A stretch of DNA of 64,000 nt. Source: Qipengyuania flavescens (GTDB lineage: Bacteria; Pseudomonadota; Alphaproteobacteria; Sphingomonadales; Sphingomonadaceae). This document shows, one piece after another, positions 1 to 64,000 of the stretch (position 1 is its first letter; each line of letters opens with the position of its first letter). The translations under genes were made by a program, and so were the position numbers. The stretch spans positions 620,001 to 684,000 of the forward strand of contig NZ_JARULD010000001.1 in assembly GCF_029688735.1 (NCBI RefSeq), written 5' to 3'. The notes below the pieces were generated by a model. The model was not told the origin of the DNA. It made no database searches and saw only the letters and a list, made by a program, of their open reading frames with translations.

Positions 1-686
1 CCGCGTGTTTCGCGAGCCGGAGCCGGCGCCGGGCGCGCGGCTGGCGGAACCGATTCGGGAGTACCGACCGCCAGGTCGACCGCAGTCAGCTCCCGCGCCC
101 GCGCCGCCTCGGCTTCGGACTTCAGTTGACTCGCAAGCACCTGCGCCGCCTGCCTGTCGGCCAGCGGGATATACTCGTCCATTTGCGTGAGGGCGCCCTT
201 GGCCTGCGGCAGCCCCGTCGAATTGGCGAGGGTCAGCAGGGCATAGGCCCGCTGCCAGTTCTTCGCCACGAGGTCCCCGTTGAAGTGAGCGATGCCCAAT
301 ATGTACTGCGCGCGCGGATCGCCGCGTGTCGCTGCGGCTTCGATATAGGGAAGCGCTTGGTCGCGCTGCTCGCGCTGGAACAGAAGCAGCCCGTAATTGT
401 CCGCTGCTTGCACATGACCCTGCGCCGCTGCGCGAGCATATAGCGCTTCCGCCTGCGCCAGGTCGGTATCGACCCCCCGACCCAGCCGATAGGCCTGCGC
501 CAGATTGAACTGCGCATCGGCATCGCCTGCCTGCGCCGGAGCCACCCATTCGCGCACGGCGGCGGCATAATCGCCGCGGCTCCAGGCATCGACGCCGTCC
601 TTCACATCGGCCGACGCGGGCACGGCGAGACCTGCCGCGATGGCAGCGCAAAGCGCCATGCCCACGTTTTTGCTCTTTCCGATCAT
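1..686 (-). CDS. Sel1-repeat (TPR-like) secreted protein, C-terminus cut by window edge
   Basis: The reading frame opens at an ATG at 686 and stays open to the left edge, so about 228 residues are visible and the C-terminus is missing. Residues 1-25 look like a Sec signal peptide (hydrophobic AALCAAIAAG-type core ending in PASA-D). Several Sel1-like repeats follow, with the typical AQFNLAQAYRLGRGV and AQYILGIAHFNGD signatures, then an Ala/Pro-rich stretch at the visible end. Sel1 proteins are periplasmic scaffold or adaptor proteins; in this order many end in a SPOR domain, but that part lies outside the window. It is divergent from the ParA operon, with a 225 bp shared upstream region. Function beyond repeat scaffold is unknown. 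Confidence 0.85.
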   Translation of the reverse strand, partial: MIGKSKNVGMALCAAIAAGLAVPASADVKDGVDAWSRGDYAAAVREWVAPAQAGDADAQFNLAQAYRLGRGVDTDLAQAEALYARAAAQGHVQAADNYGLLLFQREQRDQALPYIEAAATRGDPRAQYILGIAHFNGDLVAKNWQRAYALLTLANSTGLPQAKGALTQMDEYIPLADRQAAQVLASQLKSEAEAARARELTAVDLAVGTPESVPPAARPAPAPARETR

Positions 687-812
687 CCGTTCCGTCCTCG
701 GCACTGTCGACCGCACATCTGCGGCAGTCGGCCCCACCCTATAGTAAATCGACCGTTAGCAAAGCGTTGCGCCGCATCCCGCTTTCGCAGCGAGCGCCTA
801 ATCCGCCCGATG

Positions 813-829
813 TTAACCCTAAATTAGGG
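813..829. promoter_or_regulatory. Candidate CtrA-type site in the shared upstream region
   Basis: The gap 687-911 between the Sel1 gene and the ParA operon contains TTAA, seven bases, then TTAG. This is one base from the alphaproteobacterial CtrA consensus TTAA-N7-TTAA. The same bases form a small palindrome (CCCTAA-A-TTAGGG, 817-829). CtrA control would suit a ParA/SPOR envelope operon, but a single near-match is weak evidence. Nothing else convincing was seen in this gap. Confidence 0.3.
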
Positions 830-911
830 GTAGTCTGCGATTTCCGTTTTCGAACAGTCGCATTTGGTGCGGCGCTTGATTGACTAGAGGCTCAAACCAG
901 GGGGATAAGCC

Positions 912-1628
912 TTGCGTGTACTGGCATTGGCATCGCAGAAGGGCGGATCGGGTAAAACCACGCTCTCCGGACATCTCGCCGTACAGGCCCAGCGCGCCGG
1001 CGCCGGGCCCGTCGTTCTGATCGATATCGACCCGCAGGGCTCGCTCGCCGACTGGTGGAACGAGCGCGAGGACGAATATCCCGCTTTCGCGCAGACCACG
1101 GTCGCTCGCCTGGCGAACGATCTGGCGATCCTGCGCCAGCAGGGCTTCAAGCTGGCCGTGCTCGACACGCCGCCCGCCATCACCATGGCCATCCAGTCGG
1201 TTATTTCGGTCGCCGAGTTGATCGTCGTCCCGACCCGCCCCAGCCCGCACGATTTGCGCGCCGTTGGCGCCACGGTCGACCTGTGCGAACGGGCCGGCAA
1301 GCCGCTGGTCTTCGTGGTCAACGCCGCGACGCCGAAAGCCAAGATCACCTCGGAAGCCGCCGTCGCGCTCTCGCAGCATGGCACGGTCGCCCCGATCACC
1401 CTGCACCACCGCACCGATTTTGCCGCCTCGATGATCGATGGCCGCACGGTGATGGAAGTCGACCCCGAAAGCCGTTCGGCTGCCGAGGTTACCGCGCTGT
1501 GGAAATATATCGCCGACCGGCTGGAGAAGAACTTCCGCCGCACGGTCTTCGCCGCACCGAACACGCAGAGCGCTGTTCCCGGTGCCCATCGCCCCGCTGG
1601 CGGCTTCGGCCGCCGGGTGGCACAGTAA
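912..1628 (+). CDS. Orphan ParA/MinD-family ATPase
   Basis: A 238-residue protein begins at a TTG codon; no earlier ATG fits and an AGGGGG Shine-Dalgarno lies 8-13 bases upstream. Residues 10-17 are the deviant Walker A motif KGGSGKTT of ParA ATPases. DIDPQG (about 38-43) and LDTPPA (about 85-90) are the Walker A' partner and Walker B regions. ParA-family proteins dimerise on ATP and position DNA or protein cargo. No ParB or parS-like array is nearby, and the next gene encodes a DNA-binding-like partner, so this is probably not the chromosomal segregation ParA but an orphan positioning ATPase. The three genes 912-3583 run in one direction with short gaps and look like an operon. Confidence 0.9.
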   Translation: MRVLALASQKGGSGKTTLSGHLAVQAQRAGAGPVVLIDIDPQGSLADWWNEREDEYPAFAQTTVARLANDLAILRQQGFKLAVLDTPPAITMAIQSVISVAELIVVPTRPSPHDLRAVGATVDLCERAGKPLVFVVNAATPKAKITSEAAVALSQHGTVAPITLHHRTDFAASMIDGRTVMEVDPESRSAAEVTALWKYIADRLEKNFRRTVFAAPNTQSAVPGAHRPAGGFGRRVAQ

Positions 1629-1652
1629 GAACGCCTGGGCGGAGACTGCCGG

Positions 1653-2192
1653 ATGTCTGACGCCAATTTCGCCTCGCTCACCCCGACGCTCCTCGCGCGC
1701 AAGGGCGGTGCCAAGCCCGCCATGCGCCCGCAGTCCGGGATCCCCGGCCCTGTCGACGGCAAGGAAGCCGCCGCCAACCTGGAAGATCTCGGCTGGAACG
1801 ACATGGGTGACGACAGCAGCACGCCCCTCGTGGCCGAAAAGCCGACTGCAGAAAAAGTCGTGCCGATCGCGCCCCGTCAGGCGGCCAACGAAACCGATGC
1901 GGAGCCCGCACCCAACCAGGTGCGCGAATCGCTGAGCAAGATCGCCGCCCAGCTGGACAAGCCGGCCGCGGCCAACGCCAAGCCGGTCGTTCGCAAATCT
2001 GCCGCTTCGCGCGGCAAGCGGGCAGCCTTTACGCTGCGGCTCGACCACGAGCGGCATCTGATGCTGCGCCTCGCCTGCACCGTTCGCGGTCGCAGCGCGC
2101 AGCAGCTGGTGACCGACGCGCTGGACGATCTGCTGGCCGAAATGCCGGAGATCGCGAGCCTCGCCGCCCAAGTCCAGCAGTCGGAAAAATAA
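1653..2192 (+). CDS. Ribbon-helix-helix-like partner protein of the ParA-type ATPase
   Basis: This 179-residue protein starts 24 bases after the ParA-type gene. Residues 1-110 are low-complexity, Ala/Pro/Glu-rich and probably disordered. A compact C-terminal domain (about residues 120-170) begins FTLRLDHERHLMLRLACTV and continues with an amphipathic helix ending LLAEMPEI; the beta strand plus two helices resembles ribbon-helix-helix DNA-binding proteins of the ParG/omega type that partner small ParA proteins. The assignment rests on pattern only. By position it is the likely cargo adaptor or repressor of the operon. Confidence 0.7.
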   Translation: MSDANFASLTPTLLARKGGAKPAMRPQSGIPGPVDGKEAAANLEDLGWNDMGDDSSTPLVAEKPTAEKVVPIAPRQAANETDAEPAPNQVRESLSKIAAQLDKPAAANAKPVVRKSAASRGKRAAFTLRLDHERHLMLRLACTVRGRSAQQLVTDALDDLLAEMPEIASLAAQVQQSEK

Positions 2193-2230
2193 CGGTTCGA
2201 AGACGTGGGATCGCCTTCAGGGGAATGACA

Positions 2231-3583
2231 ATGAGCATCGAGAGCAAAGCCAAAAACAACCGGTTCATCCGGCTTGCCGTAACCACGGCCCTGGCCACGA
2301 CCGCGCTGGCGGGTTGCACCGGCAAGGTCGCTCCCTCGCACAACTATTCCGCCGCCAAGGCGGAGAAGGCGCTGGCGAAGGGCCAGCAGGGCGAGGCGAT
2401 CGAGCATGCGGAAGCCGCCGTTCTGGCCGCGCCGCGCGATGCGCAGACCCGCACGCTGCTCGCCAACGCCTATCTCAAATCGGGTCGCTTCGCTTCGGCC
2501 GCGACCACTTTCGGCGAAGCCGTCGAGTTGGGTGACGCGGCCCCGCGCACGATCATCAGCTATTCGCTGGCGTTGACTGCAATCGGCGACATCCCCGGCG
2601 CGCACGAGCTGCTGCGCCAGCACCAGAATGCGATCGACCCCGCTGATTTCGGCCTTGCCCTGGCACTCGCCGGGCAGCCGCAGCAGGGCGTCCATATCCT
2701 CAACAATGCGCTGCGTGGGGGCCAGAATACGCCCAAGGTTCGCCAGAACCTCGCCTACGCCTTCGCTCTGTCGGGCGACTGGCGCAATGCCCGCATCCTT
2801 GCCTCGCAGGACGTCCCCGGCGACAAGCTGAACGAGCGCCTGCAGGAATGGGCCCAGCTTGCAAGCGCAAGACATCCGACCGTTCTGGTCGCCCGCCTGC
2901 TCGGCGTGCAGCCGGTGGAAGATCCGGGTCAGCCGGTCATGCTCGCGCTCGCCAATCACCCGGCACATGGCCAGTTGGCAGTCGAGTCCGCCGATCAGGT
3001 CGAGCCGGTCGAAGCTGCTGCGGCTAGCGATTTCGCGCTCGCGGGAGAACTGCCCGCCGTAAACGCGATCCCGTCGATGGATGCGAATGCCGACGAAGCA
3101 CAGTTCGATGACAGCGGCGAAGCGGCATTGGCCGATGCCGGTCTCGAGACCGTGAGCGGCCCACGCTTCGTCAGCCGCGAAGTGGTCCAGTCGGTTCCGG
3201 CTTCGCAGCGTGCCAAGCCTGCTGCCGCACCGCGTGCGGCCAAACCCGCTCCGGCCAAGGCTGCCCCGGTCGCGATGGCATCCGGCGATTACAACATCCA
3301 GCTCGGCTCGTATTTCTCGATGTCCGATGCGCAGGCCGCGTGGAAGGTTTTCCAGAGCCGCCATCCGGAGCTGTCCGATGCGGAACGCGTCATCACCAAG
3401 GCACGCGTGAACGGCAAGATCTACTACCGCGTCGCGGCAGCCGGTTTCGCCAAGGCCTCGGCCCAGTCGATGTGCCGCTCGGTCAAAAGCTCGGGCGCAG
3501 GCTGCATCGCCTACGCTGCATCGTCTCCCCTTCCCGGCGCTCTGAACGTAGTTCGTGACGGGGTTCGGGTCGCCTCGCGGTAA
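2231..3583 (+). CDS. TPR- and SPOR-domain lipoprotein
   Basis: The ATG at 2231 is preferred to the one at 2225 because AGGGG (2219-2223) then has normal spacing. The N-terminus has a hydrophobic stretch ending LAGC, a lipobox, so the mature protein is probably lipid-anchored. Tetratricopeptide-like helices (AIEHAEAAVLAAPRDAQTR and following) cover about residues 45-220. An acidic/Ala-Pro linker follows, then a C-terminal SPOR domain (about 355-435, NIQLGSYFSMSDAQAAW). SPOR domains bind denuded septal peptidoglycan, placing the protein at division sites. Together with a ParA-type ATPase and a DNA-binding-like protein it suggests an envelope or division-linked positioning operon; that joint role is an inference. 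Confidence 0.88.
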   Translation: MSIESKAKNNRFIRLAVTTALATTALAGCTGKVAPSHNYSAAKAEKALAKGQQGEAIEHAEAAVLAAPRDAQTRTLLANAYLKSGRFASAATTFGEAVELGDAAPRTIISYSLALTAIGDIPGAHELLRQHQNAIDPADFGLALALAGQPQQGVHILNNALRGGQNTPKVRQNLAYAFALSGDWRNARILASQDVPGDKLNERLQEWAQLASARHPTVLVARLLGVQPVEDPGQPVMLALANHPAHGQLAVESADQVEPVEAAAASDFALAGELPAVNAIPSMDANADEAQFDDSGEAALADAGLETVSGPRFVSREVVQSVPASQRAKPAAAPRAAKPAPAKAAPVAMASGDYNIQLGSYFSMSDAQAAWKVFQSRHPELSDAERVITKARVNGKIYYRVAAAGFAKASAQSMCRSVKSSGAGCIAYAASSPLPGALNVVRDGVRVASR

Positions 3584-3608
3584 CAACCGCACTCCATCAG
3601 ACTTCGCC

Positions 3609-3643
3609 AGCCCTGCCCGGAGCGATCCGGGCGGGGCTTTTTC
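3609..3643. terminator. Intrinsic terminator between convergent genes
   Basis: A 13 bp stem (left arm 3609-3621, right arm 3626-3638, one G-T wobble) with a GCGA loop is followed by TTTTTC. It serves the SPOR lipoprotein operon on the plus strand and lies just beyond the end of the minus-strand pyrC' gene. Confidence 0.85.
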
Positions 3644-3650
3644 TTGCGTG

Positions 3651-4883
3651 CTACAGGTCGATTGCGACGCCGCCCTTGTAGAGCGCGGTCACGCGGCCCT
3701 GCGTCGGCTGACCGTCGAACGGCGTGTTGCCGGCGGTGGCTGCCATCTTCTCGCTCTGGATGATCCACGGCTTGTCGATTTCGACGATCGCGATGTCGGC
3801 TTCCTTGCCCGCTTCAAGGACACCGGCCTCGACGCCGAGGATTCTCGCAGGGGCCGTGCACAGCATGGCGATGGCGCGCGGCAGGTCAATCACCTCGTCG
3901 CGCACCAGCGACAACGTCATGGCGAGCAGGGTTTCCGCCCCTGCCATGCCCGGTTCGGCATCGGCGAACGGCAGGCGCTTGTCCTCCGGCCCGCGCGGAT
4001 CGTGCCCGCTGGCAATGACATCGATCGTGCCGTCGGCGATGGCTTCGCGCACGGCCTGCCGGTCGTCCTCGCTTCGTAGCGGCGGCGAAAGCCGGGCGAA
4101 GGTGCGGAAATCGACGGTGGCCAGGTCGGACAGCATGAAGTGCGCAGGCGTCACGCCGCAGGTAACCGATGCCCCCCGCATCTTGGAGCTGCGGATCAGC
4201 TCCAGTCCTGCGCGCGTGGTTACCTGCCGGAAATGCAGCCGCGCTCCGGCCATTTCGGCCAATGCGAGGTCGCGCGCGATCGCGATGGCTTCTGCTTGCG
4301 GCGGCGCACTCGGCAGGCCGCGGCGGGTAGCAACTTCGCCGGACGTCGCCACCCCGCTACCGACAAGCGCGGCATCCTCGGCATGGGCGATTACGACCAT
4401 GTCGAGCATGGCGGCGTACTGCAGCAGGCGCAGCATCGCGCCGGAGTCCGCGATCCAGCCCCGCCCGGTAGCCACGGCCCGCGCGCCCGCTTCGCCCATC
4501 AGGGCGATCTCGGCGATTTCGGAGCCTGCGAGATCACGTGTCGCGGCGGCGAGCGGGTGGACCCACAGATCCGGCTTGCCGCTCTTGGCGATATAGGACA
4601 CCCGGCTCGGCAGATCGAGCGGCGGCGACTGGTCGGGCATCAGCGCCGCACGTGTAATCCCGCCGAAATGGAACGCGGGCTTGTCGATGGCGAAGACGCC
4701 GAGATCGACGAGCCCGGGCGCAACCAGCCTGCCGCGCGCGTCGACAGTCTCGTCGCCGTCCTGCGCCGCGACATCGCCGACCGACTCGATCAGGCCGTCG
4801 ACCAGCCGGATGCCGCCATCCGCGATCCCATTTGGAATGGCTATCCGTCCGTTCGTGATTGTGAGGGGACGTGCTTGCTTCAT
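3651..4883 (-). CDS. pyrC': Pseudo-dihydroorotase (PyrC', non-catalytic ATCase partner)
   Basis: The 410-residue protein has the amidohydrolase fold of dihydroorotase, but the metal-binding HxH after APG is gone: the sequence reads [13 protein letters not shown] where active enzymes have PGxxDxHxH. The late TDHAPH-like motif is altered to [15 protein letters not shown] near residue 165 is retained. Such inactive homologues, encoded with pyrB, are known to be structural partners that stabilise aspartate carbamoyltransferase. The start codon overlaps the pyrB stop by 4 bases (ATGA), which supports translational coupling and a shared complex. A true dihydroorotase must be encoded elsewhere. Confidence 0.88.
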
Positions 4884-5905
4884 GCCGCCGCTCCCCAGCC
4901 ATCGACCCCACGCCCGCGGCGGGTCAGCACGTCGAGAGCGGCCATGCGGATGGCGACGCCCATCTCGACCTGCCTCGTGATGATCGATCGGTCGATCAGG
5001 TCGGCCACCTCGCTATCGATCTCGACCCCGCGATTCATCGGGCCTGGATGCATCACCAGCGCATCCGGGTTGGCATTCGCCAGCCGCTGCTTCGTCAGGC
5101 CATAGAGATGATGATATTCGCGCGCCGAGGGAATGAACTGTCCGCTCATCCGCTCGGTCTGGAGCCGCAGCATCATCGCCACGTCCGCCCCGTCCAGTGC
5201 AGCGTCGAAATCATGGTAGACCTCGGCACCCATCGCCTCGATCCCGGTCGGCATCAGCGCAGGTGGCGCACACAGGCGCACTGTCGCGCCCAGCGCCTGC
5301 AAGCACAGCAAATTGGAGCGCGCGACCCGGCTGTGGAGAATATCGCCGCAGATCACGATGACGAGGCCGGTAAAGTCGTCCGCAGCCTCGCCCCGCTCGC
5401 GCAGGGCATGCCGCAGCGCCAGCGCATCGAGCAGTCCTTGCGTCGGATGCTCGTGCTGCCCGTCACCCGCATTGAGCACCGGGCAATCGACCTTGTCCGC
5501 GATCAGCTGCGTCGCCCCGCTCGATCCGTGGCGGATCACGATCGCATCCGCGCGCATCGCGTTCAGCGTGATCGCCGTATCGATCAGGGTCTCGCCCTTT
5601 TTCACGCTCGAAGTCGCGGCGTGCATGTTGACCACATCCGCGCCCAGCCGCTTGCCCGCGATTTCGAAGCTCAGCAGCGTGCGCGTGCTGTTCTCGAAGA
5701 AGGCGTTGATGACCGTCAGCCCGGCCAGCAGGTCGTTATGCTTGGTCGGCTGGCGGTTCAGCGTCACCCATTGCTCCGCCTCGTCCAGCAGGAAGAGGAT
5801 TTCATGCCGCTCGAGCTGGCCGATGCCGATCAGGTCGCGGTGCGGGAATGCCTGCGCGCCCGCCGGATAGCGGGCCGCGTGGGGCGAAGTTTCCGTCGAT
5901 GCCAT
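4880..5905 (-). CDS. pyrB: Aspartate carbamoyltransferase catalytic subunit
   Basis: This 341-residue enzyme condenses carbamoyl phosphate with aspartate in pyrimidine synthesis. The carbamoyl phosphate-binding motif FFENSTRT (about residues 67-74), HRGSS-like [16 protein letters not shown] and HPGPMNRG are all present, so it looks active. The ATG at 5905 is chosen over a GTG at 5914 because AAGGG lies about 10 bases upstream of the former and touches the latter. It is the first gene of a two-gene operon with the pseudo-dihydroorotase, which probably forms a dodecameric-type complex with it. Confidence 0.95.
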
Positions 5906-6008
5906 TGAAGCCACGCCCTTAGTCGAGGCTTATCGCGTGCTCAAGCGCTTATCGCTGGCGAAGCGCGCTTCTGACGCCTAGCTAGGGCGCAACAGGAGAA
6001 CGGTTTCG

Positions 6009-7886
6009 ATGGGTTTCGCAGGCAAGGTGTGGAAGTTTCTGGTCGGGGTGAAGGACGCGCTCGTGCTCGTGTTCATGCTGCTGTTTTTCGCCGCCCTCTT
6101 CGCCATCCTGACCGCCCGGCCGAGCCCTGCAGCGGTGCGCGACGGGGCGCTGGTGCTCGATCTCGACGGCGTGATCGTGGAGGAACGCTCGGAGGTCGAT
6201 CCCATTGCCGCTTTGCTCGCAACCAGCGCGCCCATTGCCGAGTACCAGGCCCGCGATCTGGTGCGCGGCCTCGATGCCGCGGCCACGGACGACCGGATTA
6301 CCGCCGTGGTCCTCGATCTCGATCGCTTCCTGGGCGCTGGCCAGGTCCATCTGCAGGAAATCGGCGCGGCGCTCGACCGGGTGCGCGCGGCGGAGAAACC
6401 GGTGCTGGCCTTCGCGACCGCCTATACCGACGATTCCATGCTGCTGGCCGCTCATGCAAGCGAGGTCTGGGTCGACCCGCTCGGCGGCGCGGTAGTCGCG
6501 GGGCCGGGTGGCGAGAGGCTTTATTATGGCAACCTCCTCGACCGGCTCGAGATCAATGCGCGGGTCTACAAGGTCGGCGAGTACAAGAGCGCAGTCGAGC
6601 CCTATTCCCGCTCCGACATGTCGGAAGCTGCGCGGCAGAACTACAGCGAGCTCTACGGGGCGCTGTGGGAAGAATATCTCGCCAATGTGAAAAAGGCGCG
6701 CCCCGCCGCCGATATCGAGCGGATCACCGGCGATCCGGTTGGCTGGATCGAAGCCGCCGACGGCGATCTGGCCACCGCTGCCGAACAGGCCGGCTTGGTC
6801 GACCGGCTCGGCACGCGGCAGGAATTCGAGGAACGCGTCGTGGAACTGGTCGGCGCGGACGACTGGAGCGACGAGCCCGGCGCTTTCCCCTCGACCGAGA
6901 TGGCGGCCTGGCTGGAGGACAATCCGCTCGACACGCCCGGCAAGCCCATTGGGGTCGTCACCATCGCGGGCGAAATCGTCGATGGCGAGGCAGGCCCCGG
7001 CACGGCCGGTGGCGACCGCATCGCCGACCTGCTCGACGAAGCGCTGGCATACGACCTTGCAGGCCTAGTGGTGCGTGTGGACTCTCCCGGCGGATCGGTG
7101 CTGGCCTCCGAGCGGATTCGCAATGCGATCCTGCGCCACAAGGCGAACGATATCCCGATCGCGGTCTCCATGGCCAACCTTGCGGCGAGTGGCGGATACT
7201 GGGTCTCGACGCCCGCCGACCGCATCTTCGCCGAACCCGAAACGATTACCGGATCGATCGGCATCTTCGCCGTCATCCCGACATTCGAGCAGGCCGCGGC
7301 CAGCCTCGGTGTGAACAGCGACGGCGTGCGCACCAGCCCGCTGTCTGGCCAGCCGGACGTCATCGGCGGCTTCACGCCCGAGGTCGACGCGCTCATCCAG
7401 GCGAATGTCGAGAACGGATACGAGGACTTCCTCGACCGCGTAACCGCCGCACGTGGGCTGACGCGTGAGCAGGCCGACCGCATCGGCCAGGGCCGCGTCT
7501 GGGACGGCGGCACGGCGCGCCAGATCGGGCTGGTCGATCAGTATGGCGGGATGGACGAAGCGCTGGCGTGGGTCGCGCAGCAGGCCAAGCTCGGCGACGA
7601 CTGGCATCCGCGCTATCTCGGATCGCAGCCGACGGGCTACGACACCCTGCTGCGCAACCTGCTGACCGACGATGCCGAGACCGGCCAGGGCAACGATGTG
7701 GTGGCAACCTTCGCACTCCGCCGCGCGGCTGTCCTCGGTCGTATCGAAAGCGACCTCGATCGGTTGATGGGAACGCGCGGAATGCAGGCCTACTGCCTTG
7801 ACTGCCCTGCTCCGCTGACCGCAGTGCAGGACCGCGATGCTTCTTCCGGCTGGCTTTCCTCGCTGATCGGCCTGCTCGCGCGCTAG
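6009..7886 (+). CDS. sppA: Signal peptide peptidase SppA, long (67K) type
   Basis: A 625-residue membrane protease of the S49 family, with AGGAG 12 bases before the ATG. One N-terminal membrane segment (about residues 17-38) is followed by two tandem S49 domains, as in E. coli SppA. The catalytic lysine lies in YKVGEYKSAVEP (about 180-191) in the first domain and the nucleophile serine in NLAASGGYW (about 392-400) in the second. It cleaves remnant signal peptides in the inner membrane. It is monocistronic, and its 3' end lies 72 bp before the tRNA-Val gene. Confidence 0.95.
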   Translation: MGFAGKVWKFLVGVKDALVLVFMLLFFAALFAILTARPSPAAVRDGALVLDLDGVIVEERSEVDPIAALLATSAPIAEYQARDLVRGLDAAATDDRITAVVLDLDRFLGAGQVHLQEIGAALDRVRAAEKPVLAFATAYTDDSMLLAAHASEVWVDPLGGAVVAGPGGERLYYGNLLDRLEINARVYKVGEYKSAVEPYSRSDMSEAARQNYSELYGALWEEYLANVKKARPAADIERITGDPVGWIEAADGDLATAAEQAGLVDRLGTRQEFEERVVELVGADDWSDEPGAFPSTEMAAWLEDNPLDTPGKPIGVVTIAGEIVDGEAGPGTAGGDRIADLLDEALAYDLAGLVVRVDSPGGSVLASERIRNAILRHKANDIPIAVSMANLAASGGYWVSTPADRIFAEPETITGSIGIFAVIPTFEQAAASLGVNSDGVRTSPLSGQPDVIGGFTPEVDALIQANVENGYEDFLDRVTAARGLTREQADRIGQGRVWDGGTARQIGLVDQYGGMDEALAWVAQQAKLGDDWHPRYLGSQPTGYDTLLRNLLTDDAETGQGNDVVATFALRRAAVLGRIESDLDRLMGTRGMQAYCLDCPAPLTAVQDRDASSGWLSSLIGLLAR

Positions 7887-7958
7887 GAGGCGCTTGCCAG
7901 CAAGCGATTCGCCGCGTAATGGCGCGCCCCTGCCCGGCGATCATCGCCGCGAACGGGC

Positions 7959-8033
7959 GGGCGCGTAGCTCAGTGGTAGAGCACACCCTTCACACGGGTG
8001 GGGTCGCAAGTTCAATCCTTGCCGCGCCCACCA
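7959..8033 (+). tRNA. tRNA-Val (anticodon CAC)
   Basis: A complete cloverleaf can be folded: acceptor GGGCGCG (7959-7965) with CGCGCCC (8023-8029), D-arm GCTC/GAGC, anticodon stem CACCC/GGGTG with loop TTCACAC, and T-arm GCAAG-TTCAATC-CTTGC. The anticodon is CAC, reading GUG valine codons. CCA is encoded (8031-8033). Its 3' 50 bases are the integration site of the following mobile element; integration left the tRNA intact. Confidence 0.97.
7984..8033 (+). repeat. Attachment site attL (3' 50 bp of tRNA-Val)
   Basis: From the anticodon stem to the CCA end, these 50 bases recur without a mismatch at 20506-20555. Identity stops sharply on both sides (A versus C on the left, T versus C on the right). 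This is the classic footprint of a tyrosine recombinase using a tRNA 3' end. Confidence 0.95.
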
Positions 8034-8069
8034 TGTTTTCAAAGACTTAGCGTTGCCAGCATAAGTTTA

Positions 8070-8120
8070 CATGAAAAAAACATGAAAAACCTGGGTGATC
8101 ACCTGCGAACATCAACGGTG
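8070..8120 (+). repeat. Subterminal direct repeat, left copy (probable integrase arm site)
   Basis: The first 20 bases (8070-8089) are identical to 20395-20414 and contain CATGAAAAA twice. Similarity continues without gaps to 8120 (about 41 of 51 positions identical to 20395-20445). It lies 37 bp inside attL. Placement near both ends and the internal duplication suit arm-type binding sites for the integrase or a directionality factor. Confidence 0.65.
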
Positions 8121-8247
8121 ATGTTGAAGCCTCGCTAGGACCGCATCCAGATGACCCGCCTTGGTCGGGACTTCGCTTCCAATCCAGTGAGTTACGCCTT
8201 CTTCACCTTTCGCTGGCAAGTTCTTGCGCGAAAGAACGAGAGGAAGC

Positions 8248-8898
8248 ATGTCAATTCATCAACCCGTCCTCCCCACCCGGGCTATCGAACTCGTTGAAGC
8301 TCGTAGCCTGAAGCATGCCGAGACCCTCTTGGCCGACTTTGCAGCGGCTGGTCTGATTAAGACTTACGCGCTGGTGCGCGAGATAAGGCGAGCCGATGGT
8401 CCGACCGCGACGGTTCGAGATTCTCAAATTCCTCAGGATGAATGGGATCGGATCATTGCGTCGAATAAAGTCGCGCTTGCTCTTAATGGAGGGACTGTTC
8501 GACTTGAGGGGGCCCCACTGAAAGGAGGGCTGTCGCAGGTTCAGATCACAGGTATCAGCTTTTCCGAAGCATCACTCACCAAAGTCCTCGATCGATACTG
8601 CGCTCAATCATCGAAAGGTGCACAGAAGCCGCTTTCAGCGCAAAGCACAGATGTTGAGACCGACGCCGCGACCGCGCTGCCCTTGAGTAAGGCACGAAAG
8701 CAAAAGGAAGTGCTCCCCATTAAGCAAGGGGATCTTACGGCTTCGGTCGCGCAGACCATGCAAGCGACCGGCTTGGGGCGCACAAAAATCGACCGCCTAA
8801 TGAAGGAGGGCAAGCTCGTCAGAACCAAGGTAGGTAGGCGCACGCTTATAACTGTCGAAAGCATTGAACGACTGGTTGGTGCAAAAATAGCTTCGTGA
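8248..8898 (+). CDS. HTH protein with C-terminal excisionase-like domain
   Basis: The ATG at 8248 follows GAGAGGAAG and gives 216 residues. The last 55 residues (LTASVAQTMQATGLGRTKI ... VGRRTLITVESIERLV) match the winged-helix pattern of excisionase/AlpA-type HTH_17 domains: helix, turn, recognition helix, short wing. The N-terminal 150 residues are not recognised and end in a basic, low-complexity linker. Being the first gene inside attL, next to the repeat at 8070, it is a good candidate for the recombination directionality factor, although most such factors are under 100 residues. A cargo regulator is the alternative. Confidence 0.7.
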   Translation: MSIHQPVLPTRAIELVEARSLKHAETLLADFAAAGLIKTYALVREIRRADGPTATVRDSQIPQDEWDRIIASNKVALALNGGTVRLEGAPLKGGLSQVQITGISFSEASLTKVLDRYCAQSSKGAQKPLSAQSTDVETDAATALPLSKARKQKEVLPIKQGDLTASVAQTMQATGLGRTKIDRLMKEGKLVRTKVGRRTLITVESIERLVGAKIAS

Positions 8899-9292
8899 AA
8901 TAATAACTTTTCGCATAATAGGAGGCATTGGCACGCCTCTTCACTGCACCGGTCCAAATCCGTTTCGTCTCCAGAGTTGCCATAAATGGCGAGATGCAAA
9001 ACGGTTGGGAGCGGACTTTCCGCTTTTTTGGCAGCTTTGGCTCCCGGGACTATCAGGTAGTAGTCGAGCAAGATTCGCGGCTTTCACGCGAGCGCTAACT
9101 TCTCCACTCCGCTAAGCGAAACCACAATCCAGGTTCGCAAGGCCGGGAACGTCCTAACAGATATTGTCCCTCCAGTTGCTGTTCGTCGGGCGGAAGTCAC
9201 GCGCTGTCGGATACGAGGGAACGATGAGGTAGGAATTCTGCGTTTGGAACGCGTAATCTCGACAATATTGCCCCAGCCTCAGGAGAATTGAT
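8899..9292. other. Intergenic stretch of 394 bp, no gene seen
   Basis: No reading frame here has a convincing start, ribosome site or recognisable motif. A short weak hairpin GAGGC/GCCTC follows the HTH gene but has no T-run. AGGAGAA at 9281-9287 is the ribosome site of the CBS gene. The rest may hold the promoter of that gene or decayed sequence. Confidence 0.5.
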
Positions 9293-9712
9293 ATGGAAAT
9301 TCGTGAACTCATGACGAAAAATCCGGCGTGCTGCAGCCCCTCGGACAGCGTGGCTAACGCCGCTTCGCTAATGGCAAAGAACGATTGCGGGCAAATTCCC
9401 GTCACCGACTCAAATGGTGACCTCATTGGTGTCATTACCGATCGCGACATCGCTTGCCGCTGTGTTGCGGAGGGTAAGTCTGCCGACACGCGAGTCGAAG
9501 ACATTATGTCGTCTTCACCCATTACAGTGAGAGTGGATGAAAGTGTTGCTGAATGCTGCAAGAAGATGGAAGACAATCAAGTTCGCCGCCTTCCAGTTGT
9601 TGACGATGCAGGGAAGTGCTGCGGAATAGTGTCACAGGCCGATATTGCGCGACATGCCAGCGAGCATCAGACTGGCGATCTCGTTCGAGAAGTTTCAGAA
9701 CCCACAAGATAG
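9293..9712 (+). CDS. Two-CBS-domain protein
   Basis: A 139-residue cytosolic protein made of a pair of CBS motifs (about residues 7-62 and 71-125). Typical signatures are VRELMTKNP-like MEIRELMTKNP, GVITDRDIACR, VEDIMSS and GIVSQADIARH. CBS pairs bind adenine nucleotides and act as energy sensors; stand-alone proteins like this are common next to stress or transport genes. Cysteines are unusually frequent for the family (CC at residues 13-14 and 106-107 regions), which might hint at metal or redox sensing, an inference only. AGGAGAA lies 6 bases upstream of the ATG. Confidence 0.9.
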   Translation: MEIRELMTKNPACCSPSDSVANAASLMAKNDCGQIPVTDSNGDLIGVITDRDIACRCVAEGKSADTRVEDIMSSSPITVRVDESVAECCKKMEDNQVRRLPVVDDAGKCCGIVSQADIARHASEHQTGDLVREVSEPTR

Positions 9713-9819
9713 ATGGCTTAGCTAGTCGTTCAGGCAAATGTCAGGGCCCGCTAAACATCTGCTCTTGGGCTCAGTCTGTTGATCGGATTCATCGGGACCT
9801 TGGCAACGGAGGCGAACCG

Positions 9820-9876
9820 ATGACAAAAATATCAATAAGAAAAGCAACGCCCCGGCGCCAAACTTTGTCGGTGTGA
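9820..9876 (+). CDS. Possible 18-codon mini-ORF upstream of the FTR1 gene
   Basis: ATG at 9820 follows GGAGGCGAACC, a strong ribosome site, and encodes a basic 18-residue peptide (MTKISIRKATPRRQTLSV). It ends 129 bases before the FTR1 gene. The ribosome site is the only support; it could be a leader peptide or chance. The surrounding gap 9713-10005 holds no other recognisable feature. Confidence 0.3.
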   Translation: MTKISIRKATPRRQTLSV

Positions 9877-10005
9877 CCCAGTCGCCGCAGGAGGATGTAT
9901 TCGGCGCAATTTCCTCGCAAGCGCCTTTATCTGAGCAGACACCCGAACCATAAGGTCATTCGAATTGCAATTGATTGTCAGTCGCATCGAATCTAGGGCC
10001 GCTCC

Positions 10006-11964
10006 ATGGTTCACTTCTGCATGTCTTTCGTTGCGAGTGTTGGTCGAACGCTCGTTCTGACCGTGGCCTCGCTTCTAAGCCTGACTCTGGCGTCGAATGT
10101 AGCAGCTGCTGCGCCCGGAGTGGCCACCACCTGGCGAATGCTCGACTACGTGGCCGTCGACTATGGGGCGGCGGTTTCGGACGGGAAGGTCTCGAATCAA
10201 TTCGAATATGACGAGATGATCGAGTTCTCCAAGTCGGTTGCGGAACGAATCGCCAGTCTCCCTGCCAGCCCGAACAAGAGCGCTCTTCAGCAAGCAGCTG
10301 AAGAATTGAGGCAATCCATCGTGGCCCGGCGGCCTGCTGGCGAAGTCGCACAGCGCGCACGCGGACTCGCTGCCGCATTGCTCACCGAGCACCCGGTCCC
10401 CCTCGCCCCTAGAAAAGCTCCTGACATGGAGAGGGCAGTAACGTTGTTCGCTCAGAATTGCGCTTCCTGTCACGGATCAGCTGGGAGGTCCCCTCCGTCA
10501 CAACTGATGAACATCGACCCCCCGCCGATCGACTTCACCGATCAGCAGCGGGCGCGGGAGCGCAGCGCGTTCGGCCTCTATCAAGTCATCACGCAGGGTA
10601 TTGAAGGCACGACCATGTCAAGCTTCGCCTCCCTTCCCGATCAAGACCGTTGGGCCCTAGCTCTCTATGCAGGCGGTATAGCCTTTCCCAACAAGACCGA
10701 AGGGCAGCGCATCTGGAATGATAGACCCGAGGTTCGCCAACTCATACCGAATCTCGAAACGCTGGTCACAATTACCCCATCGCAGCTTGCGAAGCAGATC
10801 GGCGATAAGCAAGCGTTGGCGGTCATCGCCTATTTGCGCGCTAATCCGCATGTTGTTGCGGCGGACAGAGGTTCGGACGGGCTAGATCTAGTGCGCGAAA
10901 CACTGTCGGAAAGCTTGGCGGCCTACGAGCAGGGTGACCGCGCGCGCGCGAACGAACTTGCACTCTCAGCCTATCTCGATGGCTTCGAACCGCTTGAGGC
11001 GGTTTTATCCACCCGCGACGGAAATCTGATGCTGGAGGTCGAGCAGGCGCTCAGCGCGTTTCGATCTAGCATCAATTCAGGTGTTCGGCCAGCGGAGTTG
11101 CGAGCCCAGCTAGACGGAATGGAACCCTTGCTAGACCGGGCGGAATCTGCCTTGGCACCCGAAGCCGCTACCAGCATTTCAACTTTCCTCGGCGCCTTCA
11201 CGATCCTACTGCGCGAGGGCCTCGAGGCGCTTCTGGTAGTGATTGCCATGATCGCGTTCGTCCGCAAGTCGGAGCGAACCGAGGTCTTGCCCTATGTGCA
11301 CGGCGGGTGGGTTGCTGCCCTGCTCGCCGGCGTGTTCACCTGGGCCGCTGCCACCTACTTCGTGACGATAAGCGGTGCTAGCCGAGAACTTACGGAGGGG
11401 TTCGGTGCGCTTTTGGCGGCCGTCGTGCTCGTTTCCGTCGGAATCTGGATGCACGGCAAAAGCCATGCCGACGAGTGGCGGCGTTATATCCAGGAAAAGA
11501 TGGGCAAAGCTCTCTCACGCCGGTCCGCCTGGTTCCTGTTCGGCCTTGCATTCGTGGTGGTCTACCGGGAGGTGTTCGAGACGATACTGTTCTATGCGGC
11601 CTTGTGGAACCCACAGAATAGCGGAACCATTCTCGCAGGCGCGCTATCGGCTCTTGCACTGCTGGCGGTCCTAGCCTGGATGATGCTTCGTTACAGCCGG
11701 AAACTCCCGATCACACAGTTCTTCAGATACAGCGCTGTTCTGATAGCCGTTCTTGCCGTTGTATTGGCAGGCAAAGGCGTCGGCGCGCTTCAAGAAGCAG
11801 GTCTCCTAAGTATCACGTTACTTGAAGGAATACCGCGCGTGGACTTGATTGGATTCTATCCTGCCGTCGAGCCCGTTGCGGCTCAGGTGATCACCGCAGC
11901 GATCCTGTTTTTCGGGTTCCGGAGGCACGTAGGCCTGCGAAGAAGTGACGCGGTGCCAGCCTAA
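10006..11964 (+). CDS. FTR1-family iron permease fused to a periplasmic cytochrome c domain
   Basis: The 652-residue protein starts with a signal peptide (about 1-35), then a periplasmic region with one c-type heme site CASCH (about residue 152) and a downstream methionine-rich segment as possible heme ligand. A linker of helices follows to about 385, and the C-terminal 260 residues hold the seven-helix FTR1 permease. The REGLE motif is present in LLREGLEALLV; the second copy is altered to YREVFE. FTR1 permeases import iron coupled to oxidation; a fused cytochrome may take the place of the oxidase or electron acceptor. It is cargo of the tRNA-Val element and shares its neighbourhood with metal-efflux remnants. 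Confidence 0.92.
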   Translation: MVHFCMSFVASVGRTLVLTVASLLSLTLASNVAAAAPGVATTWRMLDYVAVDYGAAVSDGKVSNQFEYDEMIEFSKSVAERIASLPASPNKSALQQAAEELRQSIVARRPAGEVAQRARGLAAALLTEHPVPLAPRKAPDMERAVTLFAQNCASCHGSAGRSPPSQLMNIDPPPIDFTDQQRARERSAFGLYQVITQGIEGTTMSSFASLPDQDRWALALYAGGIAFPNKTEGQRIWNDRPEVRQLIPNLETLVTITPSQLAKQIGDKQALAVIAYLRANPHVVAADRGSDGLDLVRETLSESLAAYEQGDRARANELALSAYLDGFEPLEAVLSTRDGNLMLEVEQALSAFRSSINSGVRPAELRAQLDGMEPLLDRAESALAPEAATSISTFLGAFTILLREGLEALLVVIAMIAFVRKSERTEVLPYVHGGWVAALLAGVFTWAAATYFVTISGASRELTEGFGALLAAVVLVSVGIWMHGKSHADEWRRYIQEKMGKALSRRSAWFLFGLAFVVVYREVFETILFYAALWNPQNSGTILAGALSALALLAVLAWMMLRYSRKLPITQFFRYSAVLIAVLAVVLAGKGVGALQEAGLLSITLLEGIPRVDLIGFYPAVEPVAAQVITAAILFFGFRRHVGLRRSDAVPA

Positions 11965-11976
11965 TCAAAAGGCTGG
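11956..11976 (+). terminator. Hairpin at the end of the FTR1 gene
   Basis: CCAGCCT (11956-11962) and AGGCTGG (11970-11976) form a 7 bp stem across the stop codon. There is no T-run, so it is only a possible terminator or RNA-stability hairpin. Confidence 0.4.
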
Positions 11977-12135
11977 AAAGTCGCATCGATTTTCGAGCAC
12001 GGGTTTGATCATCAATGGCTGGATGGTTTTGGCTAGATTGCTGAGCGGAAGGTTCCTGTGTAACCACCGGCGGGTGTAATTTAGAGTCTTATGAAGACCG
12101 CTAAGGTTGTCGTTGAGAAGGTAGAGGCATTGTCC

Positions 12136-12744
12136 TCATCCGCTCTCTGCCCGAGCATCCTTCGCATCGCGAAGAATCTCCAGTGCTTCCTTGACAACAT
12201 ACAACCCTATCGCTGCGCCGACCACGAGGTCGAAATAGCCGATATTTGTCAGCAGAACAGCAACGCCTGATGCAATGACAGCCGAGTTAGCGACGATATC
12301 AGCGCGCGTGAAAATCCACGCTGCACGGATATGAACCTCATCCCTTCGCTGCTTACTCAACAAGCGAAGAACAACAACATTCACGACCAGCGCCACCAGC
12401 GCGACGGCGACCATCCAGCTACCTTCGGGACTGGTCCCGGTAATTGCACGTCGGATGACGTCGGCAAGAACTCCAATACCAACGAGCATAAGTAAGCTAC
12501 CGCTGAGTGTCGCGGCTTTCGCTTTAAAAGCTGCGGATCGCCCAATCGCGGCCAGTGCAATCGCATATGCACTTGCGTCGGTCAGCATATCTAAGCCGTC
12601 TGCTATCAAACCTGTAGATTGAGCGATGATGCCCGTCGTAATTTCGACGATGAACATGATGCCGTTCAGGATCAGTGCCACCCATAAGGCACGGCGCTGC
12701 TCTTTCGTCTCGACTTCGGTTGGTCCGCATCCACAATCGCTCAT
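12136..12744 (-). CDS. Cation diffusion facilitator (CDF) transporter, short form
   Basis: A 202-residue inner-membrane protein with six predicted membrane helices and no C-terminal cytoplasmic domain. The N-terminus carries a Cys-rich tag (MSDCGCGP). Helix 2 has the metal-site aspartates in ADGLDMLTDA; helix 5 has TRADIVANS in place of the common HxxxD, leaving one Asp. CDF proteins exchange divalent metals such as Zn, Co, Cd or Fe for protons. It appears intact and is the last gene of the minus-strand metal cluster 12136-15612, whose other members are broken. The shortened form and altered helix 5 make the substrate uncertain. Confidence 0.88.
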   Translation of the reverse strand: MSDCGCGPTEVETKEQRRALWVALILNGIMFIVEITTGIIAQSTGLIADGLDMLTDASAYAIALAAIGRSAAFKAKAATLSGSLLMLVGIGVLADVIRRAITGTSPEGSWMVAVALVALVVNVVVLRLLSKQRRDEVHIRAAWIFTRADIVANSAVIASGVAVLLTNIGYFDLVVGAAIGLYVVKEALEILRDAKDARAESG

Positions 12745-12858
12745 GACAATGGGATAGTGGACGGTCGCTAGGCCGTAAACACGTGATTCAACAAGCTTGG
12801 TCCCGGTTACACCATATTAGAGCGGAGCCCGCGCTTGTTGTTTTTACTGAAACGAATC

Positions 12859-14102
12859 TCAAACCTCGCGATATCCGAGTAGTCGGAGCGCGTTGAAGAC
12901 CACGAGCAGGGTCGATCCTTCGTGCATGATCACAGCCGGACCAATGCCGAGGCCCAATATCGTCGCAGGGACCAGGATAGCGACTACTCCCAAACTCACG
13001 TAAACGTTCTGCCGAATGATCGAGCGGGATTTTCGCGAAAGCCCCACCACGAAAGGCAAGTGGCGCAGGTCGTCTGCCATTAGTGCCACATCTGCAGTTT
13101 CGAGCGCGACATCAGATCCTGCCGCACCCATGGCTATCCCGACTGTCGCCTTCGCCATTGCGGGCGCATCGTTTACACCGTCGCCCACCATGGCGACTTT
13201 CGCCTCGCGGCTGAGCGCATCGATTGTATCAACCTTGTCTTGCGGCATGAGATCGCCACGTGCTTCATCAAGACCCACTTCCTTTCCTATCGCCGCAGCG
13301 ACATTGGCGTGGTCTCCTGAAATCATCAGCATTCGCTCGATGCCCAGAGCGCGCAGTTCGGCAAGGGCCTCCCTTGCCCCCTCTCGAGCGGTGTCCATCA
13401 TGCCGATGACACCGAGATCACGTTTCCCGCGTCGCACAACCATCGTAGTGCGACCCTGCTGGCGTAGGGCCGAGATTGCTTCAGCCGATGCATCGGTTAG
13501 GGGCGCCGTGCCATCAACCCCGAACATCTCAGCCTTGCCGATCCAGACGGCCTCGTCGCCGAGCCTCGCAGTCACACCTCTACCCGTCAGGCTCTTGAGA
13601 TCAGACGCTTCGGGAATGTCGGTGTCGCCGAGCCTATCCACTCCATCGCGCACGACGGCCTGAGCGAGGGGATGATCGCTCAATCTCTCCACTGCAACTG
13701 CTACGGATAGAAGCTCCGCCTCGTCGGCACCGCCGGTCGGGATTACCTCGGTTATCCGCGGCTCGCCCTCGGTGAGCGTTCCCGTCTTGTCGAAAGCCAT
13801 CGCTTTGAGGGTCCCAAGGTCTTCGAGCGCTGCACCTCCTTTAATGAGCACACCGCCGCGTGCGGCCCGTGCAACTCCTGAAAGGACAGCACTAGGCGTG
13901 GCTATTGCCAAGGCGCAGGGACTGGCTGCCACGAGCACGGCCATCGACCGGTAGAAGCTTTCACCGAAGGATTCGTCTATGACTAGCGGCGCGAACAGCA
14001 GCAGCACTGCCAACGCAAGAACGAGCGGCACGAATATGCGCTCGAATTTGTCTGTCATGCGCTGCGTTGGGGAACGCTGTGTCTCGGCTGCTGCCACGAG
14101 CT
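12859..14102 (-). pseudogene. P1B-4-type heavy-metal ATPase, N-terminal third deleted
   Basis: Homology begins at about 14102 with ELVAAAETQRSPTQR, the linker just after the actuator domain, and runs through two helices with SPC (AASPCALAIATP), the phosphorylation motif DKTGTLTEG, SDHPLAQA of the nucleotide domain, GDGVNDAPAMA, and the final helices with HEGST. SPC plus HEGxT identifies subgroup P1B-4, exporters of cobalt or ferrous iron. Missing are helices 1-2 and the actuator domain with its TGE loop, so it cannot pump. Upstream sequence switches abruptly to a CDF gene in another frame, showing an internal deletion rather than a wrong start. Confidence 0.88.
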
Positions 14103-14438
14103 CATGGCCATCATCATGATGCCTCCGGGATCGGATCCTTCCAGAAAGCGCCGGATAGCATCGGCGACCACACCGGCCGCAAACACCATCAGCATGATGC
14201 CGGAGAACCGTGCGGCACCGCGCTTCCACTTCCGCGACCTCGTAAGGGCAAGGAGACTGAGAACGTAGACGAACGCATCCGAAGAGTTATCCAGCCCGTT
14301 GGCAAGCAGCGCGTTAGAATCGGCAAAATAGCCGACAGCGAAAAAGCCTGTCGCGATCGCTACATTAAGCCAAAGGACGATCCAGAGCGTCTTTCGCTTC
14401 TCCGGGGTGTCAGGGTTGATGTTGTCATCACCGCTCAT
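14103..14438 (-). pseudogene. Second CDF transporter, only the N-terminal half
   Basis: ATG at 14438 opens a CDF protein (MSGDDNINPDTPEKRK) with helices 1-3 and the site motif LLANGLDNSSDA, similar in plan to the intact CDF at 12136. Homology stops after GIMMMAMS at about 14103, where the sequence becomes the truncated P1B-4 ATPase in a different frame; a short nonsense tail runs to a stop at 14055. The C-terminal half of the gene and the start of the ATPase were lost in one deletion. Not expected to be functional. Confidence 0.82.
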
Positions 14439-14495
14439 CGGGCGCTCCCTTCAGTTCGTGTTCCGGTCTTGGGATTTCCAACCTCCAGTTCTCCC

Positions 14496-14656
14496 TCATG
14501 CGATGTCGGTTAGCTCGCGCTGTTCTTCGCGCGTCACGTTGCGCCGCAGTCGGTCCCACCACTTCTCGCGCCAACCACGCTCGTCGTCAGATCGATGCAA
14601 AACGAGCCGCGCAATCGCTGGCAAGACGAACAAGGTCAGCGCTGTTGCCGTCACTA
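14496..14656 (-). pseudogene. czcA remnant: last ~53 codons of an RND pump
   Basis: On the minus strand the frame reads LVTATALTLFVLPAIARLV, the last membrane helix of CzcA/CusA-type heavy-metal RND transporters, then a basic cytoplasmic tail (EKWWDRLRRNVTREEQREL) and a stop. The roughly one thousand preceding residues are absent: immediately upstream the sequence is czcB in another frame. It ends 58 bp before the CDF fragment, preserving the expected czcCBA-CDF gene order. Confidence 0.78.
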
Positions 14657-15097
14657 GGCAGCCGACAGCTCGGTCACTCTGGCACGGGCTGCACTCAGCT
14701 GTGATGCAAGCGCTGCTGCATCGGCGCTTTCGATCCGTGCGACCGCCTCACCCTGCTGGACATAGTCGCCAAGCGTTTTGCCGACGCTTCGGACAACGCC
14801 CGAAGCTCGCGCATCGATACGGGCGCTGGAGGTTGGACTTGCAGCAACCGTAGCTGGGAATACCAATTCGATTGCAGCGCCCGTCTGCACCGTTGCGAGT
14901 TCGATATCGGCAGCTCTAATCTGCTCCTCGTCGAGCAGAACGAGCCCTTCGGGAAGATCAGATTCGCCTCCGGCCTCTGCGGCATGTGCATCGTCATCAG
15001 CGTGATCGTCGCTTCCACCTTGCTGCCACAGGAACAGCAGCAGCGCTGCAGTGAGAACAATAATCCCGGCGGCAATCGCCAGATTTCTGCGGTTCAT
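14654..15097 (-). pseudogene. czcB-type RND membrane fusion protein, C-terminal part deleted
   Basis: ATG at 15097 follows GAGGA. The 147 visible residues comprise one membrane anchor (about 6-25), a His/Asp-rich metal-binding-like segment (DDHADDDAHAAEAG), a first beta domain, and a biotinyl-lipoyl-like half motif (SGVVRSVGKTLGDYVQQGEAVARI). The coiled-coil begins and is cut at VTELSAA, where a stop follows the junction with the czcA tail. Full CzcB proteins have about 400 residues, so roughly 60% is missing. Confidence 0.85.
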
Positions 15098-15108
15098 TTG
15101 GAGATTCC

Positions 15109-15612
15109 TCATTGTGCGGCCAGCCTGATGAGTTCGGCGGCCGCCTGTCCCCGGTCTTCCTGCGCGGCGATCAATGCCTCGCGGATGGCATCGCGAGCTT
15201 CAGCAGCACTCAACACTTCGATCAGCGGGAAACGACCATTGCGGTAACCGATGCGGACGAGCCTCAAGGCCTCTTCGGCTTGGGGGAGGGATGTTGTCGC
15301 CAGGGTTTCAGCTCGGGCTTCCGACGCAAAATATCGGGCCCGGGCACTTGTCACTGCCTGTTCGAAATCAGCTAGGGCCACCCTCTCGCGGGCATTGGCC
15401 GCGCGCAGTCTGGCCTCGGCGGCAGCGATATTGCCTTGGTTGCGGTTGATGAAGGGCAAAGGGACCGACACTCCGACAAGGAATGCACTGTCGTTGCTTT
15501 CCTCGAAGCGCCGCACACCCGCAGACACTACTGGGTCGGGAATGCGCAGGCTGCGTTCGCGAACTATTTCAGCTTCTGCAGCTCGGCTTTCGGCTTGCGC
15601 CATTTCAAACTG
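15109..15612 (-). pseudogene. czcC-type outer-membrane efflux protein, N-terminal half deleted
   Basis: About 168 residues of the C-terminal half of a TolC/OMF channel are left, including GVSVPLPFINRNQGNIAAAEARL and GRFPLIEVLSA, typical of CzcC. The stop codon overlaps the ribosome site of czcB, as in intact czcCBA operons. The N-terminal half and the promoter are gone: beyond about 15612 the sequence belongs to a helicase on the opposite strand. The whole cluster may therefore lack its original promoter. Confidence 0.82.
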
Positions 15613-16769
15613 CAAATCCAAGCATTCTCGACCTCAATCACCCGGGCGCTGACTACCCGAACATTCGTAATGCCGCTGCCACCTTGTTGGCGTCTGGCCA
15701 TATCGCAGACATTCTGAAATCGAGCTACTCGCGCCTATTCGTGGACGAGTATCAAGACTGCTCGACGCGCCAACATGTGCTGGCTACCTGGGCCGCACAA
15801 GCTTTGCCTACGGCTGTGCTCGGCGATCCCCTACAAGCAATTTTTGGATTTGGTTCGGACGGGTTGGCGGATTGGAACAACGATGTGCTCTCCTACTTTC
15901 CCTTGGCGGGCGATCTCGATACTCCTTGGCGTTGGATCAACGCGCAAGCTCAACCCCTCGGGCAGTGGCTACTCAATGTCAGACCGCAGCTTTTACAAGG
16001 GCAGCCTGTAGACCTTCAGCAGGCCCCGGTGGGTGTAGATTGGGTGCATCTTGATGGAACTGACGATCACAATCGCTGCCTCCAGGCTGCACGCGTAAAT
16101 CCACCCGGAAACGTTGGCTCAGTCCTTGTGCTTGGCGATAGCACTAGCCCGCCGAGCCAGCAGCGGATAGCAAACCAAACGCCTGGGGCTGTTACGGTCG
16201 AAGCAGTTCATTTGAACGATCTGGTGAATTTCGCCCGTAGCTTCGATCCAAGTTCGGCGAATGCCCTGCAAGCCCTTCTGGACTTCGCAAAAAGCGTCAT
16301 GCGGAACTCGGGTGCAACAGCGATGATGCAGCGTGTATCGTCGTTGCAAAACGGAACGGCGCACAACCCCGCAACGGACGCAGAACACGCTGCCTTGGCT
16401 TTTCTCGCTGCGCCATCCTTTGGCTCTGCAGCAACTGTGCTTGCCGAGATCAACAAGCAACCCGGTGTCTCTGTGCACCGGCCGGCAGTCCTTCGGGCAT
16501 GTTTGAGGGCGCTGCAAGCATGCGAAAGTGGTGGTGGAAGTCTGCTCGACGCCGCGGTCAAGATGAGGGAGCAAAACCGCTTAATTGGACGTCCTCTCCC
16601 TAAGCGAGCAGTCGGAAGCACCCTATTGCTAAAAGGTTTGGAAGCTGAAGCGGCCGTAATTTTGAACGCTTCAGATCTGAACGCTCGACATCTCTATGTT
16701 GCACTGACCAGAGGCTCCAAAACGCTCACTATTTGTGCACGGGCACCTGTGCTGACTCCACAGTGGTGA
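15612..16769 (+). pseudogene. UvrD/SF1-type helicase, N-terminal part missing
   Basis: The open frame of about 385 residues has helicase motif II in LFVDEYQDCS, motif III in LGDPLQAIFGF, and motif VI in HLYVALTRGSKTL near the C-terminus. Walker A (motif I) and everything before it are missing because the sequence changes to czcC at about 15612, and no ribosome site precedes the frame. Compact SF1 helicases with DEYQDCS often lie beside OLD-type nucleases in antiphage modules such as Gabija; no nuclease is left here, so that origin is a guess. It cannot hydrolyse ATP as it stands. Confidence 0.8.
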
Positions 16770-17161
16770 AAGCAAAACTCAAACTACATTGTGCGGCCGC
16801 TTTAGGGTAAAGCTCGAAATTCCCTTTATGACTGAATTTGAAAGCCCAAGCTGCCACCCAGCACTACTGAAAGAACGACAGCTTCCGGGAAACCAAAGCG
16901 ACTGACGGAAGGACCGAGATTGGGGCGCGAAGCTGACAAGCCAAGCATCGATGTCCGAACGTGCCGACCAAGCCAGGTCACTGTGCAAATTGCCTTTCGC
17001 GCTGCGCTACAGATTGTGCTCCACGCTCCGATCAGAAGCGGCTATTGAGACAGCGCATCCAAGCTCGACATCTGTTCGAGATCCCATTATCGGACCACCA
17101 ACAGAAGCCCAACGCTCGCGAGCCGCTAGCGGATGTGCATAAGTTGACTGGCGGGGTAGCG
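16770..17161. other. Non-coding stretch between helicase remnant and ImmA module
   Basis: About 390 bp without a frame that has a plausible start, ribosome site or motif. It may be debris of the lost helicase partner or the promoter region of the following operon (TTGACT at 17144-17149 could be a -35 box but no good -10 is visible). Confidence 0.5.
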
Positions 17162-17207
17162 CCTGTTCATTTTTTCTCGCACATATGAGGCGTCAAAAAT
17201 GAACAGG
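17162..17207. promoter_or_regulatory. 13 bp perfect inverted repeat before the unknown-XRE/ImmA operon
   Basis: CCTGTTCATTTTT (17162-17174) is repeated as its exact complement AAAAATGAACAGG (17195-17207) with a 20 bp spacer. The right arm ends 8 bases before the ATG at 17216 and contains its AACAGGG ribosome site. As DNA it is a fitting operator for the XRE-family repressor encoded downstream; as RNA it would form a hairpin hiding the ribosome site. Confidence 0.7.
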
Positions 17208-17215
17208 GTGCCGGT

Positions 17216-17890
17216 ATGACGACGAACATTGTTACCAAGCCGCTCGAAGCGCAATTGAAGCTAGAGCGCATTGGCCTCACAAGCGAACAAGTGTTGGAAA
17301 TCATCCACGCTATGGCGAGTGCCAAAGCTGATGCGACCGAAAATGATCCTCCGGGCGCTGCAGGTTGGTCAGCGTGGCGGATGGGCATACGTCGTTCTCG
17401 CGAAGTCACCATCCACGACAAGCGCTTCCCTGATTGGGAGCGCGATGAGGAAGGCCAGGTCAGCTCGGTGTTGAACCGCAAGCTGGGTGTCCGGCTTCTG
17501 GTATCCAATACTGGCGACGGCACAGGTATCGCAGAGCAAGACCGTTTTCCCCAAAACAGGTCGAAGAAAGGAGCAGCAACCGATCGGATTGTGCAGAACA
17601 ATCAGGGCGTTTTTGACTTCATGGAAGTGGCTCCGAATGTAGTTCATCTCCACGCGCCAGGGGACGCCGAGCAAGGCATCGTGTCTTGGTATGTCTGCGT
17701 TTACTGCGAAGGTGATGAACTCCGCGCCGAAGTCTCGTGCCCCATCGGAATTGAAGGTGGTTTCTTCACCGGTTTCAGCGACCGCATTATTGTTCTAGGC
17801 GATGACGAGATCGACATTGACCCGATTGAAGGGGAACTTCCTGAAGGTGAGGTCGTCGATATCGACGTCCCAGTTAGTCGGAAAAAGTAG
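17216..17890 (+). CDS. Protein of unknown function paired with an XRE/ImmA regulator
   Basis: A 224-residue acidic, soluble protein with no signal peptide or membrane helix and no family recognised. Residues 18-45 look helical (LTSEQVLEIIHAMASAKADA), the centre holds mixed strands with Gly-Asp turns (VSNTGDGTGIAEQD), and the C-terminus is rich in Asp/Glu (GDDEIDIDPIEGELPEGE). The stop is 2 bases from the next ATG, so the two genes are one operon. Gene pairs of this layout with XRE-ImmA proteins are usually regulators of the partner or toxin-antitoxin-like; which applies here cannot be seen. Codon use is less G+C-biased than the chromosome. Confidence 0.8.
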   Translation: MTTNIVTKPLEAQLKLERIGLTSEQVLEIIHAMASAKADATENDPPGAAGWSAWRMGIRRSREVTIHDKRFPDWERDEEGQVSSVLNRKLGVRLLVSNTGDGTGIAEQDRFPQNRSKKGAATDRIVQNNQGVFDFMEVAPNVVHLHAPGDAEQGIVSWYVCVYCEGDELRAEVSCPIGIEGGFFTGFSDRIIVLGDDEIDIDPIEGELPEGEVVDIDVPVSRKK

Positions 17891-17892
17891 AA

Positions 17893-18981
17893 ATGTCCTT
17901 CAGTGCTGCACGCCTCGGCGTCGCCCGACAAAGGCGATTGCTGAACCGAAAAGGATTCGCCGCACTGCTCGGTGTGACGCAGCACACCGTTTCCAGATGG
18001 GAGAAAGGCACAACTGAACCGGATGACGAAACAATTGCAGCGATCGCGAATTGCCTCCAATTTCCTGTCGATTTTTTTCGTTCCGTCGATCTTGAAGTGC
18101 CGGAAGCAGCGCTGGTCAGTTTCCGAAGTCAGACCTCAATGAAGGCTGCGATTAGAGATGCAGCCTTGTCGGCAGGCGCGATTGGCTTCCTCGTTGCTGA
18201 TTGGGCTGACGAGGCTTTTTCTCTGCCGAACGTGTCAGTTCCTGACCTCCACCCTCTGGAACCAGAGGCAGCTGCTCGTTCGCTGCGCGAAGATTGGGGG
18301 CTCGGTGAACGACCAATTTCCAATATGATTCATCTCTTGGAAGCGCATGGCGTTCGCGTATTTTCGCTTGCTGAAAACTCCGTCCGCGTGAACGCATTTT
18401 CGCTTTGGCGAGACGACACACCTTTTATTTTCCTCAATACCGTCAAGAGCGCAGAGAGTAGCCGGTTCGATGCCGCGCATGAATTGGGGCACCTAGTTCT
18501 TCATCAAGACGGAAGCACAACAGGTCGGGAGGCCGAGGATCAAGCCAACCGATTTGCATCGGCCTTTCTTATGCCCCGCGCCGACATCCTCGGTCATATT
18601 TCGGACGTCTATTCCTTAGATCAGCTCATCCGCCTTAAGCGACGCTGGAAGGTTTCAGTCGCCGCGCTCAACTACAGACTGCACAAAGTTGGCATCACCA
18701 CTGATTGGCGGAACCGCGACCTTTGCATTCAAATTTCTCGCCTAGGCTACCATAAGGAAGAGCCCGAACCTATTGAACGCGAGCGCTCAATGGTTTGGGA
18801 GAAAATCCTCAAGCTGCTCTGGGCGGAGAAGAAGACCTTTCGGGTTATTGCGGAAGATCTCGCATTGCCTGAATCGGAGGTAAGCGCTCTGATCTATGGG
18901 GTTGTGAATTCTGGTTCACCTCCACCGTCATCGACATCTGCTCCTACCCTCGTTTCTGACAGAGTGTCGGCTAGGCCTTGA
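17893..18981 (+). CDS. XRE-family HTH regulator with ImmA/IrrE metallopeptidase domain
   Basis: The 362-residue protein begins with an XRE helix-turn-helix (about residues 8-62, GVTQHTVSRWEKGTTEPDDE). The central region holds the ImmA/IrrE (DUF955) zinc peptidase with HELGH (about residue 197) and a downstream EDQANRFASAFLMP glutamate ligand. The last 100 residues form a winged-helix-like, basic tail. ImmA/IrrE proteases cleave cognate repressors after a stress or phage signal; with a fused HTH they act as their own repressor. It is intact in an otherwise decayed element, which suggests selection or recent arrival, and it probably binds the inverted repeat at 17162. Confidence 0.93.
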   Translation: MSFSAARLGVARQRRLLNRKGFAALLGVTQHTVSRWEKGTTEPDDETIAAIANCLQFPVDFFRSVDLEVPEAALVSFRSQTSMKAAIRDAALSAGAIGFLVADWADEAFSLPNVSVPDLHPLEPEAAARSLREDWGLGERPISNMIHLLEAHGVRVFSLAENSVRVNAFSLWRDDTPFIFLNTVKSAESSRFDAAHELGHLVLHQDGSTTGREAEDQANRFASAFLMPRADILGHISDVYSLDQLIRLKRRWKVSVAALNYRLHKVGITTDWRNRDLCIQISRLGYHKEEPEPIERERSMVWEKILKLLWAEKKTFRVIAEDLALPESEVSALIYGVVNSGSPPPSSTSAPTLVSDRVSARP

Positions 18982-19199
18982 CGCCCGTCAACACATACGC
19001 ATCGACTTTTCTATTGTCGAAATTGGTCTCGAAAACGTGGGTTTTGGGCGCAGATTCACCAGTTTAGCCTCCGAGAAAGGCGCAGAAACGCGTGTGTTTG
19101 TGAATACGCATTAATTTCGGGAGGCAGGGGCCGAAGGTTCGAATTCTTTCCTCGCGACCCGTTTGTAACGCCGATCGCTATTTGCGCCGCTAATGTAAG

Positions 19200-20372
19200 T
19201 CACATAGCTAGGCTTGCCAAAGCGTCTTCAGCATCATCTCGCACAAGATGACCATAGTGCTTCTCTATCATCGCTACACTTGTGCCGGACAGCTGCGCTA
19301 CAGTGAGGATCGGTAAGCGCGCGCGGACTAGGTCCGTAATGACGCTATGGCGTAGGGTGTAGGCGGAAACGGCGTCAGGCAAGTTCGCCTTCCTTACAGC
19401 GTTCTTGATCGGGTGTTTCCAAGTATCCTTGTTCCAGGCCTCGCCCGAATGCCGAGCAAACACCGGTGCAGTCGGCAATTTTCCCGTCACTTGAGCAGCG
19501 AGAAAATCGACGATGACTTGGGGTAGGGAAATCTGCCGCGGAATGCCGTTCTTGTCCTTACCGATTGTGAGCGTTCGGGTGCGCTTGTCAAAATCTCGCG
19601 CGGTCAAGCTTGCGAGCGAGCCGGGACGAAGAGGCAGGAGGCATAGCGCTTTCAGAAACGGCCGCGTTTCCTCGCAGACGGTATCGATCAATCTCTTCCG
19701 CTCACCCTTGTCCAAATATAGTTCCCGGCGCTTGTCGGCACCCTTGAAGGGCTTGAGCGCCTCCTGCCAGGCTGCATCGGTATTGGGGGAACCGGGCGTA
19801 AGGACACGCCCCAGCGCCGCACGCAATGGCACCATGTCCCGATTGATCGTCGACTTTGCACGCTCCTTCATCCGCCGCTTTTCCGCATTCTTTGTGCGGG
19901 TCACCAAGGCAGGGCATTCCTCCAACCTCTTGCGCCAAGCCTTCAGGTGGTGGCGCCGCAACTTCTCTAACTTCACCTTGGCAATAGGATCACTGTAAAC
20001 ATGACGCCGGAAAACGCCCTCGGCGATCGAATTGGGCTTTTCTTTGAGGTAGGAATCGCAGGCATCCTTCACCGTCACCATATCGCGCGCAAGTTCACCT
20101 CCGGCTTCAACGGTGGCAGCCCAAGTCTCTGCGTCGGCCTTCGCTTGCCTAAACACATCGTGACCTGACAGCGTGCCGTAATCGCCCAGCCGCTTGCGGC
20201 TATTGCGAGTAGTATCAGCGTCATAGAACCTGGCGAACCATGTGCCGCCCACCGTCTTCTTCGACGGCCGATAACCGAGGTAGACGCCTTGACGTAGACG
20301 ATGCCAATGAGGCTCGTCTCCCGCTTTTGGCTTCAGCTTTTCACGCTCTCCGATGCGGCTCAAATCTGGCAT
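19200..20372 (-). CDS. int: Tyrosine-recombinase integrase of the tRNA-Val element
   Basis: This 390-residue integrase has an N-terminal arm-binding region, a SAM-like core-binding domain (about 95-210) and a catalytic domain (about 220-385). The catalytic residues are visible: Arg in LLPLRPGSLASL, His-x-x-Arg-like YTLRHSVIT, and the nucleophile Tyr in MIEKHYGHL. The start lies 23 bp from the repeat at 20395, so that repeat sits in its promoter or operator. It is transcribed away from attR, the usual orientation for tRNA-targeting islands. Nothing suggests a frameshift, so the element may still excise. Confidence 0.95.
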   Translation of the reverse strand: MPDLSRIGEREKLKPKAGDEPHWHRLRQGVYLGYRPSKKTVGGTWFARFYDADTTRNSRKRLGDYGTLSGHDVFRQAKADAETWAATVEAGGELARDMVTVKDACDSYLKEKPNSIAEGVFRRHVYSDPIAKVKLEKLRRHHLKAWRKRLEECPALVTRTKNAEKRRMKERAKSTINRDMVPLRAALGRVLTPGSPNTDAAWQEALKPFKGADKRRELYLDKGERKRLIDTVCEETRPFLKALCLLPLRPGSLASLTARDFDKRTRTLTIGKDKNGIPRQISLPQVIVDFLAAQVTGKLPTAPVFARHSGEAWNKDTWKHPIKNAVRKANLPDAVSAYTLRHSVITDLVRARLPILTVAQLSGTSVAMIEKHYGHLVRDDAEDALASLAM

Positions 20373-20394
20373 TCGCCATCGCTATCGCAAAATC

Positions 20395-20445
20395 CATGAA
20401 AAAAACATGAAAAAGATAGGTGCACATCAGCGAACACCGACGGGG
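20395..20445 (+). repeat. Subterminal direct repeat, right copy
   Basis: Partner of 8070-8120 in the same orientation: 20 identical bases, then about 21 of 31 matching. It lies just upstream of the integrase start and 60 bp inside attR, so it could serve both as arm site and as autoregulatory operator. Confidence 0.65.
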
Positions 20446-20505
20446 GCTATACCTTGTTTTTATTGTTCTTTCTGGATTCGAAGAAGCCTAAATTTCCGTA
20501 ATTCC

Positions 20506-20555
20506 CACCCTTCACACGGGTGGGGTCGCAAGTTCAATCCTTGCCGCGCCCACCA
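20506..20555 (+). repeat. Attachment site attR (50 bp copy of tRNA-Val 3' end)
   Basis: Exact copy of 7984-8033. It lacks the acceptor 5' strand, D-arm and part of the anticodon stem, so it is not a tRNA gene but the scar left by integration. Confidence 0.95.
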
Positions 20556-20580
20556 CCGCTCTTCGAAGCAGACATAAAAA

Positions 20581-20604
20581 AGCCGCCCGGTGAGGCGGCT
20601 TTTT
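20581..20604. terminator. Bidirectional intrinsic terminator
   Basis: AGCCGCC (20581-20587) pairs with GGCGGCT (20594-20600), with an A-run on the left and TTTTT on the right. It ends the minus-strand small gene at 20623 and, before the island arrived, may have been the terminator of tRNA-Val. Confidence 0.85.
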
Positions 20605-20622
20605 CGTTATTAAACGGTGCGC

Positions 20623-20883
20623 TTATGCAGCCTTCGTCGTCGTGGTCGCCGAAGGTGCGGTAGAAGTGGCGGGCGGTGTCTGCCGATCTTCTGCATCCTT
20701 CTTGTCCATGAACTTCTTGGCGACGTAGCCGCCGGCACCCAGCGCAAGCATCGCAGGCAGGCTCACGCGGCGAAGCATTGTGGTTGCCACGACGCCCAGT
20801 GCCGCACCCGTCGCGCCACCGACGCCTTTGGTCTGCTTGGCGATCCTGTCGCCTACGAATGCTCCGATTACCTTGCCGATCAT
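20623..20883 (-). CDS. Small glycine-zipper-type protein, stress-promoter controlled
   Basis: ATG at 20883 follows AAGGAG and gives 86 residues. A Gly/Ala-rich hydrophobic centre (GGATGAALGVVATTML and LALGAGGYVAKKF) resembles glycine-zipper membrane-associated proteins; the tail is Thr/Ala/Pro-rich. No specific family is recognised. The upstream GGAAC-N16-CGTT element (20906-20930) is the signature of the alphaproteobacterial general stress sigma factor EcfG, so the protein probably accumulates under stress or in stationary phase. Confidence 0.8.
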   Translation of the reverse strand: MIGKVIGAFVGDRIAKQTKGVGGATGAALGVVATTMLRRVSLPAMLALGAGGYVAKKFMDKKDAEDRQTPPATSTAPSATTTTKAA

Positions 20884-20905
20884 ATGAATTCTCCTTTGGC
20901 CCATC

Positions 20906-20930
20906 AACGGGCGAAAGGCGCGCGCGTTCC
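20906..20930 (-). promoter_or_regulatory. EcfG (general stress sigma factor) promoter
   Basis: On the minus strand GGAAC (20930-20926) and CGTT (20909-20906) are separated by exactly 16 bases, the EcfG/SigT consensus. The -10 element lies 23 bases before the ATG of the small gene, leaving room for its AAGGAG ribosome site. Confidence 0.75.
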
Positions 20931-20935
20931 GACGC

Positions 20936-21559
20936 TCAATCGCTGTCTGGACGTGAAAGACCATCGCGGAGCAGGCTGTTCGCAGCCGCGGCCACGGTGG
21001 CCGCATCGGGATCGCCATCTTTCGCCCAGATCGCATAGCGCAGGCCGAGAAACACATTGATCCCCATCACGGCCCAAGCTTCCGGCTCGCCAAGATCTGC
21101 GCGCAGGTCTCCCGTTGCGGCACCGGCCGTGAGCCGCTGCTCGATACGATCTGCGATCCGCTCGTAATGTGCGCGATAGCTATCCGGATCGACGAACTCG
21201 GCTTCATCGATGATGCGGTAGACTTCCTTATGCTCGGCAGCGAATTCCAGAAAGGCCAGCAAGGCCGCCTGCTCCACGGCGAGCGGGTCCATGTCCGGCT
21301 TGATCGCGTCGCGCGCCGCGGCCCCGACTGCCTCGCTCATGTCGCCGACGAGAGCACGGAAGATCGCGTCCTTGCTATCGTAATAGGTATAGAAGGTCCC
21401 CAAGGCCACGCCCGCGCGTCGGGTGATCCCGCTGATCGACGCTTCGTGAAAGCCGCTTTCGGCAAATTCCGCCGCAGCGGCATCGAGCAGTTTGCGCAAG
21501 GTCCTGCGCCCGCGCTCGGTCCGCGGGACGCGATCGGCCGTATCTGTAAGCTGCTGCAT
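20936..21559 (-). CDS. TetR-family transcriptional regulator
   Basis: A 207-residue regulator with an N-terminal TetR HTH (about residues 18-70: ISGITRRAGVALGTFYTYYDSKDAIFRAL) and a helical ligand-binding domain. It is divergent from the TonB-dependent receptor with about 120 bp between them, so it is a candidate regulator of that receptor. It is also upstream of the small stress gene, which however has its own promoter. Confidence 0.93.
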   Translation of the reverse strand: MQQLTDTADRVPRTERGRRTLRKLLDAAAAEFAESGFHEASISGITRRAGVALGTFYTYYDSKDAIFRALVGDMSEAVGAAARDAIKPDMDPLAVEQAALLAFLEFAAEHKEVYRIIDEAEFVDPDSYRAHYERIADRIEQRLTAGAATGDLRADLGEPEAWAVMGINVFLGLRYAIWAKDGDPDAATVAAAANSLLRDGLSRPDSD

Positions 21560-21682
21560 TAACCGCCCCTTCCGCCGACGTTTTATGCGCGAGCGGCATC
21601 TACCGCAAGATCGAACTTGAAAGGTGGTTCAGGTTTCAGTATCGAAGGCGTAACGAGAAAACATCTGTGGGAGGATTACAGT

Positions 21683-24004
21683 ATGCGTGGCACCAGGCTT
21701 TCGATGTGCGCCCTGCTTGCCGGAGTGGCGACGGCCACATTGATAGCGACGCCTGCCGTCGCTCAGGACATAGACGATGAAGTGACGCTCGATGACGATC
21801 AGGGGGCGATCGATAATGTGATCGTCGTCACCGCTCGTCGCCGGGCTGAGCGCATCACCGATGTGCCACTGGCCGTCACTGCGATCTCCGGCAAAGAACT
21901 GGAAAAGCGCGGCACACAAGACCTGACCCAGATTGCGCAGGAAGTGCCCAACGTAACGCTGGAAGTCAGCCGCGGCACCAACACCACGCTCAGCGCCTTC
22001 GTGCGCGGCGTTGGTCAGCAGGATCCGGTCGCCGGCTTCGAGGCGGGTGTCGGCCTTTATGTGGACGACGTTTATATCAACCGCCCGCAGGCTGCCGTGC
22101 TGGACGTATACGATGTGGCCCAGATCGAAGTGCTGCGCGGTCCGCAGGGTACTCTCTACGGTCGCAATACCATCGGCGGCGCGATCAAATATGTGACCGC
22201 CCGGCTACCTGACGAAACGCAGGTCAAGGTGCGCGGAACGCTGGGCAATTACGACCAGGCCGACCTGATCGTGTCCGCCTCGACCCCGATCAGCGACACG
22301 CTCAAGATCGGCGCAAGTGGTGCACGCCTTTCGCGCGGGGGCTTCGGCGACAACCTCGTCCAGGAAGGGGTCGAGAATTACAACAAGGACGTCTGGGCCG
22401 CCCGCGGCACGATCGAGTTCGACAACGGTCCGCTCTTCATCCGCCTGTCCGGCGACTATGTGAAAGACGATTCCGATCCGCGTCAGGGCGCCCGCCTGCT
22501 CGTCGGCCAATTCAGCGGCGCACCGATCCTCGACAGCGTCTACGACACGCGGGCCGGCCTCGACGTGATCGAACAGGAGGTCGAAGCCTACGGCGGCGGC
22601 CTGACCATCGCCTATGAAGTCGGCGACACGATTACGCTCAAGTCGATCACCGGGTATCGCGAGGACAAGTCGACCACGCCGATCGATTTCGACAGCCTCC
22701 CTGCTGCCGACCTCGACGTTCCGGCGATTTACGAGAACGACCAGTTCAGCCAGGAACTGCAACTGCTCTATGAAAGCGAGCGCCTGAACGGCGTGCTCGG
22801 CGCCTATTATCTCGATGCCAACGCCTTTACAGCGTTCGACGTGGCGCTGTTCACCACTGGCGCGCTGGTCGGCCTGCCCGGCCTGAACGCGCAAACCCTT
22901 GGCGATGTCGGCACCAAGACGTGGTCGATCTTCGGTGATTTCACCTACGATATCACCGACCAGCTGAGCCTGTCGCTCGGAGGACGCTATACGTGGGACA
23001 AGCGGACCAGCCGTGTGCTGCGCACGACCTTTATCGGCGGCTATTCGGACCTGTTCCCGCCGTCCGACGCCATCCCCATCGCCGTGACGAGCGACTTCAA
23101 CGGCAGCGAGACGTTCAAGGAGTTCACCCCGCGCGCCTCGATCGCTTACAAGCCGAGCTACAACCACACGGTGTATTTCACCTACTCCAAGGGCTTCAAG
23201 GGCGGCGGTTTCGACCCGCGCGGCCAGACCTCGCTGGCCCCGGATATCGATCAGGACGGCGATGTCGATTACGACGACCAGTTCGAGTTCCTCCGCTTCG
23301 CACCGGAGAAAGTCGACAGCTACGAGCTCGGGTGGAAGGCCAATTTGCTCGAAGACCGGCTGTTTCTCGCACTCGCTATCTTCAAGGGCGACTACACCGA
23401 TATCCAGATCCCGGGCTCGGTTGGCGTCGATACCGATGGCGACGGCGTCAGCGACACCTTCGTCGGGGTGACTTCCAATGCAGGCGATGCCGATGTCAAC
23501 GGGATCGAATTCGAAGGCAGCGCGCTGGTCGGGCGGGACTTTGCCGGCCCCGGCAGCCGGTTGAACTTCAACTGGGCGGTCGGCTATCTCGATGCCGAGT
23601 ACAACACCTTCATCGACCCGTTCGGCAACGATGTGGCGGACCAGCGGGTGTTCCAGAACACACCCGACTTCACCGCCAATGCCAGCTTCGACCTCGGCCT
23701 GCCGGTCGCCAGCGGCATCGTCGACTTCATCGGTACGGTTTCGATGCGTGGCGATTCCAGCCAGTTCGAACTTCCCGGCCCGCTCGATCAGGATGCCTAT
23801 ACGCTGGTCGATGCGAGCATCGTCTACACGGCCGACAGCGATCGCTGGTCGATCGGCGTCCACGGCAAGAACCTGTTCGACAAGCGGTATATCGTCGCCG
23901 GCTACGACTTCGTGACCGGATCGGTGCTGGGGCTGGAGGGCAACCTCACCGGTTTCTACGGCGATCCGCGCCGGGTCTTCGTGACTGGCGAATTCAAGTT
24001 CTGA
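21683..24004 (+). CDS. TonB-dependent outer-membrane receptor
   Basis: The ATG at 21683 follows GGAGG and gives 773 residues. A signal peptide ends at AVAQ-D (about residue 30), a TonB box-like stretch (NVIVVTARRR) follows, then the plug domain (VPLAVTAISGKEL to GRNTIGGAIKYVT) and a 22-strand barrel ending in the aromatic-type C-terminus EFKF. It belongs to the large sphingomonad group of receptors annotated for siderophores, steroids or plant-derived compounds; substrate cannot be read from sequence. A convergent sulfotransferase follows, a pairing often seen in this order. Confidence 0.95.
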   Translation: MRGTRLSMCALLAGVATATLIATPAVAQDIDDEVTLDDDQGAIDNVIVVTARRRAERITDVPLAVTAISGKELEKRGTQDLTQIAQEVPNVTLEVSRGTNTTLSAFVRGVGQQDPVAGFEAGVGLYVDDVYINRPQAAVLDVYDVAQIEVLRGPQGTLYGRNTIGGAIKYVTARLPDETQVKVRGTLGNYDQADLIVSASTPISDTLKIGASGARLSRGGFGDNLVQEGVENYNKDVWAARGTIEFDNGPLFIRLSGDYVKDDSDPRQGARLLVGQFSGAPILDSVYDTRAGLDVIEQEVEAYGGGLTIAYEVGDTITLKSITGYREDKSTTPIDFDSLPAADLDVPAIYENDQFSQELQLLYESERLNGVLGAYYLDANAFTAFDVALFTTGALVGLPGLNAQTLGDVGTKTWSIFGDFTYDITDQLSLSLGGRYTWDKRTSRVLRTTFIGGYSDLFPPSDAIPIAVTSDFNGSETFKEFTPRASIAYKPSYNHTVYFTYSKGFKGGGFDPRGQTSLAPDIDQDGDVDYDDQFEFLRFAPEKVDSYELGWKANLLEDRLFLALAIFKGDYTDIQIPGSVGVDTDGDGVSDTFVGVTSNAGDADVNGIEFEGSALVGRDFAGPGSRLNFNWAVGYLDAEYNTFIDPFGNDVADQRVFQNTPDFTANASFDLGLPVASGIVDFIGTVSMRGDSSQFELPGPLDQDAYTLVDASIVYTADSDRWSIGVHGKNLFDKRYIVAGYDFVTGSVLGLEGNLTGFYGDPRRVFVTGEFKF

Positions 24005-24026
24005 GTATCGCCCGCAATTGAGCGAG

Positions 24027-24053
24027 AGGGCCGGCTCCGACGCCGGCCCTTTC
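24027..24053. terminator. Intrinsic terminator between TonB receptor and sulfotransferase
   Basis: AGGGCCGGC (24027-24035) and GCCGGCCCT (24042-24050) form a perfect 9 bp stem with a 6-base loop, followed by a T-rich stretch. Confidence 0.82.
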
Positions 24054-25363
24054 TATTTCCACACCCGGCGACGCGTTTCGCTCGCCTCGCGATCCGTCGC
24101 GACACCGTAGGTCGAGACGTAATCTGCGAAACGCTCGCGCACCTGGCCTTCGCTCAGGCCGAACTCCTCCAGGCTGTAGCGGTGCGGATGCCGCTTGAGC
24201 TGGGCGGAACGGTCGAGAAAGCCCTGCATGGGCTCTAGCGCTGGCTCGATATCGAATTCCAGGAAACGGTAGACCCGTTCCATCGTGCCGCGCCAGTCGG
24301 TTTCCATGTCGTCGTAATGCACGTCGATCATCCGCTCGCGGGGGATCGCATCGCGGGCGGCGCGCATCCTCGCGATCATCTCCGCCGTTTTATCGAGCCA
24401 TGTCTGGCCCATGCGGTCGGGGTCGACATGGTCGGAATAGATGATCGTCTGGTTCCACGCGAGCGAGGCGGCGCTGCCGACCACCTGCTTGGGATCGCGG
24501 TGGGTGAAGATCAGCCGCGCATCGGGGAAAACCTCCAGCAGCGCCGGCAGGTCCAGCATGTGCTGCGGCGTTTTCAGGATCCACGGCCGCAGGCTACTTT
24601 CCTGCTGGCTCCAGCCGATCAGGCGCAGCAGGTCCGCCATGTGGCGATAGGCCGGCACTGCGCTTTCTTGGGCGCACCATGCGGAATAGCTCGGCACCTG
24701 CCACTGTGCATCGTGCTTCATGCCCCACATGCTCGCGACCAGCAGGCCGAGCTCTTCCTCCGGCTCGTAGGGGCCCGTTGGGTGGATCGAGAGGGTGCGC
24801 GGATTGGCGAGGCGCGCGACCTTCATGATCCGCGCTGCGAGTTTGGGACGGAAGTCTTCCTTCTCGCCCGCCAGCACCTCTTCGAAACCGGGGCGCGGGA
24901 CCGGGTTGATCGTCTCGAAGCTGCGCATGTGTGCGAAACGCTTGTCGCTCGCGAGCAGGCGATGAAGCCGCGTCGTGCCCGACCGCATCGGCCCGACGAT
25001 GACTACCGGATTGCGGATCGGGCGAGCGAGAATTTCGGGATGCCGCTTGAACCACATCTGCGCATAGAGGCGGCTTTCCAGCACATACTGGAACTGCTGC
25101 ATGGCGGAAAAATCGCCCGCCGCATTGAGCCGCGCCTCGCGCTTCACGCTGTCGAGCAGGACCTCGAACGGTTTTTCGAACCACGGATCGCCAAAATCTT
25201 CGAGGCCGGTCTTCTCGGCGGCTTGTTCGAGCAGGAAATCCTTCTCCAGCCGCGCACGGGCGACGGCTCCGATCTTCCGCCCTGCGCGGACGACCTTGTC
25301 GGCAATGTCGATGAAGCGCGTACGGCGCGGCGGCTCGATTGGCTGGCCTTGCAAGTCTCTCAT
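24053..25363 (-). CDS. Sulfotransferase-family protein
   Basis: ATG at 25363 follows GAAAGG and gives 436 residues; longer upstream frames lack a ribosome site. The PAPS 5'-phosphosulfate-binding loop is clear in VVIVGPMRSGTTRLHRLLA (about residues 110-128), and FTHRDPKQVVGSAASL carries the 3'-phosphate-binding Arg/Ser. C-terminal YRFLEFDIEP is typical of the Sulfotransfer_3 group. The acceptor is unknown. Genes of this type often neighbour TonB receptors in sphingomonads. Confidence 0.9.
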   Translation of the reverse strand: MRDLQGQPIEPPRRTRFIDIADKVVRAGRKIGAVARARLEKDFLLEQAAEKTGLEDFGDPWFEKPFEVLLDSVKREARLNAAGDFSAMQQFQYVLESRLYAQMWFKRHPEILARPIRNPVVIVGPMRSGTTRLHRLLASDKRFAHMRSFETINPVPRPGFEEVLAGEKEDFRPKLAARIMKVARLANPRTLSIHPTGPYEPEEELGLLVASMWGMKHDAQWQVPSYSAWCAQESAVPAYRHMADLLRLIGWSQQESSLRPWILKTPQHMLDLPALLEVFPDARLIFTHRDPKQVVGSAASLAWNQTIIYSDHVDPDRMGQTWLDKTAEMIARMRAARDAIPRERMIDVHYDDMETDWRGTMERVYRFLEFDIEPALEPMQGFLDRSAQLKRHPHRYSLEEFGLSEGQVRERFADYVSTYGVATDREASETRRRVWK

Positions 25364-25491
25364 GCCTTTCAAGCTGTTCCGGTCGTCCCTGAACGTGCGG
25401 GGCCTAAAGACGTGCCCGGGAAAGCTCAAGCGATGGCTCTGCTGCCTATCCCTCTGGCCAAGCGCGCAGCGACAAGGCATAGGCCCGCCCC

Positions 25492-26772
25492 ATGCACGAT
25501 ATCGCTTTCATCCGCGCCAATCCCGAGAGTTTCGACGCCGCGATGCGCAGGCGTGGAGCCTATCCGGTGGCCGACCGGATCGTCGCGCTAGACGCCAAGA
25601 AGCGCGAAGCTACGACCAAGGTCCAGCAAGCGCAGAGCCGCCGCAACGAAGCCTCCAAGGCGATCGGCCAGGCCATGGGCCAGGGCGACAAGGACAAGGC
25701 CGAAGCGCTGAAAGCCGAAGTGGCCGAGATCAAGGCCTCGATGCCCGAATGGGAGGAGGCCGAGCGGGCTGCGGGCGAGGAACTCGACCATTTGCTTGCG
25801 ACCCTGCCGAATATCCCGGCCGACGATGTACCGGAAGGCGCGGACGAGGACGACAATGTCGAAGTCCACCAGTGGGGCGAGAAGCGCGAATTCGGTTTCG
25901 AACCGAAGGAACACGCAGACCTCGGCCCGGCGCTCGGCATGGAGTTCGAGACCGCCGCGAAACTCTCCGGCGCGCGCTTCACCTTCCTGCGCGGCGACAT
26001 CGCCCGCCTGCACCGCGCCCTCGCGCAATTCATGCTCGACCGCCAGACACGCGAGAACGGCTACACTGAATGCAACCCGCCGGTGCTGGTCAATGACGAC
26101 GCGATGTACGGCACGGACAAGCTGCCGAAGTTCGCGGAGGACAGTTTCCGCACGACCGACGACCGCTGGCTCGTCCCCACCTCCGAAGTCCCGCTCACCT
26201 ATTCGGTCGCTGGCGATATCCTGCCCGATCTCGCCGAACCGATGCGCCTCACCGCGCATACGCTATGCTTTCGCTCCGAAGCAGGCTCTGCGGGCCGCGA
26301 CACGCGCGGGTTCATTCGCCAGCACCAGTTCGAGAAGGTCGAGCTGGTCAGCATCTGCCGTCCGGAAGACAGCGAGGCCGAGCATGAGCGCATGACCAAA
26401 TGTGCCGAGGGCGTGCTCGAAGCGCTAGGCCTGCCCTATCGCCGCATGCTGCTATGCACTGGGGACATGGGTTTCGGCGCGCGCAAGACCTTCGACCTCG
26501 AAGTATGGCTGCCCGGGCAAGGCGCTTGGCGCGAGATTTCCTCCTGCTCCAACACCGGCGATTTCCAGGCGCGGCGGATGAATGCCCGCTATCGCCCCGA
26601 AGGCGAGAAAAAGACGCAGTTCGTCCACACGCTCAACGGCTCCGGCCTTGCCGTGGGCCGCACGCTGGTGGCAGTGATGGAAAACTACCAGAACGAGGAC
26701 GGCAGTGTGAATGTGCCGGAGGCGCTGCACAGCTACATGGGCGGGGTTACCAAGCTGGAGCCTAAGAACTGA
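25492..26772 (+). CDS. serS: Seryl-tRNA synthetase
   Basis: A 426-residue class II synthetase. Residues 1-105 form the two-helix antiparallel arm that holds the long variable arm of tRNA-Ser ([18 protein letters not shown]...). The catalytic core follows with motif 2 [21 protein letters not shown] and motif 3 [16 protein letters not shown]. Length and motifs are normal. It is the first gene of a run with surE, an nlpD-like gene and a potassium channel, each overlapping the next by 1-4 bases. Confidence 0.97.
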
Positions 26773-27536
26773 TGCGCATCCTCCTCACTAATGACGACGG
26801 CATTCGTGCCAAGGGCCTCGAGGTGCTGGAGGGCATCGCGCGGCAGTTTAGCGACGACATCTGGATTTGCGCGCCGGACGAGGAGCAGTCCGGCATGGGC
26901 CACGCCCTCACCCTCACGCGCCCGGTGCGGCTGCGCCAGCATGACGAGCGCCGCTTTTCGGTCACGGGCACACCGACGGACTCGGTCACTATGGGCCTGC
27001 GCAAGGCGATGGACGGCCCGCCCGACGTGATCCTCTCGGGCGTGAACCGGGGCGCCAACCTGGCCGACGACATTACCTATTCCGGCACCGTTTCCGCCGC
27101 CATCGAAGGCGCGCTGGCAGGCGTGCGCTCGATTGCGTTGAGCCAGGTCTATTCGAAGGAAAACGCGGGCGACGATGTGCCCTTCGGCGCGGCAGTGGAA
27201 TGGGGCGCGAAAGTGCTCGCGCCGCTGCTCGACACCCCTCTGCCCAAACGCACGCTGGTCAATGTGAATTTCCCGCCCCTTCCGCCAAGCAAGGTGAAGG
27301 GCATCCGCGTCGTGCGGCAGGGTTTCCACGATTATTCGCGCGGCACCGTGGTGGAAGGGCGTGACCCGCGCGGTTTCAAGTATTACTGGTTCGGGCTCGA
27401 AGCGATCGAGCACACGCTCGACCATGGGACGGATCTGGAGGCGATCGACGAAGGTTATGTGTCGGTGACACCGCTCCAGCTCGACCTCACGCACCATTCC
27501 TCGCTCGGTTCGCTGGCGGAGCGGTACGCAGGATGA
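26772..27536 (+). CDS. surE: 5'/3'-nucleotidase SurE
   Basis: The ATG shares one base with the serS stop (TGATG). The 254-residue protein starts with the SurE signature [16 protein letters not shown], with the metal-binding pair DD, followed by GTPTDSVTMG and SGVNRGANLADDITYSGTV. SurE is a divalent-metal-dependent nucleotidase/exopolyphosphatase linked to stationary-phase survival. The surE-nlpD order parallels the E. coli surE-pcm-nlpD region, here without pcm. Confidence 0.96.
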   Translation: MRILLTNDDGIRAKGLEVLEGIARQFSDDIWICAPDEEQSGMGHALTLTRPVRLRQHDERRFSVTGTPTDSVTMGLRKAMDGPPDVILSGVNRGANLADDITYSGTVSAAIEGALAGVRSIALSQVYSKENAGDDVPFGAAVEWGAKVLAPLLDTPLPKRTLVNVNFPPLPPSKVKGIRVVRQGFHDYSRGTVVEGRDPRGFKYYWFGLEAIEHTLDHGTDLEAIDEGYVSVTPLQLDLTHHSSLGSLAERYAG

Positions 27537-28312
27537 AGCGCCTCGCCCTCGCGCTTGCGGCGTTCGTGCTGATGGCAGCGGGCAATCCCGCGACCGAGAC
27601 CGAGCATACCGTGAAAGAGGGCGAGACGCTGAGCGGCATAGCGGAGCGCGCTGAGGTGCCGGCGACGGTGATCGCGGCGGCCAACGGGCTGGTCGAACCC
27701 TACGACGTTCGCGTCGGGCAGGTGCTCTCCATCCCGCGCCAGCGCAGCCACGTGGTAAGGCGCGGCGAAACCGGCTTCGCAATCGCGATCGATTACGGCG
27801 TGCCCTTCGACCTGATTGCCGTGGCGAATGGTTTGGAGCCGCCCTACAACATCCGGGTCGGCCAGAAACTGATCATCCCGGCCTTCTCGACCCGCCCGAT
27901 CCCGCCCGCCCCGGTGCGCGATCGCCCGTTCTTCCGCGCTCCGCATGACGGCGCGGCACTGCTCGGGTTCCAGCGCACCGCCGACGGCAAGGGCCACGAA
28001 GGCATCGACTATGCCGTGAAGACCGGCGACATGGTCCGCGCCTCGGCCAGTGGCAAGGTCGTCTACGCGCAGGAAGACAGCGGTCGTTTCGGGCCGCTTG
28101 TGGTGCTCGATCACGGTAACGGCTGGCGCACCCGCTACGGCCATCTGGCCCGGGCCACCGTCAAGCTGGGCGACTTCGTGCAGGCGGGCGAGCGCATCGG
28201 CATCGCCGGACAGGGCGGCGAGGCAAAGCGGCCCGAATTACATTTCGACATCCTCAAGGACAATACGCCGGTCGATCCCGCCAGGCTGATCGGCAGGCGA
28301 GGCACGCGATGA
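27533..28312 (+). CDS. LysM/LytM-domain protein, NlpD-like, degenerate active site
   Basis: A 259-residue exported protein: signal peptide (about 1-21), two LysM peptidoglycan-binding repeats (about 24-68 and 73-117) and a C-terminal M23/LytM domain. HEGID provides the first metal-site motif and RYGHLAR is kept, but the HxH motif reads ELHFD, with the first His replaced by Glu. Proteins of this kind, like NlpD and EnvC, do not cut peptidoglycan but activate amidases at the division site. Position after surE supports the NlpD assignment. It overlaps surE by 4 bases. Confidence 0.88.
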   Translation: MKRLALALAAFVLMAAGNPATETEHTVKEGETLSGIAERAEVPATVIAAANGLVEPYDVRVGQVLSIPRQRSHVVRRGETGFAIAIDYGVPFDLIAVANGLEPPYNIRVGQKLIIPAFSTRPIPPAPVRDRPFFRAPHDGAALLGFQRTADGKGHEGIDYAVKTGDMVRASASGKVVYAQEDSGRFGPLVVLDHGNGWRTRYGHLARATVKLGDFVQAGERIGIAGQGGEAKRPELHFDILKDNTPVDPARLIGRRGTR

Positions 28313-29448
28313 GCCGCAAGGATCGCCAGGTCGACACGGTCGTCCCGCAGAAGGAACCGCAGCGGGTTTTTCGCGGACCCCGGTTCCAGCCGCTGCGGCG
28401 CGCGGTCAGGATACCCGTCTGGGGTGATCTTGGCATCCGTCTGGGCCTCGCCCTGTTTCTCATCTTTATCGTGGTTATGATCCACTGGTGGGATCGCGAG
28501 GGGCTGGTCGACAATCTCGATGGTGAGGTTAGCTTCCTCGACGTGATCTATTTCACCATGATCTCGATCACCACCACCGGCTTCGGCGATATCGCGCCGA
28601 TTTCGGACCGGGCGCGGCTGGTCGAGGCCGTCATCGTGACGCCGATCCGCTTTGCCGTGTTCTTCATCTTCGTTGGCACGGCGTATAATTTCATCATCAA
28701 GCGCAGCTGGGAGAAATGGCGCATGGCCCGCATCCAGGAACAGCTTTCGGACCACATCGTGGTGCTGGGCTATGGCATCTCCGGCTCCGAAGCAGTCGCC
28801 GAACTGATCGAGCGCGATGTCGACCCGAGTTGCATCGTCGTGATCGACCCGAGCGAGGAGCGGCTTGCAGATGCCGAAGCGCTCGGCTGCAATATCATGG
28901 CCGCGGACGCTACGCGGGATACCACGCTGAAAGCGGTGCGGATCAACCAGGCGCAGAACGTGCTGGTGTCCGCCGGGCGCGACGACACCACGATCCTCAT
29001 CACGCTGACCGTGCGCGCGTTGGCACCGACTGTGCCGATCAGCGCCGTAGTGCGCGCCGACGACAATGAATCGCTGGCGCGGCAGGCCGGGGCAAACAAC
29101 GTCATCAACCCGGTGCGTTTCACCGGGCTGCTGCTCGCCGGCAGCGCCAAGGGCGAGCATATCGCCGATTACCTCGCCGATCTCGCTTCGGTCTCCGGCC
29201 GGGTCCAGCTGGTCGAGCGCGAGATCACCGAAGAGGAATGCGGCTGCGCGATTTCGGAACTTCGGACCGGCGGTCGTGGTCTGCGCGTATATCGCAACGG
29301 CAAGGCGCTGGGGTTCTGGGAGGACGAGTGCCAGAACCTGCAGCCCGGCGATATCGTGGTCGAGATCGTTCCGACGCCGAATGGGACCACCAAGGGCGAC
29401 GGGCACGACCACGAAGATCAGGTGCCCTACCCGGTCGGCTCAGACTAG
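28309..29448 (+). CDS. Potassium channel protein with RCK/TrkA domains
   Basis: The 379-residue protein has a two-helix pore module (about residues 40-130) with the selectivity filter TTTGFGDI, a variant of TVGYGD found in MthK-like channels. A Rossmann-type RCK domain starts at HIVVLGYGISGSEAV (about 147), with an acidic residue near ERDVDPSCIVVID and an RCK-C-like region at about 270-360. Such channels are gated by nucleotides or Ca2+. The gene overlaps the nlpD-like gene by 4 bases and its 3' end overlaps the opposite-strand membrane protein by 9. Confidence 0.93.
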   Translation: MSRKDRQVDTVVPQKEPQRVFRGPRFQPLRRAVRIPVWGDLGIRLGLALFLIFIVVMIHWWDREGLVDNLDGEVSFLDVIYFTMISITTTGFGDIAPISDRARLVEAVIVTPIRFAVFFIFVGTAYNFIIKRSWEKWRMARIQEQLSDHIVVLGYGISGSEAVAELIERDVDPSCIVVIDPSEERLADAEALGCNIMAADATRDTTLKAVRINQAQNVLVSAGRDDTTILITLTVRALAPTVPISAVVRADDNESLARQAGANNVINPVRFTGLLLAGSAKGEHIADYLADLASVSGRVQLVEREITEEECGCAISELRTGGRGLRVYRNGKALGFWEDECQNLQPGDIVVEIVPTPNGTTKGDGHDHEDQVPYPVGSD

Positions 29449-29805
29449 CCAGAAGATTCCGCCCATCGCCAGATACGCGGCCAGCCAGTAGCCCCAGTCG
29501 AGCAGCGCTTTGCCGATCGGCTCCTCGCGCCGGGCGGCAGTAATGAATAGGGCCGGCCCGATGAAAGTCAGCGCCAGGCCGCCTGCCATCATGAAATAGA
29601 GCCAGGGCTTCGCCGCCAGTGTTGCCTCACCCACCCGCGCGAACATGTGGCCGAGCATGGCCGCGCTCGCGAGCAGCAGCAGAGCGGCAACTGCGTGCAG
29701 CAGCAGATTGCCGCGCGGCGTTGCCCGCTTACCGTAGAAGGCCACGCCGAGCACGGCTGCCACCAGCCACGCCAACGCCACTGCAATCCAGTCTACCGGT
29801 CCCAT
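29440..29805 (-). CDS. Small integral membrane protein, unknown function
   Basis: 121 residues with four predicted membrane helices (about 6-22, 36-54, 66-88, 98-118) and no recognised family. The coding bias fits the chromosome. It is convergent with the K+ channel gene, with a 9-base tail overlap, and divergent from rimO by about 65 bp. Confidence 0.75.
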
Positions 29806-29870
29806 GCAAGCCTCCTAGCGCCGCCGGTGCCATTCGTGTAGGGGGCCGCCAAATTCACGGACATCGGTAT

Positions 29871-31244
29871 ATGAGCACCTCCACCACCTCGATCCCCGAC
29901 CAGAAGAAGGTCGGCATGGTTTCTCTCGGCTGCCCCAAGGCGCTGGTCGATAGCGAGCGCATTCTCACGCGGCTGCGCGCCGACGGTTACGCGATGAGCC
30001 CCGACTATGCCGGGGCGGATGTGGTGCTGGTGAATACCTGCGGCTTCCTCGACAGTGCCAAGGAAGAAAGCCTGCAGGCGATCGGCGAGGCAATTGCTGA
30101 AAACGGCCGCGTGATCGTGACCGGCTGCATGGGCGAGGAAGCGGATGCCATCCGCGCCGCTCATCCCAGCGTGCTCGCAGTGACCGGCGCGCACCAGTAC
30201 GAGGCCGTGGTCGAAGCCGTCCATGAGCATGCACCGCCAAGCCAGGGGCCGTATATCGACCTCATCCCCCAGCCCGACATCAAGCTGACGCCGCGGCACT
30301 ACAGCTATCTCAAGATTTCCGAAGGCTGCAACCACTCCTGCGCCTTCTGCATCATCCCGGACCTGCGTGGGAAGCTGGCGAGCCGCCGGATCGATGCGGT
30401 GTTGCGCGAAGCGGAGAAGTTGGTCGCGGCGGGAACCAAGGAATTGCTGGTCATCAGCCAGGATACCAGCGCCTTTGGCGTAGACACGCGCCACGAGAGC
30501 CGCAGTTGGAAGGGACGCGAAGTACGCGCCCACATGACCGATCTCGCGCGCGAGCTTGGCCAGCTCGATATCGGCGGCGGCATGCTGCCATGGGTGCGGC
30601 TGCACTACGTCTATCCCTATCCCCATGTCGACGCAGTCATCCCGCTGATGGCAGAGGGGCTGCTGACACCCTATCTCGACATTCCCTTCCAGCACGCCAG
30701 CCCGAAGGTGCTCAAATCCATGAAGCGCCCGGCCAACGAGGCCAAGGTGCTCGAACGGCTGAAAGGCTGGCGCGACGTCTGCCCGGAGATCGCCATCCGC
30801 TCCAGTTTCGTGGTCGGCTTCCCGGGCGAGACCGAGGACGATTTCCGCTATCTGCTCGACTGGCTGGAAGAGGCGCAGCTCGACCGCGTCGGCGCGTTCC
30901 GCTTCGAACCGGTGGAGGGCGCGCAGGCGAATGCCCTGCCCGACCATGTCCCCGAAGTGATCAAGGAAGAACGCTTCGCCCGGGTCATGGAAGTGACCGA
31001 GCGGATCAGCGCTGCGAAGCTCCAGGCCAAGGTGGGTAAGACGATCCCGGTCATCATCGACGAGGTCGGGGCGCCGGACGAGGACGGCGATATCGGGGCT
31101 ACCGGTCGCAGCCAGGCGGATGCTCCCGAAATCGACGGCGCCGTCTATTTGCGAGATGCGTCGCCAGACCTGGTGCCCGGTGCCATCGTATCGGCCCTGA
31201 TCGAAGACAGTGACGCGCACGATCTGTTCGGAACGATCGTATAA
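29871..31244 (+). CDS. rimO: Ribosomal protein S12 methylthiotransferase
   Basis: The ATG at 29871 gives 457 residues. RimO is a radical-SAM enzyme that methylthiolates Asp of ribosomal protein S12. The N-terminal UPF0004 domain carries cluster cysteines in [18 protein letters not shown] and TGCMGE; the radical SAM motif CxxxCxxC is in [13 protein letters not shown]-terminal TRAM-like domain runs from about 385. [10 protein letters not shown] and the length separate it from MiaB. Start chosen because upstream codons lack conservation and overlap the region of the divergent membrane protein. Confidence 0.95.
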
Positions 31245-31495
31245 AATTTCTCGCGCACCGGCGCAGAGTAGACGTTTACCAAATCGGGTAATTGTCGCTC
31301 GGAGCCTGCAACCCTTCAGAATCCTGAGCTTCTTTGCAGCCGAGGCGGTCTCTAAACCGGTTCGGGAGTCGATCGGCGCGGAACAATACTAAGCGCGCTT
31401 TAACCACCCGACCCCGCGCAATTCCGCGCCGGACGCAAAAACACGCGGGTCGCGTCAAAGGTTTCTTAAACTTAAGACGCCCATAAGCGCATGCA

Positions 31496-33859
31496 ATGGG
31501 TACCGAACGCGCCTTTTCAGGAAAGCGGCTTCTCCCGGCGCGATTGCGGCTAGGGGGCGCCGGGCGCGTGGGAGAACGGCTGCGGCACCTGATATTTTCG
31601 GTACTCCTAGTTATCCCTCTGTTCGCAGTCATGCTGTTCGAACCGATCGATCAGTTTCTGTGGCTGTTCCAGTCGAAGATCGCAGGTCAAAAGGCCTCCG
31701 GCGATATCGTTTTCGTCGGTAGCGACCAAATCCTCAACGACCCGAACTCTGGCCATCGGCGACTTCAGCTCGCCAAAGCTCTCGAGGAACTGGACCGCCG
31801 CGGCGTCGGCAAAGTCTATCTCGACATAGTCTTCGAAAAGCCGTCTGCAGCGCCGCATGATGCGTCTTTGAACGCTGCAATCGAAGGGCTGGGGCCCCGC
31901 ATAGCGCTTGTCGATCAGCTCGTGGGAGATATGGACTTCAGCCAGCAGTTACGGCGAAACCACTCCAGTCTTGGGCCTTCGGCCTCGCGCGTTGTCGCCG
32001 ATCGGCGCGACATGAACCTTTTCGGCATCGCTTGGACAGCCGACTACGGTTTCATCGTCGGCGGTCGCCGCATACCTTCGTTGGCTGCTTCGCTTGGTGG
32101 GGAAACGAGCGAAGACAAGAGGGGCAAGTTCCAAATCGACTATGGTTTTTCGGGGCAGCAGATAGCGGCGACTTCGCTAGCCGAGCTTCTTGGCGATCCC
32201 GATGCTCCGGTGAGTATAGATTTCGCTGGCAAGACAGTCGTCATCGGTCATGACCGTAATAGCTCTGGCTCCAATCTCATCGTACCGAACAGTACGAACG
32301 CCCCTCCAAGTTATATTTCGATCTACGCTGGAGAAACTCTCAAAAGCGGGCGGCTGGGTCATTTGGGCCCGATGGCCACGCTCGCTATCTTCGTTTCGCT
32401 CTTGGCCTGCCTCATCCTGCCTGGCCCTACACGAAGAACGCGCTGGCTTAGCTATGCTGCACTTGTACTTCTCGTGCCCGCCATGCTGGTAGCGTCCGCC
32501 CGGATCGGTGTCCGTCTCGAGGTCTCGTATGCGTTGGCGCTTTTTGCGATCTACGCGGTTTTCCGATCCCGAACGCGCCTGAAACGGCGCCTCGCCCTGA
32601 CCAACCAGGAAACGGGGCTGCCCACGCTCAAGGCACTCGACAGCCGCCTCATCCGTGACAAAGTGACAACCGGGCACGTGGTGGTTGCCAAAGTGCATAA
32701 TTACGAGCGGATCCTCAAAAGCCTCGCCTCGGAAGATCGCACTACCTACCTCTTGAAGCTGATCGACCGTTTGCGCGCGGCGGATCCCGATCTGGCCGTC
32801 TTTACCGAAGGCCACTACGTCGCGTGGCACTCACCGATCGAGGATAGCTCCGCTCAGACGGAGCACCTTGCTGGCTTGCGTGCAATTTTCGCCGCACCGG
32901 TCCATGTCGGCGAGGTATCGATCGACGTCGGCATTACCTTCGGCGTTGCGGCGATCGAAAACGATCCCGGGGGCCGCGTCCCGGCAGCCATCGCAGCTGC
33001 GGAGGACACCACGGAAGCCCATGATCCTATCAAGTTGGCGGAAAGCAGCGAGAATGCCGACCTGTTGTGGGACATCTCGCTCCGTGCGCGGATCGACGAA
33101 GCAATGGATGCAGGGGAGATTTACTGCGTCTATCAGCCCAAGATAGACAGCGGATCCGGCGCCATCGTCGGGGTGGAAGCCCTGATACGCTGGCACGACC
33201 CGGCCAAGGGCTTTATCGAACCGACGCATTTCGTCGCGCAATGCGAGAAGGCAGGTCGCATGGAGCACCTCACGCGATATGTCCTGCAAAGCGCGTGTTC
33301 GGCCGGGCAGTTGCTGCATTTCCGCAATTCCCCGCTCAAAGTCTCCGTCAATATATCTGCGACCCTGCTCAGGGACATGCGCATCGTCGGCCTCGTCCGC
33401 AACGCGCTGCAGGCGACCCGTTTCGACCCGCACTATCTCACGCTCGAGATCACCGAGACGGCGCGGATCGCGGATATGGAAGCGGCGGCGACGATCCTGG
33501 ACGAATTGGTCAAGTTGGGCGTTGGCCTGTCGATCGATGATTTCGGTGTCGGTGCGGCCAATTTCGAAACCTTTTTCGGACTGCCGTTCAACGAGTTGAA
33601 GATCGACCGCCTCTTCGTATCGAAAATCGTCGATGACCCCAAGGCGCGCGCAATCGTGTCCAGCATCGTCGAGATGGGCCACCAGGCGCGAATCACCGTA
33701 GTCGCGGAGGGCGTGGAGACGATGAAAGAAGCTGAAATTCTTAACGAAATGGGCTGCGACGAACTTCAGGGCTTCGTTTTCAGCAGACCGATTCCGCTAT
33801 CCAAGCTACTGGAATACAACGCGAAAAACGCGGAGGGCCGCTTGGCAAACATGGTTTAG
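31496..33859 (+). CDS. CHASE2-sensor c-di-GMP phosphodiesterase (degenerate GGDEF plus EAL)
   Basis: 787 residues: one N-terminal membrane helix (about 31-50), an extracytoplasmic CHASE2 sensor (about 55-285), three helices (about 290-365), a GGDEF-like domain (about 375-515) and an EAL domain (about 525-775). The GGDEF signature is lost (EGHYV at the loop position), so no diguanylate cyclase activity is expected. The EAL domain keeps GVEALIRW, NIS, LEITET, IDDFGVG, KIDRLFV, AEGVET and ELQGF, so it should hydrolyse c-di-GMP. The 250 bp upstream (31245-31495) hold no other gene; no strong ribosome site is visible before the ATG. Confidence 0.92.
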   Translation: MGTERAFSGKRLLPARLRLGGAGRVGERLRHLIFSVLLVIPLFAVMLFEPIDQFLWLFQSKIAGQKASGDIVFVGSDQILNDPNSGHRRLQLAKALEELDRRGVGKVYLDIVFEKPSAAPHDASLNAAIEGLGPRIALVDQLVGDMDFSQQLRRNHSSLGPSASRVVADRRDMNLFGIAWTADYGFIVGGRRIPSLAASLGGETSEDKRGKFQIDYGFSGQQIAATSLAELLGDPDAPVSIDFAGKTVVIGHDRNSSGSNLIVPNSTNAPPSYISIYAGETLKSGRLGHLGPMATLAIFVSLLACLILPGPTRRTRWLSYAALVLLVPAMLVASARIGVRLEVSYALALFAIYAVFRSRTRLKRRLALTNQETGLPTLKALDSRLIRDKVTTGHVVVAKVHNYERILKSLASEDRTTYLLKLIDRLRAADPDLAVFTEGHYVAWHSPIEDSSAQTEHLAGLRAIFAAPVHVGEVSIDVGITFGVAAIENDPGGRVPAAIAAAEDTTEAHDPIKLAESSENADLLWDISLRARIDEAMDAGEIYCVYQPKIDSGSGAIVGVEALIRWHDPAKGFIEPTHFVAQCEKAGRMEHLTRYVLQSACSAGQLLHFRNSPLKVSVNISATLLRDMRIVGLVRNALQATRFDPHYLTLEITETARIADMEAAATILDELVKLGVGLSIDDFGVGAANFETFFGLPFNELKIDRLFVSKIVDDPKARAIVSSIVEMGHQARITVVAEGVETMKEAEILNEMGCDELQGFVFSRPIPLSKLLEYNAKNAEGRLANMV

Positions 33860-33888
33860 GCTTTACAAACATATATGGTTAATGGCAG

Positions 33889-33917
33889 GTAATACCTCTA
33901 CCAACAGGAGGTATTAC
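33889..33917 (+). promoter_or_regulatory. Hairpin that masks the Shine-Dalgarno of the mini-ORF at 33919
   Basis: GTAATACCTC (33889-33898) pairs perfectly with GAGGTATTAC (33908-33917) over a 9-base loop. The AGGAGGT ribosome site (33906-33912) lies in the loop edge and right arm, and the start codon comes 2 bases after the stem. In RNA this would block initiation unless melted or bound, the design of an RNA thermometer or translational switch. Confidence 0.65.
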
Positions 33918-33918
33918 T

Positions 33919-33954
33919 ATGTGGAGCATTTGGAGATGGTTCTTCACCGGCTGA
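33919..33954 (+). CDS. 11-residue Trp-rich mini-ORF (MWSIWRWFFTG)
   Basis: A perfect AGGAGG lies 7 bases before this ATG, the strongest ribosome site in the area, and the 11-codon frame ends in TGA. Five of the residues are Trp or Phe and one Arg is present, giving a membrane-active or leader-like peptide. The hairpin before it and the intrinsic terminator 28 bases after it make a compact unit of roughly 120 nt. It resembles an attenuation leader, but the next gene is not an amino-acid biosynthesis gene. A regulatory RNA encoding a small peptide is the alternative. Confidence 0.5.
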   Translation: MWSIWRWFFTG

Positions 33955-33981
33955 TCGCCGTGGCGAAACCAAACGAATAAA

Positions 33982-34005
33982 GGGTCCCTAACGGGGCCCT
34001 TTTTT
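33982..34005 (+). terminator. Intrinsic terminator after the mini-ORF
   Basis: GGGTCCC (33982-33988) and GGGGCCC (33993-33999) form a 7 bp stem (one T-G wobble) with a TAAC loop, followed by six T. It closes the mini-ORF unit and would also end transcription from the EAL gene before the transglutaminase-like gene. Confidence 0.85.
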
Positions 34006-34077
34006 CATGGCCCCATGGGTGACCGGCAATGGTTCGATTGCCGAAACGATCGAGGGCCGACGGCGTTGTCCCGTCAT

Positions 34078-34875
34078 ATGCCCATAGTCATCCATACGCG
34101 CTTCGCCTTCGGCGTCGACGGTCCGACCGACGTCCTGCTGCAATTCGAAGCCGCCGCCCTGCCCGAGCAGACCATCATCTCATGCGAGACACATCTGCCG
34201 CCGGGGCAGGACTTCACTCGCGTCCCTGCAGATGACGATATCGGCAAACGCGTCTGGCTGAGCGCGGAAGGCCATTGCGAGGTCGAATACCGCGCCAAGA
34301 TCGAGATCAAGCGCCAATTGGCGGACCTTTCCAGTCTTCAATCCCTACCCGCGCACCAATTGCCCGGAGAGGCGATCCACTACCTGCTGGACAGCCGATA
34401 TTGCCACGCGGACCGTTTCCAGCCCTTCGCACAGTCGGAATTCGGACACCTCGAGGGCGGTGCCCAAATTGCCGCAATGCGTGACTGGATTCACGACAAT
34501 TTCAGCTACACACTCGGTGCATCGGGGCCAGACACCGGCGCTGTCGAAAGCTTCGTCACACGGCAGGGAGTTTGCCGCGACTATGCTCACGTGCTTGTGG
34601 CGCTGGCCCGCGCCTGTGCGATCCCGGCGCGTTACGTATCCTGCTATTCGCCCGGCGTCTCGCCTCCCGATTTCCACGCGGTAGCCGAAGTGTTCCTCGC
34701 CGACCCGGAGATCGAAGGCGGTGGCACATGGCAGATCGTCGATGCGACCGGAATGGCGGATCCGGCAGAGACCGTGAAAATCGGCGTAGGCCGCGATGCG
34801 GCGGACGTCAGCTTCATGACTACCTTCGGTGCCAGCGACTTCAAATCCAGCAGTGTCGAGGTCCGCAAAGAATAG
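34078..34875 (+). CDS. Transglutaminase-like cysteine-protease-fold protein
   Basis: 265 residues from the ATG at 34078; an in-frame ATG at 34015 would add 21 unconserved-looking residues. An N-terminal beta-rich domain is followed by a transglutaminase core (about 150-235) with the triad in RQGVCRDYAH (Cys), PDFHAVAEVF (His) and IVDATGMA (Asp). Bacterial members are often peptidases or amide hydrolases rather than cross-linking enzymes. No export signal is seen. It stands between the terminator and the Entner-Doudoroff operon; no functional link is evident. Confidence 0.88.
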   Translation: MPIVIHTRFAFGVDGPTDVLLQFEAAALPEQTIISCETHLPPGQDFTRVPADDDIGKRVWLSAEGHCEVEYRAKIEIKRQLADLSSLQSLPAHQLPGEAIHYLLDSRYCHADRFQPFAQSEFGHLEGGAQIAAMRDWIHDNFSYTLGASGPDTGAVESFVTRQGVCRDYAHVLVALARACAIPARYVSCYSPGVSPPDFHAVAEVFLADPEIEGGGTWQIVDATGMADPAETVKIGVGRDAADVSFMTTFGASDFKSSSVEVRKE

Positions 34876-34959
34876 GAATGCAGCCCACTGGCACGCCGAG
34901 CGCGGCGCTGGTAGCGAAAAGCCGAAAGGGGACGCGACCATGATTGCAGAGTGCACCGA

Positions 34960-36399
34960 ATGAATTTCACGGCCGATCGCCTGCTACTCTTCGGCGCGAC
35001 GGGCGATTTGTCCCAGCGCATGCTCCTGCCCTCGCTCTGCGCGCTGCACGCTGATCACTTGCTCGATCCGGACCTGCGCATCGTCGCGACGGCCCGCTCG
35101 GAAATGTCCACCCGCGAATTCCGCCAGTTCGCGCGAGAGGCGCTGGAGAAACACCTGCCGACCAATCGCCGCGGACCGATGGCGGACTTCCTGAACCGTC
35201 TCACCTACGTTCCGGTCGATGCGACCACGCCCGATGGCTATGACCAACTGGCGAAGGAGGTCGGCGAGTACGACGGCCTGGCGATATTCCTCTCGACAGC
35301 ACCAAGCCTGTTCGAACCCACCATTTCCAATCTCCAACGCGTCGGTTTGACCAAGGGCAATGCCCGGATCGCACTGGAAAAGCCGCTCGGCATCGATCTC
35401 GGCTCCAGCTGCGAGATCAACGATGCGGTGGCAAAGGCCTTCAGCGAAGACCGGATTTTCCGCATCGATCACTATCTCGGGAAGGAGACGGTGCAGAACC
35501 TGCTGGCGCTGCGCTTCGCCAATATCCTGCTCGAGCCGGTGTGGAATTCGAATTACGTCGATCATGTGCAGATCACCGTCGCCGAGACGGTCGGGCTGGA
35601 ATCGCGCGTCGCCTATTACGACGACAGCGGCGCCTTGCGCGATATGGTCCAGAACCACATGCTGCAATTGCTGGCGCTGGTGGCGATGGAGCCACCGACC
35701 AGCTTCGACGCCACTGCCGTGCGCGACGAGAAGGTCAAGGTCCTTCGGGCCCTGCGTCCTGCAAAAGCGGAAGAGGTCGTCACCGGCCAGTACCGTGCGG
35801 GCGCCGTCGATAGCCAGAGCGTGCCGGGCTATGACGAGGAACTGGGCAAGGACAGCGATACTGAAACCTACGTCGCGCTGAAGGCCCATGTCGACAACTG
35901 GCGCTGGCGCGGTGTGCCGTTCTATTTGCGCCATGGCAAGCGCATGCCCAAGCGCGTCACGGAGATCGTGGTGCAGTTCAAATGCATCCCGCACTCGATC
36001 TTCGAAGGCCGCGGGGCGAAGACCGAACCCAACCGTCTGGTGATCGAGATCCAGCCGGAAGAAAACATCCAACTCACGATGATGGCCAAGGTGCCGGGCC
36101 TCGGCACAGATGGCCTCCGCCTGCGTCCGGTGCCGCTCGACATTGCCATGCCCGATGCCTTTTCCGACGTCGTCCGCCGCATCGCCTATGAGCGCCTGCT
36201 GCTCGATCTCGTTCATGGCGACCAGACGCTGTTCGTCCGGCGTGACGAGGTGGAGGCGCAGTGGGAGTTCATCGACCACATCCGCGCTCTTTGGGCGGAA
36301 AACGATACCGAGCCGAAGGCCTATGCCGCGGGCACATGGGGGCCGAGCGCTGCCATCGCGCTCGCCGAACGCGACGGGGTGACCTGGCACGATGACTAA
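34960..36399 (+). CDS. zwf: Glucose-6-phosphate 1-dehydrogenase
   Basis: About 479 residues from the ATG at 34960 (a GTG at 34951 is possible). The nucleotide-binding motif is LLLFGATGDLSQRML near the N-terminus and the substrate site is RIDHYLGKETVQNLLALRF (about 169-187). It oxidises glucose-6-phosphate to the lactone with NAD(P)+. It is the first gene of zwf-edd-glk-eda and overlaps edd by 8 bases. The lactonase gene (pgl) is not in this cluster. Confidence 0.96.
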   Translation: MNFTADRLLLFGATGDLSQRMLLPSLCALHADHLLDPDLRIVATARSEMSTREFRQFAREALEKHLPTNRRGPMADFLNRLTYVPVDATTPDGYDQLAKEVGEYDGLAIFLSTAPSLFEPTISNLQRVGLTKGNARIALEKPLGIDLGSSCEINDAVAKAFSEDRIFRIDHYLGKETVQNLLALRFANILLEPVWNSNYVDHVQITVAETVGLESRVAYYDDSGALRDMVQNHMLQLLALVAMEPPTSFDATAVRDEKVKVLRALRPAKAEEVVTGQYRAGAVDSQSVPGYDEELGKDSDTETYVALKAHVDNWRWRGVPFYLRHGKRMPKRVTEIVVQFKCIPHSIFEGRGAKTEPNRLVIEIQPEENIQLTMMAKVPGLGTDGLRLRPVPLDIAMPDAFSDVVRRIAYERLLLDLVHGDQTLFVRRDEVEAQWEFIDHIRALWAENDTEPKAYAAGTWGPSAAIALAERDGVTWHDD

Positions 36400-38203
36400 G
36401 CTTAACGACACTGTCCACCGCGTCACGCAGCGCGTGATCGAAAATTCGCGCAAGAGCCGGGGCGACTATCTCGAACTGATGGAGCGCGAGGGCGACCGGC
36501 AGGTCGATCGCCATTCGCTATCCTGCTCGAACCTCGCCCACGCTTTTGCCGGGGCGGAGGAGGATCAGGAAGCCATCAAGGCCGCGCGTGGGCCGAACCT
36601 AGGTGTCGTCACCGCCTATAACGACATGCTATCCGCCCATCAGCCCTATTATCGCTATCCCGAACGGATGAAGATCTGGGCGCGCGAAGTCGGCGCGACG
36701 GTGCAGGTTGCCGGCGGGACTCCCGCCATGTGCGACGGCGTGACACAAGGCGAGGCTGGCATGGAACTCTCGCTATTCAGCCGCGATACGATCGCGCTGA
36801 GCACCGTCGTCGCACTTAGCCACGCCATGTATGACGGCGTCGCACTGCTCGGCATTTGCGACAAGATCGTCCCCGGCCTGCTGATGGGCGCCCTGCGCTT
36901 CGGCCATTTGCCGGCGATCTTCGTGCCCTCCGGTCCGATGGGCACCGGTATTTCCAACAAGGAAAAGCAAAAGACCCGCCAGCTCTATGCCGAGGGCAAA
37001 GTGGGCCGCGACGAATTGCTCGCGAGCGAAATGGGCAGCTATCACTCGCCCGGCACCTGCACCTTCTATGGCACGGCCAACTCCAACCAGATGATGATGG
37101 AGATGATGGGGCTCCATGTTCCTGGCGCGGCCTTCGTGCAACCGGGCGCGAAACTGCGGCAGGAATTGAGCCGGGCTGCGACCCACCGCCTCGCCGCCAT
37201 CCATCAGGACAGCGACGACTTTCGCCCGCTGTCCCGCGTGGTGGACGAGAAGGCGATCATCAATGCGGCCATCGGCCTTTTGGCTACCGGTGGCTCCACC
37301 AACCACGCGATTCACATTCCCGCCATGGCGCGGGCGGCGGGCATAAAGTTCGACTGGACCGATCTCGCGGAATTGTCGCGAGCCGTACCGCTGGTGGCGC
37401 GGGTCTATCCCAACGGTTCTGGCGATGTGAACCATTTCCACGAGGCCGGCGGCATGGGCTACGTCATCGGCACGCTGCTCGACGAAGGACTCGCGCATGC
37501 GGACATTCTCACCGTGTGGGATGGCGGCTTCGAGAGCTATTCGCGTGAACCCGGCTTCGAGGACGACGAACTGACCTGGCGCGATCCCGGCCCCTCTGGC
37601 GACACGGAAATGCTGCGCCCAGCCTCCGACCCGTTCCAGGCAGACGGTGGCATGCGGCTGGTAGAAGGCAATCTGGGCCGCGCCTGCTTCAAGTCTTCCG
37701 CGGTCGAGCGCGAGCGTTGGACGGTCGAAGCTCCGTGCCGCGTGTTCCACGACCAGCGCTCCGTCAACGAGGCCTTCTCGAAAGGAGAGCTCGACAGGGA
37801 TGTGGTCGTCGTCGTCCGCTTCCAGGGCCCGCGCGCCAACGGTATGCCGGAACTGCACAAGCTGACCCCCGCGCTCGGCGTGTTGCAGGATCGCGGCTAT
37901 CGCGTCGCGCTCGTCACCGACGGGCGCATGTCCGGCGCATCGGGCAAGGTCCCCGCGGCTATCCATTGCACACCCGAAGCACTTGGCGGGGGGCCGCTGT
38001 CAAAGCTGCGCGATGGCGACATGGTAAAGGTCTGCGCGGTGACCGGAGAGCTGTCGACCACCGCCGATCTCGACGCGCGCGAGCCCGCCGATGCGCCCGC
38101 GCCCGACATCGGCATGGGCCGCGAGTATTTCGCCATGTTCCGTGCGAATGCCGACGGCGCCGAGCAGGGCGCATCCGCGATGCTGGCCATGGCAGGATTG
38201 TGA
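36392..38203 (+). CDS. edd: 6-Phosphogluconate dehydratase
   Basis: 603 residues of the IlvD/Edd family, normal length. Edd dehydrates 6-phosphogluconate to 2-keto-3-deoxy-6-phosphogluconate (KDPG) and carries a labile iron-sulfur cluster. Cluster cysteines are visible in SLSCSNLAHAF-like N-terminus, GTPAMCDGVTQG, GICDKIVPGLLMG and GTCTFYGTANSNQMM. KGELD and TDGRMSGASGKVPAAIH close the active-site region. It overlaps zwf by 8 bases and lies one base from glk, so the operon is translationally coupled. Confidence 0.97.
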   Translation: MTKLNDTVHRVTQRVIENSRKSRGDYLELMEREGDRQVDRHSLSCSNLAHAFAGAEEDQEAIKAARGPNLGVVTAYNDMLSAHQPYYRYPERMKIWAREVGATVQVAGGTPAMCDGVTQGEAGMELSLFSRDTIALSTVVALSHAMYDGVALLGICDKIVPGLLMGALRFGHLPAIFVPSGPMGTGISNKEKQKTRQLYAEGKVGRDELLASEMGSYHSPGTCTFYGTANSNQMMMEMMGLHVPGAAFVQPGAKLRQELSRAATHRLAAIHQDSDDFRPLSRVVDEKAIINAAIGLLATGGSTNHAIHIPAMARAAGIKFDWTDLAELSRAVPLVARVYPNGSGDVNHFHEAGGMGYVIGTLLDEGLAHADILTVWDGGFESYSREPGFEDDELTWRDPGPSGDTEMLRPASDPFQADGGMRLVEGNLGRACFKSSAVERERWTVEAPCRVFHDQRSVNEAFSKGELDRDVVVVVRFQGPRANGMPELHKLTPALGVLQDRGYRVALVTDGRMSGASGKVPAAIHCTPEALGGGPLSKLRDGDMVKVCAVTGELSTTADLDAREPADAPAPDIGMGREYFAMFRANADGAEQGASAMLAMAGL

Positions 38204-38204
38204 G

Positions 38205-39176
38205 ATGGATCTCGTAAGCGTAGATATCGGCGGCACCCATGCCCGCTTCGTCATTGCCACGATTGCCGATGACGGCACGATCACGCTGGGCGAGCCCGAG
38301 ACGATCCACACCGAAGATCACGCCAGTTTCCAGACTGCGTGGGAGGATTTCCGCGATCGCAAGGGCGGATCGCTGCCGCCGCGTGTCTCTATGGCGATTG
38401 CCGGGCCGGTCGGCGGCGATGTGATCCGGTTCACCAACAATCCGTGGATCATCCGCCCGGCGCTGGTGCAGGAGAAACTCGGCGTCGAGCAATATTGTAT
38501 CGTCAACGATTTCGAGGCGGTCGCCCATGCCGTGGCACGGGTGGAGGAAGACCAGTTCATCCACCTCACCGGCCCGGACAAGCCGCTCGCGCCGACCGGT
38601 CGCCTCAGCGTGCTCGGCCCCGGCACCGGCCTTGGCGTCGCCCATCTCTATCGCGAGCCCGATGGCACCTATCGCGTCTCGGCGACAGAAGGCGGTCATA
38701 TCGATTTCGCCCCGCTCGACAGCATCGAGGACGCGATCCTCGCTCGCCTGCGCAAGCGCCACACGCGCGTTTCGGTGGAGCGGGTCGTCTCGGGCCCTGC
38801 CATCTCGGACATCTACCAGACGCTTGCCGCGATGGAGGGGAAGCCGGTCACCGACGAGGACGACGTAGCGATCTGGACGCGCGGTCAGGACGGCAGCGAC
38901 AGCCTTGCCGCCGCCGCTGTGGACCGCTTCTGCCTCTCGCTCGGAAGCGTCGCCGGCGATATCGCGCTGGCGCAGGGCGGTTTCGGGGGTGTCGTGATCG
39001 CTGGCGGGCTTGGCTACCGCATCCGCGACACGCTGCTGAAATCAGGCTTTGCCGAGCGCTTCAAGGCCAAGGGCCGCTTCCAGGAGCTGATGGCGTCCAT
39101 TCCCGTCAAGCTCATTACCCATCCTCAGCCGGGCCTGTTCGGGGCCGCCGCCGCTTTCGCGAGGGAATACGCATGA
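38205..39176 (+). CDS. glk: Glucokinase
   Basis: 323 residues starting 2 bases after the edd stop. The phosphate-1 motif VDIGGTHARFVI is at residues 5-16, followed by NDFEAVAHAV with the catalytic Asp, GPGTGLGVAHL, and a glucose-binding EGGHIDFAP. This is the E. coli Glk type rather than the ROK type. It supplies glucose-6-phosphate to Zwf in the same operon, so a non-PTS glucose uptake route is implied. Overlaps eda by 4 bases. Confidence 0.96.
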   Translation: MDLVSVDIGGTHARFVIATIADDGTITLGEPETIHTEDHASFQTAWEDFRDRKGGSLPPRVSMAIAGPVGGDVIRFTNNPWIIRPALVQEKLGVEQYCIVNDFEAVAHAVARVEEDQFIHLTGPDKPLAPTGRLSVLGPGTGLGVAHLYREPDGTYRVSATEGGHIDFAPLDSIEDAILARLRKRHTRVSVERVVSGPAISDIYQTLAAMEGKPVTDEDDVAIWTRGQDGSDSLAAAAVDRFCLSLGSVAGDIALAQGGFGGVVIAGGLGYRIRDTLLKSGFAERFKAKGRFQELMASIPVKLITHPQPGLFGAAAAFAREYA

Positions 39177-39787
39177 CCGCAATCGCCGACATCATGAACA
39201 CCGCGCCGGTCATTCCGGTCATCGTGGTCGACGAAGTGGAGCACGCCGTGCCGCTGGCGAGCGCGCTGGTTGCAGGCGGTTTGCGCGTGCTCGAAGTCAC
39301 GCTGCGCACGCCAGCGGCTCTCGATGCAATCCGCTCCATGAAGGGCGTGGACGGCGCAATCGTCGGCGCGGGCACCGTGACCAATCAGCGCGAGCTTGCC
39401 GATGCGATCGACGCGGGAAGCGAGTTCATCGTCTCGCCGGGATTGACCGAACCGCTCGGCAAGGCCGCGATCCGCGAGAACATTCCCTTTCTCCCGGGCA
39501 TTGCCAATGCGGGCGACATCATGCGCGGGCTCGACCTTGGTCTCACGCATTTCAAGTTTTTCCCCGCCGTGGCCGCAGGCGGTCTGCCAGCACTGAAAGC
39601 TCTTGCTGCGCCGTTCGACCAGTGCCGCTTTTGCCCGACGGGCGGCGTGAGCCTCGACAATGCGCGCGAGTGGCTGGCTTTCGATCCGGTGCTGTGCGTC
39701 GGCGGCAGCTGGGTCGCACCGCGCGGGCCTGTCGACGAAGCGGAGGTAGAGCGCGTCGCGCGCGAGGCGGCAGCGCTAACCTCCTGA
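39173..39787 (+). CDS. eda: KDPG aldolase (Entner-Doudoroff)
   Basis: 204 residues from an ATG that overlaps the glk stop (ATGA). The class I aldolase has catalytic Glu in LEVTLRT (about 42-48), phosphate-binding and core motifs GAGTVTN and SPGLTEPL, and the Schiff-base lysine in THFKFFPA (about 124-131). It splits KDPG into pyruvate and glyceraldehyde-3-phosphate, completing the pathway of this operon. Confidence 0.97.
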   Translation: MTAIADIMNTAPVIPVIVVDEVEHAVPLASALVAGGLRVLEVTLRTPAALDAIRSMKGVDGAIVGAGTVTNQRELADAIDAGSEFIVSPGLTEPLGKAAIRENIPFLPGIANAGDIMRGLDLGLTHFKFFPAVAAGGLPALKALAAPFDQCRFCPTGGVSLDNAREWLAFDPVLCVGGSWVAPRGPVDEAEVERVAREAAALTS

Positions 39788-39863
39788 CATGCGGTTGTTC
39801 TGAAGCGAGACGCTTGGGGCCTTGCCACTGGAAATGCCGAGCTGGAATGGGCATAATGCCCGC

Positions 39864-40517
39864 ATGGATGCGACATTCAAATGGATTGGCGGCACCTCGC
39901 TGGTGGTCGTGGCCGTGCTGGTCGGGCTGTTTTTCAGCGGCTCGGTCGGCGCTCAGGATCAGGCTGTCGCAGCGCCGGAGTCCGTTGAAGCCGCGGCACC
40001 CGCTGTAAAGCCGATGGGTGCGATCGCGGCCAAGGCGCTGGCCGATCACGACCGCCTCTACACCGTCCGCCGCATTCTGCCGATCGACGGACCGATCAAA
40101 TATGGCGAGTGGCATTGGGACGATGAGGGCGTACCAGAAGGCCCGCTGCTGGTGACGGTCGACCTGCAGGCGCGCGTGATCTCCGTGTTCCGCGGCGGCT
40201 ACGAGATCGGTGCGGCTGCCGTGATGCTGGGGACCGACAATCATCCGACGCCGACCGGCAAGTTTCCGATCCTGTGGAAGCAGCGGCACAATGTGTCCGA
40301 GAAATACGGCAATGCGCCCATGCCCTGGAGCATGTTCCTGACCACCGACGGCATCGCTATTCATGGCGGGTCCGAAGTACAGAACGGCTATGCCAGCCAC
40401 GGCTGTGTCGGTGTGCCGGACGAGCTCGCCTCGCGCCTGTTCGCCATCGCCAAGGAAGGCGACATGGTGGTGATCACCGATGGCGAGAAGCTCAACCTCG
40501 GCGACAGTATCGTCTGA
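39864..40517 (+). CDS. L,D-transpeptidase (YkuD domain)
   Basis: 217 residues from the ATG at 39864, which gives a clear membrane or signal segment (TSLVVVAVLVGLFFSG); an earlier ATG at 39822 would put polar residues before it. The YkuD domain (about 90-210) has the His and Cys signature in IAIHGGSEVQNGYASHGCVGVP. These periplasmic enzymes form 3-3 peptidoglycan cross-links or attach proteins. The central domain lacks an obvious LysM. It is tail-to-tail with tilS. Confidence 0.9.
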   Translation: MDATFKWIGGTSLVVVAVLVGLFFSGSVGAQDQAVAAPESVEAAAPAVKPMGAIAAKALADHDRLYTVRRILPIDGPIKYGEWHWDDEGVPEGPLLVTVDLQARVISVFRGGYEIGAAAVMLGTDNHPTPTGKFPILWKQRHNVSEKYGNAPMPWSMFLTTDGIAIHGGSEVQNGYASHGCVGVPDELASRLFAIAKEGDMVVITDGEKLNLGDSIV

Positions 40518-40523
40518 GCAGGG

Positions 40524-41498
40524 TCAGGCGTTGCGGCGCGGCGTTTCTCGTTTGAGCAGCCAGAGATTCGTACCGTCCTCTTCGATGACTTCGGCGCTGA
40601 CCCCACCGACGTTGACCTTTCGCGCATCCTGCAAGGCAGCCACGATCTTCGCGGCATCGCCCCGAACAAGGGTGACGCCTAGGTCTCCGGCAATCATGCG
40701 AACTACCTCGATCCAGACCGGTACGCGCGCGACTCCCGAGGCTGCAAAGGGATCGTAGGCGAAGGCCTCGCCATGGCGCTTGGTATGCAGGGTAACATCT
40801 TCAGCAGCGAGACCCTCTACCATTGACCAGCTCTCTTCGATGAGACTGGCTGAACGTGCGAGACCATCGACATCGATCCAATCGCTCCGCTCCAGGCCCT
40901 GCCGCAGGCGGACCCTGTCGAACACCCTGTCGCGGTTGCTGGGATCGTCGGCCACCGCGACACCTGCACCGTCGATCACCGCCTGCAGTTCGCTGCGCCG
41001 AAAACCCAGCAGGGGACGCGCCAGTTCGATGTCGGTGCCTTCAATCAGACGCCGCTCCCGCACCCCGGCGAGACCCGCCAAACCGCTGCCCCGATTGAGC
41101 CGCATGAGCAGCGTTTCCGCCTGATCATCCGCGTGATGCGCGGTCAGAATTAATTCCAATCTCTCTCGCGTCGCCCACTGCGCCAGCGTTGAATAGCGCG
41201 CGCGGCGGGCCTCCTGCTGCACGTTCCCCTTCGCCAGATTGATGTTGATGATTGTGCAGGGCACGTCGAGTTTACCGCATAGGTCCTCGACCAGCCGACA
41301 TTCGTTGACCGCCTCTGCGCGCAGGCCGTGGTTCACCGTCGCGACGTGGCAATCGAAGCCCGCCGCATCCGCCAATAGCAGCATCGCCATGCTGTCGGGC
41401 CCACCGGATACGGCCAGCCCGACGCGCTTCGAAATCGCGAGACGTTCTGCCGCCTCGACGAAGCGTCTCAGAAGATCGGGATCGACCGCTGTATCAAT
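40524..41498 (-). CDS. tilS: tRNA(Ile)-lysidine synthase with apparent ATT start
   Basis: TilS makes lysidine at C34 of tRNA-Ile(CAU) and is essential. The PP-loop ATP-binding motif SGGPDS is encoded at 41391-41408, upstream of the first ATG (41390), so that ATG cannot be the real start. Between the in-frame stop at 41505-41507 and the PP-loop there is no ATG, GTG or TTG. An ATT at 41498-41496 overlaps the TGA of the upstream cpoB gene (ATTGA in place of the common ATGA) and would give 324 residues, the usual TilS length. CTG codons further in are alternatives. C-terminal TilS domains are present but short. Confidence 0.85.
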   Translation of the reverse strand: MDTAVDPDLLRRFVEAAERLAISKRVGLAVSGGPDSMAMLLLADAAGFDCHVATVNHGLRAEAVNECRLVEDLCGKLDVPCTIININLAKGNVQQEARRARYSTLAQWATRERLELILTAHHADDQAETLLMRLNRGSGLAGLAGVRERRLIEGTDIELARPLLGFRRSELQAVIDGAGVAVADDPSNRDRVFDRVRLRQGLERSDWIDVDGLARSASLIEESWSMVEGLAAEDVTLHTKRHGEAFAYDPFAASGVARVPVWIEVVRMIAGDLGVTLVRGDAAKIVAALQDARKVNVGGVSAEVIEEDGTNLWLLKRETPRRNA

Positions 41499-42453
41499 TG
41501 CAGGTCACCCGGCTGCGCTGGGTCGCGTACTGTCCACTCAGGCGACCGCTTGCGAGCGCAGGATAGGTCTCTGCGAACTCGGCCAGCGCGATGCAGGCGC
41601 GGTTGGTGTCGTCGAGGGCGATCATCGCCTCGGCGAGGTAGAGCAGGCTGTCTCCGGCACGCGCACCGCCCTTGTCGTCCTGATAGTTCTTGAGGAACCA
41701 CGGGGCCGCCTCGCGCGCCTTGCCATCGTCGAGATAGGCGCGGCCCAGCAGATTGCGGCCATAGGTCGCGCGCCAGTGCGAGGGGTTCTGCTCGACGAAC
41801 ATGGTCAGCTGTTGCTGCGCTTCCGGGTAGAAGCCTGCGTCCCACAGGCGGAAGCCGTAGGAATATTCGTCGTCCGCCGGATCGTCGGTCTGCGGTTTGG
41901 CGATCGCCTGTACCGCGGCGAGACGCTCCGCGCTCGGACCCTGCGCCGCGCTGCTCGCTCCGGTCATGCTCGCGGTGTTTCGGGCGACGGCATCTGTCGA
42001 GGGCGAGACGATGCTGTCGTTATCGTCGGCAGGCGTGGTCACAGGAGAGGACGCGCTTGACGCTGATGTGGAAGGCGACACACGCGCACCTTCCATCGCC
42101 TCGAGCCGCGTCGTCAGCAGGCGCAGCGCATTGGCGTTCTCCTCGATCTGCGACGTCTGCGCCTGCAGCTGCGATTCCAACGCATCGAGCCGCGCAAGAA
42201 TATCGGTCACCGCCGTAGTCGAGGACGTATTGACCGTCGATTCCACGCTCGGCTGCGCACTGATCTCGGGCTCGAAATAACGTCCGTCGCCGCCGGGGAA
42301 GACCTTGCGCTGGAGCGCGCGCACTTCGCTCTCCAACCGGCGGATGCGGTTTTCTGCGTTATCATCCTGCGGCAAGGCCGGCGTGGCCGTCGCCAGCAGG
42401 GCGATCATGGCGGCACCGAGGCCGGTGGCACGTAGGCTGCGTCCGAAACTCAT
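41494..42453 (-). CDS. cpoB: Tol-Pal-associated protein CpoB/YbgF
   Basis: 319 residues from the ATG at 42453, preceded by CAGGAG; longer frames upstream lack a ribosome site. A signal peptide ends near PALPQ-D, an N-terminal coiled coil (NRIRRLESEVRALQRKV and LDALESQLQAQTSQIEENAN) is followed by a Ser/Thr-rich linker and three C-terminal TPR repeats (YSYGFRLWDAGFYPEAQQQL ...). CpoB links peptidoglycan synthesis with the Tol-Pal system during constriction. The ybgF-tilS order is conserved in alphaproteobacteria. The rest of tol-pal is not in the window. Confidence 0.92.
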   Translation of the reverse strand: MSFGRSLRATGLGAAMIALLATATPALPQDDNAENRIRRLESEVRALQRKVFPGGDGRYFEPEISAQPSVESTVNTSSTTAVTDILARLDALESQLQAQTSQIEENANALRLLTTRLEAMEGARVSPSTSASSASSPVTTPADDNDSIVSPSTDAVARNTASMTGASSAAQGPSAERLAAVQAIAKPQTDDPADDEYSYGFRLWDAGFYPEAQQQLTMFVEQNPSHWRATYGRNLLGRAYLDDGKAREAAPWFLKNYQDDKGGARAGDSLLYLAEAMIALDDTNRACIALAEFAETYPALASGRLSGQYATQRSRVTCN

Positions 42454-42558
42454 CGGCTGGGCTCCTGTCCAGAAATTCGTCGTTATGGAAATTGCCCTAC
42501 CCCCCCGAAGCTGTCGAGGCGGTGAAGGGGCTTTTCCCCTCTCTTGCAAAAGCAAGGA

Positions 42559-43395
42559 TCAGGTCGCGGGCGTTGAAGTCGCCGTAGCAGTTTGTTGCGC
42601 CGCCGGAGCGGCGCTGCGCTGAGCCAGCGATTCAGCATCCACCGGGACATCGCTGACGACCTCATCCTCTTCCGAAATCTTCGGAACGCTGCGCCCGCCT
42701 ACCGTGATCGTGAAGGCATAGGGGCGCCCGGTGCGGATCTGCGGCTCGCTGGCATCCTCCGGTATTGTATAGGTGTCACCTTCGGCCATGATTCCTTCGA
42801 ACAGCGTCTCACCCTCGCCATCGTAGAAACGCACCCAGGTGCCTTCCATGCCGTTGGTGAAGACGACCGGACCCGAGGGAGCCGCCTGCGTCGGCGTGGC
42901 GGTCGGCGCAGCCTCGGCCGCGCCGACCTGCTCGGTTTCGTCCTGCAGCGGTGCCGGACCGAGGCCGGGGGCAAGATAGCTGCGATAGAATGCAAAGATG
43001 CCGCCGACCAGCAACAGCGCGGCGATCAGCCCGAACCATGCGAGGCCGCGCCCGGGGACACGCGCCGGATCACCCGGTTCGAACTTGGCAGGCGCCATGC
43101 GCTCCCCGCCGTCGCCCGAGGCAAGCTGTTCGCGGACCTGGCCGATAATCTCCTGCTCGTCGAGACCGACGGCGCGTGCGTAGGTCCGGCTGAAGCCGAT
43201 GGCGTAAGTGCGAGATGGCAGCGCCGCAAAATCGTCGGCCTCGATCGAGACGAGGTGCCGGTACGGGATTCGGGTCTCCGCCGCTACCTGCTCGAGTTCG
43301 TACCCTGCAGCTTCGCGCGCCGCGCGTAGCCTGGCTCCTGCCGTCTCGGTCGAGGCGGCGGGCGCCGGTTCATCGACAGTTTCGTTATCTTCCAT
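42559..43395 (-). CDS. RodZ-like HTH membrane protein
   Basis: 278 residues: a cytoplasmic HTH_25 domain (about 20-85, LRAAREAAGYELEQVAAET), a single membrane helix (about 122-142, GLAWFGLIAALLLVGGIFAF), and a periplasmic DUF4115 beta domain (about 180-250, WVRFYDGEGETLFEGIM). This is the RodZ architecture, which couples MreB to the elongation machinery. The C-terminal tail is Ala/Thr-rich. It lies between cpoB and ptsP on the same strand, probably in the same transcription unit as cpoB. Confidence 0.9.
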   Translation of the reverse strand: MEDNETVDEPAPAASTETAGARLRAAREAAGYELEQVAAETRIPYRHLVSIEADDFAALPSRTYAIGFSRTYARAVGLDEQEIIGQVREQLASGDGGERMAPAKFEPGDPARVPGRGLAWFGLIAALLLVGGIFAFYRSYLAPGLGPAPLQDETEQVGAAEAAPTATPTQAAPSGPVVFTNGMEGTWVRFYDGEGETLFEGIMAEGDTYTIPEDASEPQIRTGRPYAFTITVGGRSVPKISEEDEVVSDVPVDAESLAQRSAAPAAQQTATATSTPAT

Positions 43396-43554
43396 GCAAA
43401 TCCCGATTGGCGACCGTGCGGCTTGGTGCCGCCCTCATTTTCCGTCTTGCCGCTGAAAGCGGCGCAGCCCCACAGCTGTCAAGCACAGCCTGTAGCATGC
43501 TCAGGGCAAACCGGCGAGCCGCGCTGCATGCGCGACGAAATCAGCCCGCGTCGC

Positions 43555-45825
43555 TCAGTCGACCTCGATATCACGTTGCTCGGCCCAGGCCTTGAGCGCG
43601 GCTCGCATGTCGGGCGGCGGGCTGAGCAGCCACTGAGACATCTGCTCGGTGATCTCCTTGAGGTCGATCTTGCGCACCAATTCCTTGATCGGGCCCACCG
43701 CGGCCGGCGTGATCGACAGGCGGCGATAGCCGATGCCGAGCAAGGCGATCGCTTCCAGCCTGCGCCCGCCCATTTCGCCGCATACGCCGATCCTGACCGG
43801 CTGGCCGACGACGGTGTCCGAGACCCGCTTGAGGAATCGCAGGATCGCCGGGCTGAGCCAGTCGTACCGCTCGGCCAGCTTGGGATTTGCGCGGTCGGCG
43901 GCGAACAGGAACTGGGTGAGGTCATTGGTCCCGACCGAGATGAACGACAGGCGCGGCACCAGCGCGTCGAGGCATTCGGCCAGAGCGGGTACCTCCAGCA
44001 TGCAGCCATATTCGATCGTTTCCGGCACGACGTGACGCCGGTCACGCAGGAAAGCGAGCTGGTTTTCGAATACCGCCTTGGCCGCATCGAATTCCCACGG
44101 TTCGGAAACCATCGGGAACATCACCGAAAGCTGCCGCCCGGCGGCCGCCTCCAGCAAGGCACGCGCCTGGGCTTTCAGCAGGCCTTCGCGCTCCAGCGAC
44201 AAGCGCAGGGCGCGCCAGCCCATGGCGGGGTTCTCATCCCGCTCGCCGATCTGCGTGTTCAGATAAGGCACCGCTTTGTCGCCGCCGATATCGACCGTGC
44301 GGAAAATGACCGGCTTGTCGCCCGCTGCATCGAGCACATCGCGGTAGAGCCGCAACTGCCGGTCGCGCTGCGGCAGAGTGGCGGAAACGAGGAACTGGAA
44401 TTCGGTGCGGAACAGGCCGACCCCGTCCGCGCCGGTCAGCTGCAGCATGCTCATGTCGTCGCGCAGGCCGGCGTTCATCATCACCGTGATGCGCGTGCCG
44501 TCGCGCGTGAAGGGCTCGACAGCGCGCAGTTCGGCGTAGGTCGCCTGCTGCTCGCGCTTCTTGACGAACCGGGCCTCGAAGGCGTCCATCAAGGCCGTGC
44601 CTGGCCGCAGGGTTACGGTCGCCTTGTCCGCGTCGAGCAGGATTTCATCGCCCTCGCTCACCCGCGCGCGGACACCATCGGCGCGGCCAAGCACGGGAAT
44701 GCCCATCGCTCGCGCCACGATCACCACATGCGCGGTGAGCGACCCTTCTTCCAGCACCACGCCCTTGAGTCGGCGACGGTCGTATTCAAGAAGTTCCGCC
44801 GGGCCGAGATTGCGCGCAATCAATATGGAATCGCGTCGCAATCCTTGCGTCGCCGCCGTGCCGAGCTGGCCGGAGACGATCCGCAGCAACCGATTGGAGA
44901 GGTCTTCCAGATCGTGCATGCGATCGGCGAGCAGCGGATCGTCGATTTCGCGCATGCGCATCCGGGTGCGCTGCTGCACGCGTTCGATCGCCGCTTCGGC
45001 CGTCAGCCCGCTGTCGATCGCTTCGTTGATCCGGCGGCTCCAGCCTTCGTCATAGGCGAACATCTTGTAGGTCTCGAGCACCTCGACATGCTCTCCGCCC
45101 TTGCCGAATTCCGGCTCCTTGCCGAGCGCATCGATCTGTTCGCGCATCTTGTCGAAGGCGCGGTAGACGCGCTGGCGCTCTGCCTCGATGTCTTCGGCCA
45201 CGACTTGGTCGATCTCGATGCGCGGCTGATGGAAGACGGCCCTGCCCGAGGCGAGACCCTTCACCAGCGTCAGCCCCTCGATCACCTCGGTCTCGGTATG
45301 CGCCTCGCCGAAATCGATCGCTTCCTCGTCGTCGACCAGTTCCTTGTGGGCGATCAGTTCGGACAGGATCATTGCGGTCGTCTGCAGCGCTTCGATCTCG
45401 ACATCCTCGTAACGCCGCGGCTCGACATGCTGGACGCAGAGCACGCCCACCGCCCGCTCGCGGTAGACGATAGGGACGCCGGCGAAGGAGTGGAATTTCT
45501 CCTCGCCCGTTTCGGGGCGATAGAGGAAGTCCGGATGCGCTTTCGCCTCGGCGAGGTTGAGCGTCTCGATATTCTTGGCGATCGTGCCGGTCAGCCCCTC
45601 GCCCACCGCCATGCGGGTGACGTGAACGGCGTCCGGGTTCAGACCCTGCGTGGCAAATAACTCCAGCGCGCCTTCGCGGAGCAGGTAGATCGAGCAGACC
45701 TCGCTATTGAGGCTCTCTGCGATAACTTCGACCACGCGATCGAGCTTGTGCTGGGCGTGAGTGCGCCCGGCCATGATTTCGTGCAGGCGGGTAAGGATCT
45801 GGCGGGCGGATGCGGCAGCGGACAT
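43555..45825 (-). CDS. ptsP: PTS enzyme I, nitrogen-type (GAF-PtsP)
   Basis: 756 residues from the ATG at 45825. An N-terminal GAF sensor domain (about 20-160) is followed by the enzyme I core: phospho-histidine in EGSLTAHVVIVARAMGIP (about 350-368) and the PEP-binding barrel with TEFQFLV-like LFRTEFQFLVS, GWRALRLSL, and the catalytic Cys region IRIGVCGEMGG. PtsP phosphorylates the NPr-EIIANtr chain from PEP, adjusting nitrogen, potassium and carbon signals. No sugar PTS transporters are seen near it. Confidence 0.95.
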   Translation of the reverse strand: MSAAASARQILTRLHEIMAGRTHAQHKLDRVVEVIAESLNSEVCSIYLLREGALELFATQGLNPDAVHVTRMAVGEGLTGTIAKNIETLNLAEAKAHPDFLYRPETGEEKFHSFAGVPIVYRERAVGVLCVQHVEPRRYEDVEIEALQTTAMILSELIAHKELVDDEEAIDFGEAHTETEVIEGLTLVKGLASGRAVFHQPRIEIDQVVAEDIEAERQRVYRAFDKMREQIDALGKEPEFGKGGEHVEVLETYKMFAYDEGWSRRINEAIDSGLTAEAAIERVQQRTRMRMREIDDPLLADRMHDLEDLSNRLLRIVSGQLGTAATQGLRRDSILIARNLGPAELLEYDRRRLKGVVLEEGSLTAHVVIVARAMGIPVLGRADGVRARVSEGDEILLDADKATVTLRPGTALMDAFEARFVKKREQQATYAELRAVEPFTRDGTRITVMMNAGLRDDMSMLQLTGADGVGLFRTEFQFLVSATLPQRDRQLRLYRDVLDAAGDKPVIFRTVDIGGDKAVPYLNTQIGERDENPAMGWRALRLSLEREGLLKAQARALLEAAAGRQLSVMFPMVSEPWEFDAAKAVFENQLAFLRDRRHVVPETIEYGCMLEVPALAECLDALVPRLSFISVGTNDLTQFLFAADRANPKLAERYDWLSPAILRFLKRVSDTVVGQPVRIGVCGEMGGRRLEAIALLGIGYRRLSITPAAVGPIKELVRKIDLKEITEQMSQWLLSPPPDMRAALKAWAEQRDIEVD

Positions 45826-45895
45826 GCCCTTGCCTATAGCAAAACCCCGGCTCGGCGAAAGCGGGACATGCACCCCGCCTCCGCCTGGTGCAGGA

Positions 45896-46051
45896 TCAGC
45901 AGCTCGCGAGCTCTTCCTTGATCTTGAGCTTCTGCTTCTTGATCTGCTGGATCATCGCTACGTCGGGCGCCGGCCTTATCTGTTCCGCATGCAGGCGGGC
46001 CTCGAGACCGGCGTGCTTGGCTTTGAGCGCATCGACATGGGATGATTGCAT
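45896..46051 (-). CDS. YdcH-family (DUF465) small protein
   Basis: 51 residues from an ATG at 46051: MQSSHVDALKAKHAGLEARL, then a helix with QQIKKQKLKIKEELASC. This is the compact coiled-coil YdcH/DUF465 pattern. It lies upstream of ptsP on the same strand. Function of the family is unknown. Confidence 0.82.
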   Translation of the reverse strand: MQSSHVDALKAKHAGLEARLHAEQIRPAPDVAMIQQIKKQKLKIKEELASC

Positions 46052-46203
46052 CAGTCTGTCTCCTTACGGGTTTAACGCGACCCCAAGAAGCGACTCGTGC
46101 CGTGCGGCACGGGCCGCGTGACCATTATGTGATCATAGTATTGCCGATTTACAAAGGCCCGACTGCGGGCCATGCGACGAAACGACATGCGGGAAGGACG
46201 GAC

Positions 46204-46413
46204 GTGAACGAGCAGGAGCTGCGCAAGAGGCTGGAGATGTTGCGGAGCGAGCATCGCGATCTCGATGCCGCCATCGCGGCCCTGTCCGATGCAAGCGACG
46301 GCGGTGGCTTCGTCGACCAGTTGCAGATCGCCCGGCTGAAGAAGCGCAAGTTGCAGCTCAAGGACCGCATTGCGATCATCGAAGACACGCTGTTGCCCGA
46401 TATCATCGCCTGA
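46204..46413 (+). CDS. Second YdcH-family (DUF465) small protein
   Basis: A GTG start at 46204 follows GGAAGGAC and gives 69 residues: a helical hairpin with RLEMLRSEHRDLDAAIAAL and the DUF465 signature IARLKKRKLQLKDRIAIIED. It is divergent from the first YdcH gene and about 90 bp before the DUF1465 gene. Two such genes side by side are common in this order. Function unknown. Confidence 0.82.
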   Translation: MNEQELRKRLEMLRSEHRDLDAAIAALSDASDGGGFVDQLQIARLKKRKLQLKDRIAIIEDTLLPDIIA

Positions 46414-46503
46414 CCGCCTGCAAGCCGCGGTTGGTCGTGCCGCCAAGAGACATCATGGTAAACGCGCTGGTCACCTTCGCGACCGGGGCGTAATCCGAGG
46501 CCA

Positions 46504-46965
46504 ATGTCGGCTCGCAACATCAATCACGAGATCATCGAGGATCTGTATTCGGAGGCCCTGCTGCTGGCCGACGATGCACGCGCCGTGTTCGACCTGCGCA
46601 TCGGCGAGAAGGGCGACAACGCCAGCGACAGCCTGAAGATCGCCCTTTCGATCGAGGGGCTGCGGACCACCACGCGGGTTATGCATGTGCTCGCGTGGCT
46701 GCTGAATCAGCGTGCTTATCTGGCGGGCGAACTCTCCGCCGCGCAGCTCGCTCGCCATAACGAACTGCCGGAAGAGCGCAGTGCAGATCCCGCCAATCTC
46801 GAAGCGCTGGAGCCCGAAACCCGCGCCCTCATTCGCGAAAGCGAAGACTTGCACGCACGCGTAGCGCGGCTGGACCGCGAGATGCGGCGGGCTGAGCAAC
46901 AGGCGGAAGCACCGGTCCAGGCCATGCAGGACCGCCTCGCGCAGGCGTTCGGCACTGGCGGCTGA
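46504..46965 (+). CDS. DUF1465-family protein
   Basis: 153 residues, soluble and helical. The N-terminal part (EIIEDLYSEALLLADDARAVFD) and RTTTRVMHVLAWLLNQRAYLAGELS match the alphaproteobacterial DUF1465 family; the C-terminal 60 residues form a coiled coil. The family's role is not established. The stop abuts the stop of glpK on the other strand with no gap. Confidence 0.85.
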   Translation: MSARNINHEIIEDLYSEALLLADDARAVFDLRIGEKGDNASDSLKIALSIEGLRTTTRVMHVLAWLLNQRAYLAGELSAAQLARHNELPEERSADPANLEALEPETRALIRESEDLHARVARLDREMRRAEQQAEAPVQAMQDRLAQAFGTGG

Positions 46966-48429
46966 TCAGGCGGCGGCGAGCGCGCGTGCGTAGCGGGCGA
47001 GCCGCGCTTCCCGCACATCTTCCGACATATCGGGCGTGAAGCGGCGCCCTTGGCCGCGCATGGCGTCCGCCGCTGCGGCAAGCGTCGGATGCACCCCCGC
47101 CCCCACGGCTGCGAGGATGGCCGCGCCCAGGGCGGTCGTCTCGACGAAATCGGGCCGCTCGACGGCGATGTCGAGAATGTCCGCGAGGTCCTGCGCCATC
47201 CAGTCGTTCGCGCTCATCCCGCCGTCGATGCGCAGCGTCGACCACGGCGCACCGTCGGCGGCGAAGGCGTTGGCGAGATCGTGCGTCTGGTGCGCCATCG
47301 CCTCCAGCGCGGCGCGGGCGATCTGTGCGCGGCCACTGGCGAAACTGAGGCCCGAGATCACTCCGCGCGCATCGGGCTTCCAGTGCGGTGCCCCCAGCCC
47401 TGCCAGCGCCGGAACAATCACCACCTCGCCGCTGCTCTCGATGGTGCGAGCAAGCTCCTCCGTTTCCGCCGCCGATCCGATCAGGCCAAGCTGGTCGCGC
47501 AGATACTGTACGAGGCTGCCCGCGACGAAACACGCGCCCTCGATTGCATAGGTCCGCTGGCCGTCTTCCTGGCAGAGCACGGTCCCGAGCAGCCGGTTGT
47601 CTGAGCGCGGAATGTCCTGCCCCTTGTTGGTCAGCACGAACGCCCCGGTGCCATACGTCGCCTTGGTCTCCCCGAATGCGAGGCAGCCCTGCCCGATAGT
47701 CGCCGACTGCTGGTCGCCCGCCAGTCCGCAAATCGGGATTTCCGCGCCGAGGCATTCCGCCTGCGCCGTCGCAATCGTCCCGTGCGTGTCCACGACCTGC
47801 GGCAATGCGGCGCGCGGCACGCCGAACAGTTCGCACAACTCCTCGTCGAACTGTGCGCCGTCGAGGGACAGCAGCAGCGTGCGGCTGGCGTTGCTGGCAT
47901 CGCTCACATGCGCGCCGCCCGACAGCTTGTAGACCAGCCAGCTTTCAACCGTACCGAAGGCGAGATCGCCGCGCTGCGAAGCCGCTCGCACCGCCTCGTC
48001 GTGGTCGAGCAGCCAGCGCATCTTGGTGCCGGAGAAATAGGGATCGAGCAGCAGGCCGGTCCGCTGTTGCACGCCTTCCTCGTGGCCGTAGCTTTTCATG
48101 TCCGCGCAGAACGCGGCCGTGCGCCGGTCCTGCCACACGATCGCCCGCGCCAGCGGTGCACCCGAATTTCTGTCCCACGCCACCACCGTTTCGCGCTGGT
48201 TGGTGATTCCGATGGCCGCGATCCGCCCTGGCGCCTCGCCCACGACCTGCCGCGCGCAGGCGAGCGTCTTGTCCCAGATTTCCGCCGCATCGTGCTCGAC
48301 CCAGCCGGGCTGGGGGTAGTATTGCGTGATCTCCGCCTGCTCGACCGCCTCCATCGTCCCGTCGGGTGCGAAAATCATCGCGCGGGTCGAGGTGGTTCCG
48401 GCGTCGAGTACGAGGATGCGGTCGGCCAT
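46966..48429 (-). CDS. glpK: Glycerol kinase
   Basis: 487 residues from the ATG at 48429. FGGY-type kinase with the N-terminal phosphate motif VLDAGTTSTRAMIF, GITNQRETVVAW, and a C-terminal IDGGMSANDWMAQ. It phosphorylates glycerol to glycerol-3-phosphate. Apart from the coding bias there is no glp neighbour: no glpF or glpD adjoins it, so glycerol use relies on genes elsewhere. Confidence 0.95.
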   Translation of the reverse strand: MADRILVLDAGTTSTRAMIFAPDGTMEAVEQAEITQYYPQPGWVEHDAAEIWDKTLACARQVVGEAPGRIAAIGITNQRETVVAWDRNSGAPLARAIVWQDRRTAAFCADMKSYGHEEGVQQRTGLLLDPYFSGTKMRWLLDHDEAVRAASQRGDLAFGTVESWLVYKLSGGAHVSDASNASRTLLLSLDGAQFDEELCELFGVPRAALPQVVDTHGTIATAQAECLGAEIPICGLAGDQQSATIGQGCLAFGETKATYGTGAFVLTNKGQDIPRSDNRLLGTVLCQEDGQRTYAIEGACFVAGSLVQYLRDQLGLIGSAAETEELARTIESSGEVVIVPALAGLGAPHWKPDARGVISGLSFASGRAQIARAALEAMAHQTHDLANAFAADGAPWSTLRIDGGMSANDWMAQDLADILDIAVERPDFVETTALGAAILAAVGAGVHPTLAAAADAMRGQGRRFTPDMSEDVREARLARYARALAAA

Positions 48430-48491
48430 GCTCTCTCCCTTGCATGCAGCGGGAGGTGACATGGCGCATCCGAAGCCCCATATGCAAGGCC

Positions 48492-49364
48492 ATGGCAGGC
48501 CCTCCCCCCAAACCCTGGCCCACCGGCGAAGCGATGCAGCTCGAACCGCTGGTGCGCCGCGTGCTCGCGCCCAATCCCTCACCCTATACCTATACCGGGA
48601 CGCAGACCTACATCGTCGGCCTCGGCGATGGTTGCGCGGTGATCGACCCGGGCCCGGACGAGCAGGAGCACCTGCTCGCGCTCGACGCCGCGATCGGCGA
48701 GGAACATGTCTGCGCGATCATGTGCACGCATACGCACCGCGACCATTCGCCTGCTGCCGCGCCGCTCGCTAAACGAACCGGGGCGCCCATCGTCGGTTGC
48801 GCGCCGCTGGTGCTGGACGATAGCGGCCCGCGCGCCGATGCCGCTTTCGACCGCACTTACGAACCCGACCGGGTAATGGAGGATGGCGAACAGATGACCG
48901 GCCCCGGCTGGACGCTGACCGCCGTGGCCACACCTGGCCATGTCTCCAACCACCTCTGCTTCGCGCTGGAGGAAAGCGGTGCGTTGTTCACCGGCGACCA
49001 CATCATGGGCTGGTCGACCAGCGTCGTGATCCCGCCCGACGGCGACATGGGCGATTACATGCTGAGCCTCGAGAAGCTCTACGGGCGCGAGGATACGGTG
49101 TTCTATCCCGCGCATGGCGAAGCGGTAGAGAAACCGCGCCAGCTGGTGCGCGGCATGATCGGGCATCGCCGCCAGCGCGAGAACCAGATCCTGCGCCTGC
49201 TTGGAGAAGGGCCGCTCGAGGCAAGCGAGTTCGTGCCGAAAATGTACAAGGGACTCGACCCGAAGCTGCACAAGGCAGCGGAAATGTCGGTGACCGCGCA
49301 TCTGCTCGATCTGGAACGCCGCGGGCAGGTCGCACGTTCTGGCGAGCAATGGCGAACGATCTGA
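48492..49364 (+). CDS. Metallo-beta-lactamase-fold hydrolase (LACTB2-like)
   Basis: 290 residues from the ATG at 48492 (an ATG at 48534 is also possible). The metal-binding motif HTHRDHSPAA (about 76-85), a further His in TPGHVSNH, and Asp/His in FTGDHIMG and YPAHGE define the MBL fold. A C-terminal winged-helix (about 230-290) matches LACTB2/endoribonuclease-like MBL proteins. The gene overlaps the DUF4230 gene by 16 bases. Confidence 0.9.
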   Translation: MAGPPPKPWPTGEAMQLEPLVRRVLAPNPSPYTYTGTQTYIVGLGDGCAVIDPGPDEQEHLLALDAAIGEEHVCAIMCTHTHRDHSPAAAPLAKRTGAPIVGCAPLVLDDSGPRADAAFDRTYEPDRVMEDGEQMTGPGWTLTAVATPGHVSNHLCFALEESGALFTGDHIMGWSTSVVIPPDGDMGDYMLSLEKLYGREDTVFYPAHGEAVEKPRQLVRGMIGHRRQRENQILRLLGEGPLEASEFVPKMYKGLDPKLHKAAEMSVTAHLLDLERRGQVARSGEQWRTI

Positions 49365-50047
49365 AAACCGATCTAAGAACCGACGAGCGTAGCTCGATCT
49401 CTCCCGGCCTGCGGCACGACACTCCGCTGGCCCGCGCGCAGGCTTTCCCGTGGATGATCGTGATCGTCCTCCTGGCGGCCAGCGCGTGGCTCGCATGGCG
49501 GGCTTTTTTCTATGAGGAGGAGGGCGATCCGGTCGGCAGTGCGATGCTCGCTTTCGAAAAGCAGAACTCGCTGACGGTGTTCTCTTCGCGTTTTGAGGTC
49601 GTGGCCGAAAGCGAGGATCGGCGCGGGATCATGGGCGTCGACGTGCTGACCAGTCGTCAGGCGGCCATCGTCCCGGCGAGCGTCGAATACCGGCTCGATC
49701 TGTCGGGCATGGACCGCGAGGACTTCCTCTGGAACGAGCGCACCGAAACGCTCGACGTGACACTGCCGCAATTGCGCATCTCGCGCCCGAACCTCGACGA
49801 GGCGCAGCAGAAGGTCTTCACCGAAGGCACCTGGGTGACGCGCGATGCCAGCACCGACTTAGCGCGCAACAACTCCGAGCAAGCCGAGCGCAAGGCTGTT
49901 GCTTTCGCCAAGAACCCCGAAGTGCTGGGCCTCGCCCGGCAGGCAGCCAAGGATGCGGTGCGCCAAAACCTCGCCATCCCGTTGCAGGTCGCAGGCTATG
50001 GCGATGTGACGGTGAACGTCCGCTTCGAAGGCGAAGACACGCCCTGA
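49349..50047 (+). CDS. DUF4230 membrane-anchored protein
   Basis: 232 residues with one N-terminal membrane helix (about 36-52) and an extracytoplasmic domain resembling DUF4230: LTVFSSRFEVVAESEDRRG, VPASVEYRLDLSGM and a C-terminal helix plus strand. No catalytic motif is visible. The start overlaps the end of the MBL gene by 16 bases, so the two are probably cotranscribed. Function unknown. Confidence 0.82.
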   Translation: MANDLKTDLRTDERSSISPGLRHDTPLARAQAFPWMIVIVLLAASAWLAWRAFFYEEEGDPVGSAMLAFEKQNSLTVFSSRFEVVAESEDRRGIMGVDVLTSRQAAIVPASVEYRLDLSGMDREDFLWNERTETLDVTLPQLRISRPNLDEAQQKVFTEGTWVTRDASTDLARNNSEQAERKAVAFAKNPEVLGLARQAAKDAVRQNLAIPLQVAGYGDVTVNVRFEGEDTP

Positions 50048-50129
50048 GTTGATTTTTCCGCGCGGCGCGGCATAACCCCTCTCAAACAGAACAGGTCGCT
50101 TGGCACATCCCGGGGGGAGATCGAGCACC

Positions 50130-50906
50130 ATGGCGACAGCCGCAATCGAGACCGGCGCACAGGCGCGCGGCAATACCCGCTTCTTCACGATCATGGCGTT
50201 CGTCATGTCGTTCATCATCGTGGCGGGCTTCAGCCTCAATATCGCCATGGGCCGGTCGAGCTTCGCCGTGCCGCTGGCTTATCACATCCATGCGGTCGTC
50301 TTCATGGCGTGGATCGGCATCTACCTCGCCCAGCATATGACCGCATCGGCAGGCAATTGGCCGCTCCATGCGAAATTCGGCAAACTCGCATATCTCTGGG
50401 TGCCGCTGATGGTCGTGTTCGGCACCGTGGTCATGGTCGTCGTCGCACGGCGGACCGGCGGGCCGTTCTTCTTCCATGTCAGCGAGTTCCTGTGGAGCAA
50501 CATCATGACGCTGTGGTGCTTCGGCGGCCTCGCGTGGTGGGCCCTGATGCGGCGGCGCTATACCGGCTGGCATCGCCGCCTGATGCTTTGCGCCATGGCG
50601 ATCCTCACCGGGCCGGGCCTCGGCCGCCTGCTCCCGCTGCCGCTGATGATCCCAAATGCCTGGACCATCACCGTCATCGTGACGATGATCTTCCCGGTCA
50701 TCGGCATGATCGCAGACAAGCGCACGCAGGGCCGCGTGCATCCCGCTTACTGGTGGGGCCTCGGGATATATGCAGGCGTCTTCCTGCTTTCGCTGGCGCT
50801 GGCCTACAGCCCCTTCGGCATAGGCCTGACCGAGCAGCTGATCGCCGGAACGCCCGGCGCCGAGCGCCCGATGGAGGCTTTCCTTCCGCCCGGCTTCACA
50901 ATGTAG
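50130..50906 (+). CDS. Seven-helix integral membrane protein, unknown function
   Basis: 258 residues from the ATG at 50130, preceded by GGGGGGAGA. Seven hydrophobic segments are visible. His residues in helices (YHIHAVVFMAW, LAQHMTASAG, WHRRLMLCAM) recall heme- or metal-binding membrane proteins such as DUF2306-like families, but this is a guess. It is followed by nadA in the same direction, 66 bp away; the link is not obvious. Confidence 0.75.
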   Translation: MATAAIETGAQARGNTRFFTIMAFVMSFIIVAGFSLNIAMGRSSFAVPLAYHIHAVVFMAWIGIYLAQHMTASAGNWPLHAKFGKLAYLWVPLMVVFGTVVMVVVARRTGGPFFFHVSEFLWSNIMTLWCFGGLAWWALMRRRYTGWHRRLMLCAMAILTGPGLGRLLPLPLMIPNAWTITVIVTMIFPVIGMIADKRTQGRVHPAYWWGLGIYAGVFLLSLALAYSPFGIGLTEQLIAGTPGAERPMEAFLPPGFTM

Positions 50907-50972
50907 GAACGCCCTCGCCTTCCCGTCCGTTCGCTATATAAGCGCCCTCAAACGCAGCAGACGGGACCCTAC

Positions 50973-51959
50973 ATGACCGCCCAGACCGACCTTCCGACCG
51001 GCGAAGACCTGCTCGCCGCCATCGATCGCCTCCGCAAGGAGAAGAACGCGATCATCCTCGCGCATTACTATCAAACCGCCGATATCCAGGACATCGCGGA
51101 CTTCGTCGGCGACAGCCTTGAGCTGAGCCGTAAAGCCGCCGAAACCGATGCTGACGTAATCGTGTTCTGCGGCGTGAAGTTCATGGCCGATACCGCCAAG
51201 ATCCTCAGCCCGGAAAAGATCGTCGTCCTGCCCGACATGGACGCCGGCTGCAGCCTCGAAGACAGCTGCCCGCCCGAAAAATTCAAGGCCTTCCGGGAAA
51301 AGCACCCCGATCATATCGCGCTGACCTACATCAACTGCTCGACCGAGGTGAAGGCATTGAGTGACGTGATCGTCACCAGCTCCAGCGCGGAGACGATCAT
51401 CAGCCAAATCCCGGAAGACCAGAAGATCATCTTCGGCCCGGACCGGCACCTCGGCAGCTACATGAGCCGCAAGTTCGGCCGCGAAATGCTGCTCTGGCCG
51501 GGCGTGTGTATCGTGCACGAGGCCTTCAGCGAGACCGAACTGCTCAAGCTGAAAGGCCAGCACCCCGATGCGCCGGTCGTCGCGCACCCCGAATGCCCGC
51601 CGACGATCATCGACCACGCGGATTACGTCGGCTCGACAAGCGGCATCCTGCAATATGCCAAGACTTTCGAAGGCGACACGCTGATCGTCGCGACCGAACC
51701 GCACATCATCCACCAGATGGAAAAGGCGCTGCCGGAAAAGACCTTCATCGGCGCGCCGGGTGCCGACGGCAACTGCAGCTGCAACATCTGCCCCTACATG
51801 GCCCTGAACACCATGGAGAAGATGTACGCCTGCCTGCGCGACCTCGAACCGCGCATCGAGATCGAGGAAGGCCTGCGCCTGAAAGCCAAGCAGAGCCTCG
51901 ACAGGATGCTCGAAATGGCCAGCGGCACGATCGGCAAGGGCGATCTGGGCAGGGTCTGA
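50973..51959 (+). CDS. nadA: Quinolinate synthase
   Basis: 328 residues. NadA condenses iminoaspartate with dihydroxyacetone phosphate to quinolinate in NAD synthesis and uses a [4Fe-4S] cluster. Three cluster cysteines are seen in VIVFCGVKFMADTAKI, HPECPP and CNCNICPYM-like CSCNICPYMALN. HYYQTADIQDIADFVGDS near the N-terminus is typical. nadB and nadC are not adjacent. The gene ends 19 bp before the peptidase gene. Confidence 0.95.
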   Translation: MTAQTDLPTGEDLLAAIDRLRKEKNAIILAHYYQTADIQDIADFVGDSLELSRKAAETDADVIVFCGVKFMADTAKILSPEKIVVLPDMDAGCSLEDSCPPEKFKAFREKHPDHIALTYINCSTEVKALSDVIVTSSSAETIISQIPEDQKIIFGPDRHLGSYMSRKFGREMLLWPGVCIVHEAFSETELLKLKGQHPDAPVVAHPECPPTIIDHADYVGSTSGILQYAKTFEGDTLIVATEPHIIHQMEKALPEKTFIGAPGADGNCSCNICPYMALNTMEKMYACLRDLEPRIEIEEGLRLKAKQSLDRMLEMASGTIGKGDLGRV

Positions 51960-51978
51960 GTTTACGGAGAATACTTAC

Positions 51979-54096
51979 ATGATCGCACGTCTGGCGCTCG
52001 CTACCGCGCTCGTTTTTGCATCGTCTGCCGCGCTGGCGCAGGAAACCGATGCCGATGATCCCTACATCTGGCTGGAAGAAATCCAGGGCGAGAAGGCGCT
52101 GGAGCAGGTGCGCGAGTGGAATGCGGATACGGAAGCGGTCCTCACCGCGACGCCCGAATATCCGGTCGCGCGGGCATGGGCGAAGCAGATCCTCGACGAC
52201 GATCGCCAGATAGCCATGCCCGATGCGATCCAGGGCAACATGGTCACCAATCTGTGGCGCGATGCGGACAATCCGCGTGGGCTGTGGCGCATCGCCAGCC
52301 TCGAAAGCTACATGGCAGGCGCGCCCGAGTGGCGCACGCTGATCGATGTCGACCAGCTCGGCCGCGACGAAGGCGAAAGCTGGGTCTGGCACGGCGCAAA
52401 CTGCCTCGCGCCCGAATACGAGCGCTGCCTGATTTCGCTGAGCCCCGGCGGCACCGATGCCGATGTGGTGCGCGAATTCGATGTCACCACCGGCACGTTC
52501 GTCGACGGCGGCTTCACCCTGCCCGAGGCAAAATCGAACGTCGCATGGTTCGACAAGGACACGCTGTTCGTCGGCACCGACGAGGGTGAAGGCTCGCTGA
52601 CCGACTCCGGCTATCCGCGTCTCGTGAAATTGTGGGAGCGCGGGACCGACTTCACCTCCGCCCGCCAGATTGCCGAGGGCGAGCAGACGGACGTCAGCAT
52701 CTCCGGCTTTTCCGTGCTCGACGGCGATACGCGGTGGCGCTTCATCCAGCGCGGGCCGAGTTTCTGGACGGCGAACTATTCGCTCGTGCGCGAGGACGGC
52801 AGCACCGTTCCGCTGCCGCTACCCGAAGATGCCGAATTCGAAGCGGTGCTCGACGGCCATGTCATCGCCAAGCTCAATTCACCGCTCACGACCCGCAATC
52901 GGGAGGCCGAGGCCGGTTGGCTGGTGGCCTGGCCGCTGCAAGACGTGCTCGACGGCAAGCCGGCCGAGCCTTTCGTCGTGTTTTCGCCCAGCGAAACGCA
53001 GGCGGTCGAAGAGGTTGCGACCTCGGAGAATACCCTGTCGGTCAAGGTGCTCGACGATGTGTCGGGCAAGCTGATCGAGGTCCGCCCGGGCTATCCCGGC
53101 TGGTTCAACCGTGAAATGGACCTGCCCGACAACAGCACGATCCAGATCGCGAACACGACGGGCACGGGCGATACGGTGTTCGTGACGATCGAAAGCATGC
53201 TCACCCCGCCGACTTTATGGGCGGTGCCGGGGGACGGCGCGGCGAAGCGGATCGCTTCCGTGCCCGCACAATTTGATGCGAGCCGCTTTACCGTGGAACA
53301 GCGCTTCGCCACTTCGAAGGACGGGACGCGGGTCCCCTACTACCTCGCGCGGCCCAAAGGCGCGGAAGGCCCGCTGCCGACGTTGATCCACGCCTATGGC
53401 GGCTTTCGCGCAGCGCAGACGCCGAAGTATCTTACCGCCGAGCCCTATCGCAGCGGGCCGCTATCGCTCTTCTGGCTCGAAAGCGGCAATGCCTATGTGC
53501 TCGCCAATATTCGTGGCGGCGGGGAATACGGCCCGCGCTGGCACGAGGACGCGCTGCGCGACAAGCGGCAGAACAGCTTCGACGATTTCCATGCCGTCGC
53601 CGACGATCTCGTGGCGCAGCGCCTCGCCACGCCCGGCAAGATCGCCGCGTCTGGCCGCTCGAACGGCGGCGTGCTGGTAGGCGCGGTCGCCAACCAGCGG
53701 CCCGACCTCTATGGCGCGATTATCTCCGGCAGTCCGCTGATCGACATGCGGCGTTACAACAAGCTGCTCGCGGGCGCATCCTGGATGGCTGAATACGGCA
53801 ATCCCGATGTGCCGGAGGACTGGGCCTTCATGCGCGACTGGTCGCCATACCAGAACATGCAGCCCGATCCCGATTATCCGGCAGTGTTCTACTATCTCTC
53901 GACGCTCGACGACCGGGTCCACCCCGGCCATGCGCGCAAGGCCGCCGCCAAGCTCGAAGCCTTCGGCCAGCCGTTCTACTATCGCGAGGCGATCGAGGGC
54001 GGGCATTCGGTCGGCGCGGACCGCGAGGAAGATGCGAAGCGAGCAGCCATGCTGCTCGCCTTCCTCAATCGCGAAATCGGCGACGAAGCGGAGTAG
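51979..54096 (+). CDS. Secreted prolyl oligopeptidase-family (S9) serine peptidase
   Basis: 705 residues with a Sec signal peptide (MIARLALATALVFASSAALAQ). A beta-propeller (about 85-410) precedes the alpha/beta-hydrolase domain, where the triad is Ser in ASGRSNGGVLVGA (about 558), Asp in STLDDRVHPGHA (about 641) and His in EGGHSVGADR (about 676). Such enzymes cut short proline-containing peptides in the periplasm. It is convergent with the rhodopsin-blh operon with one base between stops. Confidence 0.94.
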   Translation: MIARLALATALVFASSAALAQETDADDPYIWLEEIQGEKALEQVREWNADTEAVLTATPEYPVARAWAKQILDDDRQIAMPDAIQGNMVTNLWRDADNPRGLWRIASLESYMAGAPEWRTLIDVDQLGRDEGESWVWHGANCLAPEYERCLISLSPGGTDADVVREFDVTTGTFVDGGFTLPEAKSNVAWFDKDTLFVGTDEGEGSLTDSGYPRLVKLWERGTDFTSARQIAEGEQTDVSISGFSVLDGDTRWRFIQRGPSFWTANYSLVREDGSTVPLPLPEDAEFEAVLDGHVIAKLNSPLTTRNREAEAGWLVAWPLQDVLDGKPAEPFVVFSPSETQAVEEVATSENTLSVKVLDDVSGKLIEVRPGYPGWFNREMDLPDNSTIQIANTTGTGDTVFVTIESMLTPPTLWAVPGDGAAKRIASVPAQFDASRFTVEQRFATSKDGTRVPYYLARPKGAEGPLPTLIHAYGGFRAAQTPKYLTAEPYRSGPLSLFWLESGNAYVLANIRGGGEYGPRWHEDALRDKRQNSFDDFHAVADDLVAQRLATPGKIAASGRSNGGVLVGAVANQRPDLYGAIISGSPLIDMRRYNKLLAGASWMAEYGNPDVPEDWAFMRDWSPYQNMQPDPDYPAVFYYLSTLDDRVHPGHARKAAAKLEAFGQPFYYREAIEGGHSVGADREEDAKRAAMLLAFLNREIGDEAE

Positions 54097-54097
54097 T

Positions 54098-54922
54098 CTA
54101 GCGCTCCAGCCGCTCGGTCAGCATATGCGGCGTCGCCATCCCGAAGGCGAGCGCTACGGCAAGTTCGAGCGCGAGCCAGCCGCACCATACCGCCAGCGCG
54201 ATTGCCGCTGCGGCCAGCGTGGCAAAGGCGGTGGGCAACGCGATTGCCTTGAGAACCTGTGACGCGCCGTATCGCGCGACTTGGCGCTGCTGCACCGGGA
54301 GGGCATGCATGCCGAGAAAGATCAAGCCCACGGCGAGGACCGGGTGGAACAAGAGGCAGGCCAACGCAGCAAGCCCCGCGGACGTTGCGCCTGCGTGGTG
54401 CAGTGCCATCGAGGTCGCAGCAGCAAGCAAAGCCGCACCTCCCACTACGGCGAGAAGCAGCATGAGCAGCGCCGGCGGCGTTTGGCCGAGTGCAGCAGTG
54501 AAGACGGTCCCGGTCGCCTCTAACCTGAGCAGCGCGCTACCCCCCACCGCAAGTCCGGCGATCGCCAGCCGTGGCAGCAGGTCCATCCCGCTATCGCTGC
54601 GGGCGAAATGCCATGCGGAAAAAGCGAGGAAGATCGACAGGCCGAGTACCGGCCAGGCGAGATAAAGCGAGGCGATCGCGAGACCGGTCACCACATAAGC
54701 GGCGACCAGCACCCCCGAAAAGGCGCGCAGTTCGCCGTCGTTCTCGTCACCAGCGCCATGGCCCAGACCGAGAACGAACAGGCCGATTCCCACGGCCAGC
54801 GCCACGGCCGATCCGGCCAGCTGGGCGAGGCCACCGACGGCGAAAAGCACGATAAAAACATAGGGGGCCCCGGCACCGAGCCGGGACCCCCTGTTCGATC
54901 CGGAGATCGGGCGTGACGCCAT
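54098..54922 (-). CDS. blh: Brp/Blh-type beta-carotene 15,15'-dioxygenase
   Basis: 274 residues, integral membrane protein with about eight helices. It cleaves beta-carotene to two retinals with an iron ligated by histidines. Candidate ligands are the His in GLGHGAGDE (about 55), SAWHFARSD (about 96), FLGMHALPV (about 205) and ATPHMLTE (near the C-terminus), matching the Brp/Blh pattern. The ATG shares a base with the rhodopsin stop (TGATG), so the retinal-forming enzyme is translated directly from the rhodopsin message. Beta-carotene would come from carotenoid genes elsewhere. Confidence 0.9.
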   Translation of the reverse strand: MASRPISGSNRGSRLGAGAPYVFIVLFAVGGLAQLAGSAVALAVGIGLFVLGLGHGAGDENDGELRAFSGVLVAAYVVTGLAIASLYLAWPVLGLSIFLAFSAWHFARSDSGMDLLPRLAIAGLAVGGSALLRLEATGTVFTAALGQTPPALLMLLLAVVGGAALLAAATSMALHHAGATSAGLAALACLLFHPVLAVGLIFLGMHALPVQQRQVARYGASQVLKAIALPTAFATLAAAAIALAVWCGWLALELAVALAFGMATPHMLTERLER

Positions 54923-55788
54923 CAGTCGCCGCGGATCGAGGCTGCCGTCGAACCGGCAGGCGTCGTCGAAAGCGCCTCGGCCGAGGGCAGATACCCCTCC
55001 AGCGCGCTGCGTCGCAGGACATAGCGCGACAGGATCACGCCGTAGATCAGCTTCGACGAGATGTCGGCGATGCTGAAGAGCAGCTGGCGTACCACAACTA
55101 CGTCGCCGGTGAAGCCGAGCTGCGGCAGCGCGTAAGCGATCGGGTAGAGGCCCCAGGTCGCAAGGAAGAACCACCAGATGTTCTTCGGCCAAGCTTTGAG
55201 TTCTGCCGGGCTGTTGGCGATGCCTGCGGTGATAACACCGCGCACCTCGATAATCAGCCAGACGAAGAAAACGGTCGAGATGACACCCCAGATGTTAAGC
55301 CGCGACCAGTCGCCTGTCTCGCCGAACTGGCCGTAGAGGCCGGTCCAGATCATCAGCAGGGCCGGGATCGCCATGCGAAACGCGCGCTTGTGCAGATCGG
55401 GCCGGGCCAATGCGAAGGCGATGGGCAGCTGGGTCAACAGCAGCGGGACCGTGATCGTCCAGTTGCCGTAGCGATAGGCATTGGTGAAGGTCTCGCCTTC
55501 CGTCACCGGCTGGTACATGCCGCCGACGAATTCGTAGGTTTCCTGCCAGGTGGTGAATTCGCGCAGCAGGCTGAGCCCCGCGCTGGCCATGACGACTGCC
55601 GAAATGATCGGCACCACGCGATAACGCGGCGCGAGCTGCATCGACGCCATCAGGAAGTAGAGAATGAAGGCGAAATGCGCGCCATAGCTGACCATCAGGA
55701 TCAGCGATCCCGAAGTGTACTGCCCGGCGGTGAGAGTAACCAGATTTTCGATATTGCCAACAACGTTGGCATCGACAGGAGCAATCAT
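54922..55788 (-). CDS. Microbial rhodopsin, NTQ type: predicted light-driven chloride pump
   Basis: The ATG at 55788 follows AAAGGA and gives 288 residues and seven helices. Helix C reads RYGNWTITVPLLLTQ: Arg106, then Asn109, Thr113, Gln120 at the positions of Asp85/Thr89/Asp96 of bacteriorhodopsin. This NTQ set marks inward chloride pumps such as those of Nonlabens and Fulvimarina; proton pumps have DTE/DTD and sodium pumps NDQ. Helix G has IADISSKLIYG with the retinal Schiff-base Lys246 and counterion Asp242. The N-terminal extension and general sequence resemble the NDQ/NTQ clade. The operon is rhodopsin-blh. The pump direction and ion are inference from motif. Confidence 0.93.
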   Translation of the reverse strand: MIAPVDANVVGNIENLVTLTAGQYTSGSLILMVSYGAHFAFILYFLMASMQLAPRYRVVPIISAVVMASAGLSLLREFTTWQETYEFVGGMYQPVTEGETFTNAYRYGNWTITVPLLLTQLPIAFALARPDLHKRAFRMAIPALLMIWTGLYGQFGETGDWSRLNIWGVISTVFFVWLIIEVRGVITAGIANSPAELKAWPKNIWWFFLATWGLYPIAYALPQLGFTGDVVVVRQLLFSIADISSKLIYGVILSRYVLRRSALEGYLPSAEALSTTPAGSTAASIRGD

Positions 55789-55816
55789 AAGCAGTCCTTT
55801 CTCGACTGCGTCCACC

Positions 55817-55871
55817 GTCCGTTCCACCCTCGGCGACGCTTATTAGCCGCCATTCGATGAAGCGAACGGAC
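55817..55871. promoter_or_regulatory. Interrupted inverted repeat between rhodopsin and DUF2254 genes
   Basis: GTCCGTTC (55817-55824) recurs as GAACGGAC (55864-55871); with a one-base bulge the match extends to 12 pairs including CCAC/GTGG. The arms are 39 bp apart in the shared upstream region of the divergent operons. It could be a paired operator for a light- or redox-responsive regulator. Support is only the symmetry. Confidence 0.3.
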
Positions 55872-55967
55872 GTGGCAACGAAATGGAAGGCCGCACGTTA
55901 GGTTCCCGATCCGCCGTCTATTCTCGGTGGTGTCTTGGGGTGTAGAAATTTGGTTCGACCAACTCGC

Positions 55968-57254
55968 ATGACCGGCTTGCCGGGGTGGATCGCCCACCGC
56001 CTGTTCGCGAATTACTGGTTGCTGGCGGTATGCGCCGTGGTCGGCGCCATTCCGGTGGCCCTCGGCATTCTGTGGCTCGACCGGGAAGGCGGCACGGCAT
56101 GGCTGTTGGCGCGCGACCTTGCGACGGTCGAGACCTCCGATACGGCCAAGGATTTCGTCGGCGTTGCGGCTGGCATCAACGCCGCTTTCATCACGCTCTA
56201 CTTCTCCATCACACTCATCGTGCTGAGCCTTGCGGCCGGCAATCTGGGCGTGCGCCTGATCGACCGCTGGGTAGAGCGTCCCCTCGTCCGAGTGAGCATT
56301 GCCGGGCTTTCATTCTGCCTCATCGTCTCGCTCGTCGCGATGCTGTCGATCGATGCGGAGGCACCGCTGGAGGATACGCCGTTGCTGCTGGTGGGCACGG
56401 TACTGTTCCTCCAGGCCGTGAATGTCGCAATGCTCGCGGTGTCGCTGCACGACCTTGCTCGCACGATGTTCGTCGACACTTCGATCGACAGGCTGGCGAA
56501 CGATTGCGAGGACCGCAGCCTGTCCCTCACGGGCGTCGAACCTGTCGACGACGATCTAGCACATAGCTGCCACGCACCGCGCGAAGGCTATGTGGAGGAC
56601 GTGGATATCCAGAGCTTTTGCAAGGCGTTCTCCGGCTCGCAGAAACGAGTCATCGTTCATGTCGCGCCGGGACAGCATGTCATGAAGGGCGAGCAGCTCA
56701 TCAGCTCGGAAGCCGAGCTCGACGGCCACGATATCAATCGCCTTATCCCGATCGGAGCCTATCGGTCGGACAACCAGGGCGTAGTCTTCCGCATCCGGCT
56801 GATCGTCGAGATCGCCGCACGCGCGCTGTCGCCGGCGATCAACGATTTTTACACGGCCTTAGCCTGCGCCGACAAGCTGGCCGCGGTCATCGAAAGCCAG
56901 ACCAGTACGTTTGTATCCGATGACCACGTGCCCAGTCTGGAGGGCGAGAAATGGCTGATCCTCATCGGTCATGATTTCCGCGGCCTGTTCGTCGATCCTC
57001 TCAACGCCTTCCGGCAGGCTGCATGCCAGTATCCGTCGGTCAGTATCCGGATGATCGACAATTACGCCAGAATTGCCGAGCGGAGTGAGGCGAACGGTGC
57101 AAGCGAAGGCCTGGTCGACATGCTTCGCCAGCTGGCGCTAGACCTCAGTGACCATGCCGTCGCCGTTGCGCAGTTCGACAAAGACCGCCACGACATTCGC
57201 GAGGCTTTCGCGAAAGGTTTTGCGAAGCAGACCGGCACAGAAGGGCACGAATGA
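55968..57254 (+). CDS. DUF2254 membrane protein, first of a tandem pair
   Basis: 428 residues from the ATG at 55968. Four N-terminal membrane helices (about 15-40, 65-95, 105-128, 138-160) precede a soluble region of about 250 residues with LSPAINDFYTALACADKL, the family's conserved ALSPxxNDPFTA-type motif. DUF2254 proteins are widespread predicted membrane proteins without an assigned role. This copy has the altered NDFYT where the second copy keeps NDPFT. It is divergent from the rhodopsin operon and overlaps the next gene by 4 bases. Confidence 0.88.
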   Translation: MTGLPGWIAHRLFANYWLLAVCAVVGAIPVALGILWLDREGGTAWLLARDLATVETSDTAKDFVGVAAGINAAFITLYFSITLIVLSLAAGNLGVRLIDRWVERPLVRVSIAGLSFCLIVSLVAMLSIDAEAPLEDTPLLLVGTVLFLQAVNVAMLAVSLHDLARTMFVDTSIDRLANDCEDRSLSLTGVEPVDDDLAHSCHAPREGYVEDVDIQSFCKAFSGSQKRVIVHVAPGQHVMKGEQLISSEAELDGHDINRLIPIGAYRSDNQGVVFRIRLIVEIAARALSPAINDFYTALACADKLAAVIESQTSTFVSDDHVPSLEGEKWLILIGHDFRGLFVDPLNAFRQAACQYPSVSIRMIDNYARIAERSEANGASEGLVDMLRQLALDLSDHAVAVAQFDKDRHDIREAFAKGFAKQTGTEGHE

Positions 57255-58567
57255 CTGCAGAGATCCGCTTTTTCTGGTCGCGACTGAACGCCAATTACTG
57301 GTTCTATCCGGCGCTGTTTTCCATTCTCGCCGCGATCCTCGCCTTCGCGATGGTCACGATCGACCGGCTGGGTTTTGCCGAATTCCTGAACGATATAAGC
57401 TGGATCATCCCGGCGCGTCCCGATGGCGCCTCCACCATGTTGAGCGTGATGGCGGGCAGCATGATCGGCGTCGCCTCGACCGTCTTTTCCATCACCATCG
57501 CCGCCGTCGCCTATGCCAGCGGCAATTACGGCCCGCGCCTGCTGACCAATTTCATGGAAGATCGCGGCAACCAGCTGAGCCTCGCGACCTTCATCGGCAG
57601 CTTCGTCTATGCGCTGATCGTGCTGCGCGCGGTGCGGGGCGAGGACGAAACAGCAGCCTCGATCGAAACGGCCGGGGCCACCGCCCTGCCCGGCTTCACA
57701 CCGCAACTGTCGCTGCTGGTCGCCTATGTCTTGATGGCATTGTGCGTCGCGGTGCTCGTTTTCTTTCTCAACCACATCCCGTCCAGCATTCGCATCAACA
57801 AGGTGCTGAAGGGAATCGGGGAGCGGCTGCTGGAAACCATCAAGGATACCTATCCGGTCGAAGACGAGTTTACCGATCCCGTCGAACCCAAGGGCGGCGA
57901 ACCGCTGGAGGCTTGGAAAACCGGCTATGTACAGATGATCGATTTCTCCGACCTCGCGGCCATCGGGAAAGACTCAGGCTGCACCTTCTCGTTGAAGGTC
58001 CGCACCGGCGACTTCGTGCATCCCAAGATGGTGTTGGTAGAAATCGACGGCTGCGACCCGGACAAGGTCGAGGACCGTGTCCGCGAAAGCTTCACGATCG
58101 GCGCTACGCGCACGCCGGAGCAGGATCCGCAGTTCCTGATCGACGAGCTCGTCGAGATCGGCTTGCGCGCGCTGTCGCCCGGTATCAACGATCCGTTCAC
58201 CGCCATCACCGCGCTCCACTGGCTCGGCGCGGCAACTGCCGAAATCGGGCGGCGGGACCTGCGCAAGCATATCTGCGGCGACGATGAGGATGGTTGCCCC
58301 GTCATCCCCCTGCCCGACGATTTCGCGCACTACGTAAAGCGCGGCTTCGGCGCGATCCGCAGTGGCGTGGCGACGTCCCCGCTGGCGGCGGAAGTCATGC
58401 TGGACACGCTTGCCCATGCTGCAGTGCCGATCGGCGACGAGCGCCGCCAGGCCTTGCTCAAACAGGAGGCTGAACGGCTTGCGGCACAGGCGCGGCTGGC
58501 GCTCGTGGGCCCGGACCTCGAACGGTTCGAGACTCACGTGACCGAGTTCAACAAGACCTTCTGGTAA
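57251..58567 (+). CDS. DUF2254 membrane protein, second of a tandem pair
   Basis: 438 residues, same plan as the upstream gene: four helices (about 18-40, 65-90, 110-130, 155-180) and a soluble C-terminal half with LRALSPGINDPFTAITAL at about 308. ASTVFSITIAAVAYASGNYGPRLL at helix 2 is the hallmark of the family. The ATGA overlap with the first copy implies a hetero-oligomeric complex. The function is not known; ion transport or channel activity is a guess. Confidence 0.9.
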   Translation: MTAEIRFFWSRLNANYWFYPALFSILAAILAFAMVTIDRLGFAEFLNDISWIIPARPDGASTMLSVMAGSMIGVASTVFSITIAAVAYASGNYGPRLLTNFMEDRGNQLSLATFIGSFVYALIVLRAVRGEDETAASIETAGATALPGFTPQLSLLVAYVLMALCVAVLVFFLNHIPSSIRINKVLKGIGERLLETIKDTYPVEDEFTDPVEPKGGEPLEAWKTGYVQMIDFSDLAAIGKDSGCTFSLKVRTGDFVHPKMVLVEIDGCDPDKVEDRVRESFTIGATRTPEQDPQFLIDELVEIGLRALSPGINDPFTAITALHWLGAATAEIGRRDLRKHICGDDEDGCPVIPLPDDFAHYVKRGFGAIRSGVATSPLAAEVMLDTLAHAAVPIGDERRQALLKQEAERLAAQARLALVGPDLERFETHVTEFNKTFW

Positions 58568-58571
58568 GCGG

Positions 58572-59480
58572 CTAGTGCACCTGCCCGACCTTCGCGGGCG
58601 TTTTCGCGAGCACCAGCGCGGCGCCGACGAGTGCCATGCCGAGTATATCCAGCGGCACGAGCAGTTCGCCAAACGCGAGCCAGCCGACCAGCCCTGCCAG
58701 CGCCGGCTGGGTCAGCAGGGCCATGCCGATGATGAGCGGCGGGAAATGGCGAAGCGAAAACACCAGCAGCCCCTGCCCGACGATCTGGCTGGAAAAGGCC
58801 AACAGCAGGACCGGCATCCAGCCCGCCGGTCCCGGCAGGATCGGTTCGCCTGCCAGCACAGCCATGCCCAGCAGTAGCGGGGATGCGGCAAGGCCGACCA
58901 GCACGAGCACCAGCCACGGGTTCAGCGTCGCACGCGCCCTCTGTGCGGGAAGCAGGTAGAAAGCGTAGAAAATACCGGCGGCGAGACAGAACAGATCGCC
59001 GACGAAAGTCGCGGTCGATATCTCGAGACTCCGCCCGAGCAGGATCGTGGCACCCGCCAGGGCAGCAAGCACCCCCGCCCCTTCGCGCCCCGAAGGCGCG
59101 CGGCGCGTTGCTACCAGCCCCCACACCATCAGGATCACGCTGCCCGAATTGCCGAACAGTGTCGCATTGGCGAGCCGCGTCTGCTCTATGCCGATATGCC
59201 AGCTGGCGAGATCGATGGCGAAGAATGCGCCCGCCACCAGGCACAGCGCGGCAATGCGCCATTCCAGCGGAGCCTTCCCGCGAGCGCGCCATGCGAGCAG
59301 GGCCATCAGCGGAAGCGCCAGCACGAGCCGCCAGAATGCAGCGGAAACCGGTCCGGTATCGGCCAGCCGCACCAGCCAGGGCCCCAGGGCCAGCGCGGCA
59401 TTGCCCGCGATCAGCGCGGCAAAGTGCCATGCGCCGGGCTGATAGCCATTCTTGTCCGCCGTGACGGTTGCGCGCTCCAT
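58572..59480 (-). CDS. EamA/DMT-family transporter
   Basis: 302 residues with ten predicted helices in two EamA repeats (about 17-145 and 160-292). The first repeat holds PVSAAFWRLVLALP and the second PLIIGMALLTQPALAGLVGWL, typical of drug/metabolite exporters of the DMT superfamily. Substrate unknown. It is convergent with the DUF2254 pair (4 bp between stops). Confidence 0.92.
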   Translation of the reverse strand: MERATVTADKNGYQPGAWHFAALIAGNAALALGPWLVRLADTGPVSAAFWRLVLALPLMALLAWRARGKAPLEWRIAALCLVAGAFFAIDLASWHIGIEQTRLANATLFGNSGSVILMVWGLVATRRAPSGREGAGVLAALAGATILLGRSLEISTATFVGDLFCLAAGIFYAFYLLPAQRARATLNPWLVLVLVGLAASPLLLGMAVLAGEPILPGPAGWMPVLLLAFSSQIVGQGLLVFSLRHFPPLIIGMALLTQPALAGLVGWLAFGELLVPLDILGMALVGAALVLAKTPAKVGQVH

Positions 59481-59534
59481 GCCCGCGACCTAGCTCAATG
59501 CCCATCACGCGCCAGCAAAAAAGGAATTGGCCGC

Positions 59535-60641
59535 ATGCACGAAACACTCTTCCAGCCGCTGACCATGGGTAGCCTGAAGGCGAAGAACCGCATCTTCATG
59601 GCCCCGCTCACCCGCGGGCGCTCCACCCAGCCCGGATCGGTCCCCAACGAAATGATGGCGACCTATTACCGCCAGCGCGGGGGCGCGGGGCTGATCATCT
59701 CCGAAGCGACCGGCATCAGCGTGGAAGGCCTCGGCTGGCCGGCCGCGCCCGGTATCTGGAGCGATGAGCAGGTCGAAGGCTGGAAACTGGTGACCGATGC
59801 GGTCCATGCCGAAGGCGGGCTGATCGTGCTGCAGATGTGGCACATGGGCCGCCTCGTCCACCCGCTGTTCCTGGGCGGCAATCCGCCGGTCTCCGCCAGC
59901 GCGACCACCGCGCCGGGCCATGCGCATACGTTCGAAGGCCGCAAGGATTACGAGCAGGCGCGCGAAGCTACGACCGACGACATCAAGCGCATCGTCGAGG
60001 ATTATCGCCACGCTGCGGAGAACGCGAAGAAGGCGGGCTTCGACGGCGTTCAGCTGCACGGCGCGAATGGCTATCTAGTCGACCAGTTCCTGCGCGACAG
60101 CACCAATCTGCGCGAAGACGAATACGGCGGCAGTGCAGAAAACCGCGCGCGTTTCCTGAAGGAAGTGCTGACCGCGCTGGTCGATGTGTGGGGCGCGGAT
60201 CGTGTGGGCGTGCGGCTGTCGCCCAATGGCGAGACGCAAGGCTGCGACGACAGCGATCCGGCGACGACCTTCGGCGAAGCGGCCAAGGTCTGCGAAGCGC
60301 TGGGCCTTGCCTTCGTCGAACTGCGCGAACCGGGACCGGAAGGGACCTTCGGGTCGACCGATGTGCCGAAGCAGAGCCCGCTCATCCGCCAGCTCTATAC
60401 CGGACCGCTGGTACTCAACAGCGACTATTCGCCCGAAGAGGCAGTGGCCGATATCGATGCCGGACGCGCCGACGCGGTCAGCTGGGGCCGCGATTTCATC
60501 TCCAACCCCGACCTGCCCGAACGCTTCAGCATCGGGGGCGAGATCGCACCGAACGTCGATGTGCCGCGCAGCTGGTACGGCCAGGGCCCGGAAGGCTATG
60601 TCGATTATCCGACACTGGCCGGGGCCGAAGCGGCAGAATAA
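59535..60641 (+). CDS. Old Yellow Enzyme-type alkene reductase
   Basis: 368 residues from the ATG at 59535, preceded by AAGGA. FMN-dependent ene-reductase of the NemA/OYE family: NRIFMAPLTRGRS and MMATYYRQRGGAGLIISEAT at the N-terminus, and the active-site signature HGANGYLVDQFLRDSTN (about 175-191) followed by EYGGSAENRARF. It reduces activated C=C bonds of enones or nitrate esters with NADPH. No specific substrate can be inferred. Confidence 0.95.
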   Translation: MHETLFQPLTMGSLKAKNRIFMAPLTRGRSTQPGSVPNEMMATYYRQRGGAGLIISEATGISVEGLGWPAAPGIWSDEQVEGWKLVTDAVHAEGGLIVLQMWHMGRLVHPLFLGGNPPVSASATTAPGHAHTFEGRKDYEQAREATTDDIKRIVEDYRHAAENAKKAGFDGVQLHGANGYLVDQFLRDSTNLREDEYGGSAENRARFLKEVLTALVDVWGADRVGVRLSPNGETQGCDDSDPATTFGEAAKVCEALGLAFVELREPGPEGTFGSTDVPKQSPLIRQLYTGPLVLNSDYSPEEAVADIDAGRADAVSWGRDFISNPDLPERFSIGGEIAPNVDVPRSWYGQGPEGYVDYPTLAGAEAAE

Positions 60642-60644
60642 CGC

Positions 60645-60965
60645 CTATTCTTCGGCGGGTTCCGCTTCGGACTCTTCAGGCGCGGCGGGAGCTTCGGCTT
60701 CCGCCGCGCTTTCGCTAGCGGCGTCGGATGTCGAATCCTGCGAGCCACCAGCGCTTGAACCATCGCCACTGTCCGGACCCGGGTTCTGCGGCGCGGATTG
60801 CGATTGCAGCTGGTCGAGCGGGATCATGTCGTCGCTGATCGTGCCGCCCAGCACCTCGCCGCGCGCACCGCGCTCATCGCCTTCAGCCGGAGCTTCGGCG
60901 GCATCGTCGCCACATGCGGCCAGCCCGAGCGCGCACGCCAGGACAAGCGGAAAACCTCGGGTCAT
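60645..60965 (-). CDS. Small acidic lipoprotein, unknown function
   Basis: 106 residues: signal peptide with lipobox LAAC (about residues 15-18), then Asp/Glu/Ala/Ser/Pro-rich low-complexity sequence ending in an acidic tail (EEPAEE type). No domain is recognised. The start overlaps the lipB stop by 4 bases, suggesting cotranscription. Periplasm-facing disordered lipoprotein is the best description. Confidence 0.75.
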
Positions 60966-61633
60966 GGGAGCGCGCAATCCTTTCCATCCAGCGTGGCGAG
61001 AAAATCGCCTAGCCGCGCGTGCAATGCCGCATCGAAGGCCTCCGGCGCAAGCTCGATCCCTAGCCTTTTCAAGCTGGTGACGCCGAACTCGTCGATTCCG
61101 CACGGCACGATACCGGTGAAATGCGTGAGGTCGGGCGCGAGATTGACCGAGAAGCCGTGCATCGTCACCCAGCGCCGCACACGGACGCCGATCGCACCGA
61201 TCTTCGCCTCGCGCCCGTCGATATCGCGCGTCCAGATGCCGATGCGGCCCTCCGCGCGCCAGCTCTCGACGCCGACATCTGCCAGCGTCGCGATCACCCA
61301 GCCTTCCAGCGAGTGGACGAAGCAGCGCACATCGCGCCCGCGCTCTTTCAGGTTGAGCAGGACATAGCCGATCCGCTGGCCCGGCCCGTGATAGGTATAG
61401 CGCCCGCCACGTCCCGCCTCGACCACTTCGAAGCGCGGATCAAGCAGTTCGGCCCCGTCGGCGCTGGTACCCGCAGTATAGACCGGCGGGTGTTCGAGCA
61501 GCCAGACCAGCTCGCTCGCCTCGCCTTCGCCGATGGCGCGATTGCGCGTGTCCATCGCTGCGAGCGCATCGCGATAGGCGGTTTGGCCGCTTTCGGCACG
61601 CCATTCGACGGTTTTGGGGGGCTGCTGGCACAT
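60962..61633 (-). CDS. lipB: Lipoyl(octanoyl) transferase
   Basis: 223 residues from the ATG at 61633. LipB transfers octanoate from ACP to lipoyl domains. The signature [17 protein letters not shown] is at about 73-89, the catalytic Lys is in [10 protein letters not shown] and the Cys in [15 protein letters not shown]. Length is normal. It is divergent from the membrane-protein gene at 61676. Confidence 0.95.
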
Positions 61634-61675
61634 CGGCGATTGCGTGGCGACTGCCGACGCGCTTATCAAGAGGCG

Positions 61676-62518
61676 ATGACAAGGGATCGCACGAAATTCG
61701 ACCTCGACACCGCATGGCGCGATGCCGTGCGCCTCGCCCGTGAAAACTCGGGGCTGCTCTTCGCGATCTCGGGCATCTTCGTATTCCTGCCCTATGCGAT
61801 CGCGATGCTGTTGCTGCCCGCCGTGGCGGAGCGGCCCGACCTGCCCGATGGGGCCAGCTTCGAGATGGCGATGCAGGCGATGAATGCGTTCTACGCCAAG
61901 ACGTGGTGGGTCTTCGCGATTATTGCGGTGGTGACCACTATCGGCCAGCTATCGATGCTGGCCCTGATCGGCCGCCGCGCGAGCCCGACGGTCAGCGAGG
62001 CGATCGGCATCGGCGGCAAGGCAATCCTGCCGGCCTGGCTGGCGCTCATCCTGCAATCGCTCGCGATCAATTTCATCGTGCTGCTGATCGTTTCGCTCGC
62101 AAGCCTGACCGGCTTGGGCGCATTGGCCTTCGTTGCGACGCTGTTCGCTTTCGGCCTTGCCCTTTACCTGTTCACCCGGCTCTCGCTCGTCCTGCCGCTC
62201 GTCGCGGTCGATGGTGAGAAGAACCCGATCCGCGCGCTGACCGGATCGTGGGCGATGACGAAGGGACAGGGCGGGCGCTTGCTCGCCTTCTACCTGCTGC
62301 TTGCCGTCGGTGCGTTCGTCGCGCTGCTCGTGGCGCTGCTGGTGGTCGGACTGGTGCTGTCCATCGGCGGACCAACGGTGGCGGAGATCGGCAATTCCAT
62401 TGCTACGGCGGCGGCAGTGACAGCCGTGGTCGTGCTGGCCACCAGCGTGCTCGCCGCAGTGCATCGCCAGTTCCGGCGGCTGGAGCGCTCGGGACCGAGT
62501 GTGCCGCCGACCGCCTGA
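61676..62518 (+). CDS. Polytopic membrane protein (glycerophosphoryl diester phosphodiesterase membrane-domain-like)
   Basis: 280 residues with about six hydrophobic helices; longer upstream frames overlap lipB and lack a ribosome site, while AAGAGG precedes the ATG at 61676. Helix-rich sequence with [19 protein letters not shown] at the start and [25 protein letters not shown] in the middle resembles the GDPDase membrane-domain or DUF975-like families. No enzymatic residues are evident. Function unknown. Confidence 0.78.
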
Positions 62519-62525
62519 GCGCTGG

Positions 62526-63161
62526 TCAGCCCTTCGGCTCTTTCCAGCCCCAGAACAGCTGGCAGGGCAGCACGTTCAGCGGTTCGAACCCGCTCTCGAT
62601 CCGCTCGAAATGCCTGGCCATGTAATCGCGGGCCTTGGCGGAAAACTGGTAGACCAGGAAGGCCCCGCCGGGCCGGATGATGCGATAGGTCGCCTCGGCG
62701 ATTGCCGGTCCCACGCCCTCCGGCAGGGTCGAGAACGGCAGACCGGACAGCACGTAATCGGCGTGGTCCGCGCCGTGCGCCTGCACGATCTCCTCGACAT
62801 CGGCAGCCGAGCCGTGGACAGCGTGGAAGCGGCTGTCGCGGAAATGCTTCTTGAGATAGTCGATATAGAGCGGGTTGGTATCGATCACGATCAGCATGCC
62901 ATCGCGCGGCAGTCGGTCCAGCACCGGCTGGCAGAAGGTGCCGACGCCGGGCCCGTATTCGACGAAGACCTTGCATTCCTCCCATTTCACCGGGGCGAGC
63001 ATCTTGGCGATGGTAAAGCGCGAGGAGGGGATGATCGAGCCGACCATCTTCGGTTCTTCGAGGAATCCGCGGAAGAACACGCCGAACTGACCGAAGAAGC
63101 GCGCAGCCTTGCGGCGGAGCGACGGGCGGTGGATTGCGCCTACACTGTTATCGGACGACAA
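62526..63161 (-). CDS. PmtA-like class I SAM-dependent methyltransferase
   Basis: 211 residues. The SAM-binding motif I is VFVEYGPGVGTF (about 66-77) with an acidic motif II IVIDTNPLY, and LSGLPFSTL as motif IV. The N-terminus (FFRGFLEEPKMVGSIIPSSR) and size match bacterial phosphatidylethanolamine N-methyltransferases of the PmtA/rRNA-adenine-methylase-like group. It may make phosphatidylcholine precursors; related enzymes of other substrates cannot be excluded. Confidence 0.85.
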   Translation of the reverse strand: MSSDNSVGAIHRPSLRRKAARFFGQFGVFFRGFLEEPKMVGSIIPSSRFTIAKMLAPVKWEECKVFVEYGPGVGTFCQPVLDRLPRDGMLIVIDTNPLYIDYLKKHFRDSRFHAVHGSAADVEEIVQAHGADHADYVLSGLPFSTLPEGVGPAIAEATYRIIRPGGAFLVYQFSAKARDYMARHFERIESGFEPLNVLPCQLFWGWKEPKG

Positions 63162-63275
63162 TTGACTTCCTTAGCGACCTCGAAAACACATCTTCGGCTC
63201 TGGCAGCGCAGCAATGGCATTGCAAGCGCATGTCCCGTTGCAAGCTAGCGAGACTGGGCCTAGCGCAGCACATTC

Positions 63276-64000
63276 ATGGCCGATGTCGATCCCGCCAAAT
63301 CCGCAGCGCCCGCCAAGCCCGCCTTGCCGCGGGCCATCTCGCGCGAGCGGATGACGCTGCTGTTTACCGTCATGCTGGTGACGGCGGCGGGCAATACGGC
63401 GATGCAATCGGTCATGCCCTCAATCGGCACGGCGCTGCAGATCGACGACGTGTGGATCAGCCTCGCCTACAGCTGGTCGGCGCTGCTGTGGGTCATCTGC
63501 GCGCCGTTCTGGGCCGAACGCTCCGACCGGCGCGGGCGCAAGGCGATGATGGCGCTGGGGCTGACCGGCTTCATCGCCAGCTTCTCGCTCTGCGGCGCAA
63601 TGCTGTGGCTCGGTCTATCGGGCTATCTCACGGCCTTCTGGGCGCTCCTGCTGTTCGCGGTCGCGCGGAGTCTCTACGGCGGCTTCGGCAGCGCCGCCCC
63701 GCCCGCGGTGCAGGCCTATGTCGCCGCGCGCACTCCGCGATCCGAGCGCACGCAGGCGCTTTCGCTGATTGCCTCCAGCTTCGGCCTCGGCACGGTGATC
63801 GGCCCGGCGCTTGCTCCGCTGATGGTGCTGCCCTTCGTGGGGCTGACCGGCCCGTTCCTGATCTTTTCGGTCATCGGCATCCTGGCACTGGTTGCTCTGC
63901 GCCTGCGGCTGCCGAACGACACGCCGCAATTCCCCGCGCGCGGCAAGGCCTATGACGCACCCTATTCGGGCAGCCCGACATCGGAAGTTTCCGGCAGCGA
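63276..64000 (+). CDS. MFS transporter, C-terminus cut by window edge
   Basis: The frame opens at the ATG at 63276 and is still open at the right edge, giving about 241 residues. Six or seven helices are visible; the loop between helices 2 and 3 has AERSDRRGRKAMMALG, the MFS motif A, and RSLYGGFGSAAPPAVQAYVAARTP resembles tetracycline/multidrug efflux members. Substrate unknown. Confidence 0.88.
   Translation, partial: MADVDPAKSAAPAKPALPRAISRERMTLLFTVMLVTAAGNTAMQSVMPSIGTALQIDDVWISLAYSWSALLWVICAPFWAERSDRRGRKAMMALGLTGFIASFSLCGAMLWLGLSGYLTAFWALLLFAVARSLYGGFGSAAPPAVQAYVAARTPRSERTQALSLIASSFGLGTVIGPALAPLMVLPFVGLTGPFLIFSVIGILALVALRLRLPNDTPQFPARGKAYDAPYSGSPTSEVSGS

What the first reader, a model, noticed from the sequence alone, without database searches (positions are those of the whole stretch)
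54922..55788. NTQ-type rhodopsin: predicted inward chloride pump in an erythrobacter-like genome
Helix C carries Arg106-Tyr-Gly-Asn109-Trp-Thr-Ile-Thr113 and Gln120, the NTQ triad of chloride-pumping rhodopsins, with Lys246 as retinal site. The motif is read directly; that NTQ proteins pump chloride is known for the Nonlabens and Fulvimarina pumps; that this protein does so is inference. Gly108 and Thr111 next to the triad, and Thr119 before Gln, are candidates for spectral or ion-affinity tuning.
Basis: partly seen in the sequence, partly recalled or inferred. Interest (0 to 1): 0.7.

Follow-up and report, generated by a model that had tools for sequence, protein, structure and literature searches.

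The report
Light-driven chloride pump, known type
This is an intact bacterial gene for a light-powered protein that most likely pumps chloride into the cell, a close relative of pumps already studied in other marine bacteria, so the gene itself is ordinary; a neighbouring membrane gene of unknown function is the only part that might be new.

Summary
Window 54922..55788, on the MINUS strand, is an intact 288-residue rhodopsin with N109/T113/Q120, R106, D242 and K246. It is 75% identical to Fulvimarina pelagi rhodopsin (FR), a chloride pump of the literature, and lies in the same clade, apart from sodium (NDQ) and proton (DTE) pumps. The residues that bind chloride in the Nonlabens structure are kept. 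I judge it a light-driven inward chloride pump, absorbing near 520 nm. G108, T111 and T119 are clade features, not peculiar to it. Related NTQ pumps are on published trees: a new member of a known kind.

Added here: it overlaps a retinal-forming blh gene, with a covarying terminator-like hairpin between them; it is the genome's only rhodopsin, under strong purifying selection; a divergent DUF2254 membrane gene occurs in 17 of 24 NTQ genomes of the family sample against 13 of 373 others. Fulvimarina has the pump without that gene, so a functional link is speculative.

The parts
54922..55788 (-). NTQ rhodopsin (ClR), 288 aa: R106, N109, T113, Q120, D242, Schiff-base K246
   Evidence: Pfam PF01036 108.4 bits; PDB chloride pumps are the best matches; NTQ clade; residue map
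55795..55800 (-). AAAGGA ribosome-binding-site-like element, 6 bases before the ATG
   Evidence: read from the sequence
54098..54922 (-). blh, Brp/Blh-type beta-carotene 15,15'-dioxygenase, makes retinal; its first possible ATG shares one base with the rhodopsin stop (TGATG). In many relatives the match to it begins only at residue 24 to 34, so a start further down is possible
   Evidence: Pfam PF15461 46.7 bits, cut-off 28; NCBIfam TIGR03753 62.1 bits, below its cut-off 95.25; only PF15461 match in the genome
54862..54892 (-). 13-pair GC-rich hairpin followed by ATGTTTTTAT, intrinsic-terminator-like, between rhodopsin and the conserved part of blh
   Evidence: z -4.4; relatives with compensatory changes
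55935..57254 (+). DUF2254a, divergently placed membrane protein of unknown function (listed start TTG; an in-frame ATG lies at residue 12)
   Evidence: Pfam PF10011; synteny; co-distribution
57251..58567 (+). DUF2254b, second DUF2254 protein, part of the general locus; present in 14 of the 15 fetched same-genus loci that lack the rhodopsin
   Evidence: Pfam PF10011
51979..54096 (+). prolyl oligopeptidase family gene, convergent with blh; flank used to find the same site in relatives

Best explanation
The gene encodes a light-driven inward chloride pump of the NTQ (ClR) type. In the dark a chloride ion, held by Asn109 and Thr113, serves as counterion of the protonated retinal Schiff base on Lys246 in place of the missing carboxylate; Arg106 and Asp242 complete the charge cluster, and Gln120 lines the cytoplasmic half. 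Light isomerises retinal, the ion passes the Schiff base to the cytoplasm and a new one enters from outside. Retinal is supplied by the overlapping blh gene; a hairpin between the two genes probably lets only part of the transcripts continue into blh, so that more pump than enzyme is made. As the only rhodopsin of the genome it would add membrane potential (inside negative) and chloride, not a proton gradient directly. Shown: residues, family, clade, gene order, hairpin. Inferred: transport, direction, expression, termination, physiology.
For: The residues of the Nonlabens chloride path are matched: N98->N109, T102->T113, Q109->Q120, R95->R106, N92->N103, Q224->Q235, D231->D242, K235->K246 (roles). 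75% identity over 288 columns to Fulvimarina FR, reviewed as a chloride pump with chloride-dependent colour (passages). Clade: 41 NTQ rows, all from alphaproteobacteria, 100/100, with NM-R3 next (95/71), NDQ and DTE outside. Fold match to NM-R3 and ErNaR, TM about 0.8. Purifying selection, dN/dS 0.027 to 0.044 against three congeners. blh overlap and a crtY/crtI/crtB-like cluster elsewhere in the genome give a route to retinal.
Against: No functional measurement. T228 of NM-R3 is Ser239, A50 is Val59 and K46 of its second chloride site is Arg55 here, so details of the ion path may differ. The Foldseek list puts the sodium pump ErNaR first, level with NM-R3, as both are close relatives. The join of NM-R3 with the alphaproteobacterial rows is only 95/71 and the program warns that long branches meet there. 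blh stays under its NCBIfam cut-off.
Confidence: 0.93

Rival explanations
1. Outward proton pump that has lost its usual carboxylates.
For: Same superfamily; proton-pump-like DTE rhodopsins are common in the family sample (30 DTE rows in the tree).
Against: No acid at the counterion or donor positions (N109, Q120); NTQ and NDQ rows together are split from all DTE rows with 100/100.
Confidence: 0.02
2. Outward sodium pump related to ErNaR/KR2.
For: 40.8% identity to ErNaR, as close as NM-R3 at 39.6%; Foldseek's first hit is ErNaR.
Against: The Asp of NDQ is Thr113 here, and Glu64 of ErNaR falls on Ser73 (alignment); the NDQ rows lie outside the NTQ clade.
Confidence: 0.02
3. Anion pump in principle, but used mainly for another anion or as a light sensor.
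For: Selectivity cannot be read from sequence; sole rhodopsin of the genome.
Against: No transducer among the ten neighbouring proteins scanned; the nearest are blh, a peptidase and two DUF2254 proteins; FR and NM-R3 are chloride pumps in the literature.
Confidence: 0.03

Closest known systems
Fulvimarina pelagi rhodopsin FR (L013)
   Same: NTQ with the same RYGNWTIT..LTQ residues, 75% identity over 288 columns, blh beside it
   Different: DVFSK instead of DISSK around the Schiff-base Lys; no DUF2254a orthologue in the genome (best DUF2254 match 28%, 42 bits); another family of bacteria
Sphingopyxis (Novosphingopyxis) baekryungensis ClR (L017)
   Same: NTQ, 68% identity; a maximum of 518 nm is listed for the species' NTQ protein (passage; same gene assumed from the species name)
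   Different: T119 is Ile; no blh match in the fetched stretch; a DUF2254a relative (40%) lies elsewhere in the genome
Nonlabens marinus NM-R3 / ClR (6ab9, 5g28)
   Same: Chloride-site residues; fold
   Different: 39.6% identity; flavobacterium; M100 and L108 in place of T111 and T119
Citromicrobium ClRs (CbClR, CsClR)
   Same: NTQ, same chromosomal slot next to nadA; on a published tree (legend passage)
   Different: 66% identity (JLT1363); no blh or DUF2254a match in the fetched stretch
ErNaR, sodium pump of Erythrobacter sp. HL-111 (8qle)
   Same: Fold; Arg/Asp/Lys cluster; 40.8% identity
   Different: NDQ, extra Glu64 (passages), outside the NTQ clade

Membership tests
NTQ chloride-pumping rhodopsin (ClR) | Bacteriorhodopsin fold with Schiff-base lysine | tested here: met
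   PF01036 108.4 bits, K246, Foldseek TM about 0.8 to NM-R3
NTQ chloride-pumping rhodopsin (ClR) | Asn/Thr/Gln at the BR 85/89/96 positions | tested here: met
   N109, T113, Q120 align with N98, T102, Q109 of NM-R3
NTQ chloride-pumping rhodopsin (ClR) | Arg95/Asp231 charge pair and Asn92 | tested here: met
   R106, D242, N103
NTQ chloride-pumping rhodopsin (ClR) | Placement in the ClR clade | tested here: met
   100/100 within 41 NTQ rows including FR; NM-R3 next at 95/71 with a long-branch warning
NTQ chloride-pumping rhodopsin (ClR) | The '3 omega' stack of three aromatic residues | not tested
   named in passages; residues not mapped
NTQ chloride-pumping rhodopsin (ClR) | Chloride-dependent colour and inward chloride transport | not testable with these tools
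   needs protein
DTE proton pump | Carboxylates at BR 85 and 96 | tested here: not met
   N109, Q120
NDQ sodium pump | Asp at BR 89 | tested here: not met
   T113
Carotenoid-antenna rhodopsin | Glycine of the fenestration (XR Gly156, GR Gly178; role recalled) | tested here: met
   Gly168 aligns with both; Gly in all 41 NTQ rows
Carotenoid-antenna rhodopsin | Bound carotenoid transferring energy | not testable with these tools
   a myxol-bound NM-R3 entry exists (9jow, title only); nothing known for this protein
Brp/Blh carotene dioxygenase (54098..54922) | Family profile score | tested here: inconclusive
   over the Pfam cut-off (46.7 vs 28), under the NCBIfam cut-off (62.1 vs 95.25)

The most novel reading that the evidence does not exclude
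blh, the chloride pump and the divergent DUF2254a gene form a three-gene unit in which DUF2254a, a membrane protein for which no fold relative was found, is a dedicated partner of the chloride pump in one clade, for instance a path or sensor that handles the pumped chloride or the cell volume. For it: 17 of 24 NTQ genomes carry DUF2254a against 13 of 373 others; in four genomes the three genes sit together away from the usual locus; in one close relative all three are decaying while their neighbours are intact. Against it: Fulvimarina, Algimonas and Citromicrobium have the pump without it, 13 genomes of the sample have it without the pump, and two relatives have a damaged DUF2254a (L002, L016) beside an intact pump. 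Shared ancestry at one locus could explain all of this.
Probability: 0.15. Interest if true: 0.6.

Novelty: new member of a known kind. Interest (0 to 1): 0.25.

Why it matters
It shows that NTQ chloride pumps recur at one chromosomal slot in erythrobacters and their kin, and that in half of the NTQ genomes sampled (12 of 24) the pump is the only rhodopsin found. In the window's own genome no reaction-centre match was found either (not searched in the others). Such bacteria are a simple system for asking what a chloride pump alone does for a cell, a question hard to put to flavobacteria that carry proton and sodium pumps as well. The DUF2254a neighbour gives a cheap side test.

Tried and rejected

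Not done: reading of the papers in full; a species tree to count independent gains and losses of DUF2254a; a search of metagenomes or viral contigs; a reaction-centre search in the other genomes.

Full report
WHAT IS THERE. The stretch 54922..55788 is an intact gene on the minus strand. It starts at ATG 55788 behind AAAGGA and ends in TGA; the last base of the stop is the first of an ATG that opens the blh frame 54922..54098 (TGATG). The protein has 288 residues and matches Pfam Bac_rhodopsin at 108.4 bits.

WHICH RHODOPSIN. Against solved structures the best matches are the chloride-pumping rhodopsin of Nonlabens marinus (188.7 bits), then the sodium pump ErNaR (180.1), with KR2 near 130. In a tree of 78 rows (six of them reference chains; twelve rows of other motifs left out), the window's protein sits in a 41-row clade of NTQ rows with support 100/100; NM-R3 joins it at 95/71, while the NDQ pair (ErNaR and L055) and the DTE rows lie outside. 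The program warns of long branches, so the exact place of NM-R3 is soft, but the NTQ clade is not. Fulvimarina FR lies inside the 41 rows among sequences of the window's family, at 75% identity over 288 columns (79% by the best segment), which suggests a transfer into Fulvimarina; the fork there is unresolved.

HOW IT SHOULD WORK. In the Nonlabens structure chloride is bonded by Asn98, Thr102 and the Schiff base, Arg95 and Asp231 form the charge pair, Asn92 is needed for full activity, and Gln109 lines a cytoplasmic cavity (passages of PMC4999514). All of these are present as N109, T113, R106, D242, N103 and Q120. FR, the nearest protein with published work, changes colour with chloride and is reviewed as a chloride pump (passages of PMC4585134; the original paper was not seen). 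The NTQ protein of Sphingopyxis baekryungensis is listed at 518 nm (passage of PMC7979833), and the position of the proteorhodopsin colour switch is Leu117 here (mapping recalled), so a maximum near 520 nm is expected. Inference: inward chloride transport adds inside-negative potential.

THE SUPPOSED TUNING RESIDUES. Among 51 NTQ reading frames of the fetched loci (some genes came in twice), position 108 is Gly in 50, position 111 Thr in 49, position 119 Thr in 40. FR has all three. They mark the clade and not this protein.

RETINAL SUPPLY AND THE HAIRPIN. blh is the only PF15461 match in the genome. A cluster with crtY, crtI and a crtB-like gene (the last under its cut-off in the short frame scanned) lies about 41 kb beyond the window's end. 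Between the rhodopsin stop and the conserved part of blh stands a 13-pair hairpin with a T-rich tail, z -4.4 against shuffles. By my count of the rows, a hairpin of -24 kcal/mol or stronger with a T run lies within 90 bases of the stop in 24 of 41 distinct NTQ downstream stretches; of the 26 with blh adjacent, 14 have it and 12 gave none or a weak one. In eleven aligned hairpins out of those 14 (three near-identical ones left out), 99.3% of cells pair and 10 of 13 pairs show changes on both sides (0 of 500 shuffles). They were chosen because they fold, which inflates the share paired; the double changes are the better evidence. In the window the hairpin lies inside the frame of the longest blh reading. 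The likely meaning is partial termination, giving more pump than enzyme.

THE GENOME AND ITS KIN. The genome (2.98 Mb, 13 contigs) has one rhodopsin and no match to the reaction-centre family PF00124. In 397 genomes of the same family in the collection, 58 match PF01036; 24 carry NTQ genes by motif (71 of 76 match rows were read), of which 12 have no other rhodopsin match and 15 have only NTQ kinds. In 60 genomes of the same genus searched with this protein, 14 carry an orthologue at 75% identity or more, one carries a relic (G434), one only a distant rhodopsin, and 44 gave no match. nadA lies upstream in 37 of 49 NTQ loci fetched (some genes twice), and the fullest order is nadA - (peptidase) - blh - ClR - DUF2254a - DUF2254b - EamA - OYE; the Citromicrobium group, L059 and L061 have ClR in the slot without a blh or DUF2254a match. 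Selection on ClR is strong: dN/dS 0.027 to 0.044 against three congeners, against 0.16 to 0.20 for blh and 0.07 to 0.12 for DUF2254a.

THE NEIGHBOUR DUF2254a. Its matches in the family sample fall in two groups with a gap (199 bits and more, 106 and less). Counting the first group, 17 of 24 NTQ genomes have it and 13 of 373 others; by genus, 12 of 13 and 6 of 83 (the Fisher values there ignore kinship). In L012 (fetched again as L081), L076, L077 and L078 the three genes stand together without nadA or DUF2254b in the fetched stretch, and in Hellea (L021) a 32% relative stands beside the ClR. Of 15 same-genus loci with the peptidase but no ClR, 13 have no DUF2254a and two (L136, L141) do. In G434 only pieces of blh, ClR and DUF2254a remain while nadA, peptidase and DUF2254b are whole. 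Against a functional link: Fulvimarina, Algimonas and Citromicrobium JLT1363 have no orthologue, 13 genomes have it without NTQ, L002 has it with a large internal gap and L016 split over two frames, both beside an intact ClR. The predicted structure (pLDDT 84) has no PDB match at E <= 0.001. I regard it as an open lead.

NOVELTY. NTQ pumps of Fulvimarina, Citromicrobium and Sphingopyxis were already on published trees or lists (passages of PMC4585134 and PMC4831467). This gene is a further, very typical member. I found no paper on DUF2254 beside a rhodopsin in the one search made for it (two papers listed), which covers only the held library.

Noticed in passing
L024 / L128 (unnamed handle G434, same genus): blh, chloride pump and DUF2254a survive only as pieces while the genes on both sides are whole: loss of the unit in progress.
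   Followed up: partly
L057+L073, L067+L077, L069+L078, L071+L081: Four genomes of one genus carry two NTQ rhodopsins each, one in the nadA slot without a blh match, one with blh (and, in three, DUF2254a) elsewhere.
   Followed up: partly
L025, L026, L027, L028: Genomes with the NTQ pump that also hold a DTV/DTT rhodopsin; in L025 and L028, read in full, Pro stands in place of the usual helix-G Asp, and L025 matches Anabaena sensory rhodopsin and xenorhodopsin best: a possible inward proton pump or sensor beside an inward chloride pump.
   Followed up: partly
window 54922-55788, residue Gly168: The glycine that opens the carotenoid window in xanthorhodopsin is kept in all 41 NTQ rows, and a myxol-bound NM-R3 structure exists (title): the pump may carry an antenna.
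   Followed up: partly
window 55935-58567: Two tandem, strongly diverged DUF2254 genes (about 26% identical) with overlapping ends; the second is present in 14 of 15 fetched same-genus loci that lack the rhodopsin.
   Followed up: partly
L002 4083-4886: DUF2254a with an internal deletion of about 180 residues beside an intact chloride pump.
   Followed up: no
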